Positions 1-64,000 of a stretch of 64,000 nt of DNA are shown here, in pieces. This DNA comes from Phyllobacterium myrsinacearum (lineage in GTDB: Bacteria; Pseudomonadota; Alphaproteobacteria; Rhizobiales; Rhizobiaceae), in the NCBI RefSeq assembly GCF_002980555.1, contig NZ_PVBT01000004.1, positions 62,001 through 126,000 of the forward strand. Reading direction: 5' to 3'. The notes beneath the pieces are model-generated. The model saw only the letters and a program-made list of their open reading frames with translations. It did not search any database and was not told the origin of the DNA. Position numbers and translations under genes: made by a program. Every line of letters begins with the position of its first letter. Positions within the stretch are counted from its first letter, which is position 1.

Positions 1-1
1 G

Positions 2-460
2 AATCGTAACTTTGATGTGAATGTCAAAGGCGCATGGAACTGCAGCAAGGCCGTACTACCTTCAATGCTGGAGCAGGGCGGCGGCGTCATCCTCAACATC
101 GCCTCGACACACAGCTTTACGATCATACCGCAGACCTTTCCCTATCCGGTCGCCAAACATGCCCTGCTTGGCCTGACAAAATCGCTTGCACTCGAATATG
201 CGGGTGAAGGCGTGCGGGTGAACGCGCTGGCACCCGGTTATGTGGAAACGCAGAAGGTGCTCGACTACTGGAACAGCTTTGAAGACCCGGCTGCAGCGCG
301 CACCAAGACACTTGCTCTTCATCCCGGCGGACGCATCGCCTCGCCGAAAGAGATCGCGCAGGCGGCTGTGTTCATGATTTCCGATGAGTGCCCGTTCATG
401 AACGCCGCCTGCCTTGTCGTGGACGGCGGACTCAGCCAGCAGCAACACCCGAATAATTAG
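2..460 (+). CDS. SDR-family oxidoreductase (5' end outside window)
   Basis: Short-chain dehydrogenase/reductase, probably NAD(P)-dependent oxidation of a sugar or sugar lactone. The open frame continues to the left edge (N-R-N-F-D-V-N-V-K-G, the usual SDR segment before the catalytic Ser), so the GTG at 17 is not the real start and about the first 100 residues are missing. Visible are the catalytic Ser in IAST and the YPVAK (Tyr-x3-Lys) motif, followed by the ALEYAGEGVRVNALAPG signature and the C-terminal VVDGGLS. It lies 19 bp before the IlvD/Edd dehydratase, so the two are probably co-transcribed in a sugar-acid pathway. The family is certain; the substrate is not readable. Confidence 0.9.
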   Translation, partial: NRNFDVNVKGAWNCSKAVLPSMLEQGGGVILNIASTHSFTIIPQTFPYPVAKHALLGLTKSLALEYAGEGVRVNALAPGYVETQKVLDYWNSFEDPAAARTKTLALHPGGRIASPKEIAQAAVFMISDECPFMNAACLVVDGGLSQQQHPNN

Positions 461-479
461 CAAAGACAGAGCATCAATC

Positions 480-2192
480 ATGACGAAGAGACGATCCCAG
501 CATTGGTTTGGCGGCAACGGTAAGGATGCATTCATCCATCGCAGCTGGATGAAAAATGGCGGGTTGCCGGATGATGCCTTTGACGGACGTCCGGTGATCG
601 GCATTTGCAATACATTTTCTGAATTCACGCCGTGCAATGCGCATTTCCGCGGTCTCGTCGAACATATCAAGGCGGGCGTGCTGGAGGCGGGCGGGTTGCC
701 GCTGGAATTCCCCGTCTTCTCCTGCGGCGAATCCAATCTGCGGCCAACGGCGATGCTGTTCCGCAATCTGGCGTCGATGGATGTCGAGGAATCGATCCGG
801 GGCAATCCCATGGACGGCGTGGTCCTCATGGCAGGCTGCGACAAGACCACGCCATCTCTGGTCATGGGCGCGGCATCCTGCGACCTGCCGTCCATCGTCA
901 TATCCGGCGGCCCCATGCTGAACGGCCGCTTCAAGGGAAAGCAGATCGGTTCGGGAACGGATGTATGGAAATTCTCGGAGGATGTCCGGGCGGGCGTCAT
1001 GAGCGAACAGGAGTTTGCCAATGCTGAAAGTGCCATGTCCCGGTCGCCGGGTCATTGCATGACCATGGGCACCGCATCGACAATGGCATCGATGGTTGAG
1101 GCATTGGGAATTGCCCTGCCGGGAAATGCCGCCTATCCAGCGGTCGATGCCCATCGCGCACGCCTTGCCCGCATGACCGGGCGCCGCATCGTTGAGATGG
1201 TGCATGAAGACTTGCGGCTTTCGGCGATCTTGAAGCGCGAAGCTTTCGCCAATGCCATCCGGATAAACGGGGCTATCGGGGGCTCGACCAATGCGGTTGT
1301 TCATCTGCTGGCCATTGCCGGACGGATCGGTTGCGAACTGTCGCTGGACGATTGGGACAGGTTCGGGCGTGACATTCCCACGATCCTCGACCTCATGCCA
1401 TCGGGGCGTTTCCTGATGGAGGATTTCTGTTACGCAGGCGGGCTTCCGGCCGTCATGAAAGAGATTGCCGGCCTGATCGAGCTTGATGCAATGACCGTCA
1501 CCGGCAGAACTGTGGGCGAAAACATTGCGCAGGCGGAAAATTTCGACCCGGAAGTCATCCGCCCGACGGAAAAAGCCTTGACGGCGCAAGGCGGCATTGC
1601 CGTGTTACGCGGCAATCTAGCGCCCTCGGGTGCGATCATAAAGCCGTCCGCTGCATCGCCTGGACTCATGCGCCATCGCGGACGTGCCGTGGTTTTTGAA
1701 GACATCGACCACTACAAGGCCATCATTGACGATCCGGCGCTGGATATTGACGAAACCTGCATCATGGTGCTGAAGAATTGTGGCCCCAAGGGTTATCCCG
1801 GGATGGCCGAGGTCGGCAATATGGCTCTGCCGCAGAAGTTGCTGCAGAAGGGCGTGCGGGACATGGTGCGTATCTCCGACGCCCGTATGTCAGGGACGGC
1901 TTTCGGGACGGTAGTCCTCCACGTCGCCCCGGAAGCGGCTGTCGGCGGTCCGCTGGCCTTGGTGCGCAATGGCGACTTCATCGAACTCGACGTTGACGCG
2001 CGAAAACTTCATCTGGATGTGTCTGATGCCGAACTGGACCTGCGCCGTCAGTCCTGGCAGGCTCCTGTTCCGGCGATGGATGGCGGGTACCAGCATCTTT
2101 ATACAGAGCGCGTTCTTCAGGCTGACCGCGGGGCTGACCTTGATTTCCTGGTGGGGTGTCGCGGTGCCGGGATACCGCGTGAGAGCCATTAG
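480..2192 (+). CDS. IlvD/Edd-family dehydratase (aldonate dehydratase type)
   Basis: 570-residue Fe-S dehydratase, the size of sugar-acid dehydratases such as L-arabinonate/D-xylonate dehydratase; these convert an aldonate to a 2-keto-3-deoxy acid. Cysteines at residues 52 (TPCN), 120 (AGCDKTTPS) and 193 (GHCMTMGT) have the spacing expected of the [2Fe-2S] ligands in the arabinonate-dehydratase branch. The late KNCGPKGYPGM and DARMSGTAFG blocks are also present. I chose the ATG at 480 because homologues begin near RSQHWFGG; an in-frame upstream extension would overlap the SDR. Next to an SDR and a DapA-family gene, it fits a non-phosphorylative sugar-acid route. The exact sugar is inferred only at class level. 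Confidence 0.93.
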   Translation: MTKRRSQHWFGGNGKDAFIHRSWMKNGGLPDDAFDGRPVIGICNTFSEFTPCNAHFRGLVEHIKAGVLEAGGLPLEFPVFSCGESNLRPTAMLFRNLASMDVEESIRGNPMDGVVLMAGCDKTTPSLVMGAASCDLPSIVISGGPMLNGRFKGKQIGSGTDVWKFSEDVRAGVMSEQEFANAESAMSRSPGHCMTMGTASTMASMVEALGIALPGNAAYPAVDAHRARLARMTGRRIVEMVHEDLRLSAILKREAFANAIRINGAIGGSTNAVVHLLAIAGRIGCELSLDDWDRFGRDIPTILDLMPSGRFLMEDFCYAGGLPAVMKEIAGLIELDAMTVTGRTVGENIAQAENFDPEVIRPTEKALTAQGGIAVLRGNLAPSGAIIKPSAASPGLMRHRGRAVVFEDIDHYKAIIDDPALDIDETCIMVLKNCGPKGYPGMAEVGNMALPQKLLQKGVRDMVRISDARMSGTAFGTVVLHVAPEAAVGGPLALVRNGDFIELDVDARKLHLDVSDAELDLRRQSWQAPVPAMDGGYQHLYTERVLQADRGADLDFLVGCRGAGIPRESH

Positions 2193-2205
2193 AGCTTCGC
2201 CAGCT

Positions 2206-2892
2206 TCAACCGACGGACTGCAGAAACCGCGTGGTATGCTGCAGGACCTTCTCCATATTGGCGCGTGCGGCTTCGGGATCGCCGCGCGCTATCGCATCGG
2301 CAACCTCGCCGTGATTGTCGAGGTTGTGGGTGAATGTGCCAACCGTATGGGGAAAAACGGCATCCAGAATGGACTCGATTGTCTGGCGCAGGCTCTGCAG
2401 AACAGGGTTGTGTGTTGCGTCCAGAATCGCAAGATGGAACTGCTTGTCCGCGAGTATGGCCTCCTGCGGTGATGCGTGGCCTGTCTTCATCCGTTCATAG
2501 GCTGCGACAATCTCCAGGCGCTGTTTCTGTGTTGCCCGCAGAGCGGCAAGAGCTGCAGCGCCTGGCTCGATGATCTGCCGTGCCTCGGCGAATGCCAGAA
2601 GATCGCTCTTGGCGGCTTTGCCGTTTGCCAGCCAGCTGATGAGCTCGCCATCCATCCACATCCACTGCTCACGCGGGTTGACATGGGTTCCATGTCGTTG
2701 GCGGACGGTCACAAGGCCCTTGGCCGACAGGATCTTGGTGGCTTCGCGAATGACGGTACGGCTGACCTCGTATTCTTGCTCAAGCACCGTCTCCGAGGGC
2801 AGGAGTGCCCCGGGCTCAAACTCGCCGCTTGCGATGCGGGCGCCGAGCGCTACCACGACAATCCGGGTTCGGTTTGGCTTCCGGATTCTCAT
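2206..2892 (-). CDS. FadR/GntR-family transcriptional regulator
   Basis: 228-residue regulator with an N-terminal GntR winged helix (GALLPSETVLEQEYEVSRTV then GLVTVRQRHGTHV) and a C-terminal all-helical FCD ligand domain (EARQIIEPGAAALAA; HxxxH-type residues near HLAILDATHN). The ATG at 2892 is preceded by GAGGT at good spacing, better than the TTG at 2913. It converges on the dehydratase and diverges from the MFS carrier. A perfect 17-bp-arm inverted repeat sits in the shared upstream region and is its likely operator. The effector is probably a sugar acid or keto-deoxy intermediate of the flanking pathway (inference). Confidence 0.92.
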   Translation of the reverse strand: MRIRKPNRTRIVVVALGARIASGEFEPGALLPSETVLEQEYEVSRTVIREATKILSAKGLVTVRQRHGTHVNPREQWMWMDGELISWLANGKAAKSDLLAFAEARQIIEPGAAALAALRATQKQRLEIVAAYERMKTGHASPQEAILADKQFHLAILDATHNPVLQSLRQTIESILDAVFPHTVGTFTHNLDNHGEVADAIARGDPEAARANMEKVLQHTTRFLQSVG

Positions 2893-2970
2893 GGCTTTTA
2901 CCTCATCGACCAATTGTTGTGTGCTTCATCACCCATACACAATCGGGGTGGAACTCCAAAAAAGTTTCTT

Positions 2971-3013
2971 GCCTATCAAACATCATATGTTAAACGTATG
3001 ATGTTTGATAGGC
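2971..3013. promoter_or_regulatory. 17-bp inverted repeat, probable FadR-type operator
   Basis: Arms at 2971-2987 (gcctatcaaacatcata) and 2997-3013 are perfect reverse complements separated by 9 bp. The element lies between the divergent regulator (start 2892) and MFS carrier (start 3045). An operator is the simplest reading, because GntR/FadR dimers bind palindromes in such gaps. As RNA it would also form a strong 5' UTR hairpin just before the carrier's ribosome-binding site. Confidence 0.7.
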
Positions 3014-3044
3014 CGCTTGGGAGAGCGGTTCTGGGGAGGAATAA

Positions 3045-4352
3045 ATGACTGCTTACAACACGTCCGACGCGATCAGGCGCGTCAATCGACGCATTTTGCC
3101 CTTTGTGATGCTGCTTTATCTGGTCGCCTATATTGACCGGTCGAACATCTCCGTTGCGGCATTGGGGATGAACGCGGAATTGCAACTGACTGAGCGCATG
3201 TACGGAATTGCGGCTGGTCTGTTCTTTGCCACCTACATCGTCTTCGAAATTCCCAGCAATATCGCGCTGACACGATTTGGCGCACGCCGGTGGATCGCCC
3301 GCATCATGGTGACATGGGGGATCATCGCGGCAGGCATGGCGCTGGTAACAAGCGCTTATCAGCTTTACGGCATGCGGCTTCTGCTGGGCGCAGCGGAAGC
3401 CGGATTTACGCCGGGGATCATCTACTACCTTGCCAGATGGTATCCATCGAGGGATCGCGCCCATGCCATGTCATTCTTCTATATCGGCGCCGCTCTTGCT
3501 TCCGTTATCGGCTTGCCTCTTTCGGGATTGCTGTTGAATGCCCACGGTGTGCTGGGCGTTTCGGGCTGGCGGTGGGTTTTCCTCATCGAGGGCTTGCCGG
3601 CAATCCTGTTGGGTTTCCTGGTCCTTTGGTTCCTGCCGGACCGGCCTGCCGATGCACGCTGGCTGACGCCGGAGCAACAGAGCGGTCTGGAACAGGCGAT
3701 CGAGAGCGAGCAGACGGCGGCGGCCGTATCGCACAAGGCCTCGTGGGTTGCAGCGTTTGCTGATGTGCACATCTGGTTGCTGGCGGTGTTCTGGCTGCTG
3801 CAGGCCTTCGGCACAATCGGGTTGACACTTTTCATGCCTTTGATCGTCAAAGATCTGTCTGGCAGCAACAATCTGATCGTCAGTCTGCTTTCAGCAGTGC
3901 CATTTGTTGCAGCCTGCATTTTCATGTTTCTCAATGGCCGGCATTCCGATGCGACTGGCGAAAGAGCTCTGCATCTCGGCCTTCCTCTTGTCGCATCCGG
4001 CGTTGCAATTATCGCGGCAGTCTTTTCCGGTGATATCTATGTCCGCTACGCCTTGCTCGTCCTTTCCGTTGGACTGAACTGGGCGGTCATTCCGATATTC
4101 TGGGCTGTCACCACGGAATATGTATCCGGCGTTGCCGCTGCTGTCTCCATTGCTTTGATCAACGCCCTTGCGAATGTCGCCGGTCTTGCACTGCCACCGG
4201 TTATCGGCAGCATCCGGCAGGCAACAGGCAACTATAATGTGGCCTTGGGCCTCGTTGCCGCTGCGCTTGTCATCGGAGGAATATTGGGCATTGCCCTTGC
4301 GCGCCGTGCTCGTTCCAATCTGCCATTGCCTGTTCTGAGGAAACAATTTTGA
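3045..4352 (+). CDS. MFS transporter, anion:cation symporter type
   Basis: 435-residue inner-membrane carrier with about 12 hydrophobic segments. The N-terminal block LYLVAYIDRSNISVAAL and the following FEIPSNIALTRFGARRWIARIM loop are characteristic of the ACS family, which imports organic anions such as galactonate, glucarate or phthalates. A good AGGAGG-like site (around 3032-3038) precedes the ATG. Its TGA overlaps the start of the next gene, so transport and the DapA-family enzyme are translationally coupled. It is controlled from the divergent promoter containing the long inverted repeat. The substrate is presumably the sugar acid handled by the neighbours. Confidence 0.93.
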   Translation: MTAYNTSDAIRRVNRRILPFVMLLYLVAYIDRSNISVAALGMNAELQLTERMYGIAAGLFFATYIVFEIPSNIALTRFGARRWIARIMVTWGIIAAGMALVTSAYQLYGMRLLLGAAEAGFTPGIIYYLARWYPSRDRAHAMSFFYIGAALASVIGLPLSGLLLNAHGVLGVSGWRWVFLIEGLPAILLGFLVLWFLPDRPADARWLTPEQQSGLEQAIESEQTAAAVSHKASWVAAFADVHIWLLAVFWLLQAFGTIGLTLFMPLIVKDLSGSNNLIVSLLSAVPFVAACIFMFLNGRHSDATGERALHLGLPLVASGVAIIAAVFSGDIYVRYALLVLSVGLNWAVIPIFWAVTTEYVSGVAAAVSIALINALANVAGLALPPVIGSIRQATGNYNVALGLVAAALVIGGILGIALARRARSNLPLPVLRKQF

Positions 4353-5278
4353 ACGCTACATCCAATGATTTTTCCGGCATCCACGCCATTTTGTACGCCT
4401 TCTTCGACCGGGACGAAAAACTCGATCGTCAAGCCATGCGCAAACAGACAGAGATTGCCATTTCGACCGGTGTGCAGGGCATCGCTGCGCTTGGGTTGGC
4501 GACGGAAGTCGCCAAACTGACCGAACATGAGAGGCGGACAGTCATGGATTGGCTGGCCGAGGACAATGCCGGCCGTCTGCCGCTGGCCTTTACGATCTTC
4601 GGCACGTCTGTTGCCGAACAGGTCGCGCAGGTGCGCCATGCCGAACGGGTGGGCGCGAACTGGGTTATCCTCCAGCCGCCCATTGCCGGAAGCTTCAATG
4701 CGCAGGAATACATAGCCTTTTTCGGACGGGTGGCCGATGCCACGTCACTGCCCGTTGCTATACAAAATGCACCGGCATTTCTGGGCCGCGGCCTCGGGGC
4801 AGCGGATATGACGGCTCTTACCACCCATCACCCCAATATCAGCCTGCTGAAAGCCGAGGCATCGGCTGTGGATGTCGAAACCCTCATCCGGGCGATAGGC
4901 AGCAGCGTTCCGGTGTTCAATGGACGCGGCGGACTTGAACTGATCGATGGGCTCAATGGAGGCTGCGCCGGCTATATCCTTGCGCCGGATATCATCGATT
5001 ATGCCGTACGGGCCTATAAGGATTACAGGTCAGGCAATCTGGCATCGGCGGAAGACACCTATGCGCAGATGCTACCCGCCGTGGCGTTTGTCATGCAGGG
5101 AATCGAGCATCTGATGTGTTACGGCAAACGCCTTTTCGCCGCACGGGCTGGGATTGAGGTTTTTGATCGAGCCCCGGCGATGCGCCCGACCGCTTTCGGT
5201 GAGCGGCTGGTGCAGCTTCACGCCGCGCGCCTCGGCCGCTTCACCCACAATGCCTCTTGGAGAATATCATGGTCGTAG
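4349..5278 (+). CDS. DapA/DHDPS-family aldolase or dehydratase
   Basis: 309-residue class I (Schiff base) TIM-barrel lyase. The lysine expected to form the imine is in SLLKAEAS. Unlike DHDPS, the usual YN-P motif reads IQNAP (Tyr replaced by Gln), and the GTTGE block reads LGLATEV. It is therefore unlikely to be a lysine-pathway DapA and more likely a keto-deoxy sugar-acid aldolase/dehydratase variant. The TTG start at 4349 overlaps the upstream carrier's stop codon and has GAGG 8 bp before it. The C-terminus overlaps the next MFS gene. The family is sure; the reaction is inferred from context. Confidence 0.85.
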   Translation: MNATSNDFSGIHAILYAFFDRDEKLDRQAMRKQTEIAISTGVQGIAALGLATEVAKLTEHERRTVMDWLAEDNAGRLPLAFTIFGTSVAEQVAQVRHAERVGANWVILQPPIAGSFNAQEYIAFFGRVADATSLPVAIQNAPAFLGRGLGAADMTALTTHHPNISLLKAEASAVDVETLIRAIGSSVPVFNGRGGLELIDGLNGGCAGYILAPDIIDYAVRAYKDYRSGNLASAEDTYAQMLPAVAFVMQGIEHLMCYGKRLFAARAGIEVFDRAPAMRPTAFGERLVQLHAARLGRFTHNASWRISWS

Positions 5279-6567
5279 AAAAACAGCTGATAAGCAAGAT
5301 ATCGTGGCGATTGATGCCATTTCTCGGCATCCTCTATCTGATCGCCTATATCGATCGGCAAAATGTCAGCTTTGCCAAACTGCAGATGGTCGATGCTCTC
5401 GGCATGAGCGAGTATGCCTATGGGCTTGGAGCGTCGCTGTTTTTTATCGGCTATTTCATCTTTGAAGTCCCAAGCAACCTGTTTCTGGAAAAATTCGGTG
5501 CGAGCCGATGGTTCGCGCGAATTCTCGTCTCGTGGGGCCTGGTGACCATAGCACTGGCATTCACGCAGAGCGCCGGCATGTTTTACATCCTTCGTTTTCT
5601 GCTGGGTGTGTGTGAGGCTGGCTTTTTCCCCGGCGTGCTTTATCTCATGACGTTGTGGTATCCGGCGCGTTATCGCGGCGCAATGGTCGGTCTCTTCATG
5701 ATATTCAGCGCCGTGGCCAATGCGATCGGAGCGCCGCTTGGCGGATCGTTGTTGGCCATGGATGGCCTTCTTGGCCTCAAAGGCTGGGAATGGGTATTTC
5801 TTGTTACCGGCGTTCCTGCTGTGATTGCCGGGATCGTGACGTGGTTCTATCTGGACGACCGGCCGGAAAAGGCAACATTCCTGACAGCAGCGGAAAAGGA
5901 TTGGCTGAAAAAGCGCATCGACGACGAGAATTCAAATCTCGGAACGGAAGGCGGCCATGCATTCAAGGCGCTCCTTGACCCGCGTGTCCTGCTTATGTCG
6001 GTATGTTTCATCGGCTTTCCGCTCTCGGCCTATGGTTTGAGCTATTGGTTGCCAACCGTTCTGAAAAGCTTTGGCATTGGCAATGTTGCCAACGGTTTTC
6101 TGAACATCATTCCCTGGGTGGTGGTGTCTGTGGCGCTTTATGCCGTGCCGCGTATGGCGGCGCGGGCACGCTGGCAGACGCCCTACATCGTCATACCAGC
6201 CTTTTTGGGTGCGATCTGCCTGGTCTTATCTGCCGTGATTTCCAATCAGACGCTGCAGTTTGCTTTTCTTTGCCTTGCTGCCGGTGGAATATTCGCCGGA
6301 CAACCCGTGTTCTGGAGTATGCCCTCGCGGTTTCTCAGAGGCGCTGGCGCGGCGGCGGGGTTGGCCGCGATCAATTCGGTGGGCAATCTGGGCGGGTTCA
6401 TTGCTCAAAACGTCGTGCCGTGGATAAAGGATGCGACGGGCAGCACGATTGCACCGATGTTCTTCCTCGCCGCATGTTTGACGGTGGCGGGATGCCTTGT
6501 ATTCATCGTCGAGCGGCTGATTTCCCGGGGTGAAGAGCAGTCGCAAGAAAAAGGAAAAATTTCATGA
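5269..6567 (+). CDS. MFS transporter, anion:cation symporter type
   Basis: 432-residue second ACS-type carrier, paralogous to the one at 3045. It shares LYLIAYIDRQNVSFAKLQM and FEVPSNLFLEKFGASRWFARIL and has about 12 transmembrane segments. The ATG at 5269 overlaps the stop of the DapA-family gene and is served by a GGAGA six bases upstream; a TTG at 5257 is possible but lacks such a site. Two different carriers around one lyase suggest either two related sugar acids or import plus exchange of an intermediate (inference). A hairpin follows directly after its stop. Confidence 0.92.
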   Translation: MVVEKQLISKISWRLMPFLGILYLIAYIDRQNVSFAKLQMVDALGMSEYAYGLGASLFFIGYFIFEVPSNLFLEKFGASRWFARILVSWGLVTIALAFTQSAGMFYILRFLLGVCEAGFFPGVLYLMTLWYPARYRGAMVGLFMIFSAVANAIGAPLGGSLLAMDGLLGLKGWEWVFLVTGVPAVIAGIVTWFYLDDRPEKATFLTAAEKDWLKKRIDDENSNLGTEGGHAFKALLDPRVLLMSVCFIGFPLSAYGLSYWLPTVLKSFGIGNVANGFLNIIPWVVVSVALYAVPRMAARARWQTPYIVIPAFLGAICLVLSAVISNQTLQFAFLCLAAGGIFAGQPVFWSMPSRFLRGAGAAAGLAAINSVGNLGGFIAQNVVPWIKDATGSTIAPMFFLAACLTVAGCLVFIVERLISRGEEQSQEKGKIS

Positions 6568-6568
6568 A

Positions 6569-6597
6569 GCGGGTTCGAACCTTGGTTCGACGCCCGC
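6569..6597 (+). terminator. stem-loop after the MFS gene, possible transcript end
   Basis: Bases 6569-6573 pair with 6593-6597 and 6575-6580 with 6585-6590 around a CTTG loop, with a small internal bulge. It begins two bases after the MFS stop codon. No T-run follows, so intrinsic termination is uncertain; an mRNA-stabilising hairpin is equally possible. The remaining bases up to 6832 hold no recognisable gene. Confidence 0.4.
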
Positions 6598-6832
6598 AGG
6601 TGGTCAATGAAGATCGGTTCTGTCGACAGCGTTAGCACATTAACTTCAGGCAGCCGCAGCACTGACAAACCAACAGTTCCTGTTTTGCTTGGGGCGATAT
6701 GCTGTTGTCGTGGATGGATGTAGCTGGACCCGTCTCCGAGAGATCATTAGTCTGTCCATGTTCGCCATAGCGGATTCCATTTGATTGACCACTGTGGACG
6801 CAATAACGCAATGCGAATGAAAGGGAGACTTC

Positions 6833-7603
6833 ATGAGACTGGGATTCATCGGATCCGGCGCGATAACCGAAGCGGTCGTAACCGGCCTAATGAAATCAAG
6901 ATCCGATGTCGAAACCCTTGTTGTCTCGCCGCGCAGTTCAAGCGTGTCTTCCCGACTTGACGAGATGTTTCCGATCGTGCGCATCGGAAAAGACAACCAG
7001 GATGTGGTTGACAGCGCCGACATCGTGTTTCTTGCGGTAAGACCGCAAATTGCCAAGGAAGTGATAGGGGAACTCAGATTTCGCGAAGATCAACATGTTG
7101 TGAGCTTTATTGCCGCTATCCAAATCGAAGCGCTTGCCAAGTGGATTGACGCGCCCGTCACGATTACCCGGGCAATTCCTCTTCCTTTCGTGGCTGATTT
7201 ACAGGGAGCCACAGCCATATATCCACCTCATGATCTGATAGCCGATCTGTTTTCTTCGTTGGGAACCACAGTTCAGGCAAAAGATATCAAGCAGTACGAT
7301 CTTTTTGGCGCAGCGAGTGCGTTGATGGGTACATATTTCGGCCTGTTAGAAACAAGCGCCCGCTGGCTTGAAGCGGAAGGAATGTCCTATGACCAAGCGA
7401 GTACCTATTTGAGGCAGCTGTTTGGGGGCCTGGCCCACGCAACGGGCGCATCGGAGGCGCGATCGTTTGAGGCGATGGCGTCCGATTTTTCGACAAAGGG
7501 AGGTCTGAATGAGCAGGTCTTTACGGAGTTTACCGGGAACGGTGGCACAAAGGCTCTGACACTGGCTCTCGAATCCGTACTCAAACGCATAGAGCAACGA
7601 TAA
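6833..7603 (+). CDS. pyrroline-5-carboxylate reductase-family protein
   Basis: 256-residue NAD(P)-binding oxidoreductase. An N-terminal Rossmann fold starts GFIGSGAI, and VVSFIAAIQIEAL and ITRAIPLPFV correspond to the conserved core of ProC. The C-terminal helical dimerisation part contains SDFSTKGGLNEQ and GTKALTLAL, matching the P5CR signature region. A GGGAG ribosome site precedes the ATG. It is a distant ProC paralogue and may reduce another cyclic imine; true proC is normally elsewhere in these genomes. It appears monocistronic, converging on the DUF1275 gene. Confidence 0.85.
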   Translation: MRLGFIGSGAITEAVVTGLMKSRSDVETLVVSPRSSSVSSRLDEMFPIVRIGKDNQDVVDSADIVFLAVRPQIAKEVIGELRFREDQHVVSFIAAIQIEALAKWIDAPVTITRAIPLPFVADLQGATAIYPPHDLIADLFSSLGTTVQAKDIKQYDLFGAASALMGTYFGLLETSARWLEAEGMSYDQASTYLRQLFGGLAHATGASEARSFEAMASDFSTKGGLNEQVFTEFTGNGGTKALTLALESVLKRIEQR

Positions 7604-7808
7604 TGTGTGCCGAACAGCTGCCACAGGCAAAGTGGCGTTGCAGCAGCAGAACCTTCTCAACTCGTTCTAATTTGGACAAGAGTTTTCTATGGTCTAGTCT
7701 GTCGCTTTTTGGCCGGATTAACCGGCAGGCCTGAATACGGAAGACCAGGGGCCGTGGCTGGTGTTCGGCCCGAGCGCCGGTGCCTTATATCGTGTTTGTG
7801 GAAACCCG

Positions 7809-8567
7809 TCACCAGGCTTGTCTCATCCTGATTTTGAGATCATCAAGCACAGGGACGATCGCCAATATGAGAAGGATGGCTGCAAGGGCAAGCGATGCGG
7901 CAAAGCCGAGATGCTTGAAACCGATTGCGCCGGCGATACCGCCGACAAGAAACAGTGCGACAAGGGACGCCAGCAGCTTGAGTTTTTTGCGGTCAGCCTT
8001 GACGGAAGGCATATCGAGGCTGCTTGGTGGCGAATTCCAATAGAAGAGCTTACCCAGCTCGATGCCCATGTCTGTCACGAGACCCGTAACATGGGTTGTT
8101 CGTATGCGCGCGCCGGAGAGTTTGGTGATGATGGCGTTCTGCAAGCCCATGATGAAACACAAGAGCATGACTGTAGCCGGCACGAACAGCCATTCACGGT
8201 GCTCCAGGTTGCGGCCGAGCAGCCCAAAGCAGATCAGCAACATGGCTTCAACCATAAGCGGCAGAGCGTATTGGCTCTGAAGCTTTTTCCGCCGTGCCCA
8301 ATTAACGAGTATCGCTGAACAGGCGGCTCCGGCCACAAAGGAAAGAAAGGCAGCAAGGCCCGCAAGCACAAGGCTCATGTCGCCGAGCACCAGATTGTCA
8401 GCCATGGCCGAGACAATACCGGACATATGAGAGGTATATTGGTGAACCGCCAGAAAGCCTCCGGCATTTGCAGCTCCAGCCACAAAAGTCAGGAATCGCG
8501 CAAGATGCCGGTCGGTCTTTTCGAACCGTTCTCTTCCGGTGATCTTGCGCAAATAGGAGATCATCAA
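7809..8567 (-). CDS. DUF1275 (YoaK-type) membrane protein
   Basis: 252 residues with about six hydrophobic segments. FVAGAANAGGFLAVHQYTSHMSGIVSAMADNL is the hallmark N-terminal block of the DUF1275/YoaK family, and GLQNAIITKLSGARIRTTHVTGLVTDMGIELG is its second conserved block. It is an inner-membrane protein of unknown function. Two adjacent ATG codons (8567, 8564) are possible starts; neither has a strong Shine-Dalgarno sequence. It converges on the P5CR homologue and is otherwise isolated. Confidence 0.9.
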   Translation of the reverse strand: MMISYLRKITGRERFEKTDRHLARFLTFVAGAANAGGFLAVHQYTSHMSGIVSAMADNLVLGDMSLVLAGLAAFLSFVAGAACSAILVNWARRKKLQSQYALPLMVEAMLLICFGLLGRNLEHREWLFVPATVMLLCFIMGLQNAIITKLSGARIRTTHVTGLVTDMGIELGKLFYWNSPPSSLDMPSVKADRKKLKLLASLVALFLVGGIAGAIGFKHLGFAASLALAAILLILAIVPVLDDLKIRMRQAW

Positions 8568-8647
8568 TCAACAGCGAAGGGCATCGAGTTGCACGGGTAT
8601 GTCATGAAGGTCCTGCCGCTGCACGGTGCATCCCACAGCATCTGCAT

Positions 8648-8932
8648 TTAATTGAGCTTTTGCGACGGTTGACGGTACCTTACACCTCTGCCACCCGTTT
8701 CGCTGCGCGCATGTTCGCCAATCAGTTCAATACCTGCGCGGTCAAGGGCGTTGACGACCTTCATCAGGCTGTCGACGATGCCGCGCACATCGCCTTCACT
8801 GGCTTCCATCCGTTGAATGGTCGGCAGGGAAACACCGGACATCTCCGCGAGGGCTTTCTGATCGATGCCAAGCAGCGCTCGCGCTGCCCGCATTTGGTTT
8901 GCAGTAATCACAATCGTATCCACTTTTATCAT
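8648..8932 (-). CDS. small Xre/HTH_3 DNA-binding protein
   Basis: 94-residue single-domain regulator. The Cro/cI-type helix-turn-helix spans about residues 14-70 (QMRAARALLGIDQKALAEMSGVSLPTIQRMEAS in two helices). Such proteins usually bind as dimers to short palindromes; a perfect one (TGATGTTT-A-AAACATCA) lies 29 bp upstream of its start. No clear Shine-Dalgarno precedes the ATG at 8932, so the start could be the internal ATG at 8893. It is divergent from the small genes to the right, which it may control together with itself. No toxin partner is visible, so an antitoxin role is not supported. Confidence 0.85.
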   Translation of the reverse strand: MIKVDTIVITANQMRAARALLGIDQKALAEMSGVSLPTIQRMEASEGDVRGIVDSLMKVVNALDRAGIELIGEHARSETGGRGVRYRQPSQKLN

Positions 8933-8960
8933 TGAGTAGTGATCTGCATCACCTTATCAC

Positions 8961-8977
8961 TGATGTTTAAAACATCA
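8961..8977. promoter_or_regulatory. perfect palindrome, candidate Xre operator
   Basis: TGATGTTT and AAACATCA flank a single A. The element sits between the divergent Xre gene and the small protein gene at 9043. A similar 17-mer occurs at 10813-10829 upstream of the DUF983 gene, which makes a shared regulator plausible. Assignment to the Xre protein is inference from position. Confidence 0.5.
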
Positions 8978-9042
8978 ATATGAAACGATAAAATATGCGC
9001 GCCCTCTTGGCAGGAATGAAAGTGGGCGTTATTCTCATCTTT

Positions 9043-9234
9043 ATGACTCAACGTTACAAACCACAGCAAGATCTTAACGATACCTGGACGGTCATCGACG
9101 CGCGCACGGCACGAGCCGCCGAGATGGGCAGCCGTACCATTATTGGCATGAACCGGCGGGATGCCGAGGAACTGGCGGAACTTTTGAATAAATTGGAAGC
9201 GCAAAAGCCGGTAGCTCAGCCTGATCAGGGCTGA
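9043..9234 (+). CDS. small conserved-looking hypothetical protein
   Basis: 63 residues from the ATG at 9043, a soluble charged protein. The stretch NDTWTVIDARTARAAEMGSRTIIGM is followed by an acidic/leucine-rich helix (DAEELAELLNKLEAQ). No enzyme motif or membrane segment is seen. An upstream in-frame ATG at 8995 would add an unlikely hydrophobic leader. It is the first of three tiny genes in a row, downstream of the palindrome shared with the Xre gene. Function unknown. Confidence 0.55.
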   Translation: MTQRYKPQQDLNDTWTVIDARTARAAEMGSRTIIGMNRRDAEELAELLNKLEAQKPVAQPDQG

Positions 9235-9276
9235 CGCAATTTGCTTCTTTGATGAAAAGCGAACGACAGGATTGTG

Positions 9277-9477
9277 ATGAAACCGCAAAAGAAACCGTTT
9301 GTCGTTGAAATCAAGCACGGCCGCCGGGGCCAAAAATCGCCCGTTGCGTCGATATGGGGTGACATTGACATGTCTACCTATGGTCTTTCCGAGGATAACA
9401 GGCCACGTGCATCTGAAGTTTCCCCCCGGATCAATGCAGCGGACGCCACTGATGGAGATGACCATGGCGATCAATGA
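9277..9477 (+). CDS. small basic hypothetical protein (KKPFVVEIK type)
   Basis: 66 residues from the ATG at 9277, preceded by ACAGGA. The N-terminus KPQKKPFVVEIKHGRRGQKS followed by SIWGDID resembles a family of very short basic proteins common in Hyphomicrobiales; this is recognised by pattern, and I do not know a function. It overlaps the next small gene by 14 bp in another frame, suggesting one operon. The C-terminal part is low complexity and acidic. Confidence 0.55.
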   Translation: MKPQKKPFVVEIKHGRRGQKSPVASIWGDIDMSTYGLSEDNRPRASEVSPRINAADATDGDDHGDQ

Positions 9478-9676
9478 AACACCGGTCGAGGTCAAAACCT
9501 CCGTAGCCTCGTCCGTGAGCATCGTTGTCGCGACGGGGCTTCACTACGTACAGGTCAATGACCGCGGCGTAAGGCACGAACTGATTGGGCCGTTTCGAAC
9601 CCGTGAACACGCGCAGGCTGAAGTCGCAAAATGGACTGATCGCTTCAGCGCGGAACGACAACTACAATCTTATTGA
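9464..9676 (+). CDS. small hypothetical protein
   Basis: 70 residues starting MAINETPVEVK at 9464, with GGAG six bases upstream. The sequence has a beta-rich core (VSIVVATGLHYVQVNDRGVRHELIGPF) and a helical end (RTREHAQAEVAKWTDRFSAER), looking like a compact folded domain. It overlaps the preceding 66-residue gene by 14 bp. Function unknown; the ribosome site and overlap favour a real gene. Confidence 0.5.
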   Translation: MAINETPVEVKTSVASSVSIVVATGLHYVQVNDRGVRHELIGPFRTREHAQAEVAKWTDRFSAERQLQSY

Positions 9677-9762
9677 TCGCAATCGGCCGATGCGCGTCTC
9701 CGCTCGACTTTCGCTGTGCGTAAAAATCAGACCAAGAGTGTGTTCACTGAGCAATCTGGCGC

Positions 9763-10287
9763 TCACGCCGCTTTGATGCGCTTGCTCATATTGATGCCGG
9801 TCGTGCGGAATCCCCCGGCCTTGTAGATGTGCTGAGCCCGCATATTGTCTGCGGCGACGCGCAGACGGATCTGCTCAAATCCTTCCCTGGCAAGCGCAAT
9901 TTCCAGAGCCAGCAATGCTTGCTTGCCATAGCCGTTACCCTGGCAGGCGGGAAGAATATGAAAATCACTGATGAACGCTGTTCTGGAATCCGTATCGGCG
10001 CGGTACCAAAGATAGCCGATGGTTTCGGCATTTTCTTTTTCGCTATCCGTTATGCAGAGCAAGACCTGTCCGGATGTATCTGGACCACTGGGCAGGTCCT
10101 CCGCAATTTCGCGTTTCGCCTGTACCACGGCTTCTGGACTGGACAGGCCGTAGTTTGCTGATATCTCGGCAGCATAGTCAGGGACGAAATAATCGAGATA
10201 GCTCGAAAACTCGCCCTGGCGCATGGGCCTGAAACCAATCATCGGCAATATTCCTTTTGTGGCATTTGCATCTTCTGGATACGACAT
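9763..10287 (-). CDS. GNAT-family N-acetyltransferase
   Basis: 174-residue acetyltransferase. The acetyl-CoA pyrophosphate loop is visible as ACQGNGYGKQALLALE (Q-x-x-G-x-G/A), and the end AADNMRAQHIYKAGGF is the typical last GNAT motif. The start ATG at 10287 overlaps the stop of the upstream DUF983 gene by one base (TAATG), so the two are translationally coupled. The acceptor substrate cannot be predicted. Confidence 0.88.
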   Translation of the reverse strand: MSYPEDANATKGILPMIGFRPMRQGEFSSYLDYFVPDYAAEISANYGLSSPEAVVQAKREIAEDLPSGPDTSGQVLLCITDSEKENAETIGYLWYRADTDSRTAFISDFHILPACQGNGYGKQALLALEIALAREGFEQIRLRVAADNMRAQHIYKAGGFRTTGINMSKRIKAA

Positions 10288-10682
10288 TATTTGGATTTTG
10301 CCGAGCGGTCGATCTGCCCTTCGGCTGCGTTGTGCTTGTATTGGAGCGCAATCAGAATTCCCTTCATTGTGCGCAACGCTGTCAGGCACAGGATGAGCGC
10401 CAGGGGTATCCATAGAATGAAATGTAGCCACAATGGCGGGGCCAGTGTTACCTCTGTCCAAAGGGCGAGGCCAACAACAATGAAGCCGACGAGCAGCATC
10501 ACCAGGACTGCGGGCCCTTCGCCCGTGTCGACAAAGGAATAATCGAGGCCACAATTCGTGCAGTGTTTGGGCAGTTTAATGAAGCCGTCAAACATTTTGC
10601 CCTGTCCGCAGCGTGGACAGCGGCCCTTGATCCCTGCGGAGACGGGATCGACTGGCGGATAGAGCGCTTTGTCTTCACTCAT
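10287..10682 (-). CDS. DUF983 zinc-ribbon membrane protein
   Basis: 131 residues. The N-terminal CPRCGQGKMFDGFIKLPKHC and TNCGLDY segment gives two C-x-x-C pairs (a zinc-ribbon-like domain), followed by two transmembrane helices (VLVMLLVGFIVVGLALW and LHFILWIPLALILCLTAL). This is the standard DUF983 architecture; members are often near cytochrome oxidase genes, but none is here. The start at 10682 is preferred over longer in-frame options because homologues begin just before the Cys pair. It is coupled to the GNAT gene by TAATG overlap. Confidence 0.88.
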   Translation of the reverse strand: MSEDKALYPPVDPVSAGIKGRCPRCGQGKMFDGFIKLPKHCTNCGLDYSFVDTGEGPAVLVMLLVGFIVVGLALWTEVTLAPPLWLHFILWIPLALILCLTALRTMKGILIALQYKHNAAEGQIDRSAKSK

Positions 10683-10812
10683 GATGTGTCCTTGCTGTTT
10701 TTCAAACGGCACCGAGATTTCTGCACCTATGCTACACCCGCGCAGTTTATCCAAGATGGTAATTGATGTTTGCCAGTTGCAGCGTATATATAAACGTTTT
10801 ATAGTCAACTAG

Positions 10813-10829
10813 TGATGTTTTATACATCA
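10813..10829. promoter_or_regulatory. palindrome resembling the Xre-gene operator
   Basis: TGATGTTTTATACATCA closely resembles the perfect palindrome at 8961-8977. It lies between the divergent DUF983 gene and the spermidine-synthase-like gene. It could be a second site for the same small Xre regulator; the evidence is only sequence similarity of two short elements. Confidence 0.35.
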
Positions 10830-10936
10830 TAATTGATTCCAGGTGTTGAGATCAGATTGTTTGAATGAATTGACACATGCGCGGGGTCTCCGGCCGAGGC
10901 CGGTCGATGCACAAATTTACTGAGGTCGACTGCATA

Positions 10937-11683
10937 ATGATACGGCTGGCGAAATTTCATTCCGAATTTGGTAAAATTGAAGTGCTTCGCGCCAAGAACA
11001 CCGGTTCCGTCATTTACCGCCAGGGCGGTTTCTACCAATCCGAAAGCGATATAAATGGGGTAAGCGTTGCCCCCTATATTCATGCGATTTTTGGCCTTCT
11101 TGCTCAAACACAGGCCAGGGATGTCCTGATGATCGGCTGTGGCGGCGGCAGCTTGGGTACGATGCTCGACAAGACGGGTGTTCGGGTGACGATCGTTGAC
11201 ATCAATCCCACCGCCTTTTTCATCGCCCGGAAATATTTCGGATTACCCCGTCACATCGAATGTTACGTCGCAGATGGTTTGAACTTTCTGCATGCTGTTC
11301 GCCATCGCTACGATGCGATCATTCTGGATGCCTATACGGGAGGGGACATCCCTGACCACCTGTGTACGGAAACATTTTTTGAACTCGCGCACGCACGTCT
11401 TGACGAAACCAACGGTTGTTTGATCAGCAATATCTGGGCGCACAATGATCGCGACCAGTTTCCCAAAGAGATGGCGGAAAAGCTCAGCAATATCTGGACT
11501 GATGTGCGTCTTCTGGATACGCCGGGCCTGTGGGACCGAAACACCCTGCTCGTGGCGGGGGAGGTTGAACATTTCAACGCGCCAACGCTTTTGATGCCGC
11601 CAACGGATGTGGCAGATGATGTTGCGCGCGATCTCGAACGCTTCAGGTTCATCCCTTGGCGGCGGTCCGAACAGCTGGTGTAG
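10937..11683 (+). CDS. spermidine synthase-like (PABS-fold) protein
   Basis: 248-residue Rossmann-fold protein of the polyamine-synthase/methyltransferase type. MIGCGGGSLGTML is the nucleotide-binding glycine motif, VTIVDINPTAFFIARKYFGL the acidic ribose-binding strand, and YDAIILDAYTGGDIP the following D-A-Y motif. The protein lacks the N-terminal membrane domain of some bacterial homologues. ATG codons at 10877 and 10907 are alternative starts; 10937 has a weak GAGGT upstream. The true product (polyamine or other aminopropyl/methyl transfer) is unclear. Confidence 0.8.
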   Translation: MIRLAKFHSEFGKIEVLRAKNTGSVIYRQGGFYQSESDINGVSVAPYIHAIFGLLAQTQARDVLMIGCGGGSLGTMLDKTGVRVTIVDINPTAFFIARKYFGLPRHIECYVADGLNFLHAVRHRYDAIILDAYTGGDIPDHLCTETFFELAHARLDETNGCLISNIWAHNDRDQFPKEMAEKLSNIWTDVRLLDTPGLWDRNTLLVAGEVEHFNAPTLLMPPTDVADDVARDLERFRFIPWRRSEQLV

Positions 11684-11834
11684 AAACTGAGGTTATCTCA
11701 TCCAGCAAACGCAATGAGGACTTCATTGAGAGGCGGAAAACAAGTCGTAGCAGCGTCAGCCGTCGTCGCGCGCCTGAAAGGTACCGGCCCGTAAATCTTA
11801 TATCTGATCGGCTCGCATAGCGGTTACAAGCCGA

Positions 11835-13571
11835 TCAAGGGGCGCTCTCTTTTCGAGGTGTTGTCGCCGATAAAAGCAGCGCCCTTGCATCTGCAATTGT
11901 TGCAGCATAGGCAACATGGGGTGGGCGTACACCGTGAGCACGCAACATGCGTCGCACAGCCGGCGATGCACCGGTAATATAGAACTTGACGCCGGCACGC
12001 TCTGCCTTGTGGGCAGAGGCCTCAATGACATTTGCTGCGGTGGAGTCAAGCAAAGGTACTGCTGTACAGTCCAAAATGAAGTTATGCCGTTGATCGGCGA
12101 TGCGATCAAGGATTGTGCCAACGGTTGAAGCCGCGCCGAAGAAGAAGGCGCCTGTCAAGCGGTAGACAACCGTATCGGGATCGGTGCTGGTTGCTGCGTT
12201 GTATTCGCCGCGATCGCCATTGGAAGCGTCGGCCACGTCATCAACGGCAAAAGGTTCATGGGCTTCCAGTGCTACGTTCTTCGCCATGCGGTCGATGAAT
12301 AAAATTGCACCGAGCGCAAAGCCAACGACAATTCCCTCGGTAAGATCGCGAAAGATCACCAGCCCAAATGTAACAAGAAGCACCAAGGCATCGCCGCGTG
12401 ATGAACGAAGGAGCGCGCGGAATGCCTCCTTCTCGATCATGTTATAGGAAACGACGGCGAGAACGCCTGCGAGTGCGGCGAGGGGAATATAGCTTGCAAG
12501 TGGTGCAGCGACCAGCATGAAGACCAATAAGAAGGCTGAATGCAGGATGCCGGAGATGGGACTGTAAGCGCCGGCGCGGATATTGGTTGCCGTGCGGGCG
12601 ATTGTGCCGGTGACACAGATGCCACCGAAGAGCCCCGATCCGATATTGGCAAAGCCTTGAGCAACCAGTTCGCAGTTCGATCGATGTCGTCTTCCCGTCA
12701 TGCCGTCCGCCACTACCGCCGACAGCAAGGATTCGATTGCGCCGAGCAGTGCGAAACTGATGGCATCCGGCAGCACCGCAATCGCAAGCTCCGGCGTGAA
12801 CACAGGAAGAGCAGGCATGGGTAGGGTACGCGGTATCCCGCCAAAGCGTGTGCCGAGCGTTTCAACGGGAAGGCTGAAGGCTGCGGCTGTCAACGAGGCA
12901 AGGCAGACCGCGATGAGCAAGCCCGGCCATGACGGTCGCCAGCGTTTGAGCGCGACGATGGTTGCAATGGTCAGCAGAGAAATTGTGACGGCGGCAAGAT
13001 TGACGGTTCCTGCAGCTTCACCAAGCGCCATGATTTTCGGCAGAAGATCTCCCGGTTCCTTGCCCGCAAGATCAAGACCAAACAATTCCTTCAACTGGCT
13101 GGCAAAAATGATGACGGCAATCCCGGCGGTAAAGCCGACAGTGACGGGGTAGGGGATAAACTTGATGTAGGTTCCAAGTCTAAGATAACCGGTGATCGCA
13201 AGGAAGACGCCAGCCATCATCGTGGCAAGGATCAAGCCGTCAATACCGTGATGGCTCACAGTCGCCGCAACGAGGACGATGAAGGCACCGGCTGGGCCGC
13301 CAATTTGGAATCGGCTGCCACCCAGTGCTGATACGATCACGCCGCCGACGACTGCCGTGAACAGCCCCCGGTCGGGCGTAACCCCGGACGCTATGGCAAT
13401 TGCCATCGATAGCGGCAAGGCAACGATTGCAACCGTGAGCCCGGCCATCATGTCAGCCTGAAATTTACTGCGGCTATAGCCTTCCCGCAAAACCGTTATC
13501 AGCTTTGGGGTGAAAAGCTCGGCAAAGCTTGGTGCTGTCTGCTGTGATTGCGACCGATGGGCTGTATCCAA
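11835..13571 (-). CDS. SulP-family anion transporter with STAS domain
   Basis: 578-residue SLC26/SulP transporter. The membrane domain (about residues 35-430, 10 or more helices) has the family block DMMAGLTVAIVALPLSMAIAIASG and GGPAGAFIVLV. The C-terminal STAS domain (about 460-565) contains NFILDCTAVPLLDSTAANVIEA. SulP proteins carry sulfate, bicarbonate or dicarboxylates; no carbonic anhydrase or Cys-biosynthesis gene is beside it to decide. Single gene; its upstream gap is described separately. Confidence 0.93.
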   Translation of the reverse strand: MDTAHRSQSQQTAPSFAELFTPKLITVLREGYSRSKFQADMMAGLTVAIVALPLSMAIAIASGVTPDRGLFTAVVGGVIVSALGGSRFQIGGPAGAFIVLVAATVSHHGIDGLILATMMAGVFLAITGYLRLGTYIKFIPYPVTVGFTAGIAVIIFASQLKELFGLDLAGKEPGDLLPKIMALGEAAGTVNLAAVTISLLTIATIVALKRWRPSWPGLLIAVCLASLTAAAFSLPVETLGTRFGGIPRTLPMPALPVFTPELAIAVLPDAISFALLGAIESLLSAVVADGMTGRRHRSNCELVAQGFANIGSGLFGGICVTGTIARTATNIRAGAYSPISGILHSAFLLVFMLVAAPLASYIPLAALAGVLAVVSYNMIEKEAFRALLRSSRGDALVLLVTFGLVIFRDLTEGIVVGFALGAILFIDRMAKNVALEAHEPFAVDDVADASNGDRGEYNAATSTDPDTVVYRLTGAFFFGAASTVGTILDRIADQRHNFILDCTAVPLLDSTAANVIEASAHKAERAGVKFYITGASPAVRRMLRAHGVRPPHVAYAATIADARALLLSATTPRKESAP

Positions 13572-14065
13572 TTCAAACCCCTCTCAGGTGAGAGCGGCGG
13601 GATCGTCGGCATCCAACGTCGGCGGTCGCCGTCGCGACAACGACGACACGCTGATCGTCTCAGCGTGAGTATACCGCCTCCGTGTTTAATGAACAGTGGA
13701 GCCCGGGTCAGAGGCCACTTTTGGTTTTGCCTTGTTCAACATACAATCGACGCGATACCACTCTGAGTGGCTGCCACCTGTGATACGCTAGGAATGTCGC
13801 AATCCTGCGACTGGCTCACAAGTGGGAGTATTGTCGTTGCTTACGCTCAGAATGCGGCACGTGTTAAGACGCGCGGGAAGGGAAAGAACGGGCCAATACG
13901 TTTAAGCTTAGAACAAGAGCCTTACCCATGTTTTATCTGACATGGTTCACGTTTCGTCCAAAGTCCCGTACAATTTCGCGATGACCTTGTCACGACCCGG
14001 CCCCAAACCCGACGCCGCACCGATCCGCATCGTTGGCTGATACAGGCGTAATTTATGCCAAGCCT
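13572..14065. other. 494-bp gap upstream of the SulP gene
   Basis: Between the SulP start and the end of the TetR gene no convincing coding region is visible. A 19-codon reading frame at 13981-14040 (MTLSRPGPKPDAAPIRIVG) has codon use like real genes but no context. The SulP promoter must lie in the left part. I see no repeat or RNA gene. Confidence 0.5.
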
Positions 14066-14683
14066 CTAGGGTGTCCCGCTTTTGCAATCCGAGAGGTTCT
14101 GACCTTTGATGCCGGCAGCGACCTCGCCAGCGACCTGCTTAAGCTCTTCGCGGGAGGCGCCATCGCGTGCCTGAACTGAAAGACCCTGCAGGATGGTGAC
14201 GAGGTAGCGGGACAGCGAGACGGCACGATCCCGATCCACCCATGGTTGGAGTTTGAGCATAATGCTGTCCCGCATCAAACCTCGGCGCTCCGCCAGTTCG
14301 CGGGCTAGGTCGGCGTGGTCTTCGCCGCACTGGATCATGCCGCTCGAAATCATGCAGCCGCGTTCCTCGCCAGGCTCAGTGACGGCTTCGATGGCGTTCT
14401 TGAGGAGGGTTTCCACAGCTTCGCAAAGACTGGTCGTCTGACCAAGATTGTTCAGTGCCGTTGGCAGGCCGGAATATCGATCGAGCGCCTCACGATAGAG
14501 GCCAGCCTTGCTGCCGAACGCTGCATAGAGGCTCGGCGGCGCGATGCCGATCGCCGCCGTAAGATCATTCAACGAGACGCCCTCATACCCATGGCGCCAG
14601 AACAGGCGCATGGCGGTATCAACCGCGTGGTCCCTATCGAAGGTCCGCGGCCCGCCCCGACGTTTTTTCACGAGCTTATCCAT
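14066..14683 (-). CDS. TetR-family transcriptional regulator
   Basis: 205-residue regulator. The N-terminal TetR HTH (DHAVDTAMRLFWRHGYEGVSLNDLTAAIGIAPPSLYAAFGSKAGLYREAL) is followed by an all-helical ligand domain with the AefR/YxaF-like block ERGCMISSG. The start ATG at 14683 directly abuts one copy of a 12-bp palindromic element; a second, inverted copy controls the divergent hydrolase. Negative autoregulation plus repression of the hydrolase is the natural inference. Ligand unknown. Confidence 0.92.
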   Translation of the reverse strand: MDKLVKKRRGGPRTFDRDHAVDTAMRLFWRHGYEGVSLNDLTAAIGIAPPSLYAAFGSKAGLYREALDRYSGLPTALNNLGQTTSLCEAVETLLKNAIEAVTEPGEERGCMISSGMIQCGEDHADLARELAERRGLMRDSIMLKLQPWVDRDRAVSLSRYLVTILQGLSVQARDGASREELKQVAGEVAAGIKGQNLSDCKSGTP

Positions 14684-14694
14684 AGCGATCACTA
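14683..14694. promoter_or_regulatory. TetR operator copy 1 (TAGCGATCACTA)
   Basis: Near-palindromic 12-mer that overlaps the last base of the TetR start codon and the probable TetR -10 (14691-14696 read on the - strand). Its exact reverse complement recurs at 14732-14743. The paired arrangement supports operator function for the adjacent TetR protein. Confidence 0.65.
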
Positions 14695-14702
14695 AAGACA
14701 AC

Positions 14703-14730
14703 TTGACAGCACAATGCAAGCCTTTATCTT
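14703..14730 (+). promoter_or_regulatory. sigma-70-like promoter of the hydrolase gene
   Basis: TTGACA at 14703-14708 and TATCTT at 14725-14730 with a 16-bp spacer, 22 bp before the hydrolase ATG. The second TetR operator copy starts immediately after the -10 box, so bound repressor would block it. An oppositely directed pair (TTGCAT, 17 bp, TTTAGT at 14719-14691) fits the TetR gene. Confidence 0.55.
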
Positions 14731-14731
14731 G

Positions 14732-14743
14732 TAGTGATCGCTA
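14732..14743. promoter_or_regulatory. TetR operator copy 2 (TAGTGATCGCTA)
   Basis: Exact reverse complement of copy 1 at 14683-14694, centred 49 bp away, and located between the -10 box and start codon of the divergent hydrolase gene. Confidence 0.65.
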
Positions 14744-14752
14744 AATATAAGG

Positions 14753-15730
14753 ATGAATATTGTGAATAATCGGATGTTGACGATGCAGAGTGAAGAGCCG
14801 CCGATCGGACTAGGCGTCTGCGGGGCGAGGCGTGCCAGCCGTGTCTTTATGGTGCGGGCGCTATGGATAGCCCTGATGATGATTATGCCGTCGGTCGCAA
14901 TGGCATGGCAGAAGGATTATACTGTGAAGTCGCCGGACGGTGTCGACATCGCGGTTCAGGAGGCTGGCAATCCTGCCGGGCGGCCCATTGTCTTCATCCA
15001 CGGATTGCTCGGGAGCCATATCGACTGGGAGAGCCAGTTGCACAGTCCTGACCTTTTACGTTACCGGCTGATCACATTCGATCTTCGCGGCCATGGACTT
15101 TCGGGGAAGCCACAGGATGCGCAGGCCTATGGCGACGGACGACGCTGGGCTGATGACCTGCGCGCCGTGCTCGAGGTGACAAAAGCCGAAAATCCGGTTC
15201 TTGTCGGCTGGTCGTTGGGCGGAGTGGTCGTTTCCAACTATGTTGCAGCTTACGGCGATGATGAGATCGGGGGGCTGGTTTACGTGGGCGGTGTCATTGA
15301 ACTGAAAGCCGAGCTTTTAAAGCCGCATCCCGAAGTCTATGCGGGCCTTGCTTCGGACGACCTGAAGGTCCACCTCGATGCAATGCGCGACTTTCTGGCG
15401 CTGTGTTTTGCGACGCAGCCGGATCAGGTAACGTTCGAGCGGCTGTTGTCCAATGCGGCCATGGCATCGTGGATCATGACCCGAACAGTGCCTTCCATGA
15501 CAGTCTTTGCGGCGGAAGGGCTGCCCAGGATCAAGGCTCCCATGCTGATGCTTTACGGCGAAAAGGATGCACTGGTCATGGCGCACCCGAGCCTTGAGCG
15601 GGCGAGGGCACTCAACCCGGCGGTTCGCTCGCAGATCTATGCCGATTCCGGACACGCGCCATTCCTGGAGGAAGCGCAGCGGTTCAATCGCGACCTGGCC
15701 GATTTTCGCGAATCTGTTTCAACACGCTGA
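14753..15730 (+). CDS. exported alpha/beta-hydrolase
   Basis: 325 residues. A hydrophobic export signal (about 33-52, LWIALMMIMPSVAMA then WQKD) precedes an alpha/beta-hydrolase domain. Motifs: HGLLGS oxyanion loop, nucleophile elbow GWSLGG, acid in YGEKDALV, and histidine in SGHAPF. An in-frame ATG at 14849 would place the signal at the very N-terminus and may be the true start; 14753 fits the promoter position. It is divergently paired with the TetR gene and flanked by its operators, suggesting induction by a compound it hydrolyses, such as a lactone or ester (inference). Confidence 0.85.
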   Translation: MNIVNNRMLTMQSEEPPIGLGVCGARRASRVFMVRALWIALMMIMPSVAMAWQKDYTVKSPDGVDIAVQEAGNPAGRPIVFIHGLLGSHIDWESQLHSPDLLRYRLITFDLRGHGLSGKPQDAQAYGDGRRWADDLRAVLEVTKAENPVLVGWSLGGVVVSNYVAAYGDDEIGGLVYVGGVIELKAELLKPHPEVYAGLASDDLKVHLDAMRDFLALCFATQPDQVTFERLLSNAAMASWIMTRTVPSMTVFAAEGLPRIKAPMLMLYGEKDALVMAHPSLERARALNPAVRSQIYADSGHAPFLEEAQRFNRDLADFRESVSTR

Positions 15731-16206
15731 AGACGACGGCGAGAGCGGTGGGGTATGCATGGCAACCGCATGGCGCAGGGGGATCGGTTGCCGTCGCCAG
15801 GCTTCTGGGCTGACTTCTGGCGTGGAGCCTTTTGAAGCCTGCGCCGTTGGTTTCAAAAGTTGCGGCTGTGATCGTCATGGGAGCGGCAATAGCGGATACC
15901 TGTGTCAAGGACATTCACGGTTTGCCGCTTTTGGTGGGCGCCTTGGCGGGTGCGCTTCTCCTGAAGAGAACATCTCCCGTTGGACCGATGTAGTGGGCAG
16001 TAAAGCAGGCCATGTTTCAAACAGGAGCCATTGATCGGCCTTGCGGGTATACCGCTCCAATTAACGGGCCGTTATCAACGTCAGTAGTGAGGGCGAGAAC
16101 AAGATGGGGCGCCTGGCGCCTTCCCAGACAGCATCGCGTTGTGTTGATCTTGTCATGATCTCCGCGCACATGGTATCTTGGGCTTGAAGCGGCGGCTTGG
16201 AACGCG
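15731..16206. other. 476-bp gap with a possible membrane-protein remnant
   Basis: No intact gene is evident. On the + strand, 15814-15993 reads 59 codons without an initiator (LLAWSLLKPAPLVSKVA, then IVMGAAIADTCV and GLPLLVGALAGALLLKR), with two hydrophobic stretches resembling transmembrane helices. It may be the debris of a membrane-protein gene or the chance product of a GC-rich frame. The family cannot be named. Confidence 0.35.
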
Positions 16207-17019
16207 ATGACGGGTGCTGTAGGTGCAAATTGTCGATTCCCTGCGCTGCTGTTGGCGGGATTTTTCTTTGCGCCGCCGGCAAACGCCTTCACACCAAGCG
16301 ATATTTATGTAGTCGTGAGCGTTGTAACCGGTCAAGGCGTAGAAAATCGTGCAAAGGGCTTCGTGGATTGCCTGGATAAGGTTCTTCCTCGGGTGTCGGG
16401 CAGTTCGCGGTTGAGTGAGGGCGCCGAGATGCAAACTGCCCGCAAGCATGCCGCGGACTATATCGAGAGTTTTTCCTACCACGACAGGCTGGCAGGCCGC
16501 CCGATTCATGATGAGCAGGGAACCCATGATCGGCCCCACGATCTCACATGCCATTTTCGCAAGGACAGTATCGATGATCTGCTCGGGCGGCTCGGAGTTC
16601 GTCCATGGCTAGACAAACGGCCCGTGCTCGGAGTGTTATTGAAGGTGCGTCGTGGCCAAGCGAGTTATCAGGTAGCGGCCGGTAATAGCCGCGATCTGGC
16701 CATGCGAGAGGCATTCGCCGCCGCATCCGATCTTACAGGCATCGATGTGGTTTTCCCGTCCGGCGAGTATACCGGCTTACGATCGGTAGAGGGTACCATG
16801 CCTTTGTCGGGTGAGTTGGACTGGAGCGATAGCGAGGGCGGCTGGATCGCAACATGGGAACTGGACGTTCAACAGAGCGCAAACAAACTCCATGAAGCGA
16901 GGTGGCAGGTGCGGGGTGTCAGCTTTGACGACGCCTTCAGAAATGCCCTTAAGGGAGCCGCACAGATTCTATCTGGCAATGGCAAACCTGTCGGCGCGTT
17001 GACTCACGCCGAGAAATGA
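16207..17019 (+). CDS. exported DUF2066-domain protein
   Basis: 270 residues beginning with an export signal (FPALLLAGFFFAPPANAF). The body begins with SDIYVVVSVVTGQGVENRAKGFVDCLDKVLPRVSGSS and continues with HAADYIESFSYHDR, matching the DUF2066 pattern (vector sequence, repeated-subunit then R-V-S-G and Y-x-Y/F block). It is a periplasmic protein of unknown function. It stands alone ahead of the ribosome-protection gene, with 362 bp between. Family assignment is by motif memory, moderately sure. Confidence 0.7.
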   Translation: MTGAVGANCRFPALLLAGFFFAPPANAFTPSDIYVVVSVVTGQGVENRAKGFVDCLDKVLPRVSGSSRLSEGAEMQTARKHAADYIESFSYHDRLAGRPIHDEQGTHDRPHDLTCHFRKDSIDDLLGRLGVRPWLDKRPVLGVLLKVRRGQASYQVAAGNSRDLAMREAFAAASDLTGIDVVFPSGEYTGLRSVEGTMPLSGELDWSDSEGGWIATWELDVQQSANKLHEARWQVRGVSFDDAFRNALKGAAQILSGNGKPVGALTHAEK

Positions 17020-17381
17020 CGGTTCTTTTCCCGCACTAGCCTATATGTCAGATGATGGCACGAATCTTGGCCCAAAACCCATCACCGGCACTTCGAAAGA
17101 AACCGTTTATGCGTTCCAAGACGCGTTTGCCTGACAAGCCTCAAAGCTATCTTCTAAACGTTTCGCTTCACCGGGGCGAGCTTGATCTTTCGTTGAAGGT
17201 CTTGCCGCACCGCTTTAACGGGCTTGACATATCTTTGGATACGCCAATAGGGTTTGGCCCGCGTCTCTGCAGAACTGCAGAGGATGCGCATCAAGCCATA
17301 GTTTTTAGCTTATAGAGGTTCCAATGCGCCGACTCATTTCTCACGAAAATCACATACGAAATTCTGAGAAGTTGAGGGTTC
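17020..17381. other. 362-bp leader region before the ribosome-protection gene
   Basis: No convincing gene; an 87-codon frame at 17052-17315 has no recognisable motif and an improbable start. Known tet(M)-type genes have long leaders with attenuation, so this length is suggestive, but I did not find a clear terminator/antiterminator pair here. Confidence 0.35.
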
Positions 17382-19331
17382 ATGCGCACTTTGAATCTGG
17401 GCATCCTGGCCCATGTGGATGCAGGAAAGACTAGCCTTACCGAACGACTGCTTTTTGATGCGGGGATGATAGACAAGCTCGGCAGCGTCGATAGCGGCAA
17501 TACGCAGACAGATAGCCTCGAACTCGAACGGCAACGTGGCATCACGATCAGGGCTGCCGTCGTGTCGTTTACCATTGGCGATACGGTGGTGAACCTCATC
17601 GACACGCCCGGTCACCCCGACTTCATCGCTGAAGTCGAGCGTGTGCTTGGACTATTGGATGCCGCAGTCGTCGTTGTTTCAGCGGTTGAAGGGGTGCAAG
17701 CCCAGACGCGCATACTGGTGCGTGCGCTGCGCCGTCTTGGCGTTCCTTTCATATTCTTCATCAACAAGGTTGATCGCCTCGGCGCGCGATATGATGAGGT
17801 GCTGAGGGATATTCCGGTTCAGCTGCCGGTCCGGCCCATTGCCATGTCGACCGTCGTCAATGGGGGCAGCAAACTTACCCAGGTTGAGGCATCCGACCCG
17901 GCGCACGAGCCGCTTTTCACGATCTTGTGTGAAACGCTGGCGGAGAATGACGACATGCTGCTGAGCGACTACGTGCAGAGCCCCGATAGCCTGACGGTCG
18001 AAAGGCTCGAACTCTCTTTGGCCGATCAGGTTGCCAAGGGTCTGGTGCACCCGGCATTTGGCGGAGCCGCAACGACTGGTGTTGGCATACCAGCCTTGAG
18101 TTCGGCCATTGCGACGATGCTACCCTCGCGCCGCCTTGATGCGGATGGCTCAGTTGCCGGCAAAATATTCAAGATCGAGCACGGATGGGGAGGTGAAAAG
18201 CTCGCCTACATGTATCTGACATCCGGCACGGTCCATCTGCGGCAACATTTAAATCTACCGAAGGGGCCGGCAAGGGTGACCGGAATCCATGTTTTCAGGG
18301 AGGGTCGAATTCACAATGTCGGCAGTTTCAGCGCCGGTCAGATCGCGCGTGTCAGTGGTTTCAGCAGTGCCCGGATCGGGGATGCGGTAGGCTCACATAT
18401 CCTCCCTGGAGGTCAGCATCACTTTGCCTTGCCGACCCTTGAAACCCGCATCCTGGCCCGGCGGCCTTTCGATAAGGCGGCACTCTGGCTGGCGTTGAAC
18501 CAGCTGGCCGAACAGGACCCGCTGATCAATCTGCGCAGGAACGATGTTGAAGGCGAAGTCTTCGTTTCATTGTATGGCGAGGTGCAAAAGGAGGTTATCC
18601 AGTCGACCTTGCTGACGGACTTCGGTCTTGAAGCAATGTTCGAGGAGAGCACGGTCATCTGTGCGGAGAGGCTTGTTGGAATCGGTTCCGGTCTCGAAAT
18701 CATGTTTAAGGAGCCAAATCCATTTATAGCAACCGTTGGATTACGCGTCGAACCGCGGCCGGAAGGGGCGGGCAATAGCTTCGTATTGGAAGTGCCGATA
18801 GGCCAGATGCCCGCAAGTTTCTATCGAGCGGTCGAGGAAACCGTATTCGAGACGCTGAAACAGGGCATTTTCGGCTGGCAGGTCATCGATTGCCATGTGG
18901 CAATGACTGCGGCCCGGCACAGCTCCCCGACGAGCACGGCCGCTGACTTCCGGCAGTTGACCCCTTTGGTGCTGGCCACCGCCCTATCATCCGCCCAAAC
19001 CGTCATATGTGAACCGATCGACCGCTTTCACCTCGAAGCGCCGACAGAGGCATTGAATGGCGTGCTCACCTTGCTTGCCAGATCCGGTGCAACAGCAGCG
19101 GATTCCGTGATTGCCAATGGCTCGGTTCGGCTGGAAGGCACCATAGCATCCAAGATGGTTCAAAATGTTCAGCAACAATTGCCGGGACTGACGAGCGGTA
19201 TGGGGACTATGGAATCGTCCTTTGATCATTATGCTCCCATGGCTGGTCCACAGCGTTCGCGCCAGCGCTCTGATGCCAATCCGTTCAATCGGATCGAATA
19301 TCTGCGGCGCCTGCGCCGAGACCTCTCTTGA
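17382..19331 (+). CDS. TetM/OtrA-like ribosomal protection GTPase
   Basis: 649-residue EF-G-like translational GTPase, the length of tetracycline ribosome-protection proteins (EF-G itself is about 700). G1 is AHVDAGKTS (10-18), G3 DTPGHPDF, G4 NKVD. Domain IV carries the tip loop H-S-S-P-T-S-T-A-A-D-F around Pro516, matching the TetM/TetO loop that reaches the tetracycline site (SPVSTPADF). Domain V follows. The ATG has GAGGG upstream. By family it would expel tetracyclines from the 30S subunit; as an intrinsic chromosomal homologue, resistance is plausible but unproven. It converges on the SRPBCC gene. Confidence 0.88.
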   Translation: MRTLNLGILAHVDAGKTSLTERLLFDAGMIDKLGSVDSGNTQTDSLELERQRGITIRAAVVSFTIGDTVVNLIDTPGHPDFIAEVERVLGLLDAAVVVVSAVEGVQAQTRILVRALRRLGVPFIFFINKVDRLGARYDEVLRDIPVQLPVRPIAMSTVVNGGSKLTQVEASDPAHEPLFTILCETLAENDDMLLSDYVQSPDSLTVERLELSLADQVAKGLVHPAFGGAATTGVGIPALSSAIATMLPSRRLDADGSVAGKIFKIEHGWGGEKLAYMYLTSGTVHLRQHLNLPKGPARVTGIHVFREGRIHNVGSFSAGQIARVSGFSSARIGDAVGSHILPGGQHHFALPTLETRILARRPFDKAALWLALNQLAEQDPLINLRRNDVEGEVFVSLYGEVQKEVIQSTLLTDFGLEAMFEESTVICAERLVGIGSGLEIMFKEPNPFIATVGLRVEPRPEGAGNSFVLEVPIGQMPASFYRAVEETVFETLKQGIFGWQVIDCHVAMTAARHSSPTSTAADFRQLTPLVLATALSSAQTVICEPIDRFHLEAPTEALNGVLTLLARSGATAADSVIANGSVRLEGTIASKMVQNVQQQLPGLTSGMGTMESSFDHYAPMAGPQRSRQRSDANPFNRIEYLRRLRRDLS

Positions 19332-19429
19332 TCGGCGCGGCCGCCCCCGCGTGCCTGGTGCCCAAGGTGAGGGTTTTCATCGCTTGGCTCGTTTCATGGT
19401 TTGGACCGGGACCCTACTGGGATCAGGGA

Positions 19430-19921
19430 TCAAAACCCATCGAGCCAGGCTGCGAGGCCGTCCAGTGTCTGCAGTCCGTATTCCACCGCGCCGAAGCCAA
19501 TGACCACCTGACGCCGCTCGCGGCTGGGATGGAGCTGGCGCATGGTCAGCACCGTCTTGCCGTCAGTCTGCTCGTCGAAGGTCACTGTGGCGCGGAAACG
19601 GTCGGGGTCGTCAGGATCTGGCGTGCCATAATCCATCACGATCCGCTCGTTCGGCACGATCTCCAGAAAGCGCATGAGGCTTGGGAAGCGCTGCTGCTCG
19701 CCCTCGAATATGCCCACCATATCGAACCGCCAGACGCCGCCCTCGCGGATATCGGCTTCGTGGGTCTCGATGCTGAAGCCGGCCGGGCCGTACCATTCGC
19801 CAAGTGCCTTGGGGTCCATCCAGGCGGCAAAGACCTTGTCGCGAGGGTGGTTGAGCAGCTTCACCAGCACGATTTCGCGGTCGAGCGACCATGTCTCAAA
19901 CAGGTTTGCCATGTCCTTCAT
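19430..19921 (-). CDS. SRPBCC/AHSA1-domain protein
   Basis: 163-residue START-like (activator of Hsp90 ATPase-type) ligand-binding domain. Diagnostic parts are the N-terminal LNHPRDKVFAAWMDPKALGEWYGPAGF and the mid WRFDMVGIFEGEQQRF. The ATG at 19921 has GAGGAGA directly upstream and lies inside the end of the ArsR gene (26-bp overlap), so it is translationally coupled to it. ArsR-SRPBCC pairs are very common; the role is often stress or xenobiotic binding, but the ligand is unknown. Confidence 0.9.
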   Translation of the reverse strand: MKDMANLFETWSLDREIVLVKLLNHPRDKVFAAWMDPKALGEWYGPAGFSIETHEADIREGGVWRFDMVGIFEGEQQRFPSLMRFLEIVPNERIVMDYGTPDPDDPDRFRATVTFDEQTDGKTVLTMRQLHPSRERRQVVIGFGAVEYGLQTLDGLAAWLDGF

Positions 19922-20252
19922 TCTCCTCTTCCGCTTTATCCAGATAGACTTCCAGCCGATCCAGCCGCTCAGTCCAGCGCCGGCGCTCGGCTTCCATCCA
20001 GTCAGCCGCCTCGTCGAAGCGCGCATGCACCAGCCGGCACCAGCGGCTGCGCCCGCGCTTTTCGCTGGCGATCAGCCCGCAATCTTCCAACACCTTGAGA
20101 TGTTGGGCGAAGGAGGGCAACGCCATGTCGAAAGGTTTGGCCAAGGCGCTGACCGGCAACTCGCCCTCGACCAACCGCGACACCACAGCGCGGCGGGTCG
20201 GGTCGCTCAGAGCGTGAAAGGCGAGGTCGAGCGGAGTCGAATGGTAAGGCAT
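19896..20252 (-). CDS. ArsR-family transcriptional regulator
   Basis: 118-residue winged-helix repressor: DLAFHALSDPTRRAVVSRLVEGELPVSALAKPF, then MALPSFAQHLKVLEDCGLIASEKRGRSRWCRL. It lacks the CxC metal motif of ArsR/SmtB metal sensors, so it belongs to the SRPBCC-associated group rather than the metal sensors. It is divergent from the RibD-like reductase gene. Two AAGG...CCTT elements in the gap are candidate operators for both directions. Confidence 0.92.
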   Translation of the reverse strand: MPYHSTPLDLAFHALSDPTRRAVVSRLVEGELPVSALAKPFDMALPSFAQHLKVLEDCGLIASEKRGRSRWCRLVHARFDEAADWMEAERRRWTERLDRLEVYLDKAEEENEGHGKPV

Positions 20253-20293
20253 GTGCATCTGTAAAGTGATCGGGCGCGCCGGTCAAGGATAAA

Positions 20294-20307
20294 AAGGTAC
20301 TTGCCTT
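20294..20307. promoter_or_regulatory. ArsR-type operator half pair 1 (imperfect)
   Basis: AAGGTACTTGCCTT is an imperfect copy of the perfect 14-bp palindrome at 20328-20341, 34 bp start to start. Both lie in the intergenic region between the divergent ArsR gene and the RibD-like reductase gene. Confidence 0.55.
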
Positions 20308-20327
20308 AGTGTTCGGCGTCGAATAGA

Positions 20328-20341
20328 AAGGCATATGCCTT
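20328..20341. promoter_or_regulatory. ArsR-type operator 2 (perfect palindrome)
   Basis: AAGGCATATGCCTT is a perfect 14-bp palindrome about 60 bp before the reductase ATG and 76 bp before the ArsR start. With the imperfect copy at 20294 it forms a two-site operator for the divergent pair. Confidence 0.6.
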
Positions 20342-20400
20342 AGTATACGGCCTGGAATATTGGGACCGTTGTGCGGCAACCCTTTACAAGGAGGACTCCA

Positions 20401-21042
20401 ATGGCAGTTCGTGTCGATCTCATTATCTCGCTCGATGGTTTCGCGACAACGACGGACCAGACGCCCGAAGCCCCGTTCGGTGAGGACTGGCCGCGTCTCG
20501 TCGGCGCATATGTGGCAACGCAAACGTTCCGTGAGCGCGTGCTGAAGGATACCACGGGAGCAGGAACCACAGGTATCGATGATGATTACGCGAAGGAATA
20601 CTTCACGAATGTGGGTGCCGAGATTATGGGCGCTGGCATGTTCGGGCTCCACAATTTTCCCGACGATCCGAACTGGCGTGGCTGGTGGGGCGACGAGCCG
20701 CCATTCCGGGTTCCGGTCTTCGTCCTCACCCACAACCCGCGGCCGTCCATGGAGATGGCCGGTGGCACCACTTTCCACTTCCTCAATACCACGCCGGTGG
20801 ATGCGCTCCAGCAGGCAGTTCGTGCGGCGCGCGGCAAAGATGTGCGGGTTGGCGGTGGTCCTACTGTCGTTCGCGCCTTCCTCAAGGCGGGCCTTGTCGA
20901 TCGGCTTCATGTTGCGATCGCTCCGATTTTGCTCGGGCGCGGCATCCGCCTGTGGGACGATCTGCGCGGTCTGGAAGCGGGCTACACAACCAAGGCAGAA
21001 ACGGCACAGAGCGGCACAATCCACCTCACTTTCCGCCGCTAG
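20401..21042 (+). CDS. RibD C-terminal/DHFR-like reductase
   Basis: 213-residue protein of the bifunctional deaminase-reductase C-terminal (RibD_C, dihydrofolate reductase-like) family. RVDLIISLDGFATTTDQ opens the fold, and GKDVRVGGGPTVVRAFLKAGLVDRLHVAIAPILLGRGIRLWDD is the conserved NADPH-binding and C-terminal block. An ideal AAGGAGG precedes the ATG. It is divergent from ArsR-SRPBCC and shares their operator region, so the three genes form one regulon. The substrate is unknown; these proteins are not the true folate or riboflavin enzymes. Confidence 0.88.
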   Translation: MAVRVDLIISLDGFATTTDQTPEAPFGEDWPRLVGAYVATQTFRERVLKDTTGAGTTGIDDDYAKEYFTNVGAEIMGAGMFGLHNFPDDPNWRGWWGDEPPFRVPVFVLTHNPRPSMEMAGGTTFHFLNTTPVDALQQAVRAARGKDVRVGGGPTVVRAFLKAGLVDRLHVAIAPILLGRGIRLWDDLRGLEAGYTTKAETAQSGTIHLTFRR

Positions 21043-21219
21043 CCGGTGGCCCGTGACTTGAAGCCATCATCGGCTGTATAAATCGGGACGGCCGCCCTAT
21101 AGAGATGGAAAGGAATGCATCCTGATCGATACGGGAGCGTCGAATTCTTGGGAGGCGACGATGGGCCTGACCGCGCTGCACCGCCAAAGCAACATCATGC
21201 CGGCATAAGGAATTCACAG

Positions 21220-22692
21220 TTGAGATTTTTCGGTTTCTTACTCGGCGCCTACGCCGGACTTTTGGCTCCGGCTTGGTCTGCGGAAAACGTCACGATCCCA
21301 GCCTACGCGCCAGCGCCCGGTGTCGAGCATGTCTATCGCGTTCAGATGGCAAGCGAGACCGACATGTCTTTCTGGTTCGACAACCCGGGCGCGTCGTCCG
21401 TTGCGATGCGCGGCGCGTATCTCCGGCGCATGATCATCTTATCGCGGGATGAGAAGAGCATGCGTGTTCGCTGGTCCCTTGATTCCGCTTTGCCGGAAGG
21501 TGTTTCCGGCGCCGCGTCCACCTATCAGCTCAACCCGCTCTATCAGAATTCTCTGCTGGCCTATGGCGTAAACCAGTTGGAGTTCGAAACAAATTTGAGC
21601 GGAATCCCCTCCAATGTGCTCGGCGCCGATGCGATTGTGGCCAACATGCAGAAAATGGCTGCAAATGGGCCAGGAGGAATATCAGCTGCGCCGGAAAGCG
21701 GCGTCAGTAACATCATAGAAGCGGTGCGCGCAAATCCACTCCAGATCGTCACCGCCCTGATACCGGAGGCGCTGGTGTTGGCAAATGGGCAAGGCGCCAG
21801 CGAAGAGACCCTTGAGATAGCGCAGGCCTATACGTCGTCGGGAACTGAAAGCATTAGTGGTGTCGATGTGCGTGCCGAGATCATCTGGACCCTGGAATCG
21901 ACGGATACGGTCAGGCACACGGCAACTCTGTCTTTCTCTCAAACCGATGACCCCATTGCACTCAGCCAATCGCAGCAGGCGGCGACTGCCAAGATGATGA
22001 CTGCCTTTCCCGAGCGGGCAAAGGCTCTGACAAGCGATCAACTTGCCGAGGTCAAACGCGCAAGCAAGAACCGAACCTCCCGCTTTGTCGTATCTCTGGA
22101 TGATGGTTCGGTCCTGGAAGCATTGGAAACGGTGGCGGTTCGGTCGGGAGGCATGACCGTTCGCACGTTCACTCATGTGCGGCGCGAACAGGTGCCGGTC
22201 AGTCTACCCATTCCCGCTATACTGACATCTGCCACTTTGCTGACACCGGATCTGCGCGTCGAACCGCTGCCGTCAACCACAGCCACGCCAGCACGCGTCA
22301 ACGATGATATTCAGGCATCCGCCCCTCCTGGCGGAACGTCACAGGCCCATGTGGCGGCTGCCGGGAACGAAAACCAGAATACGGTCATAGCGCCCATCTC
22401 GCTTCAGGTGAAAAGCGCGATATTGGGCGCGTCCCCCGTCCATCATGATATTGGTCTGAATATTGACCTCACGCCGGACAGCGCCGCAAAATTCAAGGAC
22501 TTCACCCAGGCCGCCATAGGACAACAAACGCAAGTGTTGATCGACGACAAGGTTATCATGGAACCCTGGATAAGGGAGCCGATCGTCGATGGTCATATTG
22601 TAATAACCGATGCCGATAGGAAGAACTTGGAAATCTTGGCTGAGCGGTTGGCAATACCGGACGCTTCGATCTTCGTTCGTGTGGTGCCGTGA
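21220..22692 (+). CDS. exported protein with SecDF-P1-head-like C-terminal domain
   Basis: 490 residues from a TTG at 21220 (AAGG 9 bp upstream), which places an export signal at the N-terminus (LRFFGFLLGAYAGLLAPAWSAEN). Residues to about 390 are an undescribed periplasmic region without known motif. The last about 95 residues (IGLNIDLTPDSAAKFKDFTQ, then LIDDKVIMEPWIREPIVDGH) resemble the P1 head subdomain of SecD, which normally helps pull exported proteins across the membrane. Here it is detached from any SecD membrane part. An ATG at 21115 would give an unlikely 35-residue charged leader. Function unknown; isolated gene. Confidence 0.7.
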   Translation: MRFFGFLLGAYAGLLAPAWSAENVTIPAYAPAPGVEHVYRVQMASETDMSFWFDNPGASSVAMRGAYLRRMIILSRDEKSMRVRWSLDSALPEGVSGAASTYQLNPLYQNSLLAYGVNQLEFETNLSGIPSNVLGADAIVANMQKMAANGPGGISAAPESGVSNIIEAVRANPLQIVTALIPEALVLANGQGASEETLEIAQAYTSSGTESISGVDVRAEIIWTLESTDTVRHTATLSFSQTDDPIALSQSQQAATAKMMTAFPERAKALTSDQLAEVKRASKNRTSRFVVSLDDGSVLEALETVAVRSGGMTVRTFTHVRREQVPVSLPIPAILTSATLLTPDLRVEPLPSTTATPARVNDDIQASAPPGGTSQAHVAAAGNENQNTVIAPISLQVKSAILGASPVHHDIGLNIDLTPDSAAKFKDFTQAAIGQQTQVLIDDKVIMEPWIREPIVDGHIVITDADRKNLEILAERLAIPDASIFVRVVP

Positions 22693-22847
22693 GAAAACAA
22701 TCAAAACCGCTCAAGGCACGTTTGCCGATCCCGTGTTCTCCCGCAAGCCCATGAGCGCATATGCGGTGGAACCAGAGGTTCCGACCGGATATAGACCTGA
22801 ATGGAGATCAGCATAGCGTTCGTAACAAATGTGATCATTGCTATGGC

Positions 22848-23687
22848 TTAGATATTGATGATGAGGTCTGTGATTTCGGTATTGCGGCTGAAGGCGCGCT
22901 CGGTGTTCCAGCTGAAGGCCGATTGCAGGGATTCGTGATCGATGTGATTGCGGTAGACGGCGGCTGCCTGTGTCCGGTTGTGCACCTTGAGCTTGCGAAT
23001 GAGATTATGGACATGGACCTTGACCGTGTGGTCGGACAGGCTGAGGCGGTCGGCGATGGTTTTGTTCTGCAGCCCTTCGGAGAGCAGCTCGAGAATTTGA
23101 TGTTCGCGCAATGTCAATGTATCGATGGGCTTGGCGGCGGACAGATGCGCCCGTTTGCCGTCCGCCAGAGACGGCTGCTGATGGCGGGCATGGCCGTCCT
23201 TTGCCAGTTTTTCCAGCGACTGCATGACGCCGTAGGGGTAGTATTCGCCGCCATTGAGCAGCAGCCATATGGCAGCCAGCCAGATGTCGAGTTTCAGCGT
23301 GAACGGAAGCAGGCCCTGGATTCTCCGGTCGCAGAACAATCTGTTCAATCCCTGCGATGCACATCCATCGCCATTGATCATCAGCGTGATGGATGCATTG
23401 GGAAAACATATCCGGCAGCGCTCGATGCAGTCGGGAAGATCGGTGATCAGCTCCGTCTGCAGGAGGACCAGGCCGATGCCCGGGTCGGGATCCTGGGCAT
23501 CGGGAAGAAAGCTCGACAGCGTTATCCGGATATCGGCGAATGTTCTTTCCAATGACTTGACCAGTCCCTGGAAAACGACCCCTGTTTCAGCATAAATGAA
23601 GATGCTGTTGTCGGATTTGCTTTCAAAGTTCTTTCCGGGTTCGCTATTCATGCATTCGCTTAGGTTAAAAGGCACATTACTATTCAT
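22848..23687 (-). CDS. LuxR-type regulator with degenerate receiver-like domain
   Basis: 279 residues from the ATG at 23687 (GGGGG five bases upstream); 23699 is an alternative. The N-terminal about 130 residues have the size and pattern of a receiver domain but lack the phospho-accepting Asp (the strand reads LVLLQTEL) and the conserved Lys. The C-terminal GerE/LuxR HTH is intact (TLREHQILELLSEGL, then LSDHTVKVHVHNLIRKLKVHNRTQAA). It faces away from the glycine-rich secretion cluster and has a paralogue at the other end, so it probably controls that cluster in a phosphorylation-independent way. Confidence 0.88.
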   Translation of the reverse strand: MNSNVPFNLSECMNSEPGKNFESKSDNSIFIYAETGVVFQGLVKSLERTFADIRITLSSFLPDAQDPDPGIGLVLLQTELITDLPDCIERCRICFPNASITLMINGDGCASQGLNRLFCDRRIQGLLPFTLKLDIWLAAIWLLLNGGEYYPYGVMQSLEKLAKDGHARHQQPSLADGKRAHLSAAKPIDTLTLREHQILELLSEGLQNKTIADRLSLSDHTVKVHVHNLIRKLKVHNRTQAAAVYRNHIDHESLQSAFSWNTERAFSRNTEITDLIINI

Positions 23688-24314
23688 GCTTGCCCCCATT
23701 TTTGACAGGAATAGACCTGTAAGTTTTTGTTTTTTCGTTATTTTTCACGCGTAATTCAAAATGCCCGTCCGCGCGGCAATGCCCATTCGGCATTAATAAA
23801 GATTAAGTTAATTACTTGGGAGTGACGCGGGCGTGACTTGCCTAGGCTGATTGATAGTCTGTAGCGGTTTCGGATAGGCCGGATAGTTTGCTTGACGCGG
23901 TCCAGGTCATGATTTTGATAGTTCCAAGTTTTTACTTGGGCAGAAAATATAGTCTGATGGGCTTGTTCTGCTTAAACCTTTTGCAGGCATTGGCGGGCAC
24001 GCACCCGAAGGACGCACCGTGCGTGGCAGAAACATAGGCACCCGCCTTTGCCACCGTAGTCCAAAGGTGACCCGGCGCCCACACCAGATTATATCGTTTG
24101 CCTGGAAGATGGGCAGACGTTCCAATCTCTCAAACGCCATATGAATTGGCCTGAAAAGACTACGGTCAAATAGCTATCCCTACAGCCAGATGGCTGTAGA
24201 TGAATTGCAGGCTCTTCTTTTTGCTCATCTGACGGCACAATAAAGTCTGGTCGAGCCATGGGTTTCGTGGAGCTTCGCGAGGCAGATGGTTGCAGCTGAG
24301 GTGGAGTAACGACG
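23688..24314. other. 627-bp AT-rich regulatory gap before the first glycine-rich gene
   Basis: No gene is recognised. It contains an inverted repeat CCAAGT-TTTT-ACTTGG at 23924-23939, the 9-mer TTACTTGGG at 23812-23820 and again at 23932-23940, and the 9-bp-arm palindrome at 24180-24199. These suggest multiple regulator sites between the divergent LuxR gene and the secreted-protein gene. Open frames on the - strand here have no recognisable motifs. Confidence 0.5.
24180..24199. promoter_or_regulatory. palindrome upstream of glycine-rich gene, candidate LuxR site
   Basis: CTACAGCCA and TGGCTGTAG flank a GA centre, perfect 9-bp arms. It lies 115 bp before the ATG at 24315. Length and symmetry resemble LuxR/GerE-type boxes; assignment to the flanking LuxR proteins is inference. 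Confidence 0.5.
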
Positions 24315-25394
24315 ATGGCGGATAACCGTCCCACAACGGAAGGGGTGTTCAGTACGGGCACCAGCCAGAATGCGATTCCGGGTTCCGCCTCGGGACATTT
24401 GGCGCTCGTCCCAACGTGGCTTCCCCTGGAGGTTGTGCCAAGCAGTTCAGCTGGCAGCGGCGGCGACGGCATCGCGATTGGCGTCATAAGCAGCACCCCC
24501 ATGGCTGTCTTCGCGCCTTCAAACGCCGCAATTGCCGGACCGCATGCTGTGGTTGAGGCACTACAGGGCAACAATGCGTTGATGAATCAGCATTCCACCG
24601 AAATAGCTGGTATGGGCGGTAACGGCGGCCTTGGCAACGCTGTGCTCACCGGTGGCGGGGGCGACAATGTCCATCATGCCGGCAGCGGCGGCAACGGGAT
24701 TTTCTACGGCGGCATGGTAAGTTCGGATGTCGGGAGTTTCGTCCCGGTCAATATTGCCGTAGCCGGAGGACCGGGAGCACACGCTATTGCCGATCAATCG
24801 AACAATTCGGCCATGCTGCAGGATGCTACCCAGATCGGTGGGGTCGGCGGCGCTGGCGGCGACCACAATGCAACAATCCATGATTCCCAGGGCGGGTCCG
24901 GGTCTGCGCTCACCTACGGCGGCGACCTGTATGCGGGGCAAGGCGGCAACGGCTATTTCGTCGGTAGTATGATCGACCTGAACGTTGCCATTTTCTCGCC
25001 GATCAATATTGCGGTCGGTGCTGCGGGCGGTTCGGCCGAGGCCCATCAGACCAACAATGCGGTCTTCGACCAGGGCGCCGTTCAAATCGCGGGCATTGGA
25101 GGCAATGGCGGTGGTTTCAATCTTAGCTCCGATACGATTTTCACCGGTGATCATGCCGCTGGCGAAGGCGGATCGGGTTTTTCGAACGGCAGCATGGTGG
25201 ACGTGAATATAGGATATTTCCATCCCATCAACATCGCCGTACCTGCGGGCGGCACGGCCGACGCGCAACAACTTGATCACGTCCTTTACGATCAACATGC
25301 GTTGCAAATGGCAGGCATCGGTGGCCATGGGGGCGATGTCTCGCATGCCCATTCGGCGCTGGTAGACGACATTCTCTCGTTCTTGCATGTGTAA
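24315..25394 (+). CDS. glycine-rich repeat protein, probable type I secretion substrate
   Basis: 359 residues, no N-terminal signal peptide, very rich in Gly, Ala, Asn and Ile. Four tandem repeats begin near residues 46, 122, 207 and 282, each about 75-85 long. Each opens AGxGGxG, then F-x-P-x-N-I-A-V, then N-N and Q-x-A, and closes with IAGxGGxGG. No RTX GGxGxDxxx nonapeptide is seen, so calcium-rolled RTX is not supported. The C-terminus DDILSFLHV ends in acidic then hydrophobic residues, like many type I secretion signals, and resembles the tail of the 25717 product. The PrtD-type transporter and HlyD-type adaptor lie just downstream. Confidence 0.75.
   Translation: MADNRPTTEGVFSTGTSQNAIPGSASGHLALVPTWLPLEVVPSSSAGSGGDGIAIGVISSTPMAVFAPSNAAIAGPHAVVEALQGNNALMNQHSTEIAGMGGNGGLGNAVLTGGGGDNVHHAGSGGNGIFYGGMVSSDVGSFVPVNIAVAGGPGAHAIADQSNNSAMLQDATQIGGVGGAGGDHNATIHDSQGGSGSALTYGGDLYAGQGGNGYFVGSMIDLNVAIFSPINIAVGAAGGSAEAHQTNNAVFDQGAVQIAGIGGNGGGFNLSSDTIFTGDHAAGEGGSGFSNGSMVDVNIGYFHPINIAVPAGGTADAQQLDHVLYDQHALQMAGIGGHGGDVSHAHSALVDDILSFLHV
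24450..25394 (+). repeat. four tandem 75-85-residue repeats inside the glycine-rich gene
   Basis: Repeat units begin at about 24450, 24678, 24933 and 25158. They are clear at protein level (AGxGGxG ... NIAV ... IAGxGGxGG) and diverged at DNA level, indicating old duplication under selection rather than a recent expansion. Confidence 0.75.
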
Positions 25395-25716
25395 GCACAT
25401 GATTTATCGGACGCGGCCGTGGACGAGCATGCCCCGGCGAGCAAAGCCCGGCTAATTTCCATTTCAAATACAATGAAACGTCTGCGGCGAGCAGATCGCC
25501 GTGAAGAGCCGCGCGGCTATAGCCGATCAGATGTCGTGACCATTCGTCCCCCCTATACAGCCATACCCTCCCCAAAAGAACGTCCCCGAATATCTAGCTA
25601 GTTCGCGATGCAAATGGCGGGCACTGTTCCAAGGCGATTATCTTGCTTGGCGATGACATCGCCGGGCACCAGGGCGTGGGAGAAACACCGACAAACGATA
25701 TAAAGGGAGTATAGTT
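25395..25716. other. 322-bp gap between the two glycine-rich genes
   Basis: The first 7 bp form a small hairpin with the end of the upstream gene (CATGTG 25386-25391, CACATG 25396-25401, around the stop codon). No gene is recognised, and the AT-richer right part (about 25600-25700) probably holds the promoter of the second glycine-rich gene. A ribosome site AAAGGGAG precedes its ATG. Confidence 0.4.
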
Positions 25717-26295
25717 ATGCCTATTCCACAATTATCCGATACGATCCAGCTCAATCATGCCAACGCAGGCGATGCAAATGCCGGCAACGGCGGCGACGGT
25801 TATAGCTATGGAGATATCAACTACAATCCCAGTGCGTATGTCGCCAATTCACAGACGGTGTATGGCGCAGATACGGATCTGCACAATGGCGATCACGTTT
25901 GGCAAACTGCGGATTGGGGCGCCGGGCCTGGTGGCCATGGCGGCGCAGCTGAAGCTGAGAACGGGACCCTTTCGTCCATCACGAACAATGGTGCAGGCGG
26001 CGCTGGCGGCGCTTCCACCTCGAATGGGAGTGAGACGAACGGCAGTGGCGGTGACGTAGCAGCAGTTTCTGCAGCAACGACTGCTACCCAGAACACCCAA
26101 TTCTTTGCAGATCAGCATGCCACTATTCTCGCCGGCGTCGGCGGCAATGGCGGTAACGGCAATATTGCACGCGGTGGCGATATCTCGGCTGCAGTGGTTC
26201 ACACCGATCCCACAACGACGACTCAGTCCGTATCAAATACGCTCGATCATTTCGACCACAGCCACGTCGATCTCGATCTGAGCCATTTGATCTGA
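25717..26295 (+). CDS. second glycine-rich protein, probable type I secretion substrate
   Basis: 192 residues, no signal peptide, same style as the 24315 product. It opens with an AGNGGDGYSYGDI block and ends its core with DQHATILAGVGGNGGNGN, that is, one copy of the repeat expanded by a Ser/Thr/Gly-rich insert (about 65-120). The C-terminus HVDLDLSHLI resembles the first protein's tail (LS-x-L followed by a hydrophobic end). It lies 97 bp before the ABC transporter gene and probably shares its transcript, as expected for a type I cargo. Confidence 0.72.
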   Translation: MPIPQLSDTIQLNHANAGDANAGNGGDGYSYGDINYNPSAYVANSQTVYGADTDLHNGDHVWQTADWGAGPGGHGGAAEAENGTLSSITNNGAGGAGGASTSNGSETNGSGGDVAAVSAATTATQNTQFFADQHATILAGVGGNGGNGNIARGGDISAAVVHTDPTTTTQSVSNTLDHFDHSHVDLDLSHLI

Positions 26296-26392
26296 CGCTT
26301 CCGGCCCGTGAGGAACGTCGGGTCCAAACCGACGATCCTCATCGGCGGCCAGGTGTTTGCCTTGTCAGTACCGCGAAAACCGAGATCTGATA

Positions 26393-28108
26393 ATGACAAC
26401 GAATATCATACAATCCGAGCGCCAACCGACGCATCTGGTCGTGGCCCTTCGAGCCTGCGCAGGCGCTTTTGGCTTGGTTTTCATTTACAGTTGCGGTTAC
26501 AATATCTTTCTACTCGCACCGTCGATCTATCTTCTCCAGATCTATGACCGCGTCCTGTCGAGCAGGAGCACCGACACGCTGCTGATGTTGACGCTTGTCA
26601 TCGCCGTTGCTGTCGTTGTCGGCTCGGTGCTCGATATCGTGCGCCGCGCGGCGCTTACCCGTATTGGCAGTTGGCTCGATCATCGATTGCGGCCAGTTGT
26701 CCTGACCGCCGCGTTCGAATATGCAGCAAGGGTCAATACGAGTGTTGCCGCCGATTGCTATCGGGATCTCGCTTCGCTGCGTCAATTTCTCGATTCCCCT
26801 GCGAGCTCGCTGCTTTTCGACATACCGTGGGCGCCGGTCTTCCTGCTTCTGCTTTTTCTCGTTCACCCTCTGCTTGGAGCAATTGGCCTCTTGAGCGCGC
26901 TTATACTGCTGTTTCTGGCTGTTCTGACCGAGCTTGCGACACGTGAACCGCTTACCCATGCAAGTGCAGCACTGGCGCGGAGCTACTCCCGGTTTGGAAC
27001 GGCGCTGAAATACATCCAAGTGGTCCGGGCAATGGGCATGCAGGATGGTGCCGCGCAGATCGTCTACCGCGATGCGGAGTTTGCGCGAATGGCACAGGAC
27101 AACGCGATGCACCGGACCGAGATCATCCTTGGCTTCTCGAAATCCATCCGCACGCTGACGCAAATTCTGGTGATGGGTGCCGCCACGTGGCTGGTGCTTG
27201 CCGACGGCAGCAGCCCTGGCATTATTTTCGTCGCCAGCCTGGTGCTGGGCCGTGGGCTCACGCCGATCGAGGGGGCAATCGGCGCTTGGCGTTCCTTCGC
27301 TTACGCGCGCAGCGCTTTCAACCGTCTCAACAGGATGCTGATTGCCGTCGCATCGGATGCCGGGTCGCGCATGGTACCGGTGCCTGAATCCAGCAGCCTC
27401 GTGCTTCAGAATGTGAGCTTCGCCATGCCGTACGCCGACCGGCACATATTGAATGATGTTTCATTGCGCCTCGCGCCTGGTGATTGCGTAGCGCTTATCG
27501 GTTCGTCAGGGTCCGGCAAATCGACGCTTGGACGGGTCATGGCCGGCGTCCTGCAACCGACGAGCGGAAGCGCTCTGCTTGGCGGCGTGGATATATCCGC
27601 CCTACGTCTTTGCGGAGGCACACGCCATATCGGATACCTGCCGCAGGACATCGAGTTGTTCGGCGGCGCAATCAAGGATGTGATCGGCCGGCTTGATGGC
27701 GCCGATTCCACCAAGGCAGTCGACGCAGCCAAACTCGTCGGTCTGCATGAAGCCATCATGCGCCTCCCGCAGGGCTACGAGACCGACATCGGCGAAGGCG
27801 GCAGTTTGCTCCTGCGTGCACAGCGACAGCAGCTGGGGCTGGCAAGGGCGGCTTACGGCAATCCAGCCCTTGTCGTGCTTGATGATCCAAACTCAAGTCT
27901 GGACTATGACGGCGAGCGTGTTCTGTTCAATGCGATTCAGCGCATGAGAGCCAAGCGGATGACGGTTGTCATTATCACGCACCGGTTGGGCGTTCTTCCA
28001 GTCACCAACAAAATTGCGATCATGCGGAACGGCAGCATCGATGCTTTCGGAGACAGTGACGAAATTTACGACGCCTATCTTCAACCGCCAGCACGAACAG
28101 GGACATAG
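26393..28108 (+). CDS. type I secretion ABC transporter/permease (PrtD type) with degenerate ABC motifs
   Basis: 571-residue half transporter: about six membrane helices (to about residue 300, SIYLLQIYDRVLSSRSTDTLL is the PrtD hallmark) then a nucleotide-binding domain. Walker A is GSSGSGKST, the Q-loop LPQDIELF and the H-loop ITHR are intact. The signature LSGGQ, however, is replaced by LLRAQ, and Walker B reads LVVLDDPNSSLD, with Asp where the catalytic Glu should be. It may hydrolyse ATP slowly or pair with another subunit. The start is the ATG at 26393, not the one at 26357. It is followed 11 bp later by the HlyD gene. Confidence 0.88.
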   Translation: MTTNIIQSERQPTHLVVALRACAGAFGLVFIYSCGYNIFLLAPSIYLLQIYDRVLSSRSTDTLLMLTLVIAVAVVVGSVLDIVRRAALTRIGSWLDHRLRPVVLTAAFEYAARVNTSVAADCYRDLASLRQFLDSPASSLLFDIPWAPVFLLLLFLVHPLLGAIGLLSALILLFLAVLTELATREPLTHASAALARSYSRFGTALKYIQVVRAMGMQDGAAQIVYRDAEFARMAQDNAMHRTEIILGFSKSIRTLTQILVMGAATWLVLADGSSPGIIFVASLVLGRGLTPIEGAIGAWRSFAYARSAFNRLNRMLIAVASDAGSRMVPVPESSSLVLQNVSFAMPYADRHILNDVSLRLAPGDCVALIGSSGSGKSTLGRVMAGVLQPTSGSALLGGVDISALRLCGGTRHIGYLPQDIELFGGAIKDVIGRLDGADSTKAVDAAKLVGLHEAIMRLPQGYETDIGEGGSLLLRAQRQQLGLARAAYGNPALVVLDDPNSSLDYDGERVLFNAIQRMRAKRMTVVIITHRLGVLPVTNKIAIMRNGSIDAFGDSDEIYDAYLQPPARTGT

Positions 28109-28119
28109 GAGGCAGCAAA

Positions 28120-29559
28120 ATGGCCCTCGTTCAATTCGACATGCCGCTCAAGTTTTCAGGTGTGTTTAATACTTTGCGCCACGCCGTGGTAAAGCCGGGT
28201 CAAACGAAGAAGCACTTTGTCTATGTGCCGGTTGCTGGACCAAACAACGGAGCGCTAGCTCCTGCTTCCCCAATGCCGAGGCTTCGAAACGTTGCCTTGT
28301 TAGGCAACCTGTTGATCGGCGTCTTCATTATTGGCCTAGGCACCTGGTCGGTCCTTGCGCCACTCAAAAGCGCGGCAATCGCCGCAGGCGTTGTCGAGCC
28401 TGAAACAAGCCGCAAGGTCATCCAACATCTGGAAGGGGGTATCGTGCGGCAAATCCTCATCAAGAACGGCGATACCGTGAAAGCCGGCCAGCTCCTCTTC
28501 CAGCTAGACGACACGAAATCACGGTCGGAGCGCGACAGTCTCCAGGGACAGCTCTGGGATGCCAAGGCAAGTCAGGCGCGCCTGAGTGCGGAACAGAGGG
28601 GTAGCGAGCGAGTTGCCTATAGTGCGGATCTCGAAACCCTCAGAGTGACCAATCCGGCAATCGAGGGCATTCTTGACGGACAACAGCACATCTTCGAGAC
28701 GCGCCGGCTGGTGATGAAATCCGAGATCGCCATCACACAGAAGAAAATGGATCAGGTGCAGGAGGAAATTTCAGGTCTCATGGCGCAGAAGGCGGCGCTG
28801 ACGCAGAGAGTGGAAATCGCACGGCAGGAGCTCGATGCCGTCGGCCCGTTGGCGGCCAAGGGGCTTGAACGAAAGACCGGGCTGCTTGTTCTCGAGAGGG
28901 AAATAGCAGATCTCGACGGTCAGCTCGGGGAAGTCGTCGCCCAGATATCGCGCGCATACCAGGTCATCAGCGAAAGCCAAGCCTATCTTGTGAAAATCGA
29001 AAGTGACCGGTTAAACGAAGTCGCTCAAGGCATGCGCGACGCTGAAGGCCAGATATTGCAACTGAGCGAAAGACTACGGGCAATAGACGATCAGCTCGCG
29101 CGGACTGAAATCAGGGCGCCCGAGGATGGGGTGGTCATTGATCTGCGTATTCACACTGCCGGCGGCATTATTGGTGCGGGCGAGCCGCTCGTCGATCTCG
29201 TACCGCGTAACGGCAATCTTGTTGTGTCGGCACATGTGCGGCCAGAAGATATCAATCGCGTCCATTCAGGGCTTGAGGCGCAGATTCATCTGCTTCCCTA
29301 CAACCAACGTCGCGTACCATTGTTGAAAGGTATGGTCGAATACGTCTCTGCCGATCGCCTCGTTGATAAGCAAAGCGGCCAACCCTACTACGCCGCAACA
29401 ATCCGCGTGACCGACGAACGGCTGGCAAAAATACACGATGTCACGCTGATTCCGGGCATGCCTGCACAGGCGCTGATCGAAACCGGGGAGAGCAGTGTGG
29501 CATTTTACGCCGTCAGGCCGCTCCTCGACAGTTTCACCCGCGCGTTTCGCGAAGATTGA
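28120..29559 (+). CDS. HlyD-family membrane fusion protein of the type I system
   Basis: 479-residue periplasmic adaptor. One N-terminal membrane anchor (about 57-79, LLGNLLIGVFIIGLGTWSVLAP) precedes the lipoyl-like HLEGGIVRQILIKNGDTVKAGQ segment, a long coiled-coil hairpin (about 130-320), a second lipoyl half (TEIRAPEDGVVIDL) and the beta-barrel end. This is the prtE/hlyD arrangement that bridges the ABC transporter to a TolC-like outer-membrane channel, which is not in this window. AGGAGG precedes the ATG. It is co-transcribed with the transporter. Confidence 0.93.
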   Translation: MALVQFDMPLKFSGVFNTLRHAVVKPGQTKKHFVYVPVAGPNNGALAPASPMPRLRNVALLGNLLIGVFIIGLGTWSVLAPLKSAAIAAGVVEPETSRKVIQHLEGGIVRQILIKNGDTVKAGQLLFQLDDTKSRSERDSLQGQLWDAKASQARLSAEQRGSERVAYSADLETLRVTNPAIEGILDGQQHIFETRRLVMKSEIAITQKKMDQVQEEISGLMAQKAALTQRVEIARQELDAVGPLAAKGLERKTGLLVLEREIADLDGQLGEVVAQISRAYQVISESQAYLVKIESDRLNEVAQGMRDAEGQILQLSERLRAIDDQLARTEIRAPEDGVVIDLRIHTAGGIIGAGEPLVDLVPRNGNLVVSAHVRPEDINRVHSGLEAQIHLLPYNQRRVPLLKGMVEYVSADRLVDKQSGQPYYAATIRVTDERLAKIHDVTLIPGMPAQALIETGESSVAFYAVRPLLDSFTRAFRED

Positions 29560-29659
29560 CGCGACACAGGCGATCCATTCCGGCAATGGCATCGCCGGTT
29601 ATATTCGGGACTGTGTTTTTGCCAGTTGGCCACTGTCGTCATGCAAAGCAATGCATGAG

Positions 29660-30388
29660 TTATTGCACGGAAATGTCTGGCGTTGCTTTTTGCCCGAGCC
29701 GGGCGACCACTTCGGTCCTATTCTGCACCTGCAGTTTTCGCATGATGTGCTGCAAATGCATTTTCACTGTATGATCCGAAAGATTCAGCTTGCACGCTAT
29801 GACCTTGTTGGGATGTCCGCATTGCAGTTCCGCAAGAACATCCGCTTCGCGTGGGGTGAAGTCCGCAATTGACATGAAATGTGTATTGTTCTCGATTATT
29901 TTGTGCGGCGTATTCTGGGGTTTGCTTCGCATTGCTGAAGCGTTCGGGTGTGCGACGAATGGATGGGGATAGAAAACACCACCGGCAAGGATGAGTCTCA
30001 TCCCCGCAAGCGCGATATCGATCGGAATTGAGGTTGTGAAGTAGCCGCGTATACCCATCTCAAGTGCCTGAGAGGCCGCCAAGACATCGTCCGTGTTGGA
30101 GAGAAGGGCGATCGAAGCCTCAGGAAATGTGTGTCGAATGAAATCAAGATCGTGGCACAGACTGGCGCTCGCGAGAGTTCTTCCAGCCATGTCCAGCGCA
30201 ATGAGATGCACATCCATTCCGAGGGCACTATCGAGAGTCTCGACAGAGACCATATCGATCAGATCCCAACCTGCAAGCTCGTGCTGGAGAAGCCGGATGA
30301 TCGTTGTACGCACGAGTGTATGCGGTTCTATGATGATTGCGGCCGGCGCATTGTGTGCCTTGCGGCGTTTCGCATCTTGACCGATGGA
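29660..30388 (-). CDS. second LuxR-type regulator with degenerate receiver-like domain
   Basis: 242 residues from a GTG at 30388 (GGGAG seven bases upstream; a TTG at 30433 is a weaker option). The receiver-like N-terminus has EPH where the acidic pair would be and lacks the conserved Lys (GYFTTSI), although an Asp is present in IALDMAG. The LuxR HTH at the C-terminus is intact (TPREADVLAELQCGH, then LSDHTVKMHLQHIMRKLQVQNRTEVV) and close to the one at 22848. It converges on the HlyD gene, closing the secretion cluster between two paralogous regulators. Confidence 0.88.
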   Translation of the reverse strand, partial: SIGQDAKRRKAHNAPAAIIIEPHTLVRTTIIRLLQHELAGWDLIDMVSVETLDSALGMDVHLIALDMAGRTLASASLCHDLDFIRHTFPEASIALLSNTDDVLAASQALEMGIRGYFTTSIPIDIALAGMRLILAGGVFYPHPFVAHPNASAMRSKPQNTPHKIIENNTHFMSIADFTPREADVLAELQCGHPNKVIACKLNLSDHTVKMHLQHIMRKLQVQNRTEVVARLGQKATPDISVQ

Positions 30389-30598
30389 CACCTGTTGCTC
30401 CCTGTTTGGATGTATTCCAATTCGTTTTAACAACCCATATTATTCCGGTTCTTTCTTCATGTCATGATTAGAGGGGGATTAACGCCCACGTGACATCCGC
30501 ATACATCGATTGGGTTACATACGCCTTCCATTTCCTGCCGATCCACAGATCCGACCGCCTGTTCCAGGCAGCCAATCCGAAGTCGGGCGCCTTGAAAC

Positions 30599-30940
30599 CT
30601 AAATGATGTTCATGAGGTTTTCATATTCCTGCTCTGCCACGCCATAGTAACCCCCGGCGTCTTCGATCAAGCCAACGCGATTGAGAACGGTTGTCTTTCC
30701 GCGGGACGAACGAATGTAACCTTTGCCTTCCAGGACATGGAGTGTTTCCGTGACCCGCGGCCGGCGCACGCCAAGCATGACCGACATGAATTCGTGCGTC
30801 AGAGAGAGGTCATTTCCATTTGTGCGATCATGCACCATCAGGAGCCACCGGGCCAACGAGCATCTGAACTAGGAGCCAATTGATGGCGTTGGCCGATATG
30901 TGCGGCGCTGTAGCACGATCAATCGGTGCGATTCACAAGG
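30599..30940 (-). pseudogene. Crp/Fnr-family regulator remnant
   Basis: LARWLLMVHDR, LSLTHEFMSVMLGVRRPRVTETLHVLEGKGYIRSSRGKTTVLNRVGLI is the HTH_Crp half of a Crp/Fnr protein, here in 85 codons with the cyclic-nucleotide domain missing. Upstream, residues resembling the preceding helix (ATAPHISANAINWLLVQM) continue in a shifted frame, and an in-frame TAG precedes LARW, so the gene is frameshifted and truncated. It lies at the junction between the secretion cluster and the copper module, evidence for old rearrangement there. Confidence 0.75.
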
Positions 30941-30944
30941 GCGA

Positions 30945-31148
30945 GCAGTGTCACATCACCCGGATGACCGGCTATTACCACAGTGCCTTATAGACGCTGA
31001 AGCATTCATGCATGCCAATGTGGGCAATAAAATCGCTCTTTCAGACATTGCCGGTGCCGTGGGTTGCAGCGAACAAGCTCTACTTCGGATGTTTCAAGAG
31101 TATCGGGAGATGGATCCCTTGGCCATTCTTTCAGTGCTGCGGGATTGA
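30945..31148 (+). pseudogene. AraC-family regulator fragment
   Basis: DAEAFMHANVGNKIALSDIAGAVGCSEQALLRMFQEYREMDPLAIL matches the first HTH of AraC/XylS proteins, but both the N-terminal effector domain and the second HTH are missing; the frame stops after SVLRD. With the Crp remnant just to the left it marks a decayed boundary next to the copper genes. Confidence 0.7.
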
Positions 31149-31249
31149 AAGAATCTTGAAGTTCCAGCCGTTATTGCACAAAGCGACATCCCGGTGGTCA
31201 GATTTTCAAATCGCCGCGGCGGTCCTTTGTTTCATTCGCTGATCCACGG

Positions 31250-32791
31250 CTAGGCTTGAACGTCAACCGTACCCATCATACCAAGCTGTTCGTGCTCAAG
31301 GATGTGGCAATGATACATGCGCGGTCCCGGTAGATCCTGACGCAACAGTATCCGGACCGTCTCGCCGGCCACAACGTTCACCGTATCCTTCCACGCGCGA
31401 TAGGATGGCGTGGTAACCTTCCCGTCCTTCTCGTGCTCTACCACTTGAAACTGCGTTCCATGCACATGGAACGGATGATCCATATCCGCCTCGTTAATGA
31501 CTTCCCAAAGCTCGACTTGCCCGGCTTTCGAGACTTCGTCTATGCGGTCCATATCGAAACTGGCACCGTTGATCAGGAACTTCATCCCCATGCTGTCGGA
31601 AGGCATGGACATGGTGGCGTGATCCATGCCTTGCATCGACATGCTGCCATGGTTCATTCCACCCATGGTTTCCGTCAGTACAAACCGGCGTGTGACGACC
31701 GGCTTCCCAAGAGATTCGATGGCGCGCAGCTTCGCCGGTAGGGGCGGCGTCGCGGCCGCCGGCTCGTCGGATACGTTCGCGGTCAGTAGGATCTTGCCAG
31801 CCTCGTCGGGCTTGCCCGGCCCCATCCAACCGCGCTCATACTCGAGCGTAATGAGCTTGGCCGCTCCCGGCTTGTCGAAGGAGACGATCAGATCAACGCG
31901 TTCGGCCGGCGTGAGCAGCAGCTCATCGATGGCGATGGGCGCTTCGATCAGGCCGCCGTCCGTTCCGATGAGGGTCATGCTGGCATTCTCGAACTTGAGC
32001 CGCAGGAATCGCGCATTCGTCACGTTGTAGAGACGCAGACGGCGCTTTTCGCCAAGTGCCACAGCCATCTGCGGGTTCTTCTGGCCATTGACGAGCAGAT
32101 GATCGCCAACACGGCCATTCATAAAATCGGTCATTGTGCTTTCCGGTATCGTCCCGTCGGGGGCGATCCTGAGATCGGTGAGCATGAGGACCGTGTCGCC
32201 GTATTCCGCCGGGATGGGATCGTCTTTCGGTTTGACCAGAAAGATACCGGCGAGCCCGCGATAGACCTGCTCGGCGGTCAGACCATGGGGATGCGGATGA
32301 AACCAGTAAGATGCCGCGCTGCCTTCCGGCAGTTCAAACGCGTAGACGCGCTCGCCGCCTGAAACTACGGGGTCAGCCGGATTGCCATCCTGGTCGGCTG
32401 GCACGGGCATGCCATGCCAATGGATCGTTGTCGGTTGGCCGGGAATCCCGTTCCTGAAGCTGATCTCGACTCTGTCGCCCTCATGCGCCTCGATCACGGG
32501 ATTGGTGCCGTTATAGAGAAGCACTGGCGTATCGATTCCTTCGGCGAACCGTACGACACCTGGTTCTGCTGCCAACTCTGCTTTGAATATGCCGGGTACG
32601 GCCGACTGGTTGGACAGGCGTGGCAACGCCTGAAGCGGCTGCCCCTCCGGCAAAACGGGAAGGGTGCTCGTCACGGGCATGGTGTGATTGCCATGGCCGC
32701 TCATGCGGCCCATATCGTGTTTCATCTGGGCTGCCGCAGGCCCGGCAACGACGAGGCCTGTAAGACTCGCTAGAAAAGTCCGCCGATGCAT
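31250..32791 (-). CDS. multicopper oxidase (CueO/laccase type), Tat-exported
   Basis: 513-residue periplasmic copper oxidase. The N-terminus HRRTFLASLTGL looks like a twin-arginine signal. The four copper-binding blocks are intact: HWHG, HPHPHG, HPFHVHG and HCHILEHEQLGMM (Met axial ligand of the T1 site). A Met-rich stretch (MGGMNHGSMSMQGMDHATMSM) typical of CueO-type oxidases lies in the middle and probably binds Cu(I). It follows copZ by about 145 bp and is likely in its transcript. It would oxidise toxic Cu(I) in the periplasm. The ATG at 32791 is preferred (AGGAG upstream). Confidence 0.92.
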   Translation of the reverse strand: MHRRTFLASLTGLVVAGPAAAQMKHDMGRMSGHGNHTMPVTSTLPVLPEGQPLQALPRLSNQSAVPGIFKAELAAEPGVVRFAEGIDTPVLLYNGTNPVIEAHEGDRVEISFRNGIPGQPTTIHWHGMPVPADQDGNPADPVVSGGERVYAFELPEGSAASYWFHPHPHGLTAEQVYRGLAGIFLVKPKDDPIPAEYGDTVLMLTDLRIAPDGTIPESTMTDFMNGRVGDHLLVNGQKNPQMAVALGEKRRLRLYNVTNARFLRLKFENASMTLIGTDGGLIEAPIAIDELLLTPAERVDLIVSFDKPGAAKLITLEYERGWMGPGKPDEAGKILLTANVSDEPAAATPPLPAKLRAIESLGKPVVTRRFVLTETMGGMNHGSMSMQGMDHATMSMPSDSMGMKFLINGASFDMDRIDEVSKAGQVELWEVINEADMDHPFHVHGTQFQVVEHEKDGKVTTPSYRAWKDTVNVVAGETVRILLRQDLPGPRMYHCHILEHEQLGMMGTVDVQA

Positions 32792-32936
32792 TGATCGTCT
32801 CCTTTCAGTCGTTTGACAGTGAGCGGCAAGGCCGCACAACTGGTCTTGAGTTTCGTTTTCTTCGCCAACGGCGGTTCCTGGAATCCGCGCGTCCGGTTGC
32901 TGCTTGCAGCGGTCCGCGCGCTAAGGCGTCATCATG

Positions 32937-33131
32937 TCAGCTCATGGTCGCCGGATAACCGGCTTCTTCGAGAACCCCTTGAAGGGCCGCTGGGGTAGCG
33001 GTCGTCTCGACCTTGACCATGCCTGTTGCCGGATTGGTCTCGATTCTGGCGTTGGGATCGACTGACTGGATCACCTTGGTCACGGATTTGGCGCAGCCGC
33101 CGCAGGTCATGTTTTCGATTTTAAGTTCCAT
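32937..33131 (-). CDS. copZ: CopZ-like copper chaperone (HMA domain)
   Basis: 64 residues, a single heavy-metal-associated domain. The copper site is MTCGGC (Cys10, Cys13) and the fold ends GVLEEAGYPA. It would carry Cu(I) to CopA. It is divergent from copA, with a CueR-type promoter facing each way, and lies upstream of the multicopper oxidase. Confidence 0.93.
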   Translation of the reverse strand: MELKIENMTCGGCAKSVTKVIQSVDPNARIETNPATGMVKVETTATPAALQGVLEEAGYPATMS

Positions 33132-33164
33132 GAGAATTCTCCTTGGTTTGGCCTCATGCGTTCA

Positions 33165-33195
33165 AAGGTGGGGCTTCCAACCGTGGTAAGGTCAA
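33165..33195 (-). promoter_or_regulatory. CueR-type promoter of copZ
   Basis: On the - strand this reads TTGACCTT then CCA-x-GGTTGGAAG and CCCCACCTT, the layout of CueR-controlled promoters: a TTGACC -35, a long 19-bp-type spacer holding the CCTT...GGAAG dyad, and a weak -10. It is the mirror of the element at 33222-33252 (29 of 31 bases identical), 26 bp away. Confidence 0.8.
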
Positions 33196-33221
33196 GGGGT
33201 GTGAAAAAGGAAAATTTGCTA

Positions 33222-33252
33222 TTGACCTTCCCATGGTTGGAAGCCCCACCTT
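33222..33252 (+). promoter_or_regulatory. CueR-type promoter of copA
   Basis: TTGACC at 33222, the CTTCCCATGGTTGGAAG dyad and CCACCTT at the -10 position match the classical CueR/copA promoter architecture. Copper-bound CueR would untwist the over-long spacer to activate copA. The gene's ATG lies about 40 bp downstream, with AAGGAGG. Confidence 0.85.
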
Positions 33253-33292
33253 CCCTCCGAACTTCAATTTCGGAACGATAAAGGAGGCGGCT

Positions 33293-35578
33293 ATGAATGC
33301 TCCCGTTCGAACAACAGACCTATCTGCAACGATATCGCTATCCATCGAGGGTATGACCTGCGCATCCTGCGTCGGGCGCGTTGAACGCGCGCTGAAGGTG
33401 ATTCCCGGCGTAACGGAAGCGGCCGTCAATCTGGCGACAGAGCGCGCCACGATCCGCGGAACCACCGATACGGCTACGCTGATTGCAGCGATCGAACACG
33501 CCGGTTATGAGGCAAAGGTGGTCGGCGCAGCTGCAAATGATGGCGGTCTGGATGAGAATGCAGGGCGCGCAGAGAAGAAGGAAACGGAGCGTCGCGGACT
33601 GACCCGCGACTTCACTATCGCGGCGGTGCTTACCGCGCCGATTTTTCTCATCGAGATGGGATCGCACCTTATTCCTGGCGTGCATGGCCTCATCGAATCG
33701 ACGATTGGCATGCAGTGGAGCTGGTACATCCAGTTCGCACTGACAACACTTGTGCTCTTTATTCCGGGCATTCGTTTTTATAACAAGGGGCTCCCGGCGC
33801 TTTGGCGTCTCGCCCCCGACATGAACTCGCTTGTGGCCGTCGGTTCGCTTGCGGCCTATGGGTATTCGTTGGTCGCGACCTTCGCACCCGGCTTTCTTCC
33901 GCCCGCGGCCATCAACGTCTATTTTGAAGCCGCCGCGGTTATCGTGACGCTTATTCTGCTCGGCCGCCTGCTCGAGGCCCGTGCCAAGGGCCGGACATCC
34001 GAAGCGATCAAGCGCCTGGCTGGCCTTCAGGCTAAGACGGCGCGTATCCGCAGGGGCGGCCAGACGGTCGATCTGCCTGTCGGCCTGGTCATTTCCGGCG
34101 ATATCGTCGAGGTTCGCCCCGGCGAACGCCTGCCTGTCGACGGCGAGGTGGTCGAAGGCGCCAGCTATGTGGACGAGTCGATGGTTACCGGCGAGCCAAT
34201 CCCGGTTTCAAAGTCCGTGGGCGGTGCGGTCGTCGGCGGCACAGTCAACCAGAAGGGCGCGTTCGCGTTCCGCGCGACCGCTGTCGGCGGCAATACGGTG
34301 CTTTCGCAGATCATCCGCATGGTCGAAGAAGCTCAAGGTTCCAAACTGCCAATCCAAGCGCTGGTCGACAAGGTCACCATGTGGTTCGTACCGGCTGTCT
34401 TCGCCGTAGCGGCGCTGACCTTTGCGACCTGGCTCGTCTTCGGCCCGTCGCCCGCGCTCACCTTCGCGCTGGTCAACGCCGTTGCCGTCCTGATCATCGC
34501 TTGCCCGTGTGCCATGGGCCTGGCAACGCCGACCTCGATCATGGTGGGCACCGGCCGTGGCGCCGAACTCGGCGTGCTCTTCCGCAAGGGTGAAGCGCTC
34601 CAGTTGCTGAAGGACGCCAAGATCGTGGCGCTCGACAAAACCGGCACTCTGACCGAGGGCAAGCCGGTGCTGACCGATCTGGAACTGTCCGTTGGCTTCG
34701 TCCGTCCCAATGTCCTGGGTCTTATCGCAGCTGTCGAGGCCAGATCGGAACATCCGATTGCCGGTGCGATCGTGGAAGCGGCGGCCGGGGAGGGCATCGC
34801 TCTGCCGGCCGTGTCGGACTTCGAATCGATGACGGGCTTCGGCGTCAAGGCCAAGGTCGACGGCAAACGCGTTGAGATCGGTGCAGACCGCTACATGGCC
34901 GAACTGGGCTATGACGTGGCAGCGTTGTCCAACGTTGCCGAGCGTCTGGGCAACGAAGGCAAGTCGCCCCTATACGCCGCAATCGACGGCGTGCTCGCGG
35001 CAATCATCGCCGTGGCTGACCCGATCAAGGACACGACGCCTGCGGCAATCAGAGCTCTGCATGCACTCGGCCTGAAGGTTGCGATGATCACGGGCGACAA
35101 TGCCCGCACGGCCAGGGCCATAGCGGCTCGTCTGGAGATTGACGAGGTGGTGGCGGAAGTGCTGCCGGACGGCAAGGTCGATGCGGTTCGCCGTCTCAGG
35201 GCCAAGTATGGCAAGCTTGCCTTTGTGGGCGATGGCATTAACGACGCCCCGGCGCTGGCGGAGGCGGATGTGGGTCTCGCCATCGGGACAGGTACGGACA
35301 TCGCAATTGAGGCGGCGGATGTCGTTCTCATGTCGGGCAGCCTGCGGGGCATAGCAAACGCGATCGCTCTGTCAAAGGCGACGATCGGCAATATCCGGCA
35401 GAACCTGTTCTGGGCGTTTGCCTATAACACCGCTCTGGTTCCCGTCGCGGCGGGCCTTCTCTACCCGGCCTACGGCATCCTCTTGTCGCCAGTCTTTGCC
35501 GCGGGCGCCATGGCCTTGTCGAGTGTGTTCGTGCTCGGCAATGCGCTGCGATTGCGCAGGTTCAAAGTGGCGAAGTGA
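33293..35578 (+). CDS. copA: Cu(I)-exporting P1B-type ATPase
   Basis: 761-residue copper pump. One N-terminal HMA domain (GMTCASC, Cys23 and Cys26), CPC at 404-406 in the transport helix, phosphorylated Asp448 in DKTGT, and GDGIND (Asp647) are all present. Later helices carry YN (FAYNTALVP) and M-x-x-S-S (MALSSVF), the Cu(I) selectivity residues. Real start at 33293 (AAGGAGG upstream), not the frame's earlier ATG. It exports Cu(I) from cytoplasm to periplasm and is transcribed from the CueR promoter just upstream, with cueR following. Confidence 0.96.
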
Positions 35579-35584
35579 CAAGCC

Positions 35585-35619
35585 GCAACAGCCGGCCCTA
35601 TATCCGAGGCGGCTGTTGC
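35585..35619 (+). other. stem-loop between copA and cueR
   Basis: GCAACAGCCG (35585-35594) pairs with CGGCTGTTGC (35610-35619), 15-nt loop, just after the copA stop. No T-run follows, so it is more likely an mRNA processing/stability element or weak attenuator that lowers cueR expression than a full terminator. Confidence 0.5.
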
Positions 35620-35640
35620 ACCGTTTCAAGGAGATTATTG

Positions 35641-36090
35641 ATGAACATTGGACAGGCATCTAAAGCATCGGGCGTTTCGGCTAAGATGATCCGTTACTAC
35701 GAGCAGACCGGCCTCATTCCGGCTGCAGACCGGAAATCTTCCGGCTACCGCGATTACTCGGACACCGATGTCCATATGCTGCGCTTCATCCGGCGCGCAC
35801 GCGATCTCGGCTTTTCGGTTGCCGATATCAGCGATCTTCTTGGCCTGTGGCGTGACGACACCCGGCGGAGCGCCGAGGTCAAGCATCTGGCGCAGGGCCA
35901 CATCGACGAACTTGAAAGGAAGATCAAGGGTCTTCAGGACATGGCCCATACGCTTACCGAGCTCGTCAACGCCTGCCATGGTGACCATCGCCCCCACTGC
36001 CCAATCCTGCAAAGCCTCGAAACTGATCGGAAGGATGAGGATTTGTCTGTCCAGTCCCGCCGCGGTGCAGTCGCGCGCCGGTTGCAATGA
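35641..36090 (+). CDS. cueR: CueR-type MerR copper regulator
   Basis: 149-residue MerR protein. The N-terminal winged helix (MNIGQASKASGVSAKMIRYYEQTGLI) is followed by the coiled dimer helix and the metal loop C-H-G-D-H-R-P-H-C with Cys112 and Cys120, exactly the CueR spacing, plus Ser77, the residue that distinguishes Cu(I)-sensing CueR from divalent sensors. It would activate copA, copZ and the oxidase via the two promoters at 33165 and 33222. The ATG at 35641 has AAGGAG; the earlier frame start is not used. Confidence 0.94.
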   Translation: MNIGQASKASGVSAKMIRYYEQTGLIPAADRKSSGYRDYSDTDVHMLRFIRRARDLGFSVADISDLLGLWRDDTRRSAEVKHLAQGHIDELERKIKGLQDMAHTLTELVNACHGDHRPHCPILQSLETDRKDEDLSVQSRRGAVARRLQ

Positions 36091-36160
36091 GGGCCGGCCA
36101 GAGCAACTTTAGCAGAGCGCAACATCAGTCGCATGGCTTTCGGCCAAGCAACCGCGGACA

Positions 36161-36757
36161 CTATTGTCTTGGAAACACGAATTCGACGCGCCGGTTCAGT
36201 GCTCGCCCGTCTGGATTGTCGTCGCCGTTTTCAAGGGTGTTGGGTGCTACGGGGCGGCTGTCCCCAAAAGCCTTGACCGATAGGCGCGTCCTTTCGGCTC
36301 CGCGTGCCATCAACCATTCGGCTACGGCTTGCGCCCGCCGAAGGGACAGATTCTTGTTGTAACGGGCAGAGCCTTTGGCGTCGGTATGACCCTCAATGAC
36401 GATGGAGCCGGTGGAAACCGATTTGACCAAACGCGCAATATCGTCGAGCGTCGATTCCGCAGCCGGCCGGACACTGGCTTTGTCGAAATCGAACAGGATA
36501 TCGCCCGTCATTGACACCCTGACGGTCTGCTTGTCCTGTCGTACTGAAAGACCGCTGTGTTGGGCGGCAAGCCCATCGGCCTTGGCAGACAAATCCGATA
36601 TGGCGCTATCCAGATCAGAAGGGAGGCCCTTCAGCTCCAGGATGGTGGCTTTAAGGCCACGGACGTCGCGGTTGTAGACTAGATCCTGCGCGAAGGACCA
36701 GTTTACTCCCGCTACCATCATCACGGCTGCAAGGCCGAACCGGCTGACTCCAGGCAT
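36161..36757 (-). CDS. OmpA-like peptidoglycan-binding protein
   Basis: 198 residues. An export signal (to about SFAQ) precedes a linker/coil (about 25-75) and an OmpA C-terminal domain (GDILFDFDKASVRPAAESTLDDIARLV, then GHTDAKGSARYNKNLSLRRAQAVAEWL) that anchors to peptidoglycan. It is coupled (2-bp gap) with the exported protein upstream at 36760. As part of the copper neighbourhood it may help the cell envelope, but no copper motif is seen. Confidence 0.9.
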   Translation of the reverse strand: MPGVSRFGLAAVMMVAGVNWSFAQDLVYNRDVRGLKATILELKGLPSDLDSAISDLSAKADGLAAQHSGLSVRQDKQTVRVSMTGDILFDFDKASVRPAAESTLDDIARLVKSVSTGSIVIEGHTDAKGSARYNKNLSLRRAQAVAEWLMARGAERTRLSVKAFGDSRPVAPNTLENGDDNPDGRALNRRVEFVFPRQ

Positions 36758-36759
36758 GA

Positions 36760-37257
36760 CTAACGGTCAGTAATTTTGATTGCGTCGAGTGTCTCGACCC
36801 CAGGTATCGTCAACGATACCTCAGTCACCTCCTTCGGCGGGGCGGGAAATCTGCCATGCCAGGAGCCTGCAATCGGTGAACCTTTGGTGGTCTTTATAAC
36901 CAGATATGGATCGGTCAATGGCTTGTCGTTGCTGTCCGTCAGCAAGAGGTGTTTCTTGTTGCCGGCAAGAAGGTAGAAACTGTTTTCGTAGTCGGTCTTG
37001 CTGATCGAATCGTAAATCCGCTCCAATTTGTCCGGGACGACAGGTTTGAAGCGCAACTTGATGGTGAGGATATCGTCTTTGCGAACCGCCTCGACCACCT
37101 GTGCCTCTGCATTGCCACCATTGGTCAATCCCACAGCCAGAGGTGTAGCCGGGGCGGTCTCCGTTTGGGTCTGGGCAGAAACTGTGTTGGAAAATCCTGC
37201 GATCACCAGCGCGGCAACAAGCGCGCAAAAGGCAGTGGCGGTTTTAGTCTGGCGCAC
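36760..37257 (-). CDS. exported hypothetical protein, partner of the OmpA-like protein
   Basis: 165 residues with an export signal (ALVAALVIAGFSNTVSAQ) and a beta-rich periplasmic body (VVEAVRKDDILTIKLRFKPV, YLLAGNKKHLLLTDSNDKPLTDPYLV). No named family recognised. The two-base gap to the OmpA-like gene shows they are made together; they probably work as an envelope pair. Divergent from the peptidase operon. Confidence 0.65.
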   Translation of the reverse strand: MRQTKTATAFCALVAALVIAGFSNTVSAQTQTETAPATPLAVGLTNGGNAEAQVVEAVRKDDILTIKLRFKPVVPDKLERIYDSISKTDYENSFYLLAGNKKHLLLTDSNDKPLTDPYLVIKTTKGSPIAGSWHGRFPAPPKEVTEVSLTIPGVETLDAIKITDR

Positions 37258-37712
37258 AATATGAATCCTCTTTGTTTCAGATGCATGTACCGTCCATATT
37301 GCACGCGAAACGAACGGACATATGCCCGCTTCCGAGATTGCAATACTGCGGTTCTACTGTTCAGATGGTTCTCCCGGGAAAGACCGAAACTGAGACGGCA
37401 AAATGATGCCTGTGCCCTAAGGGCTGTCGGTTGCGACTCTGAGCAGTTTCGGTTCTCGATACGGTCCCGTCAACCCTTGAGATGCAATTTTCCAGCGAGA
37501 CGGCAGAGCAACCGAGCATTCCCGCGCATAAATGGGCAGATGGATACCGCTCGTTTGGCGAGCCGTGCCGCATCTGCAACCTTATTCCGTTTTGGAATAA
37601 GCAGTCTGAAATTGCATTAGCCAACTCCCAAATTTACCGACTATAAAATTTGCGACTGCGGAAAAACAAAAAAATCGCGGCAAAGGGACATGATGATGTT
37701 TGAGGGGGACGG
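37258..37712. other. 455-bp gap between divergent operons
   Basis: No gene is recognised. An 8-bp-arm hairpin/palindrome (CTTATTCC-GTTTT-GGAATAAG) lies at 37581-37601, about 110 bp before the peptide-use operon, followed by an AT-rich promoter-like stretch (37610-37680). Confidence 0.5.
37581..37601. promoter_or_regulatory. CTTATTCC inverted repeat upstream of the peptide operon
   Basis: Perfect 8-bp arms with a 5-bp GTTTT centre, 112 bp before the proline-iminopeptidase-like gene. Candidate operator; no regulator gene is adjacent upstream, the nearest dedicated one being the LysR at 49901. Confidence 0.4.
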
Positions 37713-38678
37713 ATGGATACGGAAATCCTGCCGAACAGGGAATTTCGTCTGGTTGTCAGCACGACACATGAACTTTCCGTTCTAGAATACGGTGATCCTG
37801 AGGGCATCCCAGCAGTGCTCCTGCATGGCGGGCCTGGCGCCGGTGTGTCGGCAAAACAGATCGCAAGCTTCGATCTTGCTGCCTATCGCGTCGTCACTTT
37901 CGATCAGCGCGGCGCGGGACGTTCGACACCAACAGCAGAGATTTCCGAAAATACCACGCAGCACCTGATTGCCGACATGGAACGGATACGCGAGGTTCTT
38001 GGCATCGAGCAGTGGCTGGTTGCAGGCGGTTCCTGGGGATCGTGTCTCGCGCTCGCCTATGGCATTGCTTTTCCGCAGCGATGCCTTGGATTTCGGCTGC
38101 ATGGCATTTTCCTGGCGGACCAGGATGACATCGACTGGTGGTTTCACGGCTGCAGGGCCATTTTTCCAGATCATTGGCAGGAATTCGCTGAATTCATCCC
38201 TCCCGAGGAACGCGGCACTCTTCTGAAGGCCTATTATGCACGGCTGACCTGCGGTGATCAGGCTGTTGAGCTCGCTGCCGCCAAGGCCCTGCGTGGCTTT
38301 TCAGCCCGTACCCAGACATTCGAACCAAGCCTTGATCATGTAAGACAGCTATTGCATCCGGATGCGGCCTTGGCTGTTTCGCGGATTTTCACCCATTATT
38401 GCATGAATCGGGCGTTCTTGCCGGAAGGCCACCTGCTGGAAAACATCGATCTCATCCGTCATCTGCCAGCGGAAATCGTGCAAGCGCGGTACGACACCGT
38501 AACGCCGATGGCGACGGCGTGGAAGCTGAGGAATGCCTGGCCGGAAGCCGCCTTCACGATTGTCACCCTTTCCAATCATCAATCGACGGTTGGGCCCATG
38601 GCGAAAGAACTCGAAGCAGCCTCCCGGCGGTTGGCAACTGCGATCAAATTTGCCGCACCGGCCGCCGCCGCTGGTTAA
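37713..38678 (+). CDS. proline iminopeptidase-like alpha/beta-hydrolase
   Basis: 321-residue serine hydrolase of the S33 type. HGGPGAG is the oxyanion-hole block, GGSWGS the nucleophile elbow, FDQRGAGRS the strand typical of proline iminopeptidase, ARYD the acid region and SNHQS the histidine region. It lacks an export signal, so it acts in the cytoplasm, releasing N-terminal Pro or other residues from imported peptides. It is the first gene of the 37.7-49.9 kb operon, 21 bp before the S9 peptidase. Confidence 0.88.
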   Translation: MDTEILPNREFRLVVSTTHELSVLEYGDPEGIPAVLLHGGPGAGVSAKQIASFDLAAYRVVTFDQRGAGRSTPTAEISENTTQHLIADMERIREVLGIEQWLVAGGSWGSCLALAYGIAFPQRCLGFRLHGIFLADQDDIDWWFHGCRAIFPDHWQEFAEFIPPEERGTLLKAYYARLTCGDQAVELAAAKALRGFSARTQTFEPSLDHVRQLLHPDAALAVSRIFTHYCMNRAFLPEGHLLENIDLIRHLPAEIVQARYDTVTPMATAWKLRNAWPEAAFTIVTLSNHQSTVGPMAKELEAASRRLATAIKFAAPAAAAG

Positions 38679-38699
38679 TCCCATTGACGAAAGACAGAT

Positions 38700-40523
38700 A
38701 TGACGATGCTCGACGCACTGCAAACTGATCCCGCGCTTTCGATGTCACACTACATTGATATCAGCAAAGCGGTAAAACCCGCCGTTTCGCCCGATGGCGA
38801 GCTGCTGGCTTATTTGAGTGACGAAAGCGGTACGCTGCAGGTCTGGGTGCGTCCACTGGCGGGCGGTCCAGCCCGTCAGTTGACCACCCTGTCAGAACCG
38901 GTTGGTAATCTTGCCTTCAACCCAAAGAGCCGCGACCTCCTGATCACAACGGATTGGGGAGGCGACGAGCGTCATCAGCTCTGGCTGATCGAAAATGCCA
39001 AGGAAGAGCCACGCCTCCTGACGACCGACACGACCGTTGTTCATGGCTGGGGATGCTGGTCGCCTGATGGCTTGCAGATTGCCTATTCGGCCAATTATCG
39101 CGACCGCGCGCATATGGATCTCTACGTGATGACGATCGCAACGGGCGCGGTGAAATGCGTCCATCAAGGCGAGGGATGGCGCACACCTTTTGCCTTTTCT
39201 CCCGACGAGGCGTCCCTGCTGGTCAATGATTGCCAGAGGGCGATGATGGATCAAGATTTCTGCAGACTCGATCTTGCCACGGGCACCTATGAAAATATCT
39301 TACCCCATATGGGGCGGGCGCGTTACCTCGCACCCAAATTCTTCAAGGACAATTCCGGTATTCTCATGATCTCCGATCAGGAGAGAGAATATCTCTCACT
39401 GATGGTAAAGTTGTTCGAGGCTGACACCCTCGTGGAACTTGCAGCCTTTGCAGAGCAGGATATCGAGGCACTGGCGATAGCGCCCGATCAAGCCAGGATC
39501 GCGCTCATCGTCAATCGCCAGGGATGGAATGATCTGGTCGTCATCGACCGTTCCGGAAATATCCTGAAGCAGCTCGCAACCCCCATGCCTTGCGTGATTG
39601 GTTCCGTTGCTTGGACACCCGATGGCACGGCGCTCGTCATGCCAATCGAGGGTGGGGCCACGTCAGGCGATATATGGCGCTGCGATGTTGAGACCGGCAC
39701 GTTCACGCGGCTGACGGATGTGCCCAAAGCCGCTGCCGGATTGCCGGACTTTATCGAGCCGACCGTGACCAGTGTCGCGGGCTTCGATGGGCTCGACATT
39801 CCTTATTTCGTCTATCGGCCGAAAGTTGCGGCGGGACCGGACGGCTATCCGGTCATGATCATCGTCCATGGCGGGCCCGAGGCGCAGTGGAAGCCGGATT
39901 TTCGCGCTGACATTCAATACATGCTGGCCAAGGGAATCATGGTGGTGGCGCCGAATGTTCGCGGCAGCACCGGCTATGGCCGCCGCTATCAGCATCTGGA
40001 TGACCGGGAACTGCGCATGGACAGCGTTGCGGATCTCAAAGCCGTGCGCATCGCCGTGGGCGCATGGCCAGACGTGGATGAAAGCCGCATCGGGGTGTTC
40101 GGCCGCTCCTATGGCGGGTTTATGGTGTTGTCAGCCTTGACCGAATATCCGGATTTGTGGCGCTTGGGCGTGGAATATTACGGAATCGCCAATTTTCTGA
40201 CCTTGCTGCAGACGACTGGGCCGTGGCGCAAGCAACTGCGCGCTGCCGAATATGGCGATGCGGAAACCATGCGCGACCAGCTGGAGCGCTATTCGCCCAT
40301 CCACCGGATTGATGCCATCAAAGCGCCGTTGATGATTGCGCACGGCTTGGAAGATCCGCGCGTGACGCCATGCGAGAGCGAGATGGTTTATTCCTGCCTG
40401 CGCGGCCTGGGCAAGCCGGTGGAATATCTGCGCGTTCCGCATGAAGGGCATGGCTTTGCCCGTATCGAAAACCGTCGTCGCGTCTTTGGCGCTCTGGCCC
40501 GCTTCATCGCCGAGAATCTTTGA
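38700..40523 (+). CDS. S9-family prolyl oligopeptidase-like peptidase
   Basis: 607-residue serine peptidase: an N-terminal beta-propeller (about 30-350, repeated SPDG/DG blades) then an alpha/beta-hydrolase domain. Ser470 lies in GRSYGGFM, the acid in HGLEDPRVTP and the histidine in HEGHGFARIENR. No signal peptide, so it processes small peptides in the cytoplasm together with the upstream iminopeptidase and the importer encoded downstream. The ATG at 38706 is an alternative start. Confidence 0.92.
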   Translation: MTMLDALQTDPALSMSHYIDISKAVKPAVSPDGELLAYLSDESGTLQVWVRPLAGGPARQLTTLSEPVGNLAFNPKSRDLLITTDWGGDERHQLWLIENAKEEPRLLTTDTTVVHGWGCWSPDGLQIAYSANYRDRAHMDLYVMTIATGAVKCVHQGEGWRTPFAFSPDEASLLVNDCQRAMMDQDFCRLDLATGTYENILPHMGRARYLAPKFFKDNSGILMISDQEREYLSLMVKLFEADTLVELAAFAEQDIEALAIAPDQARIALIVNRQGWNDLVVIDRSGNILKQLATPMPCVIGSVAWTPDGTALVMPIEGGATSGDIWRCDVETGTFTRLTDVPKAAAGLPDFIEPTVTSVAGFDGLDIPYFVYRPKVAAGPDGYPVMIIVHGGPEAQWKPDFRADIQYMLAKGIMVVAPNVRGSTGYGRRYQHLDDRELRMDSVADLKAVRIAVGAWPDVDESRIGVFGRSYGGFMVLSALTEYPDLWRLGVEYYGIANFLTLLQTTGPWRKQLRAAEYGDAETMRDQLERYSPIHRIDAIKAPLMIAHGLEDPRVTPCESEMVYSCLRGLGKPVEYLRVPHEGHGFARIENRRRVFGALARFIAENL

Positions 40524-40547
40524 ATTGAACAATCTGGGAGTGACACC

Positions 40548-41972
40548 ATGAAAAATGGTGATGTGATATGGGATCTGGTCGACTGCAAAAGGAGCGCGTT
40601 TGAGGCTCTGAGTGACCGTGTCTGGGCAATGCCCGAGATAGCCTATACCGAGTACAAGTCCTGTGCTGAACATACATCCATGCTGCGCGCGCAAGGATTC
40701 AACATTACCGAATGCGTTGCCGGCATTCCAACAGCGGTGATGGGTGAAGCGGGCGAGGGCGGGCCGGTCATCGCGATTCTGGGCGAATATGACGCGCTGC
40801 CGGGCCTCAGTCAGGAGGCTGGGATTGCCGAGCCGCGCCCGATCCCAGGCACAGGGCATGGTCATGGCTGTGGTCACAATATGCTTGGCTCGGCTGCTCT
40901 TCTTGCAGCTACTGCCGTCAAGGATTGGCTGGAGACAACAGGCGCACGCGGCCGCGTGCGCTATTATGGCTGTCCAGCGGAGGAAGGGGGCGCGGCCAAG
41001 GCGTTCATGGTGCGTGCAGGGGCTTTCGATGATGTCGATATTGCCATTTCATGGCATCCGGCATCGTTCACCCAAGTGGACGATGCGCAATCGCTTGCCA
41101 ATACGCGGATGGATTTTGAGTTTACCGGCCGGGCCTCTCACGCCGCCGCCGCACCGCATCTGGGGCGCTCCGCCCTCGATGCGGCGGAACTGATGAATGT
41201 CGGCGTCAATTACCTGCGGGAGCATGTGCCTGCCGATTGCCGGATGCATTACGCCTATCTGAATGCCGGCGGCATCGCTCCCAACGTCGTGCAGGCCAAG
41301 ACCAAGATCCGTTATGCGATCCGCGCCACCGATTTGCCGGGCATGTTCGCACTCAATGAACGGGTGAAGAAGGTAGCGCAGGGCGCGGCCATGATGACCG
41401 AAACCACGGTCGATATTTCGATCATGAGTGCGGTGTCGAACCTGCTGGGCAATACACCGCTTGAAACCATCATGCAGTCCAATATGGAACGGCTGGGCGG
41501 TGTGCCGTTTGATGATGCGGACCGGGCGTTTGCCGCAAAAATCCAGGCTACGCTCTCGCGGGAAGACATCGAAACCGACTATCAGCGTGTTGGCCAGCCG
41601 CTCGCGGACAACGCGCCGCTTTGCGACTATGTGCTGCCGCGCGAGCAGAAAGGCGTGCCGATGATCGGTTCGACCGATCTGGGCGATGTCAGCTGGGCGG
41701 TGCCTACCGTCCAGGCACGTGTGGCCACCCATGCCATCGGTTCGCCGGGTCACTCCTGGCAGATCACGGCGCAGGGCAAAATGCCTGCTGCGCACAAGGG
41801 GATGGTCTACGCCGCCAAGGTCATGGCCGGAACCGCGTTGGATGTCTTGCGAGACGAAGCCCTGTTGAAAGACGCCAAGGCTGATCATCAGGCACGCCTC
41901 GCGAAAACACCCTATACCTGCCCAATCCCACCGGAGGTTAACCCGCCACTCCAACCGCGCCCGGCGGAGTAA
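40548..41972 (+). CDS. M20-family amidohydrolase (AbgB-like)
   Basis: 474-residue metal-dependent amidohydrolase/peptidase. LGEYDALPGL, GTGHGHGCGHN and PAEEGG are the metal-binding and catalytic blocks of the M20D/AbgB branch; a dimerisation domain is inserted mid-way (FTGRASHAAAAPHLGRSALDA). AbgB-type proteins cleave p-aminobenzoyl-glutamate, and relatives cleave acyl-amino acids. It sits between the peptidase and transporter genes, so it likely trims imported N-acyl peptides or amides. Confidence 0.9.
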   Translation: MKNGDVIWDLVDCKRSAFEALSDRVWAMPEIAYTEYKSCAEHTSMLRAQGFNITECVAGIPTAVMGEAGEGGPVIAILGEYDALPGLSQEAGIAEPRPIPGTGHGHGCGHNMLGSAALLAATAVKDWLETTGARGRVRYYGCPAEEGGAAKAFMVRAGAFDDVDIAISWHPASFTQVDDAQSLANTRMDFEFTGRASHAAAAPHLGRSALDAAELMNVGVNYLREHVPADCRMHYAYLNAGGIAPNVVQAKTKIRYAIRATDLPGMFALNERVKKVAQGAAMMTETTVDISIMSAVSNLLGNTPLETIMQSNMERLGGVPFDDADRAFAAKIQATLSREDIETDYQRVGQPLADNAPLCDYVLPREQKGVPMIGSTDLGDVSWAVPTVQARVATHAIGSPGHSWQITAQGKMPAAHKGMVYAAKVMAGTALDVLRDEALLKDAKADHQARLAKTPYTCPIPPEVNPPLQPRPAE

Positions 41973-42044
41973 TCCGGTCTGGCACCGTGTCGGCGAGGAC
42001 GCTGTGCCCTCCAAGCTACATGAAAATCATAAAAGGGGACGAAC

Positions 42045-43664
42045 ATGAGCGATTTGAAGACCAGAACAATTTTGCGCCGCAGCACGGCGCTTATCCTTGT
42101 TGCAGGCCTGGCAGGTATCAGTTTTGCCGCAGAAGCGGCATCGCCACCCAATACGCTGGCAATGGCCTGGAATATCGATGCCATCAGCACGTTTGATCCG
42201 GCGCAGATCGGCGAAGCGGCCACCAATGAGATCATCCAGAATATCTGCGATCCGCTCGTCGATTTCGATCCCGCCGATGAAACCAAGCTTGTGCCCAAGC
42301 TGGCAAAAAGCTGGGGCGTTTCCCAGGATGGGCTGCAGATCACTTTCCACATGCGCGACGATCTGGTGTTTCCGTCCGGCGAAAAGGCAACCGCAGGAGA
42401 CATGGCGTGGTCGCTGCGCCGTGTTGTCAAACTTGGCTTTGGCAACGCCGCGACGCTGACTGAATATGGTTTCACCAAGGATAATGCAGACCAGAGCATC
42501 ACCGCCCCGGACGACAAGACGCTGGTGTTCAGGCTTGATAAGCCCTATCCAGCCAACCTCATTCTGGCCGCCATTGCCGCCAATCGTGTTGCCGCACTGC
42601 TCAATCAGAAAGCGCTGATGGCAAATCAGGTTGATGGGGATATGGGCAATAAATATCTTGCCACACGTTCCGATTGTGTCGGGCCCTACAAGCTCATGCG
42701 GTGGAACCCGGCGGAAGTTGTCATCCTACAGGCGAATACCAATTATTGGGGCGAAGCGCCGAAGCTGAAGCAGGTGTTGATCCGCCACGTCTCAGAAGCC
42801 GGAACGCAGCGCCTGCTGCTGGAAAAGGGCGATATCGACATTGCCCGTGATCTGACGCCTGAAGATTTGCGCGACCTTGAAACCCAGAACAAGGCAACAG
42901 CCTCACGTGCTTTGAAACCGTCGCTGTTCTATTGGAATTTCAATAATGCAGATCCGGTTTTCGCCAATGAGAAAGTGCGTCTGGCGATGCGCTATCTCAT
43001 CGATTATGAAGGCCTTGGCAAAACGGTCATCCACAATGTGGGCGTTCCGCGCGCAAGCTTCGTTCAACTCGGTGCATTTGGTGCGCTCGATGAAAGGGAA
43101 GGCCAGCCGTTCAAGCTCGACGTGGAAAAGGCCAGGGAGCTTTTGAAAGACGCTGGCTATCCCAACGGCTTCGAAACAACAATGTTCATCAGCACCGCGC
43201 CTTATGCGGCTCCGATTGCACAAAGCATTCAGGATGCTGCTGCCAAGGCGGGCGTGAAGATCAAGATCGAGCGCATGGCCAATGCGCAATTGTTCAGCCG
43301 TATCCGCGGCCGTGAATTCCAGACGTCTTTGATGGGCTGGCAGACAACAGTGCCGGATGCGCATGGCAACGCCTCGCGCCAGATTTTCAATCCGGACAAC
43401 CGCGCCGAAGCCAAGCAGACCATGTATCCGAGCTGGCGTGCCAGCTATTTCGACGAGGCGGTCAACAAACAGGTAGACGACGCCCTGTTTGAAAAAGATG
43501 AATCCACGCGCAAGCAGAAATATATCGATCTGCAAAAGCAGATGATGGAGAAAGGTCCGCACGCCTTCATCTTCCAGATCTACAATGTTGCCGGCGTCAG
43601 CAAGGCCATGAAGAACTGGAGCTGGAACGGATTCCGCGTCTATTACGATCTGGCGGCGAAATAA
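42045..43664 (+). CDS. dipeptide/oligopeptide-type substrate-binding protein
   Basis: 539-residue periplasmic family-5 solute-binding protein. Export signal near LILVAGLAGISFAAEAAS; the body has the typical NxxxNxxDPLVDFDPADE and LVPKLAKSWGVSQDG openings. GGGGA ribosome site. It delivers peptides (or other amino-linked compounds) to the permeases downstream. A strong hairpin separates it from them, usual when the binding protein must be made in excess. Confidence 0.93.
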   Translation: MSDLKTRTILRRSTALILVAGLAGISFAAEAASPPNTLAMAWNIDAISTFDPAQIGEAATNEIIQNICDPLVDFDPADETKLVPKLAKSWGVSQDGLQITFHMRDDLVFPSGEKATAGDMAWSLRRVVKLGFGNAATLTEYGFTKDNADQSITAPDDKTLVFRLDKPYPANLILAAIAANRVAALLNQKALMANQVDGDMGNKYLATRSDCVGPYKLMRWNPAEVVILQANTNYWGEAPKLKQVLIRHVSEAGTQRLLLEKGDIDIARDLTPEDLRDLETQNKATASRALKPSLFYWNFNNADPVFANEKVRLAMRYLIDYEGLGKTVIHNVGVPRASFVQLGAFGALDEREGQPFKLDVEKARELLKDAGYPNGFETTMFISTAPYAAPIAQSIQDAAAKAGVKIKIERMANAQLFSRIRGREFQTSLMGWQTTVPDAHGNASRQIFNPDNRAEAKQTMYPSWRASYFDEAVNKQVDDALFEKDESTRKQKYIDLQKQMMEKGPHAFIFQIYNVAGVSKAMKNWSWNGFRVYYDLAAK

Positions 43665-43678
43665 CGCGTTTCAAGACC

Positions 43679-43704
43679 CCGCCGGTCCCATCGCGGACCG
43701 GCGG
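43679..43704 (+). other. stem-loop between binding-protein and permease genes
   Basis: CCGCCGGTCC (43679-43688) pairs perfectly with GGACCGGCGG (43695-43704), 6-nt loop. No T-run follows, so it probably blocks 3' decay or partly attenuates to favour the binding protein. Confidence 0.6.
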
Positions 43705-43826
43705 CCTCCACGTTGATCAGGTGATGTCTGCAACTGCCTCAAGGCGCATTGGTCGTGCGGGGGCGAACATTACCGGACGTGGGGTGGATTTCGCATCCTT
43801 ATTCCTCTTGTTCAGGATCAAAGCCG

Positions 43827-44894
43827 ATGACGACGCACGACATTCTGGAAGACCTGGAAGGCGAGGAGGAGTTCGGGCCCGTACTTCTGTTTCTCGCCGC
43901 CGCCGCACGCCTGATCTTTTCCGTGGCCATTACGCTTCTGGGCTTGGTCACGCTGACATTTTTCATCAGCCGTCTTTTGCCGCTTGATCCGGTCGTTGCC
44001 ATGCTGGGCGATAATATCTCCCAGGAGGCTTACGACATGATGTATCGCAAGCTTGGCCTCGACCAGCCGCTGATTGTTCAATATGGCCTGTATCTCAAGA
44101 ATGCCATGATGTTCGATTTCGGCAATGCGCTGACGTCGGGACGCCCTGTGCTGGAGGATATTGGCCGCGTCTTTCCGGCGACCATCGAACTGGCCACGGT
44201 CGCCATCATCATCGGGACCGGCTTCGGCATTCCGCTTGGCGTGTTCTCGGCCATGTACCGCAATTCACTGCTGGATCATGCCGTGCGCATGATCAGTCTG
44301 CTTGGCTATTCCACCCCGAATTTCTGGCTTGGCCTTATGGCGCTCCTCATCTTCTATGCCACGCTCGGGTGGATCGGCGGGCCGGGACGCATCGACTTTC
44401 TCTATGAATATACGGTCGAGCCGACGACGGGCTTCCTGCTCATCGACAGCGCAATGCAGGGGCAATGGGACGCCTTTGGCAATGCCGTCAGTCACGTCAT
44501 CATGCCCGCCCTGATCCTTGCTTTCGGCTCCATGGCCTATATCAGCCGCATGACGCGCGGTTTCATGATCGAGCAGCTCAATCAGGAATACATCATTACC
44601 GCCCGCGTCAAAGGGCTTTCCTGGGCACGCACTGTCTGGGGGCACGCTTTCCGCAATGTCGCCGTTCAGGTGGTTACGGTTGTTGCGCTCTCCTATGCAT
44701 TTCTGCTGGAGGGAGCTGTCTTGACGGAAACCGTGTTCGCTTGGCCGGGGTTTGGCCGTTATCTCACCAATGCGCTTCTGGCCGGTGACATGAACGCCGT
44801 CGTCGGATGCACGTTGATCGTCGGCATTCTGTTCGTCGGCATCAATCTGATCAGCGATCTTCTCTATCGCATTTTCGATCCGCGAACCCGATAG
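43827..44894 (+). CDS. ABC importer permease, DppB-like
   Basis: 355-residue integral membrane protein with about six or seven helices. The EAA loop (SRMTRGFMIEQLNQEYIITARVKGLS) marks a BPD permease. Real start ATG at 43827 rather than the upstream in-frame GTG-like extension; AGGA lies about 12 bp before it. The next permease begins 10 bp later. First channel subunit of the first peptide-type importer. Confidence 0.9.
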   Translation: MTTHDILEDLEGEEEFGPVLLFLAAAARLIFSVAITLLGLVTLTFFISRLLPLDPVVAMLGDNISQEAYDMMYRKLGLDQPLIVQYGLYLKNAMMFDFGNALTSGRPVLEDIGRVFPATIELATVAIIIGTGFGIPLGVFSAMYRNSLLDHAVRMISLLGYSTPNFWLGLMALLIFYATLGWIGGPGRIDFLYEYTVEPTTGFLLIDSAMQGQWDAFGNAVSHVIMPALILAFGSMAYISRMTRGFMIEQLNQEYIITARVKGLSWARTVWGHAFRNVAVQVVTVVALSYAFLLEGAVLTETVFAWPGFGRYLTNALLAGDMNAVVGCTLIVGILFVGINLISDLLYRIFDPRTR

Positions 44895-44903
44895 GAGCCA
44901 TAG

Positions 44904-45836
44904 ATGAGCAATGAACTCACGACAAATCCGGTGCGCTCTTTCAGTTCTCTGCGTGAATGGCTGACCGCGCCCGTGCCGACCTCTGCGTTGCAAGCCAATG
45001 CACAGCAGTTGCGGCGTTCCTGGTTGAAGCTTCTCTCCAATACCTCAGCCGTCTTTGGCCTCGTTGTGATTGTGCTGCTGGTTCTGGTGGCGTTGTTTGC
45101 GCCCTATATAGCCACCCATGATATCGGAACCAATGATCTGGCGAACCGGCTGCAAAGGCCGTCATGGGCCCACTATTTCGGGACTGACGAATTGGGGCGC
45201 GATATTTTCAGCCGTCTCGTCTTTGGCTCGCGCATCACACTCTATATTGTCACACTGACAGCGATTATCGCTGCGCCAATCGGGTTGATCGTCGGCACCA
45301 CTGCCGGCTATATCGGCGGCTGGGTCGATACGGCTTTGATGCGCATTGTCGATATCTTTCTCGCCTTTCCCAGTCTCGTTCTCGCCCTGTCTTTTGCCGC
45401 TGCGCTTGGGCCCGGTATTGAAAACGCGGTCATCGCGATTTCGCTTGCCGCCTGGCCGCCGATCGCACGTCTTGCCCGCGCGGAGACCCTGACCATTCGC
45501 TCGTCCGACTATGTCGCCGCGATCCGCCTGCAGGGCGCATCCACGATGCGTGTGATTGCAAAACACGTCGTGCCGATGTGCATCCCCTCGGTCGTCATCC
45601 GCATCACGCTCAACATGTCTTCGATCATTTTGACAGCTGCGGGCCTCGGTTTTCTGGGCCTGGGCGCCCAGCCGCCAAGCCCAGAATGGGGCGCTATGCT
45701 TTCCAGCGGCCGTGAATTCATGATGACCTCGTGGTGGCTTGCTGCGGTGCCGGGCTGCGCAATTCTTCTTGCCAGTCTCGCCTTCAACCTTTTGGGCGAT
45801 GGTCTGCGCGATATTCTCGATCCACGGAACGGATAA
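44904..45836 (+). CDS. ABC importer permease, DppC-like
   Basis: 310-residue second permease with about six helices. N-terminal tail then GTDELGRDIFSRLVFGSRITLYI, the DppC hallmark, and the EAA region SDYVAAIRLQGASTMRVIAKHVVP. It pairs with the permease at 43827 to form the peptide channel. Spacing is close (5 bp) to the downstream ATPase gene. Confidence 0.92.
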   Translation: MSNELTTNPVRSFSSLREWLTAPVPTSALQANAQQLRRSWLKLLSNTSAVFGLVVIVLLVLVALFAPYIATHDIGTNDLANRLQRPSWAHYFGTDELGRDIFSRLVFGSRITLYIVTLTAIIAAPIGLIVGTTAGYIGGWVDTALMRIVDIFLAFPSLVLALSFAAALGPGIENAVIAISLAAWPPIARLARAETLTIRSSDYVAAIRLQGASTMRVIAKHVVPMCIPSVVIRITLNMSSIILTAAGLGFLGLGAQPPSPEWGAMLSSGREFMMTSWWLAAVPGCAILLASLAFNLLGDGLRDILDPRNG

Positions 45837-45841
45837 AGATC

Positions 45842-46705
45842 ATGACAAAACCTCTGCTTGAAGTTGATGATCTCTGGGTATCGTTTCCGGGTGTGAAACA
45901 CGATATCGACATTGTGCGCGGCATCAGTTTCTCCATCGGGCGTGAGAAGGTGGGAATTGTCGGTGAGTCCGGGTCGGGCAAATCGATGACGGGCCGCTCG
46001 GTGCTGAAACTGACACCGAAATCTGCACAAATTCGCGCGAAGACAATGCGTTTTGATGGCGTCGACCTGCTTTCCGCCAGCGAACGGAAGATGCGCACGA
46101 TACGGGGAAACCGTATTTCCATGATCCTGCAGGATCCGAAATACTCACTCAATCCCCTGATCCGCATCGGCGATCAGATCATGGAAGCCTATCGTCTCCA
46201 TCATCGCGCAGGGTCTGCGGTAGCCAGGCAAAAAACACTGGCCATGCTGGAAGCCGTCCATATTCGTGATCCGGAACGTGTCATGAAACTGTTCCCGCAT
46301 GAAATATCGGGCGGCATGGGACAGCGCGTGATGATCGCCATGATGCTCATTCCAGAGCCGGATATGATCATCGCCGACGAGCCGACATCCGCCCTGGATG
46401 TGACGGTGCGCCGGCAGGTGCTGACTGTCCTGGATGAACTTGTCAGCCGTTCCGGCACCGGGCTGATGTTCATCAGCCACGACCTCAACCTGGTCGCCGA
46501 TTTCTGCGACCGCGTTCTGGTGATGTATGCGGGCCGCATCATGGAGGACCTGCCTGCCAAGGAACTGCATAAGGCCCGGCATCCCTATACGCAGGCGCTT
46601 TTGGCCAGTCTTCCGCGGTTGGATCACCCGGTCGACATGCTGAAAGTTCCAGAGCGTGATCCGGGCTGGTTGAGTGGTGCAACTCTGAGCGAGGGACAGG
46701 CATGA
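45842..46705 (+). CDS. ABC importer ATPase, DppD-like
   Basis: 287-residue nucleotide-binding subunit, slightly short for DppD (about 325). Walker A GESGSGKSM, signature ISGGMGQRVMIAM, Walker B MIIADEPTSALD, H-loop SHDLN. The C-terminal region after DRDPGW is shortened and lacks the usual Cys-rich Fe-S-like tail. ATG at 45842; it overlaps the next ATPase gene by four bases. Confidence 0.92.
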   Translation: MTKPLLEVDDLWVSFPGVKHDIDIVRGISFSIGREKVGIVGESGSGKSMTGRSVLKLTPKSAQIRAKTMRFDGVDLLSASERKMRTIRGNRISMILQDPKYSLNPLIRIGDQIMEAYRLHHRAGSAVARQKTLAMLEAVHIRDPERVMKLFPHEISGGMGQRVMIAMMLIPEPDMIIADEPTSALDVTVRRQVLTVLDELVSRSGTGLMFISHDLNLVADFCDRVLVMYAGRIMEDLPAKELHKARHPYTQALLASLPRLDHPVDMLKVPERDPGWLSGATLSEGQA

Positions 46706-47496
46706 TGAATGACATTGGGGGACCACACGTTGATGTCTCGAATCTGTCGGTTATTTTCGGCAAAGGCCGCAAACGGACCGCCGTGGTCAAGAAAGCTCGC
46801 TTTCACATTGCGCGCGGCCAAGCCTATGGCTTGATCGGAGAATCCGGATGCGGCAAGTCGACGATTTTGCGCGCGCTCGCAGGATTGATCCCGCATTATC
46901 AGGGCAGCTTTATCTTTGACGGTCAGCCGATGACCGGCGCGCGCGACAAGGCGTTCTTCCGCCGGGTGCAGATGGTGTTTCAGGATCCCTACGCTTCACT
47001 GCACCCGCGCAAACAGGTGTACAAGGTACTTGCTGAATCTCTTGCGATCCATGACATGGACCGCAGGGAAGAGCGTATCCGCGATGTGCTTGCAGCTGTC
47101 GGGCTCGGGCCAAACTTCATGTACCGCTATCCGCATGAATTGTCAGGCGGCCAACGCCAGCGCGTGGCGATTGCCCGCGCGCTGATCATTGAACCTGAGG
47201 TGCTGCTGCTGGATGAGCCGACCTCGGCGCTGGACGTGTCGGTTCAGGCGGAAATTCTCAATCTTCTGAAGACGCTGCGCCGCGAGCGAAACCTCACCTA
47301 TCTCATGGTCTCGCATGATCTGGCCGTGGTCGCGCATATCTGCGAGCGCGTCGGTGTCATGCACAAAGGCATTATACTGGAAGAACTCACCGCAGACGAT
47401 CTGCGGCAATCGCGGGCTCGGGATTCCTACACGCAGGATTTCCTGCAGGCGAGCGTCGAGGCGGTCGCACACAATCATGACAAGGACATGCAATAA
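46702..47496 (+). CDS. ABC importer ATPase, DppF-like
   Basis: 264-residue second nucleotide-binding subunit. Walker [10 protein letters not shown], signature LSGGQRQRVAIARAL, Walker B VLLLDEPTSALD, H-loop SHDL. It overlaps the upstream ATPase by four bases and its stop overlaps the next ATG (TAATG), showing a tightly coupled operon. Completes the importer begun at 42045. Confidence 0.93.
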   Translation: MMNDIGGPHVDVSNLSVIFGKGRKRTAVVKKARFHIARGQAYGLIGESGCGKSTILRALAGLIPHYQGSFIFDGQPMTGARDKAFFRRVQMVFQDPYASLHPRKQVYKVLAESLAIHDMDRREERIRDVLAAVGLGPNFMYRYPHELSGGQRQRVAIARALIIEPEVLLLDEPTSALDVSVQAEILNLLKTLRRERNLTYLMVSHDLAVVAHICERVGVMHKGIILEELTADDLRQSRARDSYTQDFLQASVEAVAHNHDKDMQ

Positions 47497-48497
47497 TGAA
47501 CTATCATTCGGCAGCCAATCCGGCAGGGCAATGGGAGCGGATCAAGGACCCTTCAGCCGCTGGTTGGCTGGATAAGGGGCTGGAAGCGGTTGATGCCTGC
47601 GCCGATGCGCAGGAAACCGATGCTTTGATGATCGTGCAGGGTGGCAAGATTGTTTACACCTATGGCGACATCACCCGCAAATATCTCTGTCATTCGATCC
47701 GTAAGAGCATTCTGGCCGCCCTGATGGGGCGGGATGTCGAAGATGGAACCATTGATCTGAGCCAGACGCTCGAAGCACTGGACATTGATGACAATGATGG
47801 ACTGAGCGCGGTCGAAAGGCAGGCGACAGTCTATGACCTGCTGACCGCCCGTTCGGGCATTTATCACGCTGCCGGTTATGAAACACCGTGGATGCGGATG
47901 ATCAAGGAAAAGCGGTATTCCCATGCTCCGGGCACCTTCTGGTGCTACAACAACTGGGACTTCAATGCGCTCGGTACGATCTTTGAGCAATTGACAGGCA
48001 AGACGGTTCATCAAGCCTTCGACGAACGTATCGCCAAGCCTTTGCAATTTGAAGATTTCTCGCTTGCCGGTGAAAAGCCGGATGGTTGGCATGACCATTT
48101 CACCGAAAGCCGCCATGCAGCCTATCCGTTCCGCTTGTCGACACGGGATCTGGCCCGCTTCGGCCAGCTTTACCTGCGCCATGGGTCATGGAACGGCACG
48201 CACATCCTGCCGCAGGGCTGGGTACAGGAATGCGTCATGCCCTATTCCCACGCCGGTGCGCGCGGGGCCTATGGTTATATGTGGTGGCTGGAGCGCGACG
48301 GTGTATTTTTCCCTGGAGTGGTGACGCCGAAGGGCAGTTATGCCGGCTTTGGCGCGGGCGGCCATTTCTGCATTGTCCTGCCGGCACTGGACATGGTGCT
48401 CGTACACCGGGTCGATACCGATGTGCAGGGACGGCAGCTTGACCGTCACAAATTTGGACGGCTGCTGAAGCTGGTTCTAGACGCATTTCAGGGGTAG
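47496..48497 (+). CDS. beta-lactamase-class C-like serine hydrolase
   Basis: 333-residue serine beta-lactamase/esterase-fold protein. S-x-x-K is SIRK (Ser67, Lys70) and the Y-x-N motif is Tyr151-Asn-Asn153. No export signal is seen, so it is likely a cytoplasmic peptidase/esterase (D-aminopeptidase-, EstB- or 6-aminohexanoate-dimer hydrolase-like group) rather than an antibiotic-resistance enzyme. Coupled by TAATG to the ATPase. It probably acts on the imported substrate. Confidence 0.88.
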   Translation: MNYHSAANPAGQWERIKDPSAAGWLDKGLEAVDACADAQETDALMIVQGGKIVYTYGDITRKYLCHSIRKSILAALMGRDVEDGTIDLSQTLEALDIDDNDGLSAVERQATVYDLLTARSGIYHAAGYETPWMRMIKEKRYSHAPGTFWCYNNWDFNALGTIFEQLTGKTVHQAFDERIAKPLQFEDFSLAGEKPDGWHDHFTESRHAAYPFRLSTRDLARFGQLYLRHGSWNGTHILPQGWVQECVMPYSHAGARGAYGYMWWLERDGVFFPGVVTPKGSYAGFGAGGHFCIVLPALDMVLVHRVDTDVQGRQLDRHKFGRLLKLVLDAFQG

Positions 48498-48517
48498 GCA
48501 GCATGCAGGGAGAAGAC

Positions 48518-49858
48518 ATGAGCGTGGCCGCCGCCATAGCGGAAGCCAGCACCAGGCCTGTGACGAGCGCCAATGCCCGCTGGCTGGCGCGAAATGCCAT
48601 CATCGATACGCTGGCTTGCATGGTGGCGGGGCGTACGGACCCAAGCACATGCAGTGTCAGGGACGCCTTTGCCGGACCGGGCAGCGATGGCGAGGCGCTC
48701 CTGGTAACTGGCGGTAAATCCAGCCCCATGCTGGCAGGGCTCATCAACGGCACTGCCGCACATGCGCTGGATTACGATGACAATTTTCTACCCGGAATGA
48801 GCCACGCATCCGCGGTGTTGGTCCCGGCCATTCTGGCCTTGGCAGATATGGAAAAGACAAGCGGATCACAATTGATCGATGCCTATCTGGCGGGCCTGCA
48901 GGCGCAAGCATTCGTCGGGGATGGTGTCGGGCAGGCGCATTATACTGCCGGCTGGCACGGCACATCGACGATTGGCAGTATCGGCACGGCTGTAGCCACG
49001 GCCCATCTATTGGGGCTCAATGTCGAGGCGACCGCCCGTGCATTGACCATTGCAGTGAGTTTCGCATCCGGTACGAAGGGGCAGTTCGGTACTCTCATCA
49101 AGCCGTTTCATGCGGGAATGGCGGCGCGCAATGCCGTTGAAGCTGCTTTGCTTGCGCGGGCTGGAATGCAGGCTAGGTATGACATTCTGGAAGGGGAGCA
49201 GGGGTTTCGCGAACTTTTTGCCGGTGATCCGCAGATCAATTGGCAAACAAAGGATATACTCGCGCCGGCTGCGCATATCATCGAAACGGCCGGCGTGATG
49301 CCAAAGCGCCATCCATGCTGTGGTTCCACGCACATGATTGTCGATGCCTTGCTCGATCTGGCGAACGAACATGGCTTTGGTGCCGAAGATGTGAAGGCTG
49401 TCGATACGCTGGTCGGCATCGCCAATTATCGCAATCTGGCCTATCCCATACCCGCCGACCAGATGCAGGCACGTTTTTCCATGCAATACTGCGTCGCCCG
49501 CGCCTTGCGGCAAGGTTATCTCGGTCTTTCCGATTTTACGCCCGCAGCTGTGCGGTCCTTCGCGGGTGACGACCTGCTCGGCGCGGTGACCATGCAGAGC
49601 TACAGTTTGGAAGAAGAATGCACAGCAGCGGAAAAGCTGCCGCATGTGGTGACGATAACGCTGCGCGATGGCCGGGTTCTGCAAGGAGCGCGTCAGTTTG
49701 CTGTCGGCACCAACCGGCAGCCATTTTCTGACTCAGACCGTTTGCGAAAGTTCCGGGACTGCTGCGACGGCGTGGAAAACGTTGACGAAATCTACGGTCA
49801 TTTGCAGGACATCGACACAGCCGGAAACCTGAAAATCATACGGTCCCTGTTCGTGTAA
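48518..49858 (+). CDS. MmgE/PrpD-family protein
   Basis: 446-residue member of the 2-methylcitrate dehydratase-like family. NGTAAHALDYDD, HYTAGWHGTSTIGSIGTAVA and PKRHPCCGSTH are the family's conserved blocks. In this operon it is unlikely to serve the methylcitrate cycle; relatives act on small acidic or imino acids. AGGGAG precedes ATG 48518; ATG 48503 is possible. Last gene of the operon, converging with the LysR gene. Confidence 0.9.
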   Translation: MSVAAAIAEASTRPVTSANARWLARNAIIDTLACMVAGRTDPSTCSVRDAFAGPGSDGEALLVTGGKSSPMLAGLINGTAAHALDYDDNFLPGMSHASAVLVPAILALADMEKTSGSQLIDAYLAGLQAQAFVGDGVGQAHYTAGWHGTSTIGSIGTAVATAHLLGLNVEATARALTIAVSFASGTKGQFGTLIKPFHAGMAARNAVEAALLARAGMQARYDILEGEQGFRELFAGDPQINWQTKDILAPAAHIIETAGVMPKRHPCCGSTHMIVDALLDLANEHGFGAEDVKAVDTLVGIANYRNLAYPIPADQMQARFSMQYCVARALRQGYLGLSDFTPAAVRSFAGDDLLGAVTMQSYSLEEECTAAEKLPHVVTITLRDGRVLQGARQFAVGTNRQPFSDSDRLRKFRDCCDGVENVDEIYGHLQDIDTAGNLKIIRSLFV

Positions 49859-49900
49859 AGCTCTTGTGGCAGGCGCCGGGCAAATTCCTTCGCGGCGGGC

Positions 49901-50803
49901 TTAGACCGCCAGTTGCGACGCCCGCCGCCAAAATCGTTCCGCATGCCGGTTACGAAACTGCGGCGTGCGGTACACTCTGATATCGACCAGCAGATCGGCG
50001 TCGGGATCGCCCGCCCGAACGAGAACGCCGCGTTTTAGCTCGTCCGCAACAAGGCCCTCGGGGATCCACGCTACGCCGTGGCCGGAAACAGTCATTGCCT
50101 TCAGAGCAACGGACATGCCGTTTTCGTAGACAGTGTTGAGCTGGAATTTGTGCTTGTCGAAAAGCCAGGGCAGGGCTGAGGAAAAAAACGAGTTGCCGCG
50201 GTAGCTGAGATAATCAGTCGGACGCGAGCGATCCTTGAGACTGTGCAACGGACTGCCGGCGGGGCCACCGGCCGAAACCGGAATGACCCTTTCAATTCCG
50301 AGAGGAAGGAACGGGAACCTTTTCAGATCTTCCATCTGCGGGACCGCATCATGTGCATAGGTGAGAAAGAAGTCGCAATCACCATTCACGAGGGTCGAGA
50401 TGTTGCCGAGGAACGATGAGTGCGGATCGGCGAACCGCGCGCGAAAATTGTCGCCGGATGCTTCCAGCGCAGCCATCCAGGCAGGAAAGAATGTCAGGGA
50501 AAGTGTATTGAGCGTGGCGAAGGATAGTATTTCCCACATGGGTGCGTAGCGCTCGGCCAGAGAGCTTCTAACGCCATGCAGCAGCTCCACGGCATCCTGA
50601 GCCCGGGGCAGAAAACTCTGACCCGCTGCCGTCAGCCGAATGGGATTGGTTGAGCGGTCGATCAAGGGTATGCCGACCCAATCTTCCAACTGCTTGATTC
50701 TTCTGCTTAAGGCAGACTGCGTGATATGGCGGTCATTGGCCGCTCTTGAAAAGCTGTAGTGCTGAGAGAGGCTCAGGAAATCTTCAAGCCATTTCAATTC
50801 CAT
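49901..50803 (-). CDS. LysR-family transcriptional regulator
   Basis: 300-residue LysR protein. MELKWLEDFLSLSQHYSFSRAANDRHITQSALSRRIKQLEDWVG is the DNA-binding domain and the rest is the PBP-like effector domain. ATG at 50803 (MELKWL) is the family-typical start. It lies between the two peptide-import operons, converging on the first and downstream of the second in the same direction, so it may control either or both. Effector unknown. Confidence 0.92.
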   Translation of the reverse strand: MELKWLEDFLSLSQHYSFSRAANDRHITQSALSRRIKQLEDWVGIPLIDRSTNPIRLTAAGQSFLPRAQDAVELLHGVRSSLAERYAPMWEILSFATLNTLSLTFFPAWMAALEASGDNFRARFADPHSSFLGNISTLVNGDCDFFLTYAHDAVPQMEDLKRFPFLPLGIERVIPVSAGGPAGSPLHSLKDRSRPTDYLSYRGNSFFSSALPWLFDKHKFQLNTVYENGMSVALKAMTVSGHGVAWIPEGLVADELKRGVLVRAGDPDADLLVDIRVYRTPQFRNRHAERFWRRASQLAV

Positions 50804-51022
50804 GTATATATCCAATAAATACAGTGCTGTTGCGTCGGCAAACTGTATTCCAAAACGAGCATCGGTTTTTCAAAGTCATGCAAGGCGGACCATATCAATG
50901 AATGCCCGTGAGAAATAGGGCCAGGCGGACCAATATTGCCGAAAATGGTGCTGGGGCATCTTGCATTGTTGAACAGCGGGCAGGGCTCGGCCGTTCTGAT
51001 AGGCCTAGCGCTTGGGGGAGGG

Positions 51023-51985
51023 CTATCTGGCGATGAAGCGAACCCTATGATCGTCCCCAACCGGGAGAAACTCCGTGGCAGGAGGTGACTGATAGACGTC
51101 ATGTGTGCCGATTTCTTCGGGATAGTAGGAAAAGCCCGATAGGGGCGGCGGCTGCATGTCCTTGCGGGTCATGTCTTCCTGGCGGATGATCATGAACGGA
51201 TCCGGAATGGCGGCGAGCAGGCGGCGCGTATAGGGATGGACCGGATTGGCAAAAATGCTTTGCCACGGGCCTTCCTCAACGATCTGGCCGAAATACATCA
51301 CGGCGATCCGGTCACTCATATGTTCAACAACACTCAGGTCATGACTGATCATGATGTATGACAGGTCCAGCTGTGCTTTAAGCTCCAGAAGCAGATTGAT
51401 AATCTGCGCCCTGATTGACACATCGAGCGCGGAAACCGGCTCATCGAGAACAATGATTTTGGGGTTGAGAATCAACGCGCGCGCAATCCCGATACGCTGG
51501 CGTTGACCGCCGGAAAATTCGTGCGGAAAGCGCTTCGCCTGCTCCGGTTTCAACCCGACCATTTTCAGGGTTGCCGCAATACGGTCTTCGACTTCACCTT
51601 GGTTGCATAGTCCATGCAACCTCAGGGGGACAGCAAGGGCACTGTAAATTGTCTGGCGCGGATTGAGCGATGCATAGGGGTCCTGAAACACCATTTGCGC
51701 CATGCGTGCACGTTGCATACGTCCCGGCTGCTCAGCGCCGGTGATCGGCTTTCCATCGAAGGAAATGCTGCCCTGCGTGGGCTTCTGCAAGCCCAGTATC
51801 GTCAATGCCAGGGTAGATTTGCCGCAGCCCGATTCACCGACAATCGACAGGCATTCGTTCTTGTGAAGACTGAGGCTGAGATTGTTGATCGCCCGCACAG
51901 CTTGATGTGAACGACGGAACAATCCAGCCGAAACCGGGAAGCACACGCTCAAATTTTCAATTCGCAAAAGGGTCTGGTCAACCAT
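51023..51985 (-). CDS. second importer ATPase, DppF/OppF-like
   Basis: 320-residue nucleotide-binding subunit with the DppF C-terminal extension. Walker [10 protein letters not shown], signature FSGGQRQRIGIARAL, Walker B IIVLDEPVSALD, H-loop SHDLS. It is the last gene of the - strand operon and overlaps the preceding ATPase by eight bases. The C-terminus after HPYTRRLLAAIPDP is the oligopeptide-type tail. Confidence 0.93.
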   Translation of the reverse strand: MVDQTLLRIENLSVCFPVSAGLFRRSHQAVRAINNLSLSLHKNECLSIVGESGCGKSTLALTILGLQKPTQGSISFDGKPITGAEQPGRMQRARMAQMVFQDPYASLNPRQTIYSALAVPLRLHGLCNQGEVEDRIAATLKMVGLKPEQAKRFPHEFSGGQRQRIGIARALILNPKIIVLDEPVSALDVSIRAQIINLLLELKAQLDLSYIMISHDLSVVEHMSDRIAVMYFGQIVEEGPWQSIFANPVHPYTRRLLAAIPDPFMIIRQEDMTRKDMQPPPLSGFSYYPEEIGTHDVYQSPPATEFLPVGDDHRVRFIAR

Positions 51986-52958
51986 GATGGTAGCACCTCA
52001 CAAAGCTACCGTCCCCCAGAATGGATGGACCCGGTACCGTATCGCGGCAGATTGGCGTGGCGCGTGTACAGCGTGGCTCAAAACGGCAGCCGGTGGGGAA
52101 AGCGGCAATCGATGGCACAATTCCCTCGATTTCCTGCAAAGGTTTGCGCTCATCCAGCGTGCGCTGACCCAAGACCGGCAATGACGCAAGCAGGCCATGG
52201 GTGTAAGGATGAGCCGGATGGCGGAAGAGATCGGCGACCGCCCTTTCTTCAACGAGATGACCCGCATACATGATGCCAACACGCCGGCACATCTTGGCAA
52301 TCACGCCCAGATCGTGACTGATCATCAGGACGGATGTGCCGCGTTGATCGCAGAGTTCCTGCATCAATTTGAGAATTTCCGCCTGAACGGTGACGTCGAG
52401 CGCCGTCGTGGGCTCGTCGGCAATCAACAGGTCGGGATGGCAGGCCAATGCAATTGCAATCATCACGCGCTGGCGCATGCCGCCTGACATCTGGTGCGGA
52501 TAATTTTTGACGCGCTTGTCCGGAGCCGGCACTTGAACCTGCGCCAGTGCGGCGATCGCCTTGCGCTCTGCCTCGTGCCAGGTCGATCCCTGGTGCAAGA
52601 CGAACATTTCAGCGATCTGGCGTCCGACCGTTGCCAGCGGATTGAGGGCCGTCATAGGCTCTTGAAAAATCATGGAGATTCGATTGCCGCGCAGCCTACG
52701 CAGCTCGCTGCCGTTCATCTTCAGCAGGTTCTGGCCCTTGAACAGGATTTCGCCCTGTCCAACCGAAAGCGGCCGGTTGAGGAGACCTATCAACGACAAG
52801 GCGGTTATGCTCTTGCCGCATCCGCTTTCACCGACCAGACCGAACGTTTCGCCGGCGCCGATCGAAAAAGAAACATTTTCAACGACATTCAGCCGTTCTT
52901 GTCCTGAACGCATATCAATATGCAGGTTTTTGATCTCAAGCAAAGGGGGAGCGCTCAT
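51978..52958 (-). CDS. second importer ATPase, DppD/OppD-like
   Basis: 326-residue nucleotide-binding subunit, full DppD length. Walker [10 protein letters not shown], signature [15 protein letters not shown], Walker [14 protein letters not shown]-loop SHDLG, then the Cys-containing oligopeptide tail ([15 protein letters not shown]). The ATG at 52958 overlaps the upstream permease stop by four bases. Full tail contrasts with the shortened DppD of the first importer. Confidence 0.93.
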
Positions 52959-53785
52959 GCCTTGCGTGTCCTCATATGCGGATCGAGGTAATCGCGCAGC
53001 CCATCTCCAAACAGGTTGAGGCCGAGCACGGTCAGAAATATCGCGATTCCGGGGAATATGGCTGCCCACGGTGCAACGGCGATCAGTTCTCGCGCGTCTG
53101 TCAACATGCTGCCCCAACTGGGGAAGGGTGGTCTGATGCCGAGTCCCAGATAGGAAAGTGCTGCTTCAGCAAGAATGGCATCACCCATGCCGAGTGTCCC
53201 GATCACGAGAATGGGGCCGATCATGTTGGGCAGGATCTGTGTGAACATGATGCGGATATCGCCATAGCCAAGCGTCTTGGCGGCTTGCACATAGCCTTGG
53301 CTCTTCAAGGATAGCGCGGATGAGCGTGCAATCCGGCAGGTCCAGGACCAGTTGGTCAGTCCCAGTGCGATCAGCAAACTGCCGAGGCCAGGACCGAGAA
53401 TCGCCATGATCGCCAGGGCGAAAATCAGTGACGGGATCGACAGCATCACGTTGGTGAGCCCGCTGACGAATTCATCCCATCTGCCGCCGAAATAGCCGGC
53501 CGAGATACCAAACAACAGGCCTATACAGCTGTTTATCAGCTGCGAAACGATACCGACCGTCAGGGATATGCGGGATCCGTAAAGAACCCTGCTGAACACA
53601 TCCCGGCCCTGGGAGTCGGTTCCGAACCAGAAATCGGCACTGGGAGGCAGTTCCGCGTTCATCAAATTGGCATCAAGGATCGGATCGTGATGAACGAACA
53701 ACGGCGCAAACACGCCCAGCGTCAGGATGATCAGGCAAATGGCGCCGCCAAAGAGGAGATTGAACCGCAGTCGCATATTCGTCAC
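52955..53785 (-). CDS. second importer permease, DppC-like
   Basis: 276-residue permease, about six helices. FGTDSQGRDVFSRVLYGSRISLTVG is the DppC hallmark and QGYVQAAKTLGYGDIRIMFTQILPN the EAA loop. Overlaps the DppB-like gene by four bases upstream and the ATPase by four downstream. Confidence 0.92.
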   Translation of the reverse strand: MTNMRLRFNLLFGGAICLIILTLGVFAPLFVHHDPILDANLMNAELPPSADFWFGTDSQGRDVFSRVLYGSRISLTVGIVSQLINSCIGLLFGISAGYFGGRWDEFVSGLTNVMLSIPSLIFALAIMAILGPGLGSLLIALGLTNWSWTCRIARSSALSLKSQGYVQAAKTLGYGDIRIMFTQILPNMIGPILVIGTLGMGDAILAEAALSYLGLGIRPPFPSWGSMLTDARELIAVAPWAAIFPGIAIFLTVLGLNLFGDGLRDYLDPHMRTRKA

Positions 53786-54717
53786 CCGTGGCTGATACGC
53801 GGGTCAATGACCGCATAGAGAACATCGACAACCGTATTGATGATCAAGAACCACAATACGATCATGAGGATGGCACCCTGCACCACCGGTATGTCCCGCA
53901 TGGAAACGCTGTCAACGAGAAGGGAGCCGAGGCCCGGCCATGAGAAAAGTTTCTCGATCACCACGGCCTGTCCCATCAAGGAGCCGAATTGCAGTCCGAC
54001 CGTGGTGATGATCAAGACCAGCGCGTTGCGCATCAGGTGCCATGTGACCAGACGGTAGGCATTCATGCCTTTCGAGCGGGCGGTGCGAATGAAGTCCGCA
54101 CTCATCACGTCGAGAACCGCTGCCCGTGTCGTCCGGGCAAGCAGTGCCAGGGGCGCAACGCTGAGTGTAACGGCGGGCAGGATCAGATTGCGTATTCCGC
54201 CATCGCCATAGCCGAAACTCGGCAACCAGCCCAATGTGAGCGCGAAGACGTACATGGCCAGCAGCCCCAGCCAGAATTGGGGCAGCGACAGGCCCGAGAC
54301 GGCCGCGATCATCGTGGTTGTATCCAGCAGGCTGCCGGGCTTGAGCGCCGCGACGAAGCCAAGCGGCACACCAATGAGTATGGCGATCACCATGGCAGCG
54401 ATGGCCAGTTTCATGGTTGGCCATGCCCGCTCCAGCAGCATGTGGGTGACGGGTTGGCGCGTGCGGAAAGACTGCCCGAGATCGAGTTGCGCGAGATTGA
54501 TGATGTAGCTACCGAACCGTTGGTAGACGGGTTTGTCCAGCCCGAATTCCTTGTTCATCTGTTCGACGACTTTCGGATCATTACGGCCCTTGCCATCAGC
54601 GATCAGGCTCGATGTGAAGCTGCCCGGTATCACGCTGAAAATCACAAAGATCAACAATGAAACCGCCAGAATCGTCGGTATCATCTGCAGAACTCGCCGA
54701 ATGATGAATCGAAGCAA
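53782..54717 (-). CDS. second importer permease, DppB-like
   Basis: 311-residue permease, about six helices; LLRFIIRRVLQMIPTILAVSLLIFVIFSVIPG is the normal DppB N-terminus. A TTG at 54717 is the best start, with AAGGAAC before it; the upstream in-frame ATG at 54861 would add an unusual charged 48-residue leader. EAA loop SADFIRTARSKGMNAYRLVTWHLMRN. Pairs with the DppC-like permease. Confidence 0.9.
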   Translation of the reverse strand: MLRFIIRRVLQMIPTILAVSLLIFVIFSVIPGSFTSSLIADGKGRNDPKVVEQMNKEFGLDKPVYQRFGSYIINLAQLDLGQSFRTRQPVTHMLLERAWPTMKLAIAAMVIAILIGVPLGFVAALKPGSLLDTTTMIAAVSGLSLPQFWLGLLAMYVFALTLGWLPSFGYGDGGIRNLILPAVTLSVAPLALLARTTRAAVLDVMSADFIRTARSKGMNAYRLVTWHLMRNALVLIITTVGLQFGSLMGQAVVIEKLFSWPGLGSLLVDSVSMRDIPVVQGAILMIVLWFLIINTVVDVLYAVIDPRISHG

Positions 54718-54894
54718 CGGATCCAGTTCCTTTCGTTCGAATGGCTGTCGCGTATCCCTTGTCCGGTGCGATGCCCTCAATACACCTCTCACCGCTTGAG
54801 GCTGGAAGATAGGGGTATGTGCACGGCGTCTTGTGCGAGAAATGAAAGGGTGGCCCGCCATCGCTGCATTGATGGCGGGCAGAGCAGTGTCGCT

Positions 54895-56496
54895 TCAGCG
54901 GCCGGACGGGACGCCTTCGTCTACCCAGAGTTGTTCATAGGACTGAATGGCAAGCTCCGCCGAATTTGGCTGCAAACCATGCAGCCATGGCTGATAGGCC
55001 ATGACCGCCTTGTTGTAGTTGAAGAACCAAACCGGAGCCTCGTCCTGCAGCAGATTATTCGCCTGTCGCAAAAGATCATTCTTCTGCTCTTCAGTCGGTG
55101 CACTCAGCGCCGCCTCGTACAATTTGTCGAAGTCCTTGTTATTGAACTTGTAATAATTGCAGGCAGACTGCGAGGTCTTTGAATAGAAGCACTGCATCGC
55201 CGTCATTGGATCGGGGCCGCTTTCCAGGGACCACATGAAGGACTGGAAATCACCGGCTGGTACCACCTCCGACAGAACAGCCGCTTCAACCGGCTTGGCT
55301 TTGACCTTGATACCCACTTTGTCGAGCATCGGAATAATCGCTTCGACAATGGTCAATCCCCAGCTCTCGTTCTGGGTAGCGGTCAGTTCAAACTCAAATC
55401 CATCGGGATAGCCGGCCTCCTTCAACAGCGCCTTGGCTTTCTCGGGATCATAAGGATAGGGTTTGGCCGCTTTATCGAAGGCGGGCGAAGAGAGCGGCAA
55501 CCAGCTCACGGCACGATAGGCCTTGTCCTTGCCGAGGCGCTTGATGATCAGATCCGAATCGATCGCATAGTTGATGGCCTGGCGAACCCGCTTATCCTGA
55601 AACGGCTTGAAATCCGTATTGAAGCCGACGAGACGGGTATAGACCTCGGCCACTTCCAGGATATTCTTCGACAGCTCCGGATCATTCTTATAGGCGACAT
55701 ATTGCGCCGGCCCAAGCACGGAGACATCGACCTCCTTGTTGCGGAAAGCAACATCACGCGCTGAGGCTTCACCCATGATCATGATGTTGATCTTATCGGC
55801 ATGGGGCTTGTCAGCTCCGTAGAACTTGTCCCATTTTTCAACGGTCAGACGTGACCCTGGGACATATTCTGCGAATTTATAAGGTCCAAGACCGATCGGA
55901 TGGCTCTTGAAACTGTCCTTGTCGGCTTCACCCGACGGATAGATCACCGTGCTCGGCTGCATGAGCTGGAATGCCGGATTGACGGGTTCGTTGAAGGTGA
56001 TCTCCAGCGTGAAATCATCGATCTTCTTCAAGCCGGCAATATCCTTTGCCTTGCCGTCGGAATAGTCGCTTGCGCCCTTGATTGCACTGATATAGCGCGC
56101 GCCCGTATAGGCCTTGCCGGGGGTCATGATACGCTTGTAGCTGTCGATGATGTCATCGGCAGTCATCTTCTTGTCGTTGTGGAAGTATGCGTCCTGACGC
56201 AGCTTGTACGTGTAAGTCAGGCGATCAGGTGAAGCGCTGACCTCGGTTGCCAGATCGAGTACCGGCTTGTTGGCGTTGCCATCCCAGGCATAAAGCCGCC
56301 TATGAATGGCCTTGGTGACAAACTCGTCCTGCGTTGCCGGGCTTGCCTGATTGTCAAGCGTGCCAAAGCTTGAACCATAGGGAGCAACGAAATTAATCGT
56401 GCCGCCTTTGCGTGGTTCTTCCGCGGATGCCGACATCGCCACACCGGCAAGCAGCATGGCGGCAAGAGTTGATTGAAGCGCGAACCGTTTGTACAT
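54895..56496 (-). CDS. second importer substrate-binding protein
   Basis: 533-residue family-5 solute-binding protein. Signal AAMLLAGVAMSASAEE; body with the typical KGGTINFVAPYG opening, domain II and C-terminal closure. It captures a peptide-like or amino-linked ligand for the permeases downstream; specificity not readable. Follows the amidohydrolase gene by 44 bp on the same strand. Confidence 0.93.
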   Translation of the reverse strand: MYKRFALQSTLAAMLLAGVAMSASAEEPRKGGTINFVAPYGSSFGTLDNQASPATQDEFVTKAIHRRLYAWDGNANKPVLDLATEVSASPDRLTYTYKLRQDAYFHNDKKMTADDIIDSYKRIMTPGKAYTGARYISAIKGASDYSDGKAKDIAGLKKIDDFTLEITFNEPVNPAFQLMQPSTVIYPSGEADKDSFKSHPIGLGPYKFAEYVPGSRLTVEKWDKFYGADKPHADKINIMIMGEASARDVAFRNKEVDVSVLGPAQYVAYKNDPELSKNILEVAEVYTRLVGFNTDFKPFQDKRVRQAINYAIDSDLIIKRLGKDKAYRAVSWLPLSSPAFDKAAKPYPYDPEKAKALLKEAGYPDGFEFELTATQNESWGLTIVEAIIPMLDKVGIKVKAKPVEAAVLSEVVPAGDFQSFMWSLESGPDPMTAMQCFYSKTSQSACNYYKFNNKDFDKLYEAALSAPTEEQKNDLLRQANNLLQDEAPVWFFNYNKAVMAYQPWLHGLQPNSAELAIQSYEQLWVDEGVPSGR

Positions 56497-56540
56497 TCAG
56501 TGTTTCCCCCTGTTATGATTATGCACGGTATTGGCAGGCT

Positions 56541-58172
56541 TTAATCTCGTGTGAAGACGACTTTCCCGCCTCTCAAGGTCATGTTGCACTGGGTTTCATG
56601 CAGGATTTCCTCCGGTGTCGCAGTCAACAGATTGCGTGAGAAAACCGCGATATCGGCAACCTGTCCGGGCACCAGGCGACCCTTGACGTGTTCCTGCTTC
56701 TGAGAGAAAGCCCCATACTCGGTATAGACGCGTAGCGCCTCTTCGATGGAAACGGATTGGGCGGCATCCATCACCGTCCCTTTCCAGGTTTTGCGCGTCA
56801 GCATCGTGTAGAGATTTGGAAACGGATTGGGATGACAGACAGGGCTGTCGCTGCCCGTGGCAGGCTTGAAACCGAGATCGGCCCACGTCTTCAACGGATA
56901 GCTGGAGCGGCTGCGTTCATCGCCCAGAACCGAAATATAGGCATCACCGAAATCATAGATGAAGACCTGCTGGGGGCAGGGATAGATACCGGCATTCTGC
57001 ATGCGATCATGCTGTGCAGGCGTTGAAAACCCGCAATGCTCGATCCGGTGGCGGCGGTTTGGATCAGGTGTTGCAGCGAGGGCCTTTTCGTAAGCCGTAA
57101 TCAGCTGTTCTATGGCCTGATCGCCGATGGCATGGCAGGCCAGCTGATAGCCTTTGTTGTGGGTATCCGTGACAAGGTCCTGCAGCTCGGCATCCGGCAG
57201 CATCTGAATGCCGGTATTGTTATCGTCCCCGAGATAGGGTCTGGACATCCAGGCCGTGCGCCCGCCCGCCGAACCGTCGAGGAAAATCTTGACGGCGCCA
57301 ATCGTCAGCATGTCATCGCCGACCCCCGAGACAAGCCCTGCGCGATAACAGTCTGGCACAATCGATTTGCCCGGATCACCCAGCAGCACCAGCCAGCTGC
57401 GGACCGGAAGCCGGTCATCGCGCCGGGCAATCTGATAGGCACGAATTTCATTAAAACCGGCGAGGTGACCCACCGCAGCATCCATGACCGACGTGATGCC
57501 ATAAGAGAGCAGCATTTCGCCGGCTGTTTCGATCGCTTCGATCAATTGGTTTTCATCGGGATCCGGAATGGCGGCGCGCAGAACGTCCTGGGCATTTTCA
57601 GCGACCATGCCGGTCAGAACGCCATTTTTCTGTTCGATCAGGCCTCCCGACGGAGCGGCATAGGCTTCATCGACGCCCGCCTTGGCGAAAGCTACGGAAT
57701 TGAAGATTGAAACATGACCGCAGGCCCGTGTCAGCATGACCGGATGATCGGGTGCGGCCTGATCCAGCTCTGCTTTCAAGGGATGGCGGCCCGTGTCCAG
57801 TTTGGTCTGGTCATAACCACGCGCCAGAATCCATTCGCCCTTTGGAAGACTCGCGGCTTTGGCGCGGATTGCCTCAAGAAGAGCGTCGAGTGTTGGAAGA
57901 TTAGCCGGCGTCGCATCTATCCATTGGAGCGTCAGACCGGTAGAAATCAAATGCAGGTGTGCATCGTTGAAGCCCGGCGTCGCGAATGCTCCGTCGAGAT
58001 CGATAAGCTTCGTATGCGCGCCCTGCAGTTTGAGTATCTCAGCAGATGAGCCTGTTGCAAGAATCTTGCCTTGCCATATGGCCAGCGCCTCAACGACGCC
58101 GTCTTCGTATCCGCACCAGATGTTACCATTGTGCAAAATGCTGTCTGCAGCGACCAGTATTGGTGGAGTCAT
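56541..58172 (-). CDS. YtcJ-like metal-dependent amidohydrolase
   Basis: 543-residue amidohydrolase_3 protein. The N-terminal beta sandwich is followed by metal ligands in PGFNDAHLHL, VKIFLDGSAGGRTAWM, QLACHAIGDQA, HRIEHCGFS and TGSDSPVCHPNP. Relatives hydrolyse amide bonds of exocyclic or acyl-amino compounds; function here is uncertain. ATG 58172 is preferred over 58190. It is the first gene of the operon with the second peptide importer, suggesting that the imported ligand is its substrate. Confidence 0.88.
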   Translation of the reverse strand: MTPPILVAADSILHNGNIWCGYEDGVVEALAIWQGKILATGSSAEILKLQGAHTKLIDLDGAFATPGFNDAHLHLISTGLTLQWIDATPANLPTLDALLEAIRAKAASLPKGEWILARGYDQTKLDTGRHPLKAELDQAAPDHPVMLTRACGHVSIFNSVAFAKAGVDEAYAAPSGGLIEQKNGVLTGMVAENAQDVLRAAIPDPDENQLIEAIETAGEMLLSYGITSVMDAAVGHLAGFNEIRAYQIARRDDRLPVRSWLVLLGDPGKSIVPDCYRAGLVSGVGDDMLTIGAVKIFLDGSAGGRTAWMSRPYLGDDNNTGIQMLPDAELQDLVTDTHNKGYQLACHAIGDQAIEQLITAYEKALAATPDPNRRHRIEHCGFSTPAQHDRMQNAGIYPCPQQVFIYDFGDAYISVLGDERSRSSYPLKTWADLGFKPATGSDSPVCHPNPFPNLYTMLTRKTWKGTVMDAAQSVSIEEALRVYTEYGAFSQKQEHVKGRLVPGQVADIAVFSRNLLTATPEEILHETQCNMTLRGGKVVFTRD

Positions 58173-58460
58173 GAAGCACGTTCCCGTCATGCTTGTGTTT
58201 TTTTAAAGACTTCCATCATCTCAAGTGGATTGCAAGCTACGGAAACCACATTATTTTTCATCGAATTGATATGCTGGCTGTTGATTTGCAAACAGATCGA
58301 CGACGTGGGTGTCGATCTGCCGAAATGCCTTTTCGCCATGCAACAAAGTAAGAGATGATTGTTGTGAGTGGAGTGATTGGTTTCCCGTGTTAGATGAGCA
58401 TAACGTGTTGTGGGGTAATACTGCAGTTGTGCTTCCCCAATTCAATTGTAGAGGTGTCGT

Positions 58461-59009
58461 ATGAAAGATCTGCGTGGTCACGTCCTGATTTTGACCGGGC
58501 CTCCGGGTTCTGGAAAGAGCACGGCCGCGGCATCCCTGGTTGCGTCGTCAGGCATTCCGGCTGTGCATCTGCACTCAGATGACTTCTGGCACTATATAAA
58601 GAGCGGCTTCATCGAACCTTATCTGCCAACGGCACATAGGCAGAATACAACAGTTGTGGATGTCCTGGCCGGTGCAGCCGAAAGATATGCCAAGGGAAAT
58701 TATTTTGTGGTGGTGGATGGTATTATAGGACCATGGTTTCTTGATCCATTCCGTTCGCTCTCAATACCGCTCCACTACATCGTTCTGCGGCCGGTCCTGA
58801 GCGACGCCATCGAAAGATGCCAACAGCGGGGCGGCGATACACTCACGGATCCCGGCCCTATCAGCGCATTGCACCAGCAGTTTTCGGCGCTGAACGGACT
58901 GGAGCAACATGTCATTGAAACAGCAGGGCAGAGCCGTGCCGATACGTTGGAAGCCGTCCACGCTGCCTTGGTCAAGGGCAACTTCCGTTTACAAGGGGCC
59001 GATCAATAG
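58461..59009 (+). CDS. P-loop kinase-like ATPase (AAA family)
   Basis: 182 residues. Walker A is GPPGSGKST (13-21), then HLHSDDFWHYI (a DxD-like acceptor site) and FVVVDGIIGPWFL (Walker B). This is the gluconate/chloramphenicol-kinase-like group of small P-loop kinases, whose true substrate is usually unknown. Good GAGG ribosome site. It is divergent from the amidohydrolase gene and convergent with eutE; neither neighbour explains it. Confidence 0.82.
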   Translation: MKDLRGHVLILTGPPGSGKSTAAASLVASSGIPAVHLHSDDFWHYIKSGFIEPYLPTAHRQNTTVVDVLAGAAERYAKGNYFVVVDGIIGPWFLDPFRSLSIPLHYIVLRPVLSDAIERCQQRGGDTLTDPGPISALHQQFSALNGLEQHVIETAGQSRADTLEAVHAALVKGNFRLQGADQ

Positions 59010-59052
59010 TTCCGGTCGGGTCACATGGATGCGGCCCCAATGCCTCCTTTGT

Positions 59053-60060
59053 CTATTCGGTCACCGCTATTACTGAAACACAATCTCCTGGATTGACCAG
59101 GCCAGGGAAATGACGGGCAGCAAGGATGCCCGAATGTCCGGCTTTGATCTCCGCTGGTGCTGTACCAGTGCGCCCCATGGGGTAAATGCGGGCGATAACC
59201 TGACCCGCAGCGACCGGATCGCCCAGATCGGCCATCGTTTCGATCAGGCCGGCATCTTCGGCAAACGAGAAACAGTCCGCCGAGGGCATGTCGATCCAGC
59301 GTGTTTCATGCAGATCGACGTCCCCGCTCAAAATACCCGTATGCCGCAGAAAATTGCGAACCCCGCGTTTGGCGATACGGATCGTTTCCGCTCGGGCAGT
59401 GCCGCCTCCGCCAAGCTCGGTAGTAACGAAGGTCTTGCCCAGTTCTTCCACTGTCGTGTCGTACATGCCGACAGCATCGATTTCCAGCATCCGCATCGAC
59501 CAGGGCGCCGAAAACGCGCGGACGGCGTCAAACCCGCGCGCTTCCTGAGCCTTGTCAGGCAGAACATGGGCAGCGGCGAACGGCAGGAAATCAAGTGTCT
59601 TGCCGCCCGAATGGAAATCCAGAACCACATCGGCACGCGGCAACAGTTCGCGGGTGAAATAGTCGGCGATTTTCTGCGTCACCGTCCCATCGGGGCGGCC
59701 GGGGAAACTGCGGTTCATGTTGCCCTTGTCGACGGGGGATGTGCGCGTCCCGGCGCGAAAGGCCGGATAGTTCATCGCCGGGACGATGATCACCGTGCCG
59801 TTGACATCCTTCGGATCAAGCGTGCGTGCCAGATCGGAGAGGGCAATGGGTCCTTCATACTCATCGCCGTGGTTCCCGCCGGTCAAAAGCGCTGTCGGGC
59901 CATTGCCGTTGCGGATGACCGCAACGGGGATCATGACCGAACCCCACGCGGACTCGTCCCGGCTGTAGGGCAGGCGCAGGAAGCCGTGCTGTACGCCATC
60001 CCTGTCGAAATCGACGGTCGGCGTGATCGGGGATGGCGGAAGAGGATTGGCTGATGTCAT
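59053..60060 (-). CDS. eutE: N-alpha-acetyl-diaminobutyrate deacetylase (ectoine utilisation)
   Basis: 335-residue succinylglutamate desuccinylase/aspartoacylase-fold zinc enzyme. GGNHGDEYEGP carries the first zinc His and Glu, and VLDFHSGGKTL the second His. In the ectoine pathway, DoeB/EutE removes acetate from N-acetyl-2,4-diaminobutyrate made by EutD. ATG 60060 is 5 bp after eutD. Last gene of the operon; order A-B-C-D-E identical to Sinorhizobium eutABCDE. Confidence 0.92.
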   Translation of the reverse strand: MTSANPLPPSPITPTVDFDRDGVQHGFLRLPYSRDESAWGSVMIPVAVIRNGNGPTALLTGGNHGDEYEGPIALSDLARTLDPKDVNGTVIIVPAMNYPAFRAGTRTSPVDKGNMNRSFPGRPDGTVTQKIADYFTRELLPRADVVLDFHSGGKTLDFLPFAAAHVLPDKAQEARGFDAVRAFSAPWSMRMLEIDAVGMYDTTVEELGKTFVTTELGGGGTARAETIRIAKRGVRNFLRHTGILSGDVDLHETRWIDMPSADCFSFAEDAGLIETMADLGDPVAAGQVIARIYPMGRTGTAPAEIKAGHSGILAARHFPGLVNPGDCVSVIAVTE

Positions 60061-60065
60061 GGCTG

Positions 60066-61247
60066 TCAATTCTTCACAAAAAGCTGCCGGGGCACGTTGG
60101 CGAGGCATTCGACGCCGGTGCCGGTGATCAGGATGCTTTCCGTGATCTCTAGTCCCATAGTTTCAAGCCAGAGACCGGTCATGAAATGGAATGTCATGCC
60201 GGGCTCGAGCACGGTCTTGTCTCCGGGGCGCAGGCTCATGGTCCGCTCGCCCCAATCCGGCGGGTAGGAGATTCCGATGGGGTAACCGGTGCGGTTGTCT
60301 TTGACGATGCCGTATTTCTTCAGCACGCCGAAAAAGGCATTGGCGATGTCTTCACAGGTATTGCCGGGTCTGGCTGCGGCAAGCCCCGCCTCCATTCCCT
60401 CAAGCGTCGCCTTTTCTGCATCGAGAAATGCCTGGGTTGGTTTGCCGAGGAAAACCGTACGGGATAAGGGCACGTGGTACCGGTTGAAGCATCCGGCGAT
60501 TTCGAAGAAGGTGCCTTCGCCGCTTTTCATGGGCTGGTCGTCCCAGGTCAGATGGGGCGCGGACGCATCGGCACCGGATGGAAGCAGCGGTACGATGGCC
60601 GGATAGTCGCCGCCGAATGCATCGGTGCCGCGAATACCGGCGTCATAAATCTCTGCGACCAGATCGCATTTGCGCATGCCAACCTCGACCTTGTCGACAA
60701 TACGCTGGTGCATGCGTTCGACGATGCGTGCGGCGTTGCGCATATAGTCGAGCTCAGTCGGGCTCTTGATGGCGCGCTGCCAGTTGACGAGCGCAGTTGC
60801 GTCGATGAAGCGGGCATTGGGCAAATGCTTTTGCAAGGAAGCGAAGGCTGCTGCGGAGAACCAATAATTGTCCATTTCGACACCGATGGTTTTTCTGCCC
60901 CATCCGCGCTCTTCCAGAAGTTTTGACAGAAAATCCATCGGATGACGCTCGGTGGATTGAACGTAGTGATCGGGATAGCCAACAATATTGTCGTGCCCGA
61001 GATAGGCGGTGCGCTTGGCGCCGTTGGCATCCTGTCCCCGGCCGTACCAGATGGGCTCGCCTTCGGGCGGAACGATCACCGCCTGATGCACGTAGAATGA
61101 CCAGCCGTCATAGCCCGTCAGCCAGGCCATATTGGAGGGGTCGCTGCAGATGAGCAGGTCGATGCCCTTTTTCTCCATTGCCTTGCGGGTTTTTGCCAGC
61201 CGCTGCGCAAACTCGTCACGGCTGAACTTCAGGTTGGGCTCGCTCAT
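60066..61247 (-). CDS. eutD: ectoine hydrolase (creatinase/M24 fold)
   Basis: 393-residue creatinase/aminopeptidase-P fold protein; two domains (FSRDEFAQRLAKTRKAMEKKGIDLLI N-half; the pita-bread C-half with TFFEIAGCFNRYHVPLSRTVFLG). DoeA/EutD opens the ectoine ring to N-acetyl-diaminobutyrate. The ATG at 61247 has GAGGAAA upstream, better than 61274. It lies between eutC and eutE on the same strand. Confidence 0.93.
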   Translation of the reverse strand: MSEPNLKFSRDEFAQRLAKTRKAMEKKGIDLLICSDPSNMAWLTGYDGWSFYVHQAVIVPPEGEPIWYGRGQDANGAKRTAYLGHDNIVGYPDHYVQSTERHPMDFLSKLLEERGWGRKTIGVEMDNYWFSAAAFASLQKHLPNARFIDATALVNWQRAIKSPTELDYMRNAARIVERMHQRIVDKVEVGMRKCDLVAEIYDAGIRGTDAFGGDYPAIVPLLPSGADASAPHLTWDDQPMKSGEGTFFEIAGCFNRYHVPLSRTVFLGKPTQAFLDAEKATLEGMEAGLAAARPGNTCEDIANAFFGVLKKYGIVKDNRTGYPIGISYPPDWGERTMSLRPGDKTVLEPGMTFHFMTGLWLETMGLEITESILITGTGVECLANVPRQLFVKN

Positions 61248-61270
61248 TCTGGTTTCCTCACTTTCGGGTA

Positions 61271-62263
61271 TCAACTTTCAAACGCCGTGCCTGCACCGGC
61301 TCTTTGAGCGCGGTCACGGGCAAGCGTGGCAATGGCTGTGTCCTGGACGCCGGTTCCGGTCAGGTCGGCCACGGTGATGGCATGGTCCGATTGCCGGCCG
61401 GTGCTGGAGCCTGCAATGATGGCGCCGAGTTCCGGAAAGGCCTGGTTCTCGGAAATGAGGCCTGCGGCAATGGCATGATGCAGTTCGCCGAGCCGCCGCG
61501 TCTGTTTCAGGCTGTCGGCCACATAAAGATCGGCAAACCGGATAATGGCCGGATCAATTTCGTTTTTGTGTTCGGCGTCGGATCCCATTGCAGTCACGTG
61601 CTGGCCGGGTTCCAGCCATTCCGCCCGAAGCAATGGCTTCTCGGATGGCGTTGTCGTGACGATGATATGGCTCCCTGCGACGGCCTTTGACGGATCGCTT
61701 TCGGCCGATACCGGAATGCCAAGCTCGGTCTGCACCTGTGCTGCCATTGCTGCGGCTTTTTGCCGGTCGCGTGCCCACAGGCGCGCTTCCCCAATGGGGC
61801 GAACGAGTGTCAGTGCCTTGAGCTGCAGTTGTGCCTGAACACCTGCACCAAAGATCGTCGCTATGCTTGCATCTTCGCGGGCGAGATATTTCGCTGCCAC
61901 AGCTCCGGCAGCAGCCGTGCGGACATCCGTCAGATAGCCGTTGTCGAGCAGCAGGGCTTCGACCAGTCCCGTCTTGCTGGAGAACAGCACCATCATGCCG
62001 TTAACGCTGGGAAGGCCGATCCCGGGATTGTTGAAAAAGCCGGGACTGATCTTGATCGCAAAGGCGTCGATACCAGGCACATAGGCGGTTTTAACGTCCA
62101 CCTCGCCGCGATGTTCCGGGATGTCGAGCCGCAGGATCGGCGGCATGGCAACGGCCTTTGTTGCAAGGGCTTCAAAGGCAGCTTCGACGCATGCAACCGC
62201 ATCCAGATCAAGGGAAACGATGCGGCGCAGATCGGCTTCGGTGAGAATGGTCATGCGCGGCAT
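61271..62263 (-). CDS. eutC: ornithine cyclodeaminase-like protein (ectoine utilisation)
   Basis: 330-residue ornithine cyclodeaminase/mu-crystallin family protein. The mid domain is an NAD(H)-binding Rossmann fold (IATIFGAGVQAQLQLKAL), flanked by DVRTAAAGAVAAKYLAR and ITVADLTGTGVQDTAIA. Role in hydroxyectoine/ectoine degradation is genetic, not biochemical. ATG 62263 has AGGAGAG nine bases upstream and overlaps the eutB stop; ATG 62254 is an alternative. Confidence 0.93.
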   Translation of the reverse strand: MPRMTILTEADLRRIVSLDLDAVACVEAAFEALATKAVAMPPILRLDIPEHRGEVDVKTAYVPGIDAFAIKISPGFFNNPGIGLPSVNGMMVLFSSKTGLVEALLLDNGYLTDVRTAAAGAVAAKYLAREDASIATIFGAGVQAQLQLKALTLVRPIGEARLWARDRQKAAAMAAQVQTELGIPVSAESDPSKAVAGSHIIVTTTPSEKPLLRAEWLEPGQHVTAMGSDAEHKNEIDPAIIRFADLYVADSLKQTRRLGELHHAIAAGLISENQAFPELGAIIAGSSTGRQSDHAITVADLTGTGVQDTAIATLARDRAQRAGAGTAFES

Positions 62264-63252
62264 GGCACGGTCTCTCCTGGGTGATATCCGGCAACGATGC
62301 GGCGGTGCTGCTCCATGTCGATGTTGCGACCGGACAGCAGGGCAACCACGGGTCCCTGCAACCTGATCTTGCCCGCCAGAAGGGCACCGATGCCAACTGC
62401 GGCAGCGCCTTCGATGATTTCCCGCTCGTGTGCATAGGCGTGTGCGATGCCCGCAGCGATTTCTTCTTCGGAGAGCAGCACAATCTCATCGACGAGCTCG
62501 CGCACCATGCCGAAGGTCACACGATTGTTGAGGCCGATGCCGCCGCCGAGTGAATCCGCCAGGCTTTGCTGCTCCACAACGCTCACGGGATGACCGGCCG
62601 TCAGGCTGGCGGCCATTGCCGCGCCGTTCTGCATGGAAATGCCGATGATCCTGGTCCTTGGCTTCAAGCCTTTGATTGCTGCGGCAATTCCGGCTATCAG
62701 TCCGCCGCCGGAAAGCGGGACGAGAACGGTTTCAACGTCCGGTACGTCCTCGATGATCTCAAGTCCGATCGTTCCCTGGCCGGCGACGATGGCCGCGCTG
62801 TCAAATGGCGGAATCATGGCAAGACCATCCTGTGCAACGATCTTGTCGACTTCCTCCTGGGCATCATCCTGCGATGCGCCGACAATGCGGATTTCTGCAC
62901 CGAGCTTGCGGATCTCATCGACCTTGTTACCAGGCACGAGATTTGACATGCAGATGATGGAACGCATTGCTTGCAGACCGGCGGCATAGGCGAGAGCGCG
63001 GCCGTGATTGCCGGTCGACGCGGTGACGACGCCGCGCCGCCTTTCGTCTGGGGACAATCGGTTCAACGCGTTGAGGACACCGCGCAGCTTGAATGCCCCG
63101 GTGATCTGCCTATGTTCCAATTTGAGATGGACCACCAGCCCCATCCGTTCGCTCAGGCTTACCGATGGAACCGTCGGTGTGCGCAGGATGTGAGGGGCAA
63201 TCACCGGTCGTGCTGCCTCGATCTCGGTCAGGGTGACGAACGTTCCAGCCAT
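62251..63252 (-). CDS. eutB: threonine dehydratase-like PLP enzyme (hydroxyectoine utilisation)
   Basis: 333-residue fold-type II PLP enzyme. The Schiff-base lysine is Lys55 in TGAFKLRG, SGGGLIAGIA is the phosphate-binding loop, and ASTGNHGRALAYAA the substrate loop. EutB is thought to dehydrate hydroxyectoine-derived amino acid. Its stop overlaps eutC by 13 bp and its start follows eutA by 6 bp. Confidence 0.93.
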   Translation of the reverse strand: MAGTFVTLTEIEAARPVIAPHILRTPTVPSVSLSERMGLVVHLKLEHRQITGAFKLRGVLNALNRLSPDERRRGVVTASTGNHGRALAYAAGLQAMRSIICMSNLVPGNKVDEIRKLGAEIRIVGASQDDAQEEVDKIVAQDGLAMIPPFDSAAIVAGQGTIGLEIIEDVPDVETVLVPLSGGGLIAGIAAAIKGLKPRTRIIGISMQNGAAMAASLTAGHPVSVVEQQSLADSLGGGIGLNNRVTFGMVRELVDEIVLLSEEEIAAGIAHAYAHEREIIEGAAAVGIGALLAGKIRLQGPVVALLSGRNIDMEQHRRIVAGYHPGETVPCRA

Positions 63253-63258
63253 GCTGAT

Positions 63259-63999
63259 TTACCAGGCAGCCATGGGACGGGTCATTAACTGCCCCATTTC
63301 CGGTCGCGGCTGGTTTTCACCGCACAGGCGCAATGTTGCCCATGCGGTGGCGAGATTGCTCGTAACGACAGGCTTGCCGGTTGCCGCTTCAATCTGCGGT
63401 ACGGCAATGGCGGCGCGCAATGCAGTGCAGGATATGAACAGAGCGTCGCAATCGGGCGCCATTGCTTCGGTTGCTGCAGCCACAAGCGATGCTTGTGTCA
63501 CCCGTGCCATTTCCCGGTCGTCTTCAAGGCCGAAACAGGTGAAGCGTGCGATATCAAAACCTTTGGTCTGGAAGTAAGCCAGCATCGGCATACTGGTCTC
63601 GACGGTATAGGGCGTCAGCACACTGATACGCCGGGCGCCGAAGGCATTGAGGCCCCGAACGGCGGCGAGCGGCGGTGTGATGACCGGTACGCCCGGTTTG
63701 GCGGTTTTGATCGCGGCCTCAACCGCATCGTCGCCGATAACCACTGATGCGGAAGTGCAGGAATAGCAGATCGCATCGAGATTTTCGTCGGGCAGGATCA
63801 AGCCGGCACCAACCGTTAGTCCGGGCTGCATGCGGCGCAGGTTTTCCGGCGTTGTCGGATTGGCATAGGGAATGCGCGCCGTGTAGAGCCCGATTTTCGG
63901 GCTGGCGACCATGCGTTGAAAGTCCGGTTCGGTCGTATGGTCCGTTGCGAGGATCACCAAGCCAACGCGCTTGGCGATGGGCCGGTCATCGAAGCCAAG
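63259..63999 (-). CDS. eutA: Asp/Glu racemase-like protein (ectoine utilisation), 5' end beyond window
   Basis: Partial: about 247 residues visible, reading frame open to the right edge (FDDRPIAKRVGLVILATDHTTEPDF). It is a maleate isomerase/Asp-Glu racemase-like fold with the two expected cysteines in CYSCTSASVV and FISCTALRAA. It opens the eutABCDE operon; the ehu importer and ehuR regulator normally lie upstream, so off-window. The true start is not visible. Confidence 0.88.
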   Translation of the reverse strand, partial: LGFDDRPIAKRVGLVILATDHTTEPDFQRMVASPKIGLYTARIPYANPTTPENLRRMQPGLTVGAGLILPDENLDAICYSCTSASVVIGDDAVEAAIKTAKPGVPVITPPLAAVRGLNAFGARRISVLTPYTVETSMPMLAYFQTKGFDIARFTCFGLEDDREMARVTQASLVAAATEAMAPDCDALFISCTALRAAIAVPQIEAATGKPVVTSNLATAWATLRLCGENQPRPEMGQLMTRPMAAW

Positions 64000-64000
64000 C

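Follow-up and report, generated by a model that had tools for sequence, protein, structure and literature searches.

Glycine-rich repeat proteins GlyA and GlyB are very probably the cargo of the rhizobial type I transporter TobDE

The transporter pair TobDE (RL0623/RL0622) of Rhizobium leguminosarum bv. viciae 3841 was named in 2008, and its cargo was not found (PMC2275737). According to that paper, no gene for a known type I substrate lies within 10 kb of tobDE, a tobD::Tn5 mutant was unchanged in supernatant proteins on SDS-PAGE, in biofilm rings, and in nodulation, and double and triple mutants of tobD with prsD and toaD resembled the prsD mutant (PMC2275737). The same text counts three AprD-type genes in 3841, RL0072, RL0623 (tobD), and RL3658 (PMC2275737). 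A second system of similar plan is Cdz of Caulobacter, in which cdzABCD encodes a pair of Gly-rich proteins next to an ABC protein and an HlyD protein; Cdz-like toxins are described as 60-151 aa long, with a leader ending in G[G/A/S] and glycine zippers (PMC5380434).

We analyzed a window of 64,000 nucleotides from Phyllobacterium myrsinacearum, in which the first-pass annotation had described six genes as a self-contained export locus. All six were found where it had placed them: a luxR gene (22848..23699, minus strand), glyA (24315..25394, plus), glyB (25717..26295, plus), a PrtD-type ABC exporter gene (26357..28108, plus), an hlyD adaptor gene (28120..29559, plus), and a second luxR gene (29660..30433, minus). 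Both transporter calls exceed the curated NCBIfam cut-offs, the exporter with 538.5 bits against 510.15 (TIGR01842) and the periplasmic adaptor with 368 bits against 208.65 (TIGR01843). The ABC reading frame opens at TTG, and its first ATG is codon 13 (26393). We consider 26393 the likelier start, because in four relatives the aligned sequence is interrupted by a stop at residue 7-8, ahead of this ATG. Such stops, present in 4 of 80 extracted stretches, might suggest TobD pseudogenes; their position at residue 7 or 8 precedes the probable start codon, however, and we rejected this reading as a boundary effect. The genome has two TolC-type loci that exceed the cut-off, both on other contigs.

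The first-pass annotation knew of no named system with this combination, a statement that needs correcting: the transporter pair corresponds to TobDE (PMC2275737), and the gene plan is similar to that of Cdz (PMC5380434). Three loci of strain 3841 exceed the PrtD cut-off, at 91.5, 670.9, and 3854 kb. They fit RL0072, RL0623, and RL3658, which makes the 670.9 kb locus tobD, with tags assigned by order and not by annotation. GlyA and GlyB adjoin this locus (L018 in our survey), and the window PrtD and HlyD proteins are 80% and 67% identical to their counterparts there, which are encoded at 669-673 kb on the chromosome of 3841. Judged by identity and gene order, the tob transporter of 3841 is TobDE and is orthologous to the transporter in the window. 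Relative to the 2008 paper, the assignment of GlyA and GlyB as cargo, the degenerate ATP site, and a conserved element before glyA are new.

GlyA (359 aa; reading frame list, alignments, and locus survey) is 20% Gly (71/359), and alignment divides it into four Gly-rich repeats of about 75 residues each, all on the plus strand: aa 46-121 (24450..24677), aa 122-206 (24678..24932), aa 207-280 (24933..25154), and aa 281-345 (25155..25349). GlyB (192 aa; reading frame list and locus survey) resembles GlyA in style and is 17% Gly (32/192). GG.GG motifs are enriched over composition shuffles in both proteins, with 5 against 0.5 in GlyA and 3 against 0.1 in GlyB, each equalled in 0/1000 shuffles. BLASTP aligned GlyB to GlyA at 58 bits; this score was obtained with composition correction and filter off, so their kinship is not firm. 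We saw no signal peptide in either protein, judged by eye. Neither GlyA nor GlyB matched a Pfam family at E<=0.1; in NCBIfam, GlyA had no match and GlyB a single match far below cut-off. Of 23 GlyA members, 14 had a match to Pfam DUF4774 (best E 2.5e-4), but the window protein did not, and we took this as low-complexity similarity. PDB matches to GlyA were chance-like, the best being a ribosomal protein at E 0.007. The C-terminal tail of GlyA (aa 346-359; 25350..25391, plus) ends in a SALVDDIL-like sequence conserved in the Rhizobiaceae rows of the alignment; residues 347-357 are modeled as a helix at low confidence, and the tail may serve as the type I signal.

The rhizobial exporters PrsDE/PrtDE, which secrete RTX and Ra/cadherin-like proteins, share with TobDE a PrtD-type ABC protein and an HlyD-type adaptor, but differ in cargo. 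As the first-pass annotation had noted, RTX repeats are missing from the Gly-rich pair: the pattern GGxGxDxU occurs 0 times in GlyA and 0 times in GlyB, and an RTX reading based on the nonapeptide GGxGxDxUx was rejected accordingly.

The gene plan itself, two Gly-rich genes beside a type I ABC/HlyD pair as in cdzABCD, would also fit a Cdz-like contact-killing bacteriocin, that is, a Gly-rich pair that is exported by the type I route, aggregates on the producer, and kills its neighbors. We consider this improbable. GlyA and GlyB, at 359 and 192 aa, are longer than the 60-151 aa Cdz-like toxins, and they lack glycine zippers: the GxxxGxxxG motif is absent from GlyA (shuffle mean 2.7) and present a single time in GlyB (shuffle mean 0.8), not above shuffles in either, and a glycine zipper reading was rejected. 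In addition, we recognized no immunity gene. A crude scan of reading frames of at least 35 aa around 83 loci, in which the eight next clusters were judged by hydropathy and position with up to six members each, revealed no recurrent small membrane protein that might serve as a CdzI-like immunity factor; the recurrent extra gene encodes an IS3 OrfA-like protein. This orphan gene follows hlyD in 68 of the best 80 of 109 loci.

Another possibility, tentative at best, is that GlyA and GlyB form curli- or Fap-like functional amyloid fibers after type I export, which is a sharper form of our preferred explanation and does not exclude it. As in curli (CsgA/CsgD) and Fap, the two proteins have predicted Gln/Asn-containing beta-repeats and a LuxR-type regulator is encoded nearby. 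Curli and Fap genes are adjoined by those for CsgG or FapF, whereas the glyA and glyB genes are adjoined by a type I exporter. GlyA has no sequence match to curli or Fap proteins and only a weak fold match, and 23 GlyA members gave no Pfam match to curlin or Fap repeats at E<=1. The structure model of GlyA is weak (mean pLDDT 54.9) and weakly predicts that the repeats form a beta-solenoid; that of GlyB is useless (mean pLDDT 33.2).

We surveyed the loci found by GlyA, in named genomes, and used the best 80 of 109. The proposed check on co-occurrence supported the linkage: glyA, glyB, and the PrtD and HlyD genes are together in 79 of these 80 loci, and the downstream luxR gene (luxRb) is present in 78 of 80. 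The annotation's conserved LuxR pair did not stand, for the upstream luxR is not conserved. Where a locus among the 80 is incomplete, a contig end truncates it. The four-gene linkage spans Rhizobium, Phyllobacterium, Ensifer/Sinorhizobium, and Bradyrhizobium, and it survives rearrangement, since glyA and glyB are divergent in 46 of 79 loci and collinear in 33. Selection on glyA, glyB, the PrtD and HlyD genes, and luxRb is purifying, with median dN/dS values of 0.13-0.21 in pairs that exclude Bradyrhizobium and have a dS of 0.1-1.5. From these sequence comparisons we conclude that the locus is a conserved module, the tob module. In quick first-look searches, which remote relatives may escape, the GlyA profile at E<=1e-10 matched 6 of 397 order-sample and 4 of 398 phylum-sample genomes, and all matches fall in two families.

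Linkage of this kind bears on whether the Gly-rich genes are accidental neighbors of a transporter with other cargo. Such a reading draws on the 2008 results that tobD mutants had no visible protein export defect and that the authors allowed non-protein cargo for TobDE (PMC2275737). Against it stand the presence of all four genes in 79 of 80 loci from four genus groups, within a module that is internally rearranged, and the joint decay of GlyA and the transporter; we regard it as very improbable. In a sample of 151 genomes of the host family, own genome included, GlyA was present in 4 of 4 genomes with TobD more than 70% identical (own genome one of them) and in 1 of the other 147, where it is broken (Fisher p 2e-7). 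Among 17 plasmid records with a GlyA match, 8 of 10 neighborhoods inspected were complete; in the remaining 2, GlyA is broken and there is no intact transporter. GlyA homologs commonly found without the transporter had been named as the refuting case, and we saw just 3 without an intact transporter, GlyA itself being broken in each.

A canonical ABC signature and a Walker B glutamate are usual for the PrtD/HlyD class, though not formally defining. The window TobD has neither: alignment of TobD copies places LLRAQ (27809..27823, plus) where the family has LSGGQ, and Asp at the catalytic Glu position (27884..27886, plus). Among 70 Rhizobiaceae TobD proteins, window included, the signature is LLRAQ in 68, LLRSQ in 1, and LLRAE in 1, and Asp replaces the catalytic Glu in 70/70. 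The 10 Bradyrhizobium proteins have LPRGF (5), FSRGY (4), or LSRGF (1), and keep the Glu in 10/10. PrsD and ToaD differ from TobD in both motifs, and the PrtD-type sisters, two per genome in the two genomes checked, keep LSGGQ or LSAGQ and the catalytic Glu. Because its ATP sites are degenerate, the transport activity of TobD is uncertain. We suggest, with considerable doubt, that TobD, as a dedicated type I exporter, has ATP sites that are both degenerate if it works as a homodimer and that selection keeps degenerate in Rhizobiaceae, and that an amyloid-like, nearly Lys-free matrix cargo might be exported slowly, by a non-classical ATP cycle, or with an unknown canonical ABC partner.

The end genes are LuxR-type paralogs, as first described, in that both encode a GerE domain (72.9 bits in the upstream LuxR a) and a degenerate receiver, but they are distant, at 36% identity over 154 aa. 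Apart from LuxRb, LuxR a has one match across 83 loci, of 69 aa in L043. The luxRb gene lies opposite to hlyD in 78/78 loci. Upstream of glyA, a near-palindrome, CTACAGCCAGATGGCTGTAG (24180..24199), is imperfect at its center and is a possible regulator site; relatives carry a related CCxAATGG..GTAG sequence. It is followed by a conserved element, ATTGCAGGCTCTTCTTTT (24204..24221, plus), detected by a pattern scan of the window and its relatives. The window has 1 site at <=3 mismatches against 0.04 expected, and 72 of 96 sequences carry the element at <=2 mismatches, in single copy in each. A sigma-54 promoter before glyA was found in 0/71 upstream regions. We do not claim c-di-GMP binding by LuxRb in the manner of VpsT or CsgD; the motif for such binding was found neither in a literature search nor in passages of PMC3359988.

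Building on the observed linkage, the sequence features, and the decay of glyA wherever an intact transporter is missing, we propose that the tob locus is a dedicated type I system with GlyA and GlyB as cargo (probability about 0.82). TobD, TobE, and a TolC-type channel encoded elsewhere would form the system. Its proposed substrates, both of them acidic repeat proteins rich in Gly, would be directed out of the cell unfolded by signals at their C-termini. Once outside, they would adopt a repeat structure resembling a beta-solenoid and remain on the cell surface or within the matrix, and LuxRb would control them through the conserved element before glyA.

The question of what TobDE exports, stated as open before, thus receives a testable answer: very probably GlyA and GlyB. 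A literature search, which did not cover subscription papers, found no paper naming this cargo. Lys and Arg are almost absent from Rhizobiaceae GlyA and GlyB, which would therefore escape mass spectrometry of tryptic digests, and the near lack of trypsin cut sites may be a plain reason why the cargo was overlooked. The likely type I cargo of legume symbionts gains a repeat family that is neither RTX nor glycine zipper, and the need for the ABC signature and the catalytic glutamate in protein export would be put to the test by a conserved exporter whose ATP sites are degenerate.

We found all six genes claimed in the first-pass annotation at their positions in the window; the ABC gene passed the PrtD cut-off and the adaptor gene the HlyD cut-off. 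The two Gly-rich proteins, GlyA (359 aa) and GlyB (192 aa), matched no Pfam family at E<=0.1, and NCBIfam gave no match for GlyA and a single match, far under cut-off, for GlyB. GlyA consists of four copies of a unit of ~65-85 residues with the pattern AGxGGxG...G......F.P.N.A.......A..Q.NN....Q....AG.GG.GG. GlyB repeats this sequence style and matches GlyA at 58 bits in BLASTP, but common descent is not firm because the search was run with composition correction and filter off. Both window proteins lack Cys and Lys and contain one Arg each. Public records label GlyB homologues in two relative loci (L007 7961-8530 and L008 7803-8375) 'PE-PGRS family protein', a mycobacteria-derived label that is misleading.

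Krehenbrink and Downie named tobDE (RL0623/RL0622) in Rhizobium leguminosarum 3841 and reported neither cargo nor mutant phenotype and termed the system enigmatic (PMC2275737). The 3841 genome exceeds the PrtD cut-off at three loci (91.5, 670.9 and 3854 kb), in agreement with the three AprD-type genes RL0072, RL0623 and RL3658 of the same study (PMC2275737), with locus tags inferred from gene order. Of the three, it is the 670.9 kb locus (L018) that has the GlyA and GlyB genes next to it.

Scanning one genome per species gave 109 GlyA relatives, and we analysed the best 80 of 109. Among these, GlyA, GlyB, PrtD and HlyD genes lay close together in 79 of 80 loci; in the exception, L070, the sequence stops 215 bases past GlyA. 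LuxRb, the downstream LuxR-type regulator, was present in 78 of the best 80, with L027 and L070 cut by the contig end. GlyB, PrtD and HlyD shared one strand in 79/79 loci, and LuxRb was opposite to HlyD in 78/78. GlyA was reversed in 46 of 79 loci, and thus the genes stay linked despite changed order. The proposed LuxR pair was not conserved: across 83 loci the upstream regulator LuxRa had, LuxRb aside, only one match, a 69-aa stretch in L043.

In a sample of 151 family genomes, GlyA occurred in five, the window's own included, and a TobD >70% identical in four, all among those five and 1.0-1.3 kb from GlyA (Fisher p 2e-7). In the fifth genome, G051, a contig ends 343 bases from GlyA, which is split over two frames. 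The 15-kb stretch analysed there held no TobD or HlyD match and only a 27% ABC ATPase match, although further genes may lie past the contig end; the closest TobD-like protein elsewhere shows 45% identity. GlyA was also found in 17 plasmid records, of which we examined ten; eight carried the complete module (L007-L009, L108-L110, L113 and L114). Decayed tob loci, with broken GlyA and the transporter missing or partly deleted, lie at L103 13634-14658, L111 7501-8889 and L112 8001-9653. L111 retains GlyA fragments and a partial GlyB, with no transporter in the 16-kb stretch analysed; L112 has a deletion that fuses GlyA, after its codon 157, to the HlyD gene. Every GlyA seen without an intact transporter (G051, L111 and L112; 3/3) is therefore broken, and the pattern that would have counted against the first-pass annotation, homologues often free of the transporter, was not observed. 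Some loci of the whole set stand for one and the same place.

The most surprising feature of the locus is the exporter TobD itself (26357-28108). Walker A, Q-loop and H-loop are retained in nearly all copies, whereas the 70 Rhizobiaceae proteins have LLRAQ (68), LLRSQ (1) or LLRAE (1) where the signature LSGGQ is expected, and Asp in place of the Walker B glutamate (70/70). The signature is also off in Bradyrhizobium (n=10; LPRGF 5, FSRGY 4, LSRGF 1), with the glutamate retained in 10/10. In contrast, LSGGQ or LSAGQ, together with Glu, is found in PrsD and ToaD, the PrtD-type sisters in 3841, and in the two further PrtD-type proteins that the window genome encodes. The median dN/dS of TobD was 0.13 (37 sequences), indicating purifying selection; decay therefore does not account for the degenerate site. 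Were TobD to act as a homodimer, neither ATP site would be typical. To our knowledge, no type I exporter with such an ATP site has been described.

In the window, ATTGCAGGCTCTTCTTTT begins 111 bases upstream of the GlyA start codon. At <=2 mismatches it occurred once per locus in 72 of 96 sequences and was missing from 24, the Bradyrhizobium loci and nine Rhizobiaceae loci (L044, L054, L058, L060, L064, L106, L108, L112 and L114); exact copies were present in 19 of 114 loci. GAATTGCAGGCTCTTC, an overlapping 16-mer, has its only exact copy in the window genome at this place and, at <=2 mismatches, 11 sites there versus 2 for the control. The ten commonest variants of the LuxRb receiver (52 of 56 sequences) lack the conserved Lys, while the phospho-acceptor Asp (receiver aligned with NarL) is retained in most, so control by phosphorylation is doubtful, though possible.

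Directly after hlyD, and often overlapping it, 68 of 80 loci carry an orphan IS3 OrfA-like gene (HTH_Tnp_1, 89-93 aa; for example L010 15357-15638). Where the module is collinear, as in L010 and L047, LuxRb lies too near to leave space for orfB. Median dN/dS over 70 copies was 0.13, which suggests a domesticated DNA-binding protein. The gene was absent from the Bradyrhizobium loci, from L074, from the truncated L070 and from the window itself, and a single search without positive control did not find it in the window's genome. Beside the window locus, a short Crp-type HTH fragment (30599-30856, minus strand) and a short ORF judged by eye to resemble the start of an AraC-type regulator (30900-31148, plus strand) are possible gene remnants. 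The 525-aa product of 21115-22692 (plus strand) does not match SecD in full and carries a SecDF P1 head-like domain towards its C-terminus.

Low Lys and Arg content could explain why the predicted cargo was perhaps missed. Predicted trypsin pieces are 13 and 348 residues for 3841 GlyA and 64, 17, 8 and 102 for its GlyB. Outside Bradyrhizobium, GlyA has 1-2 Lys+Arg (70 loci) and GlyB 0-5 (median 1; 69 proteins), whereas the ten Bradyrhizobium GlyB (L080-L089) have 9-15, compared with the nearly Lys-free Rhizobiaceae proteins. Cys is present in two of the ten Bradyrhizobium GlyA. Coomassie binds basic residues, and by composition GlyA and GlyB, Bradyrhizobium GlyB excepted, would be hardly visible to tryptic fingerprinting and poorly stained. 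Low expression or cell-surface retention are further possible reasons.

Each repeat of the GlyA model contains 3-4 strands; most core blocks score pLDDT 63-87, the linkers are uncertain, and the whole model has a mean pLDDT of 54.9 and a pTM of 0.46. Its nearest folds are mostly beta-solenoids, including FapC and CsgA. Because all matches fall below significance, a beta-solenoid is a lead, not a result. We conclude that genomics strongly supports GlyA and GlyB as the predicted cargo of TobDE, and that a matrix role for them is plausible.
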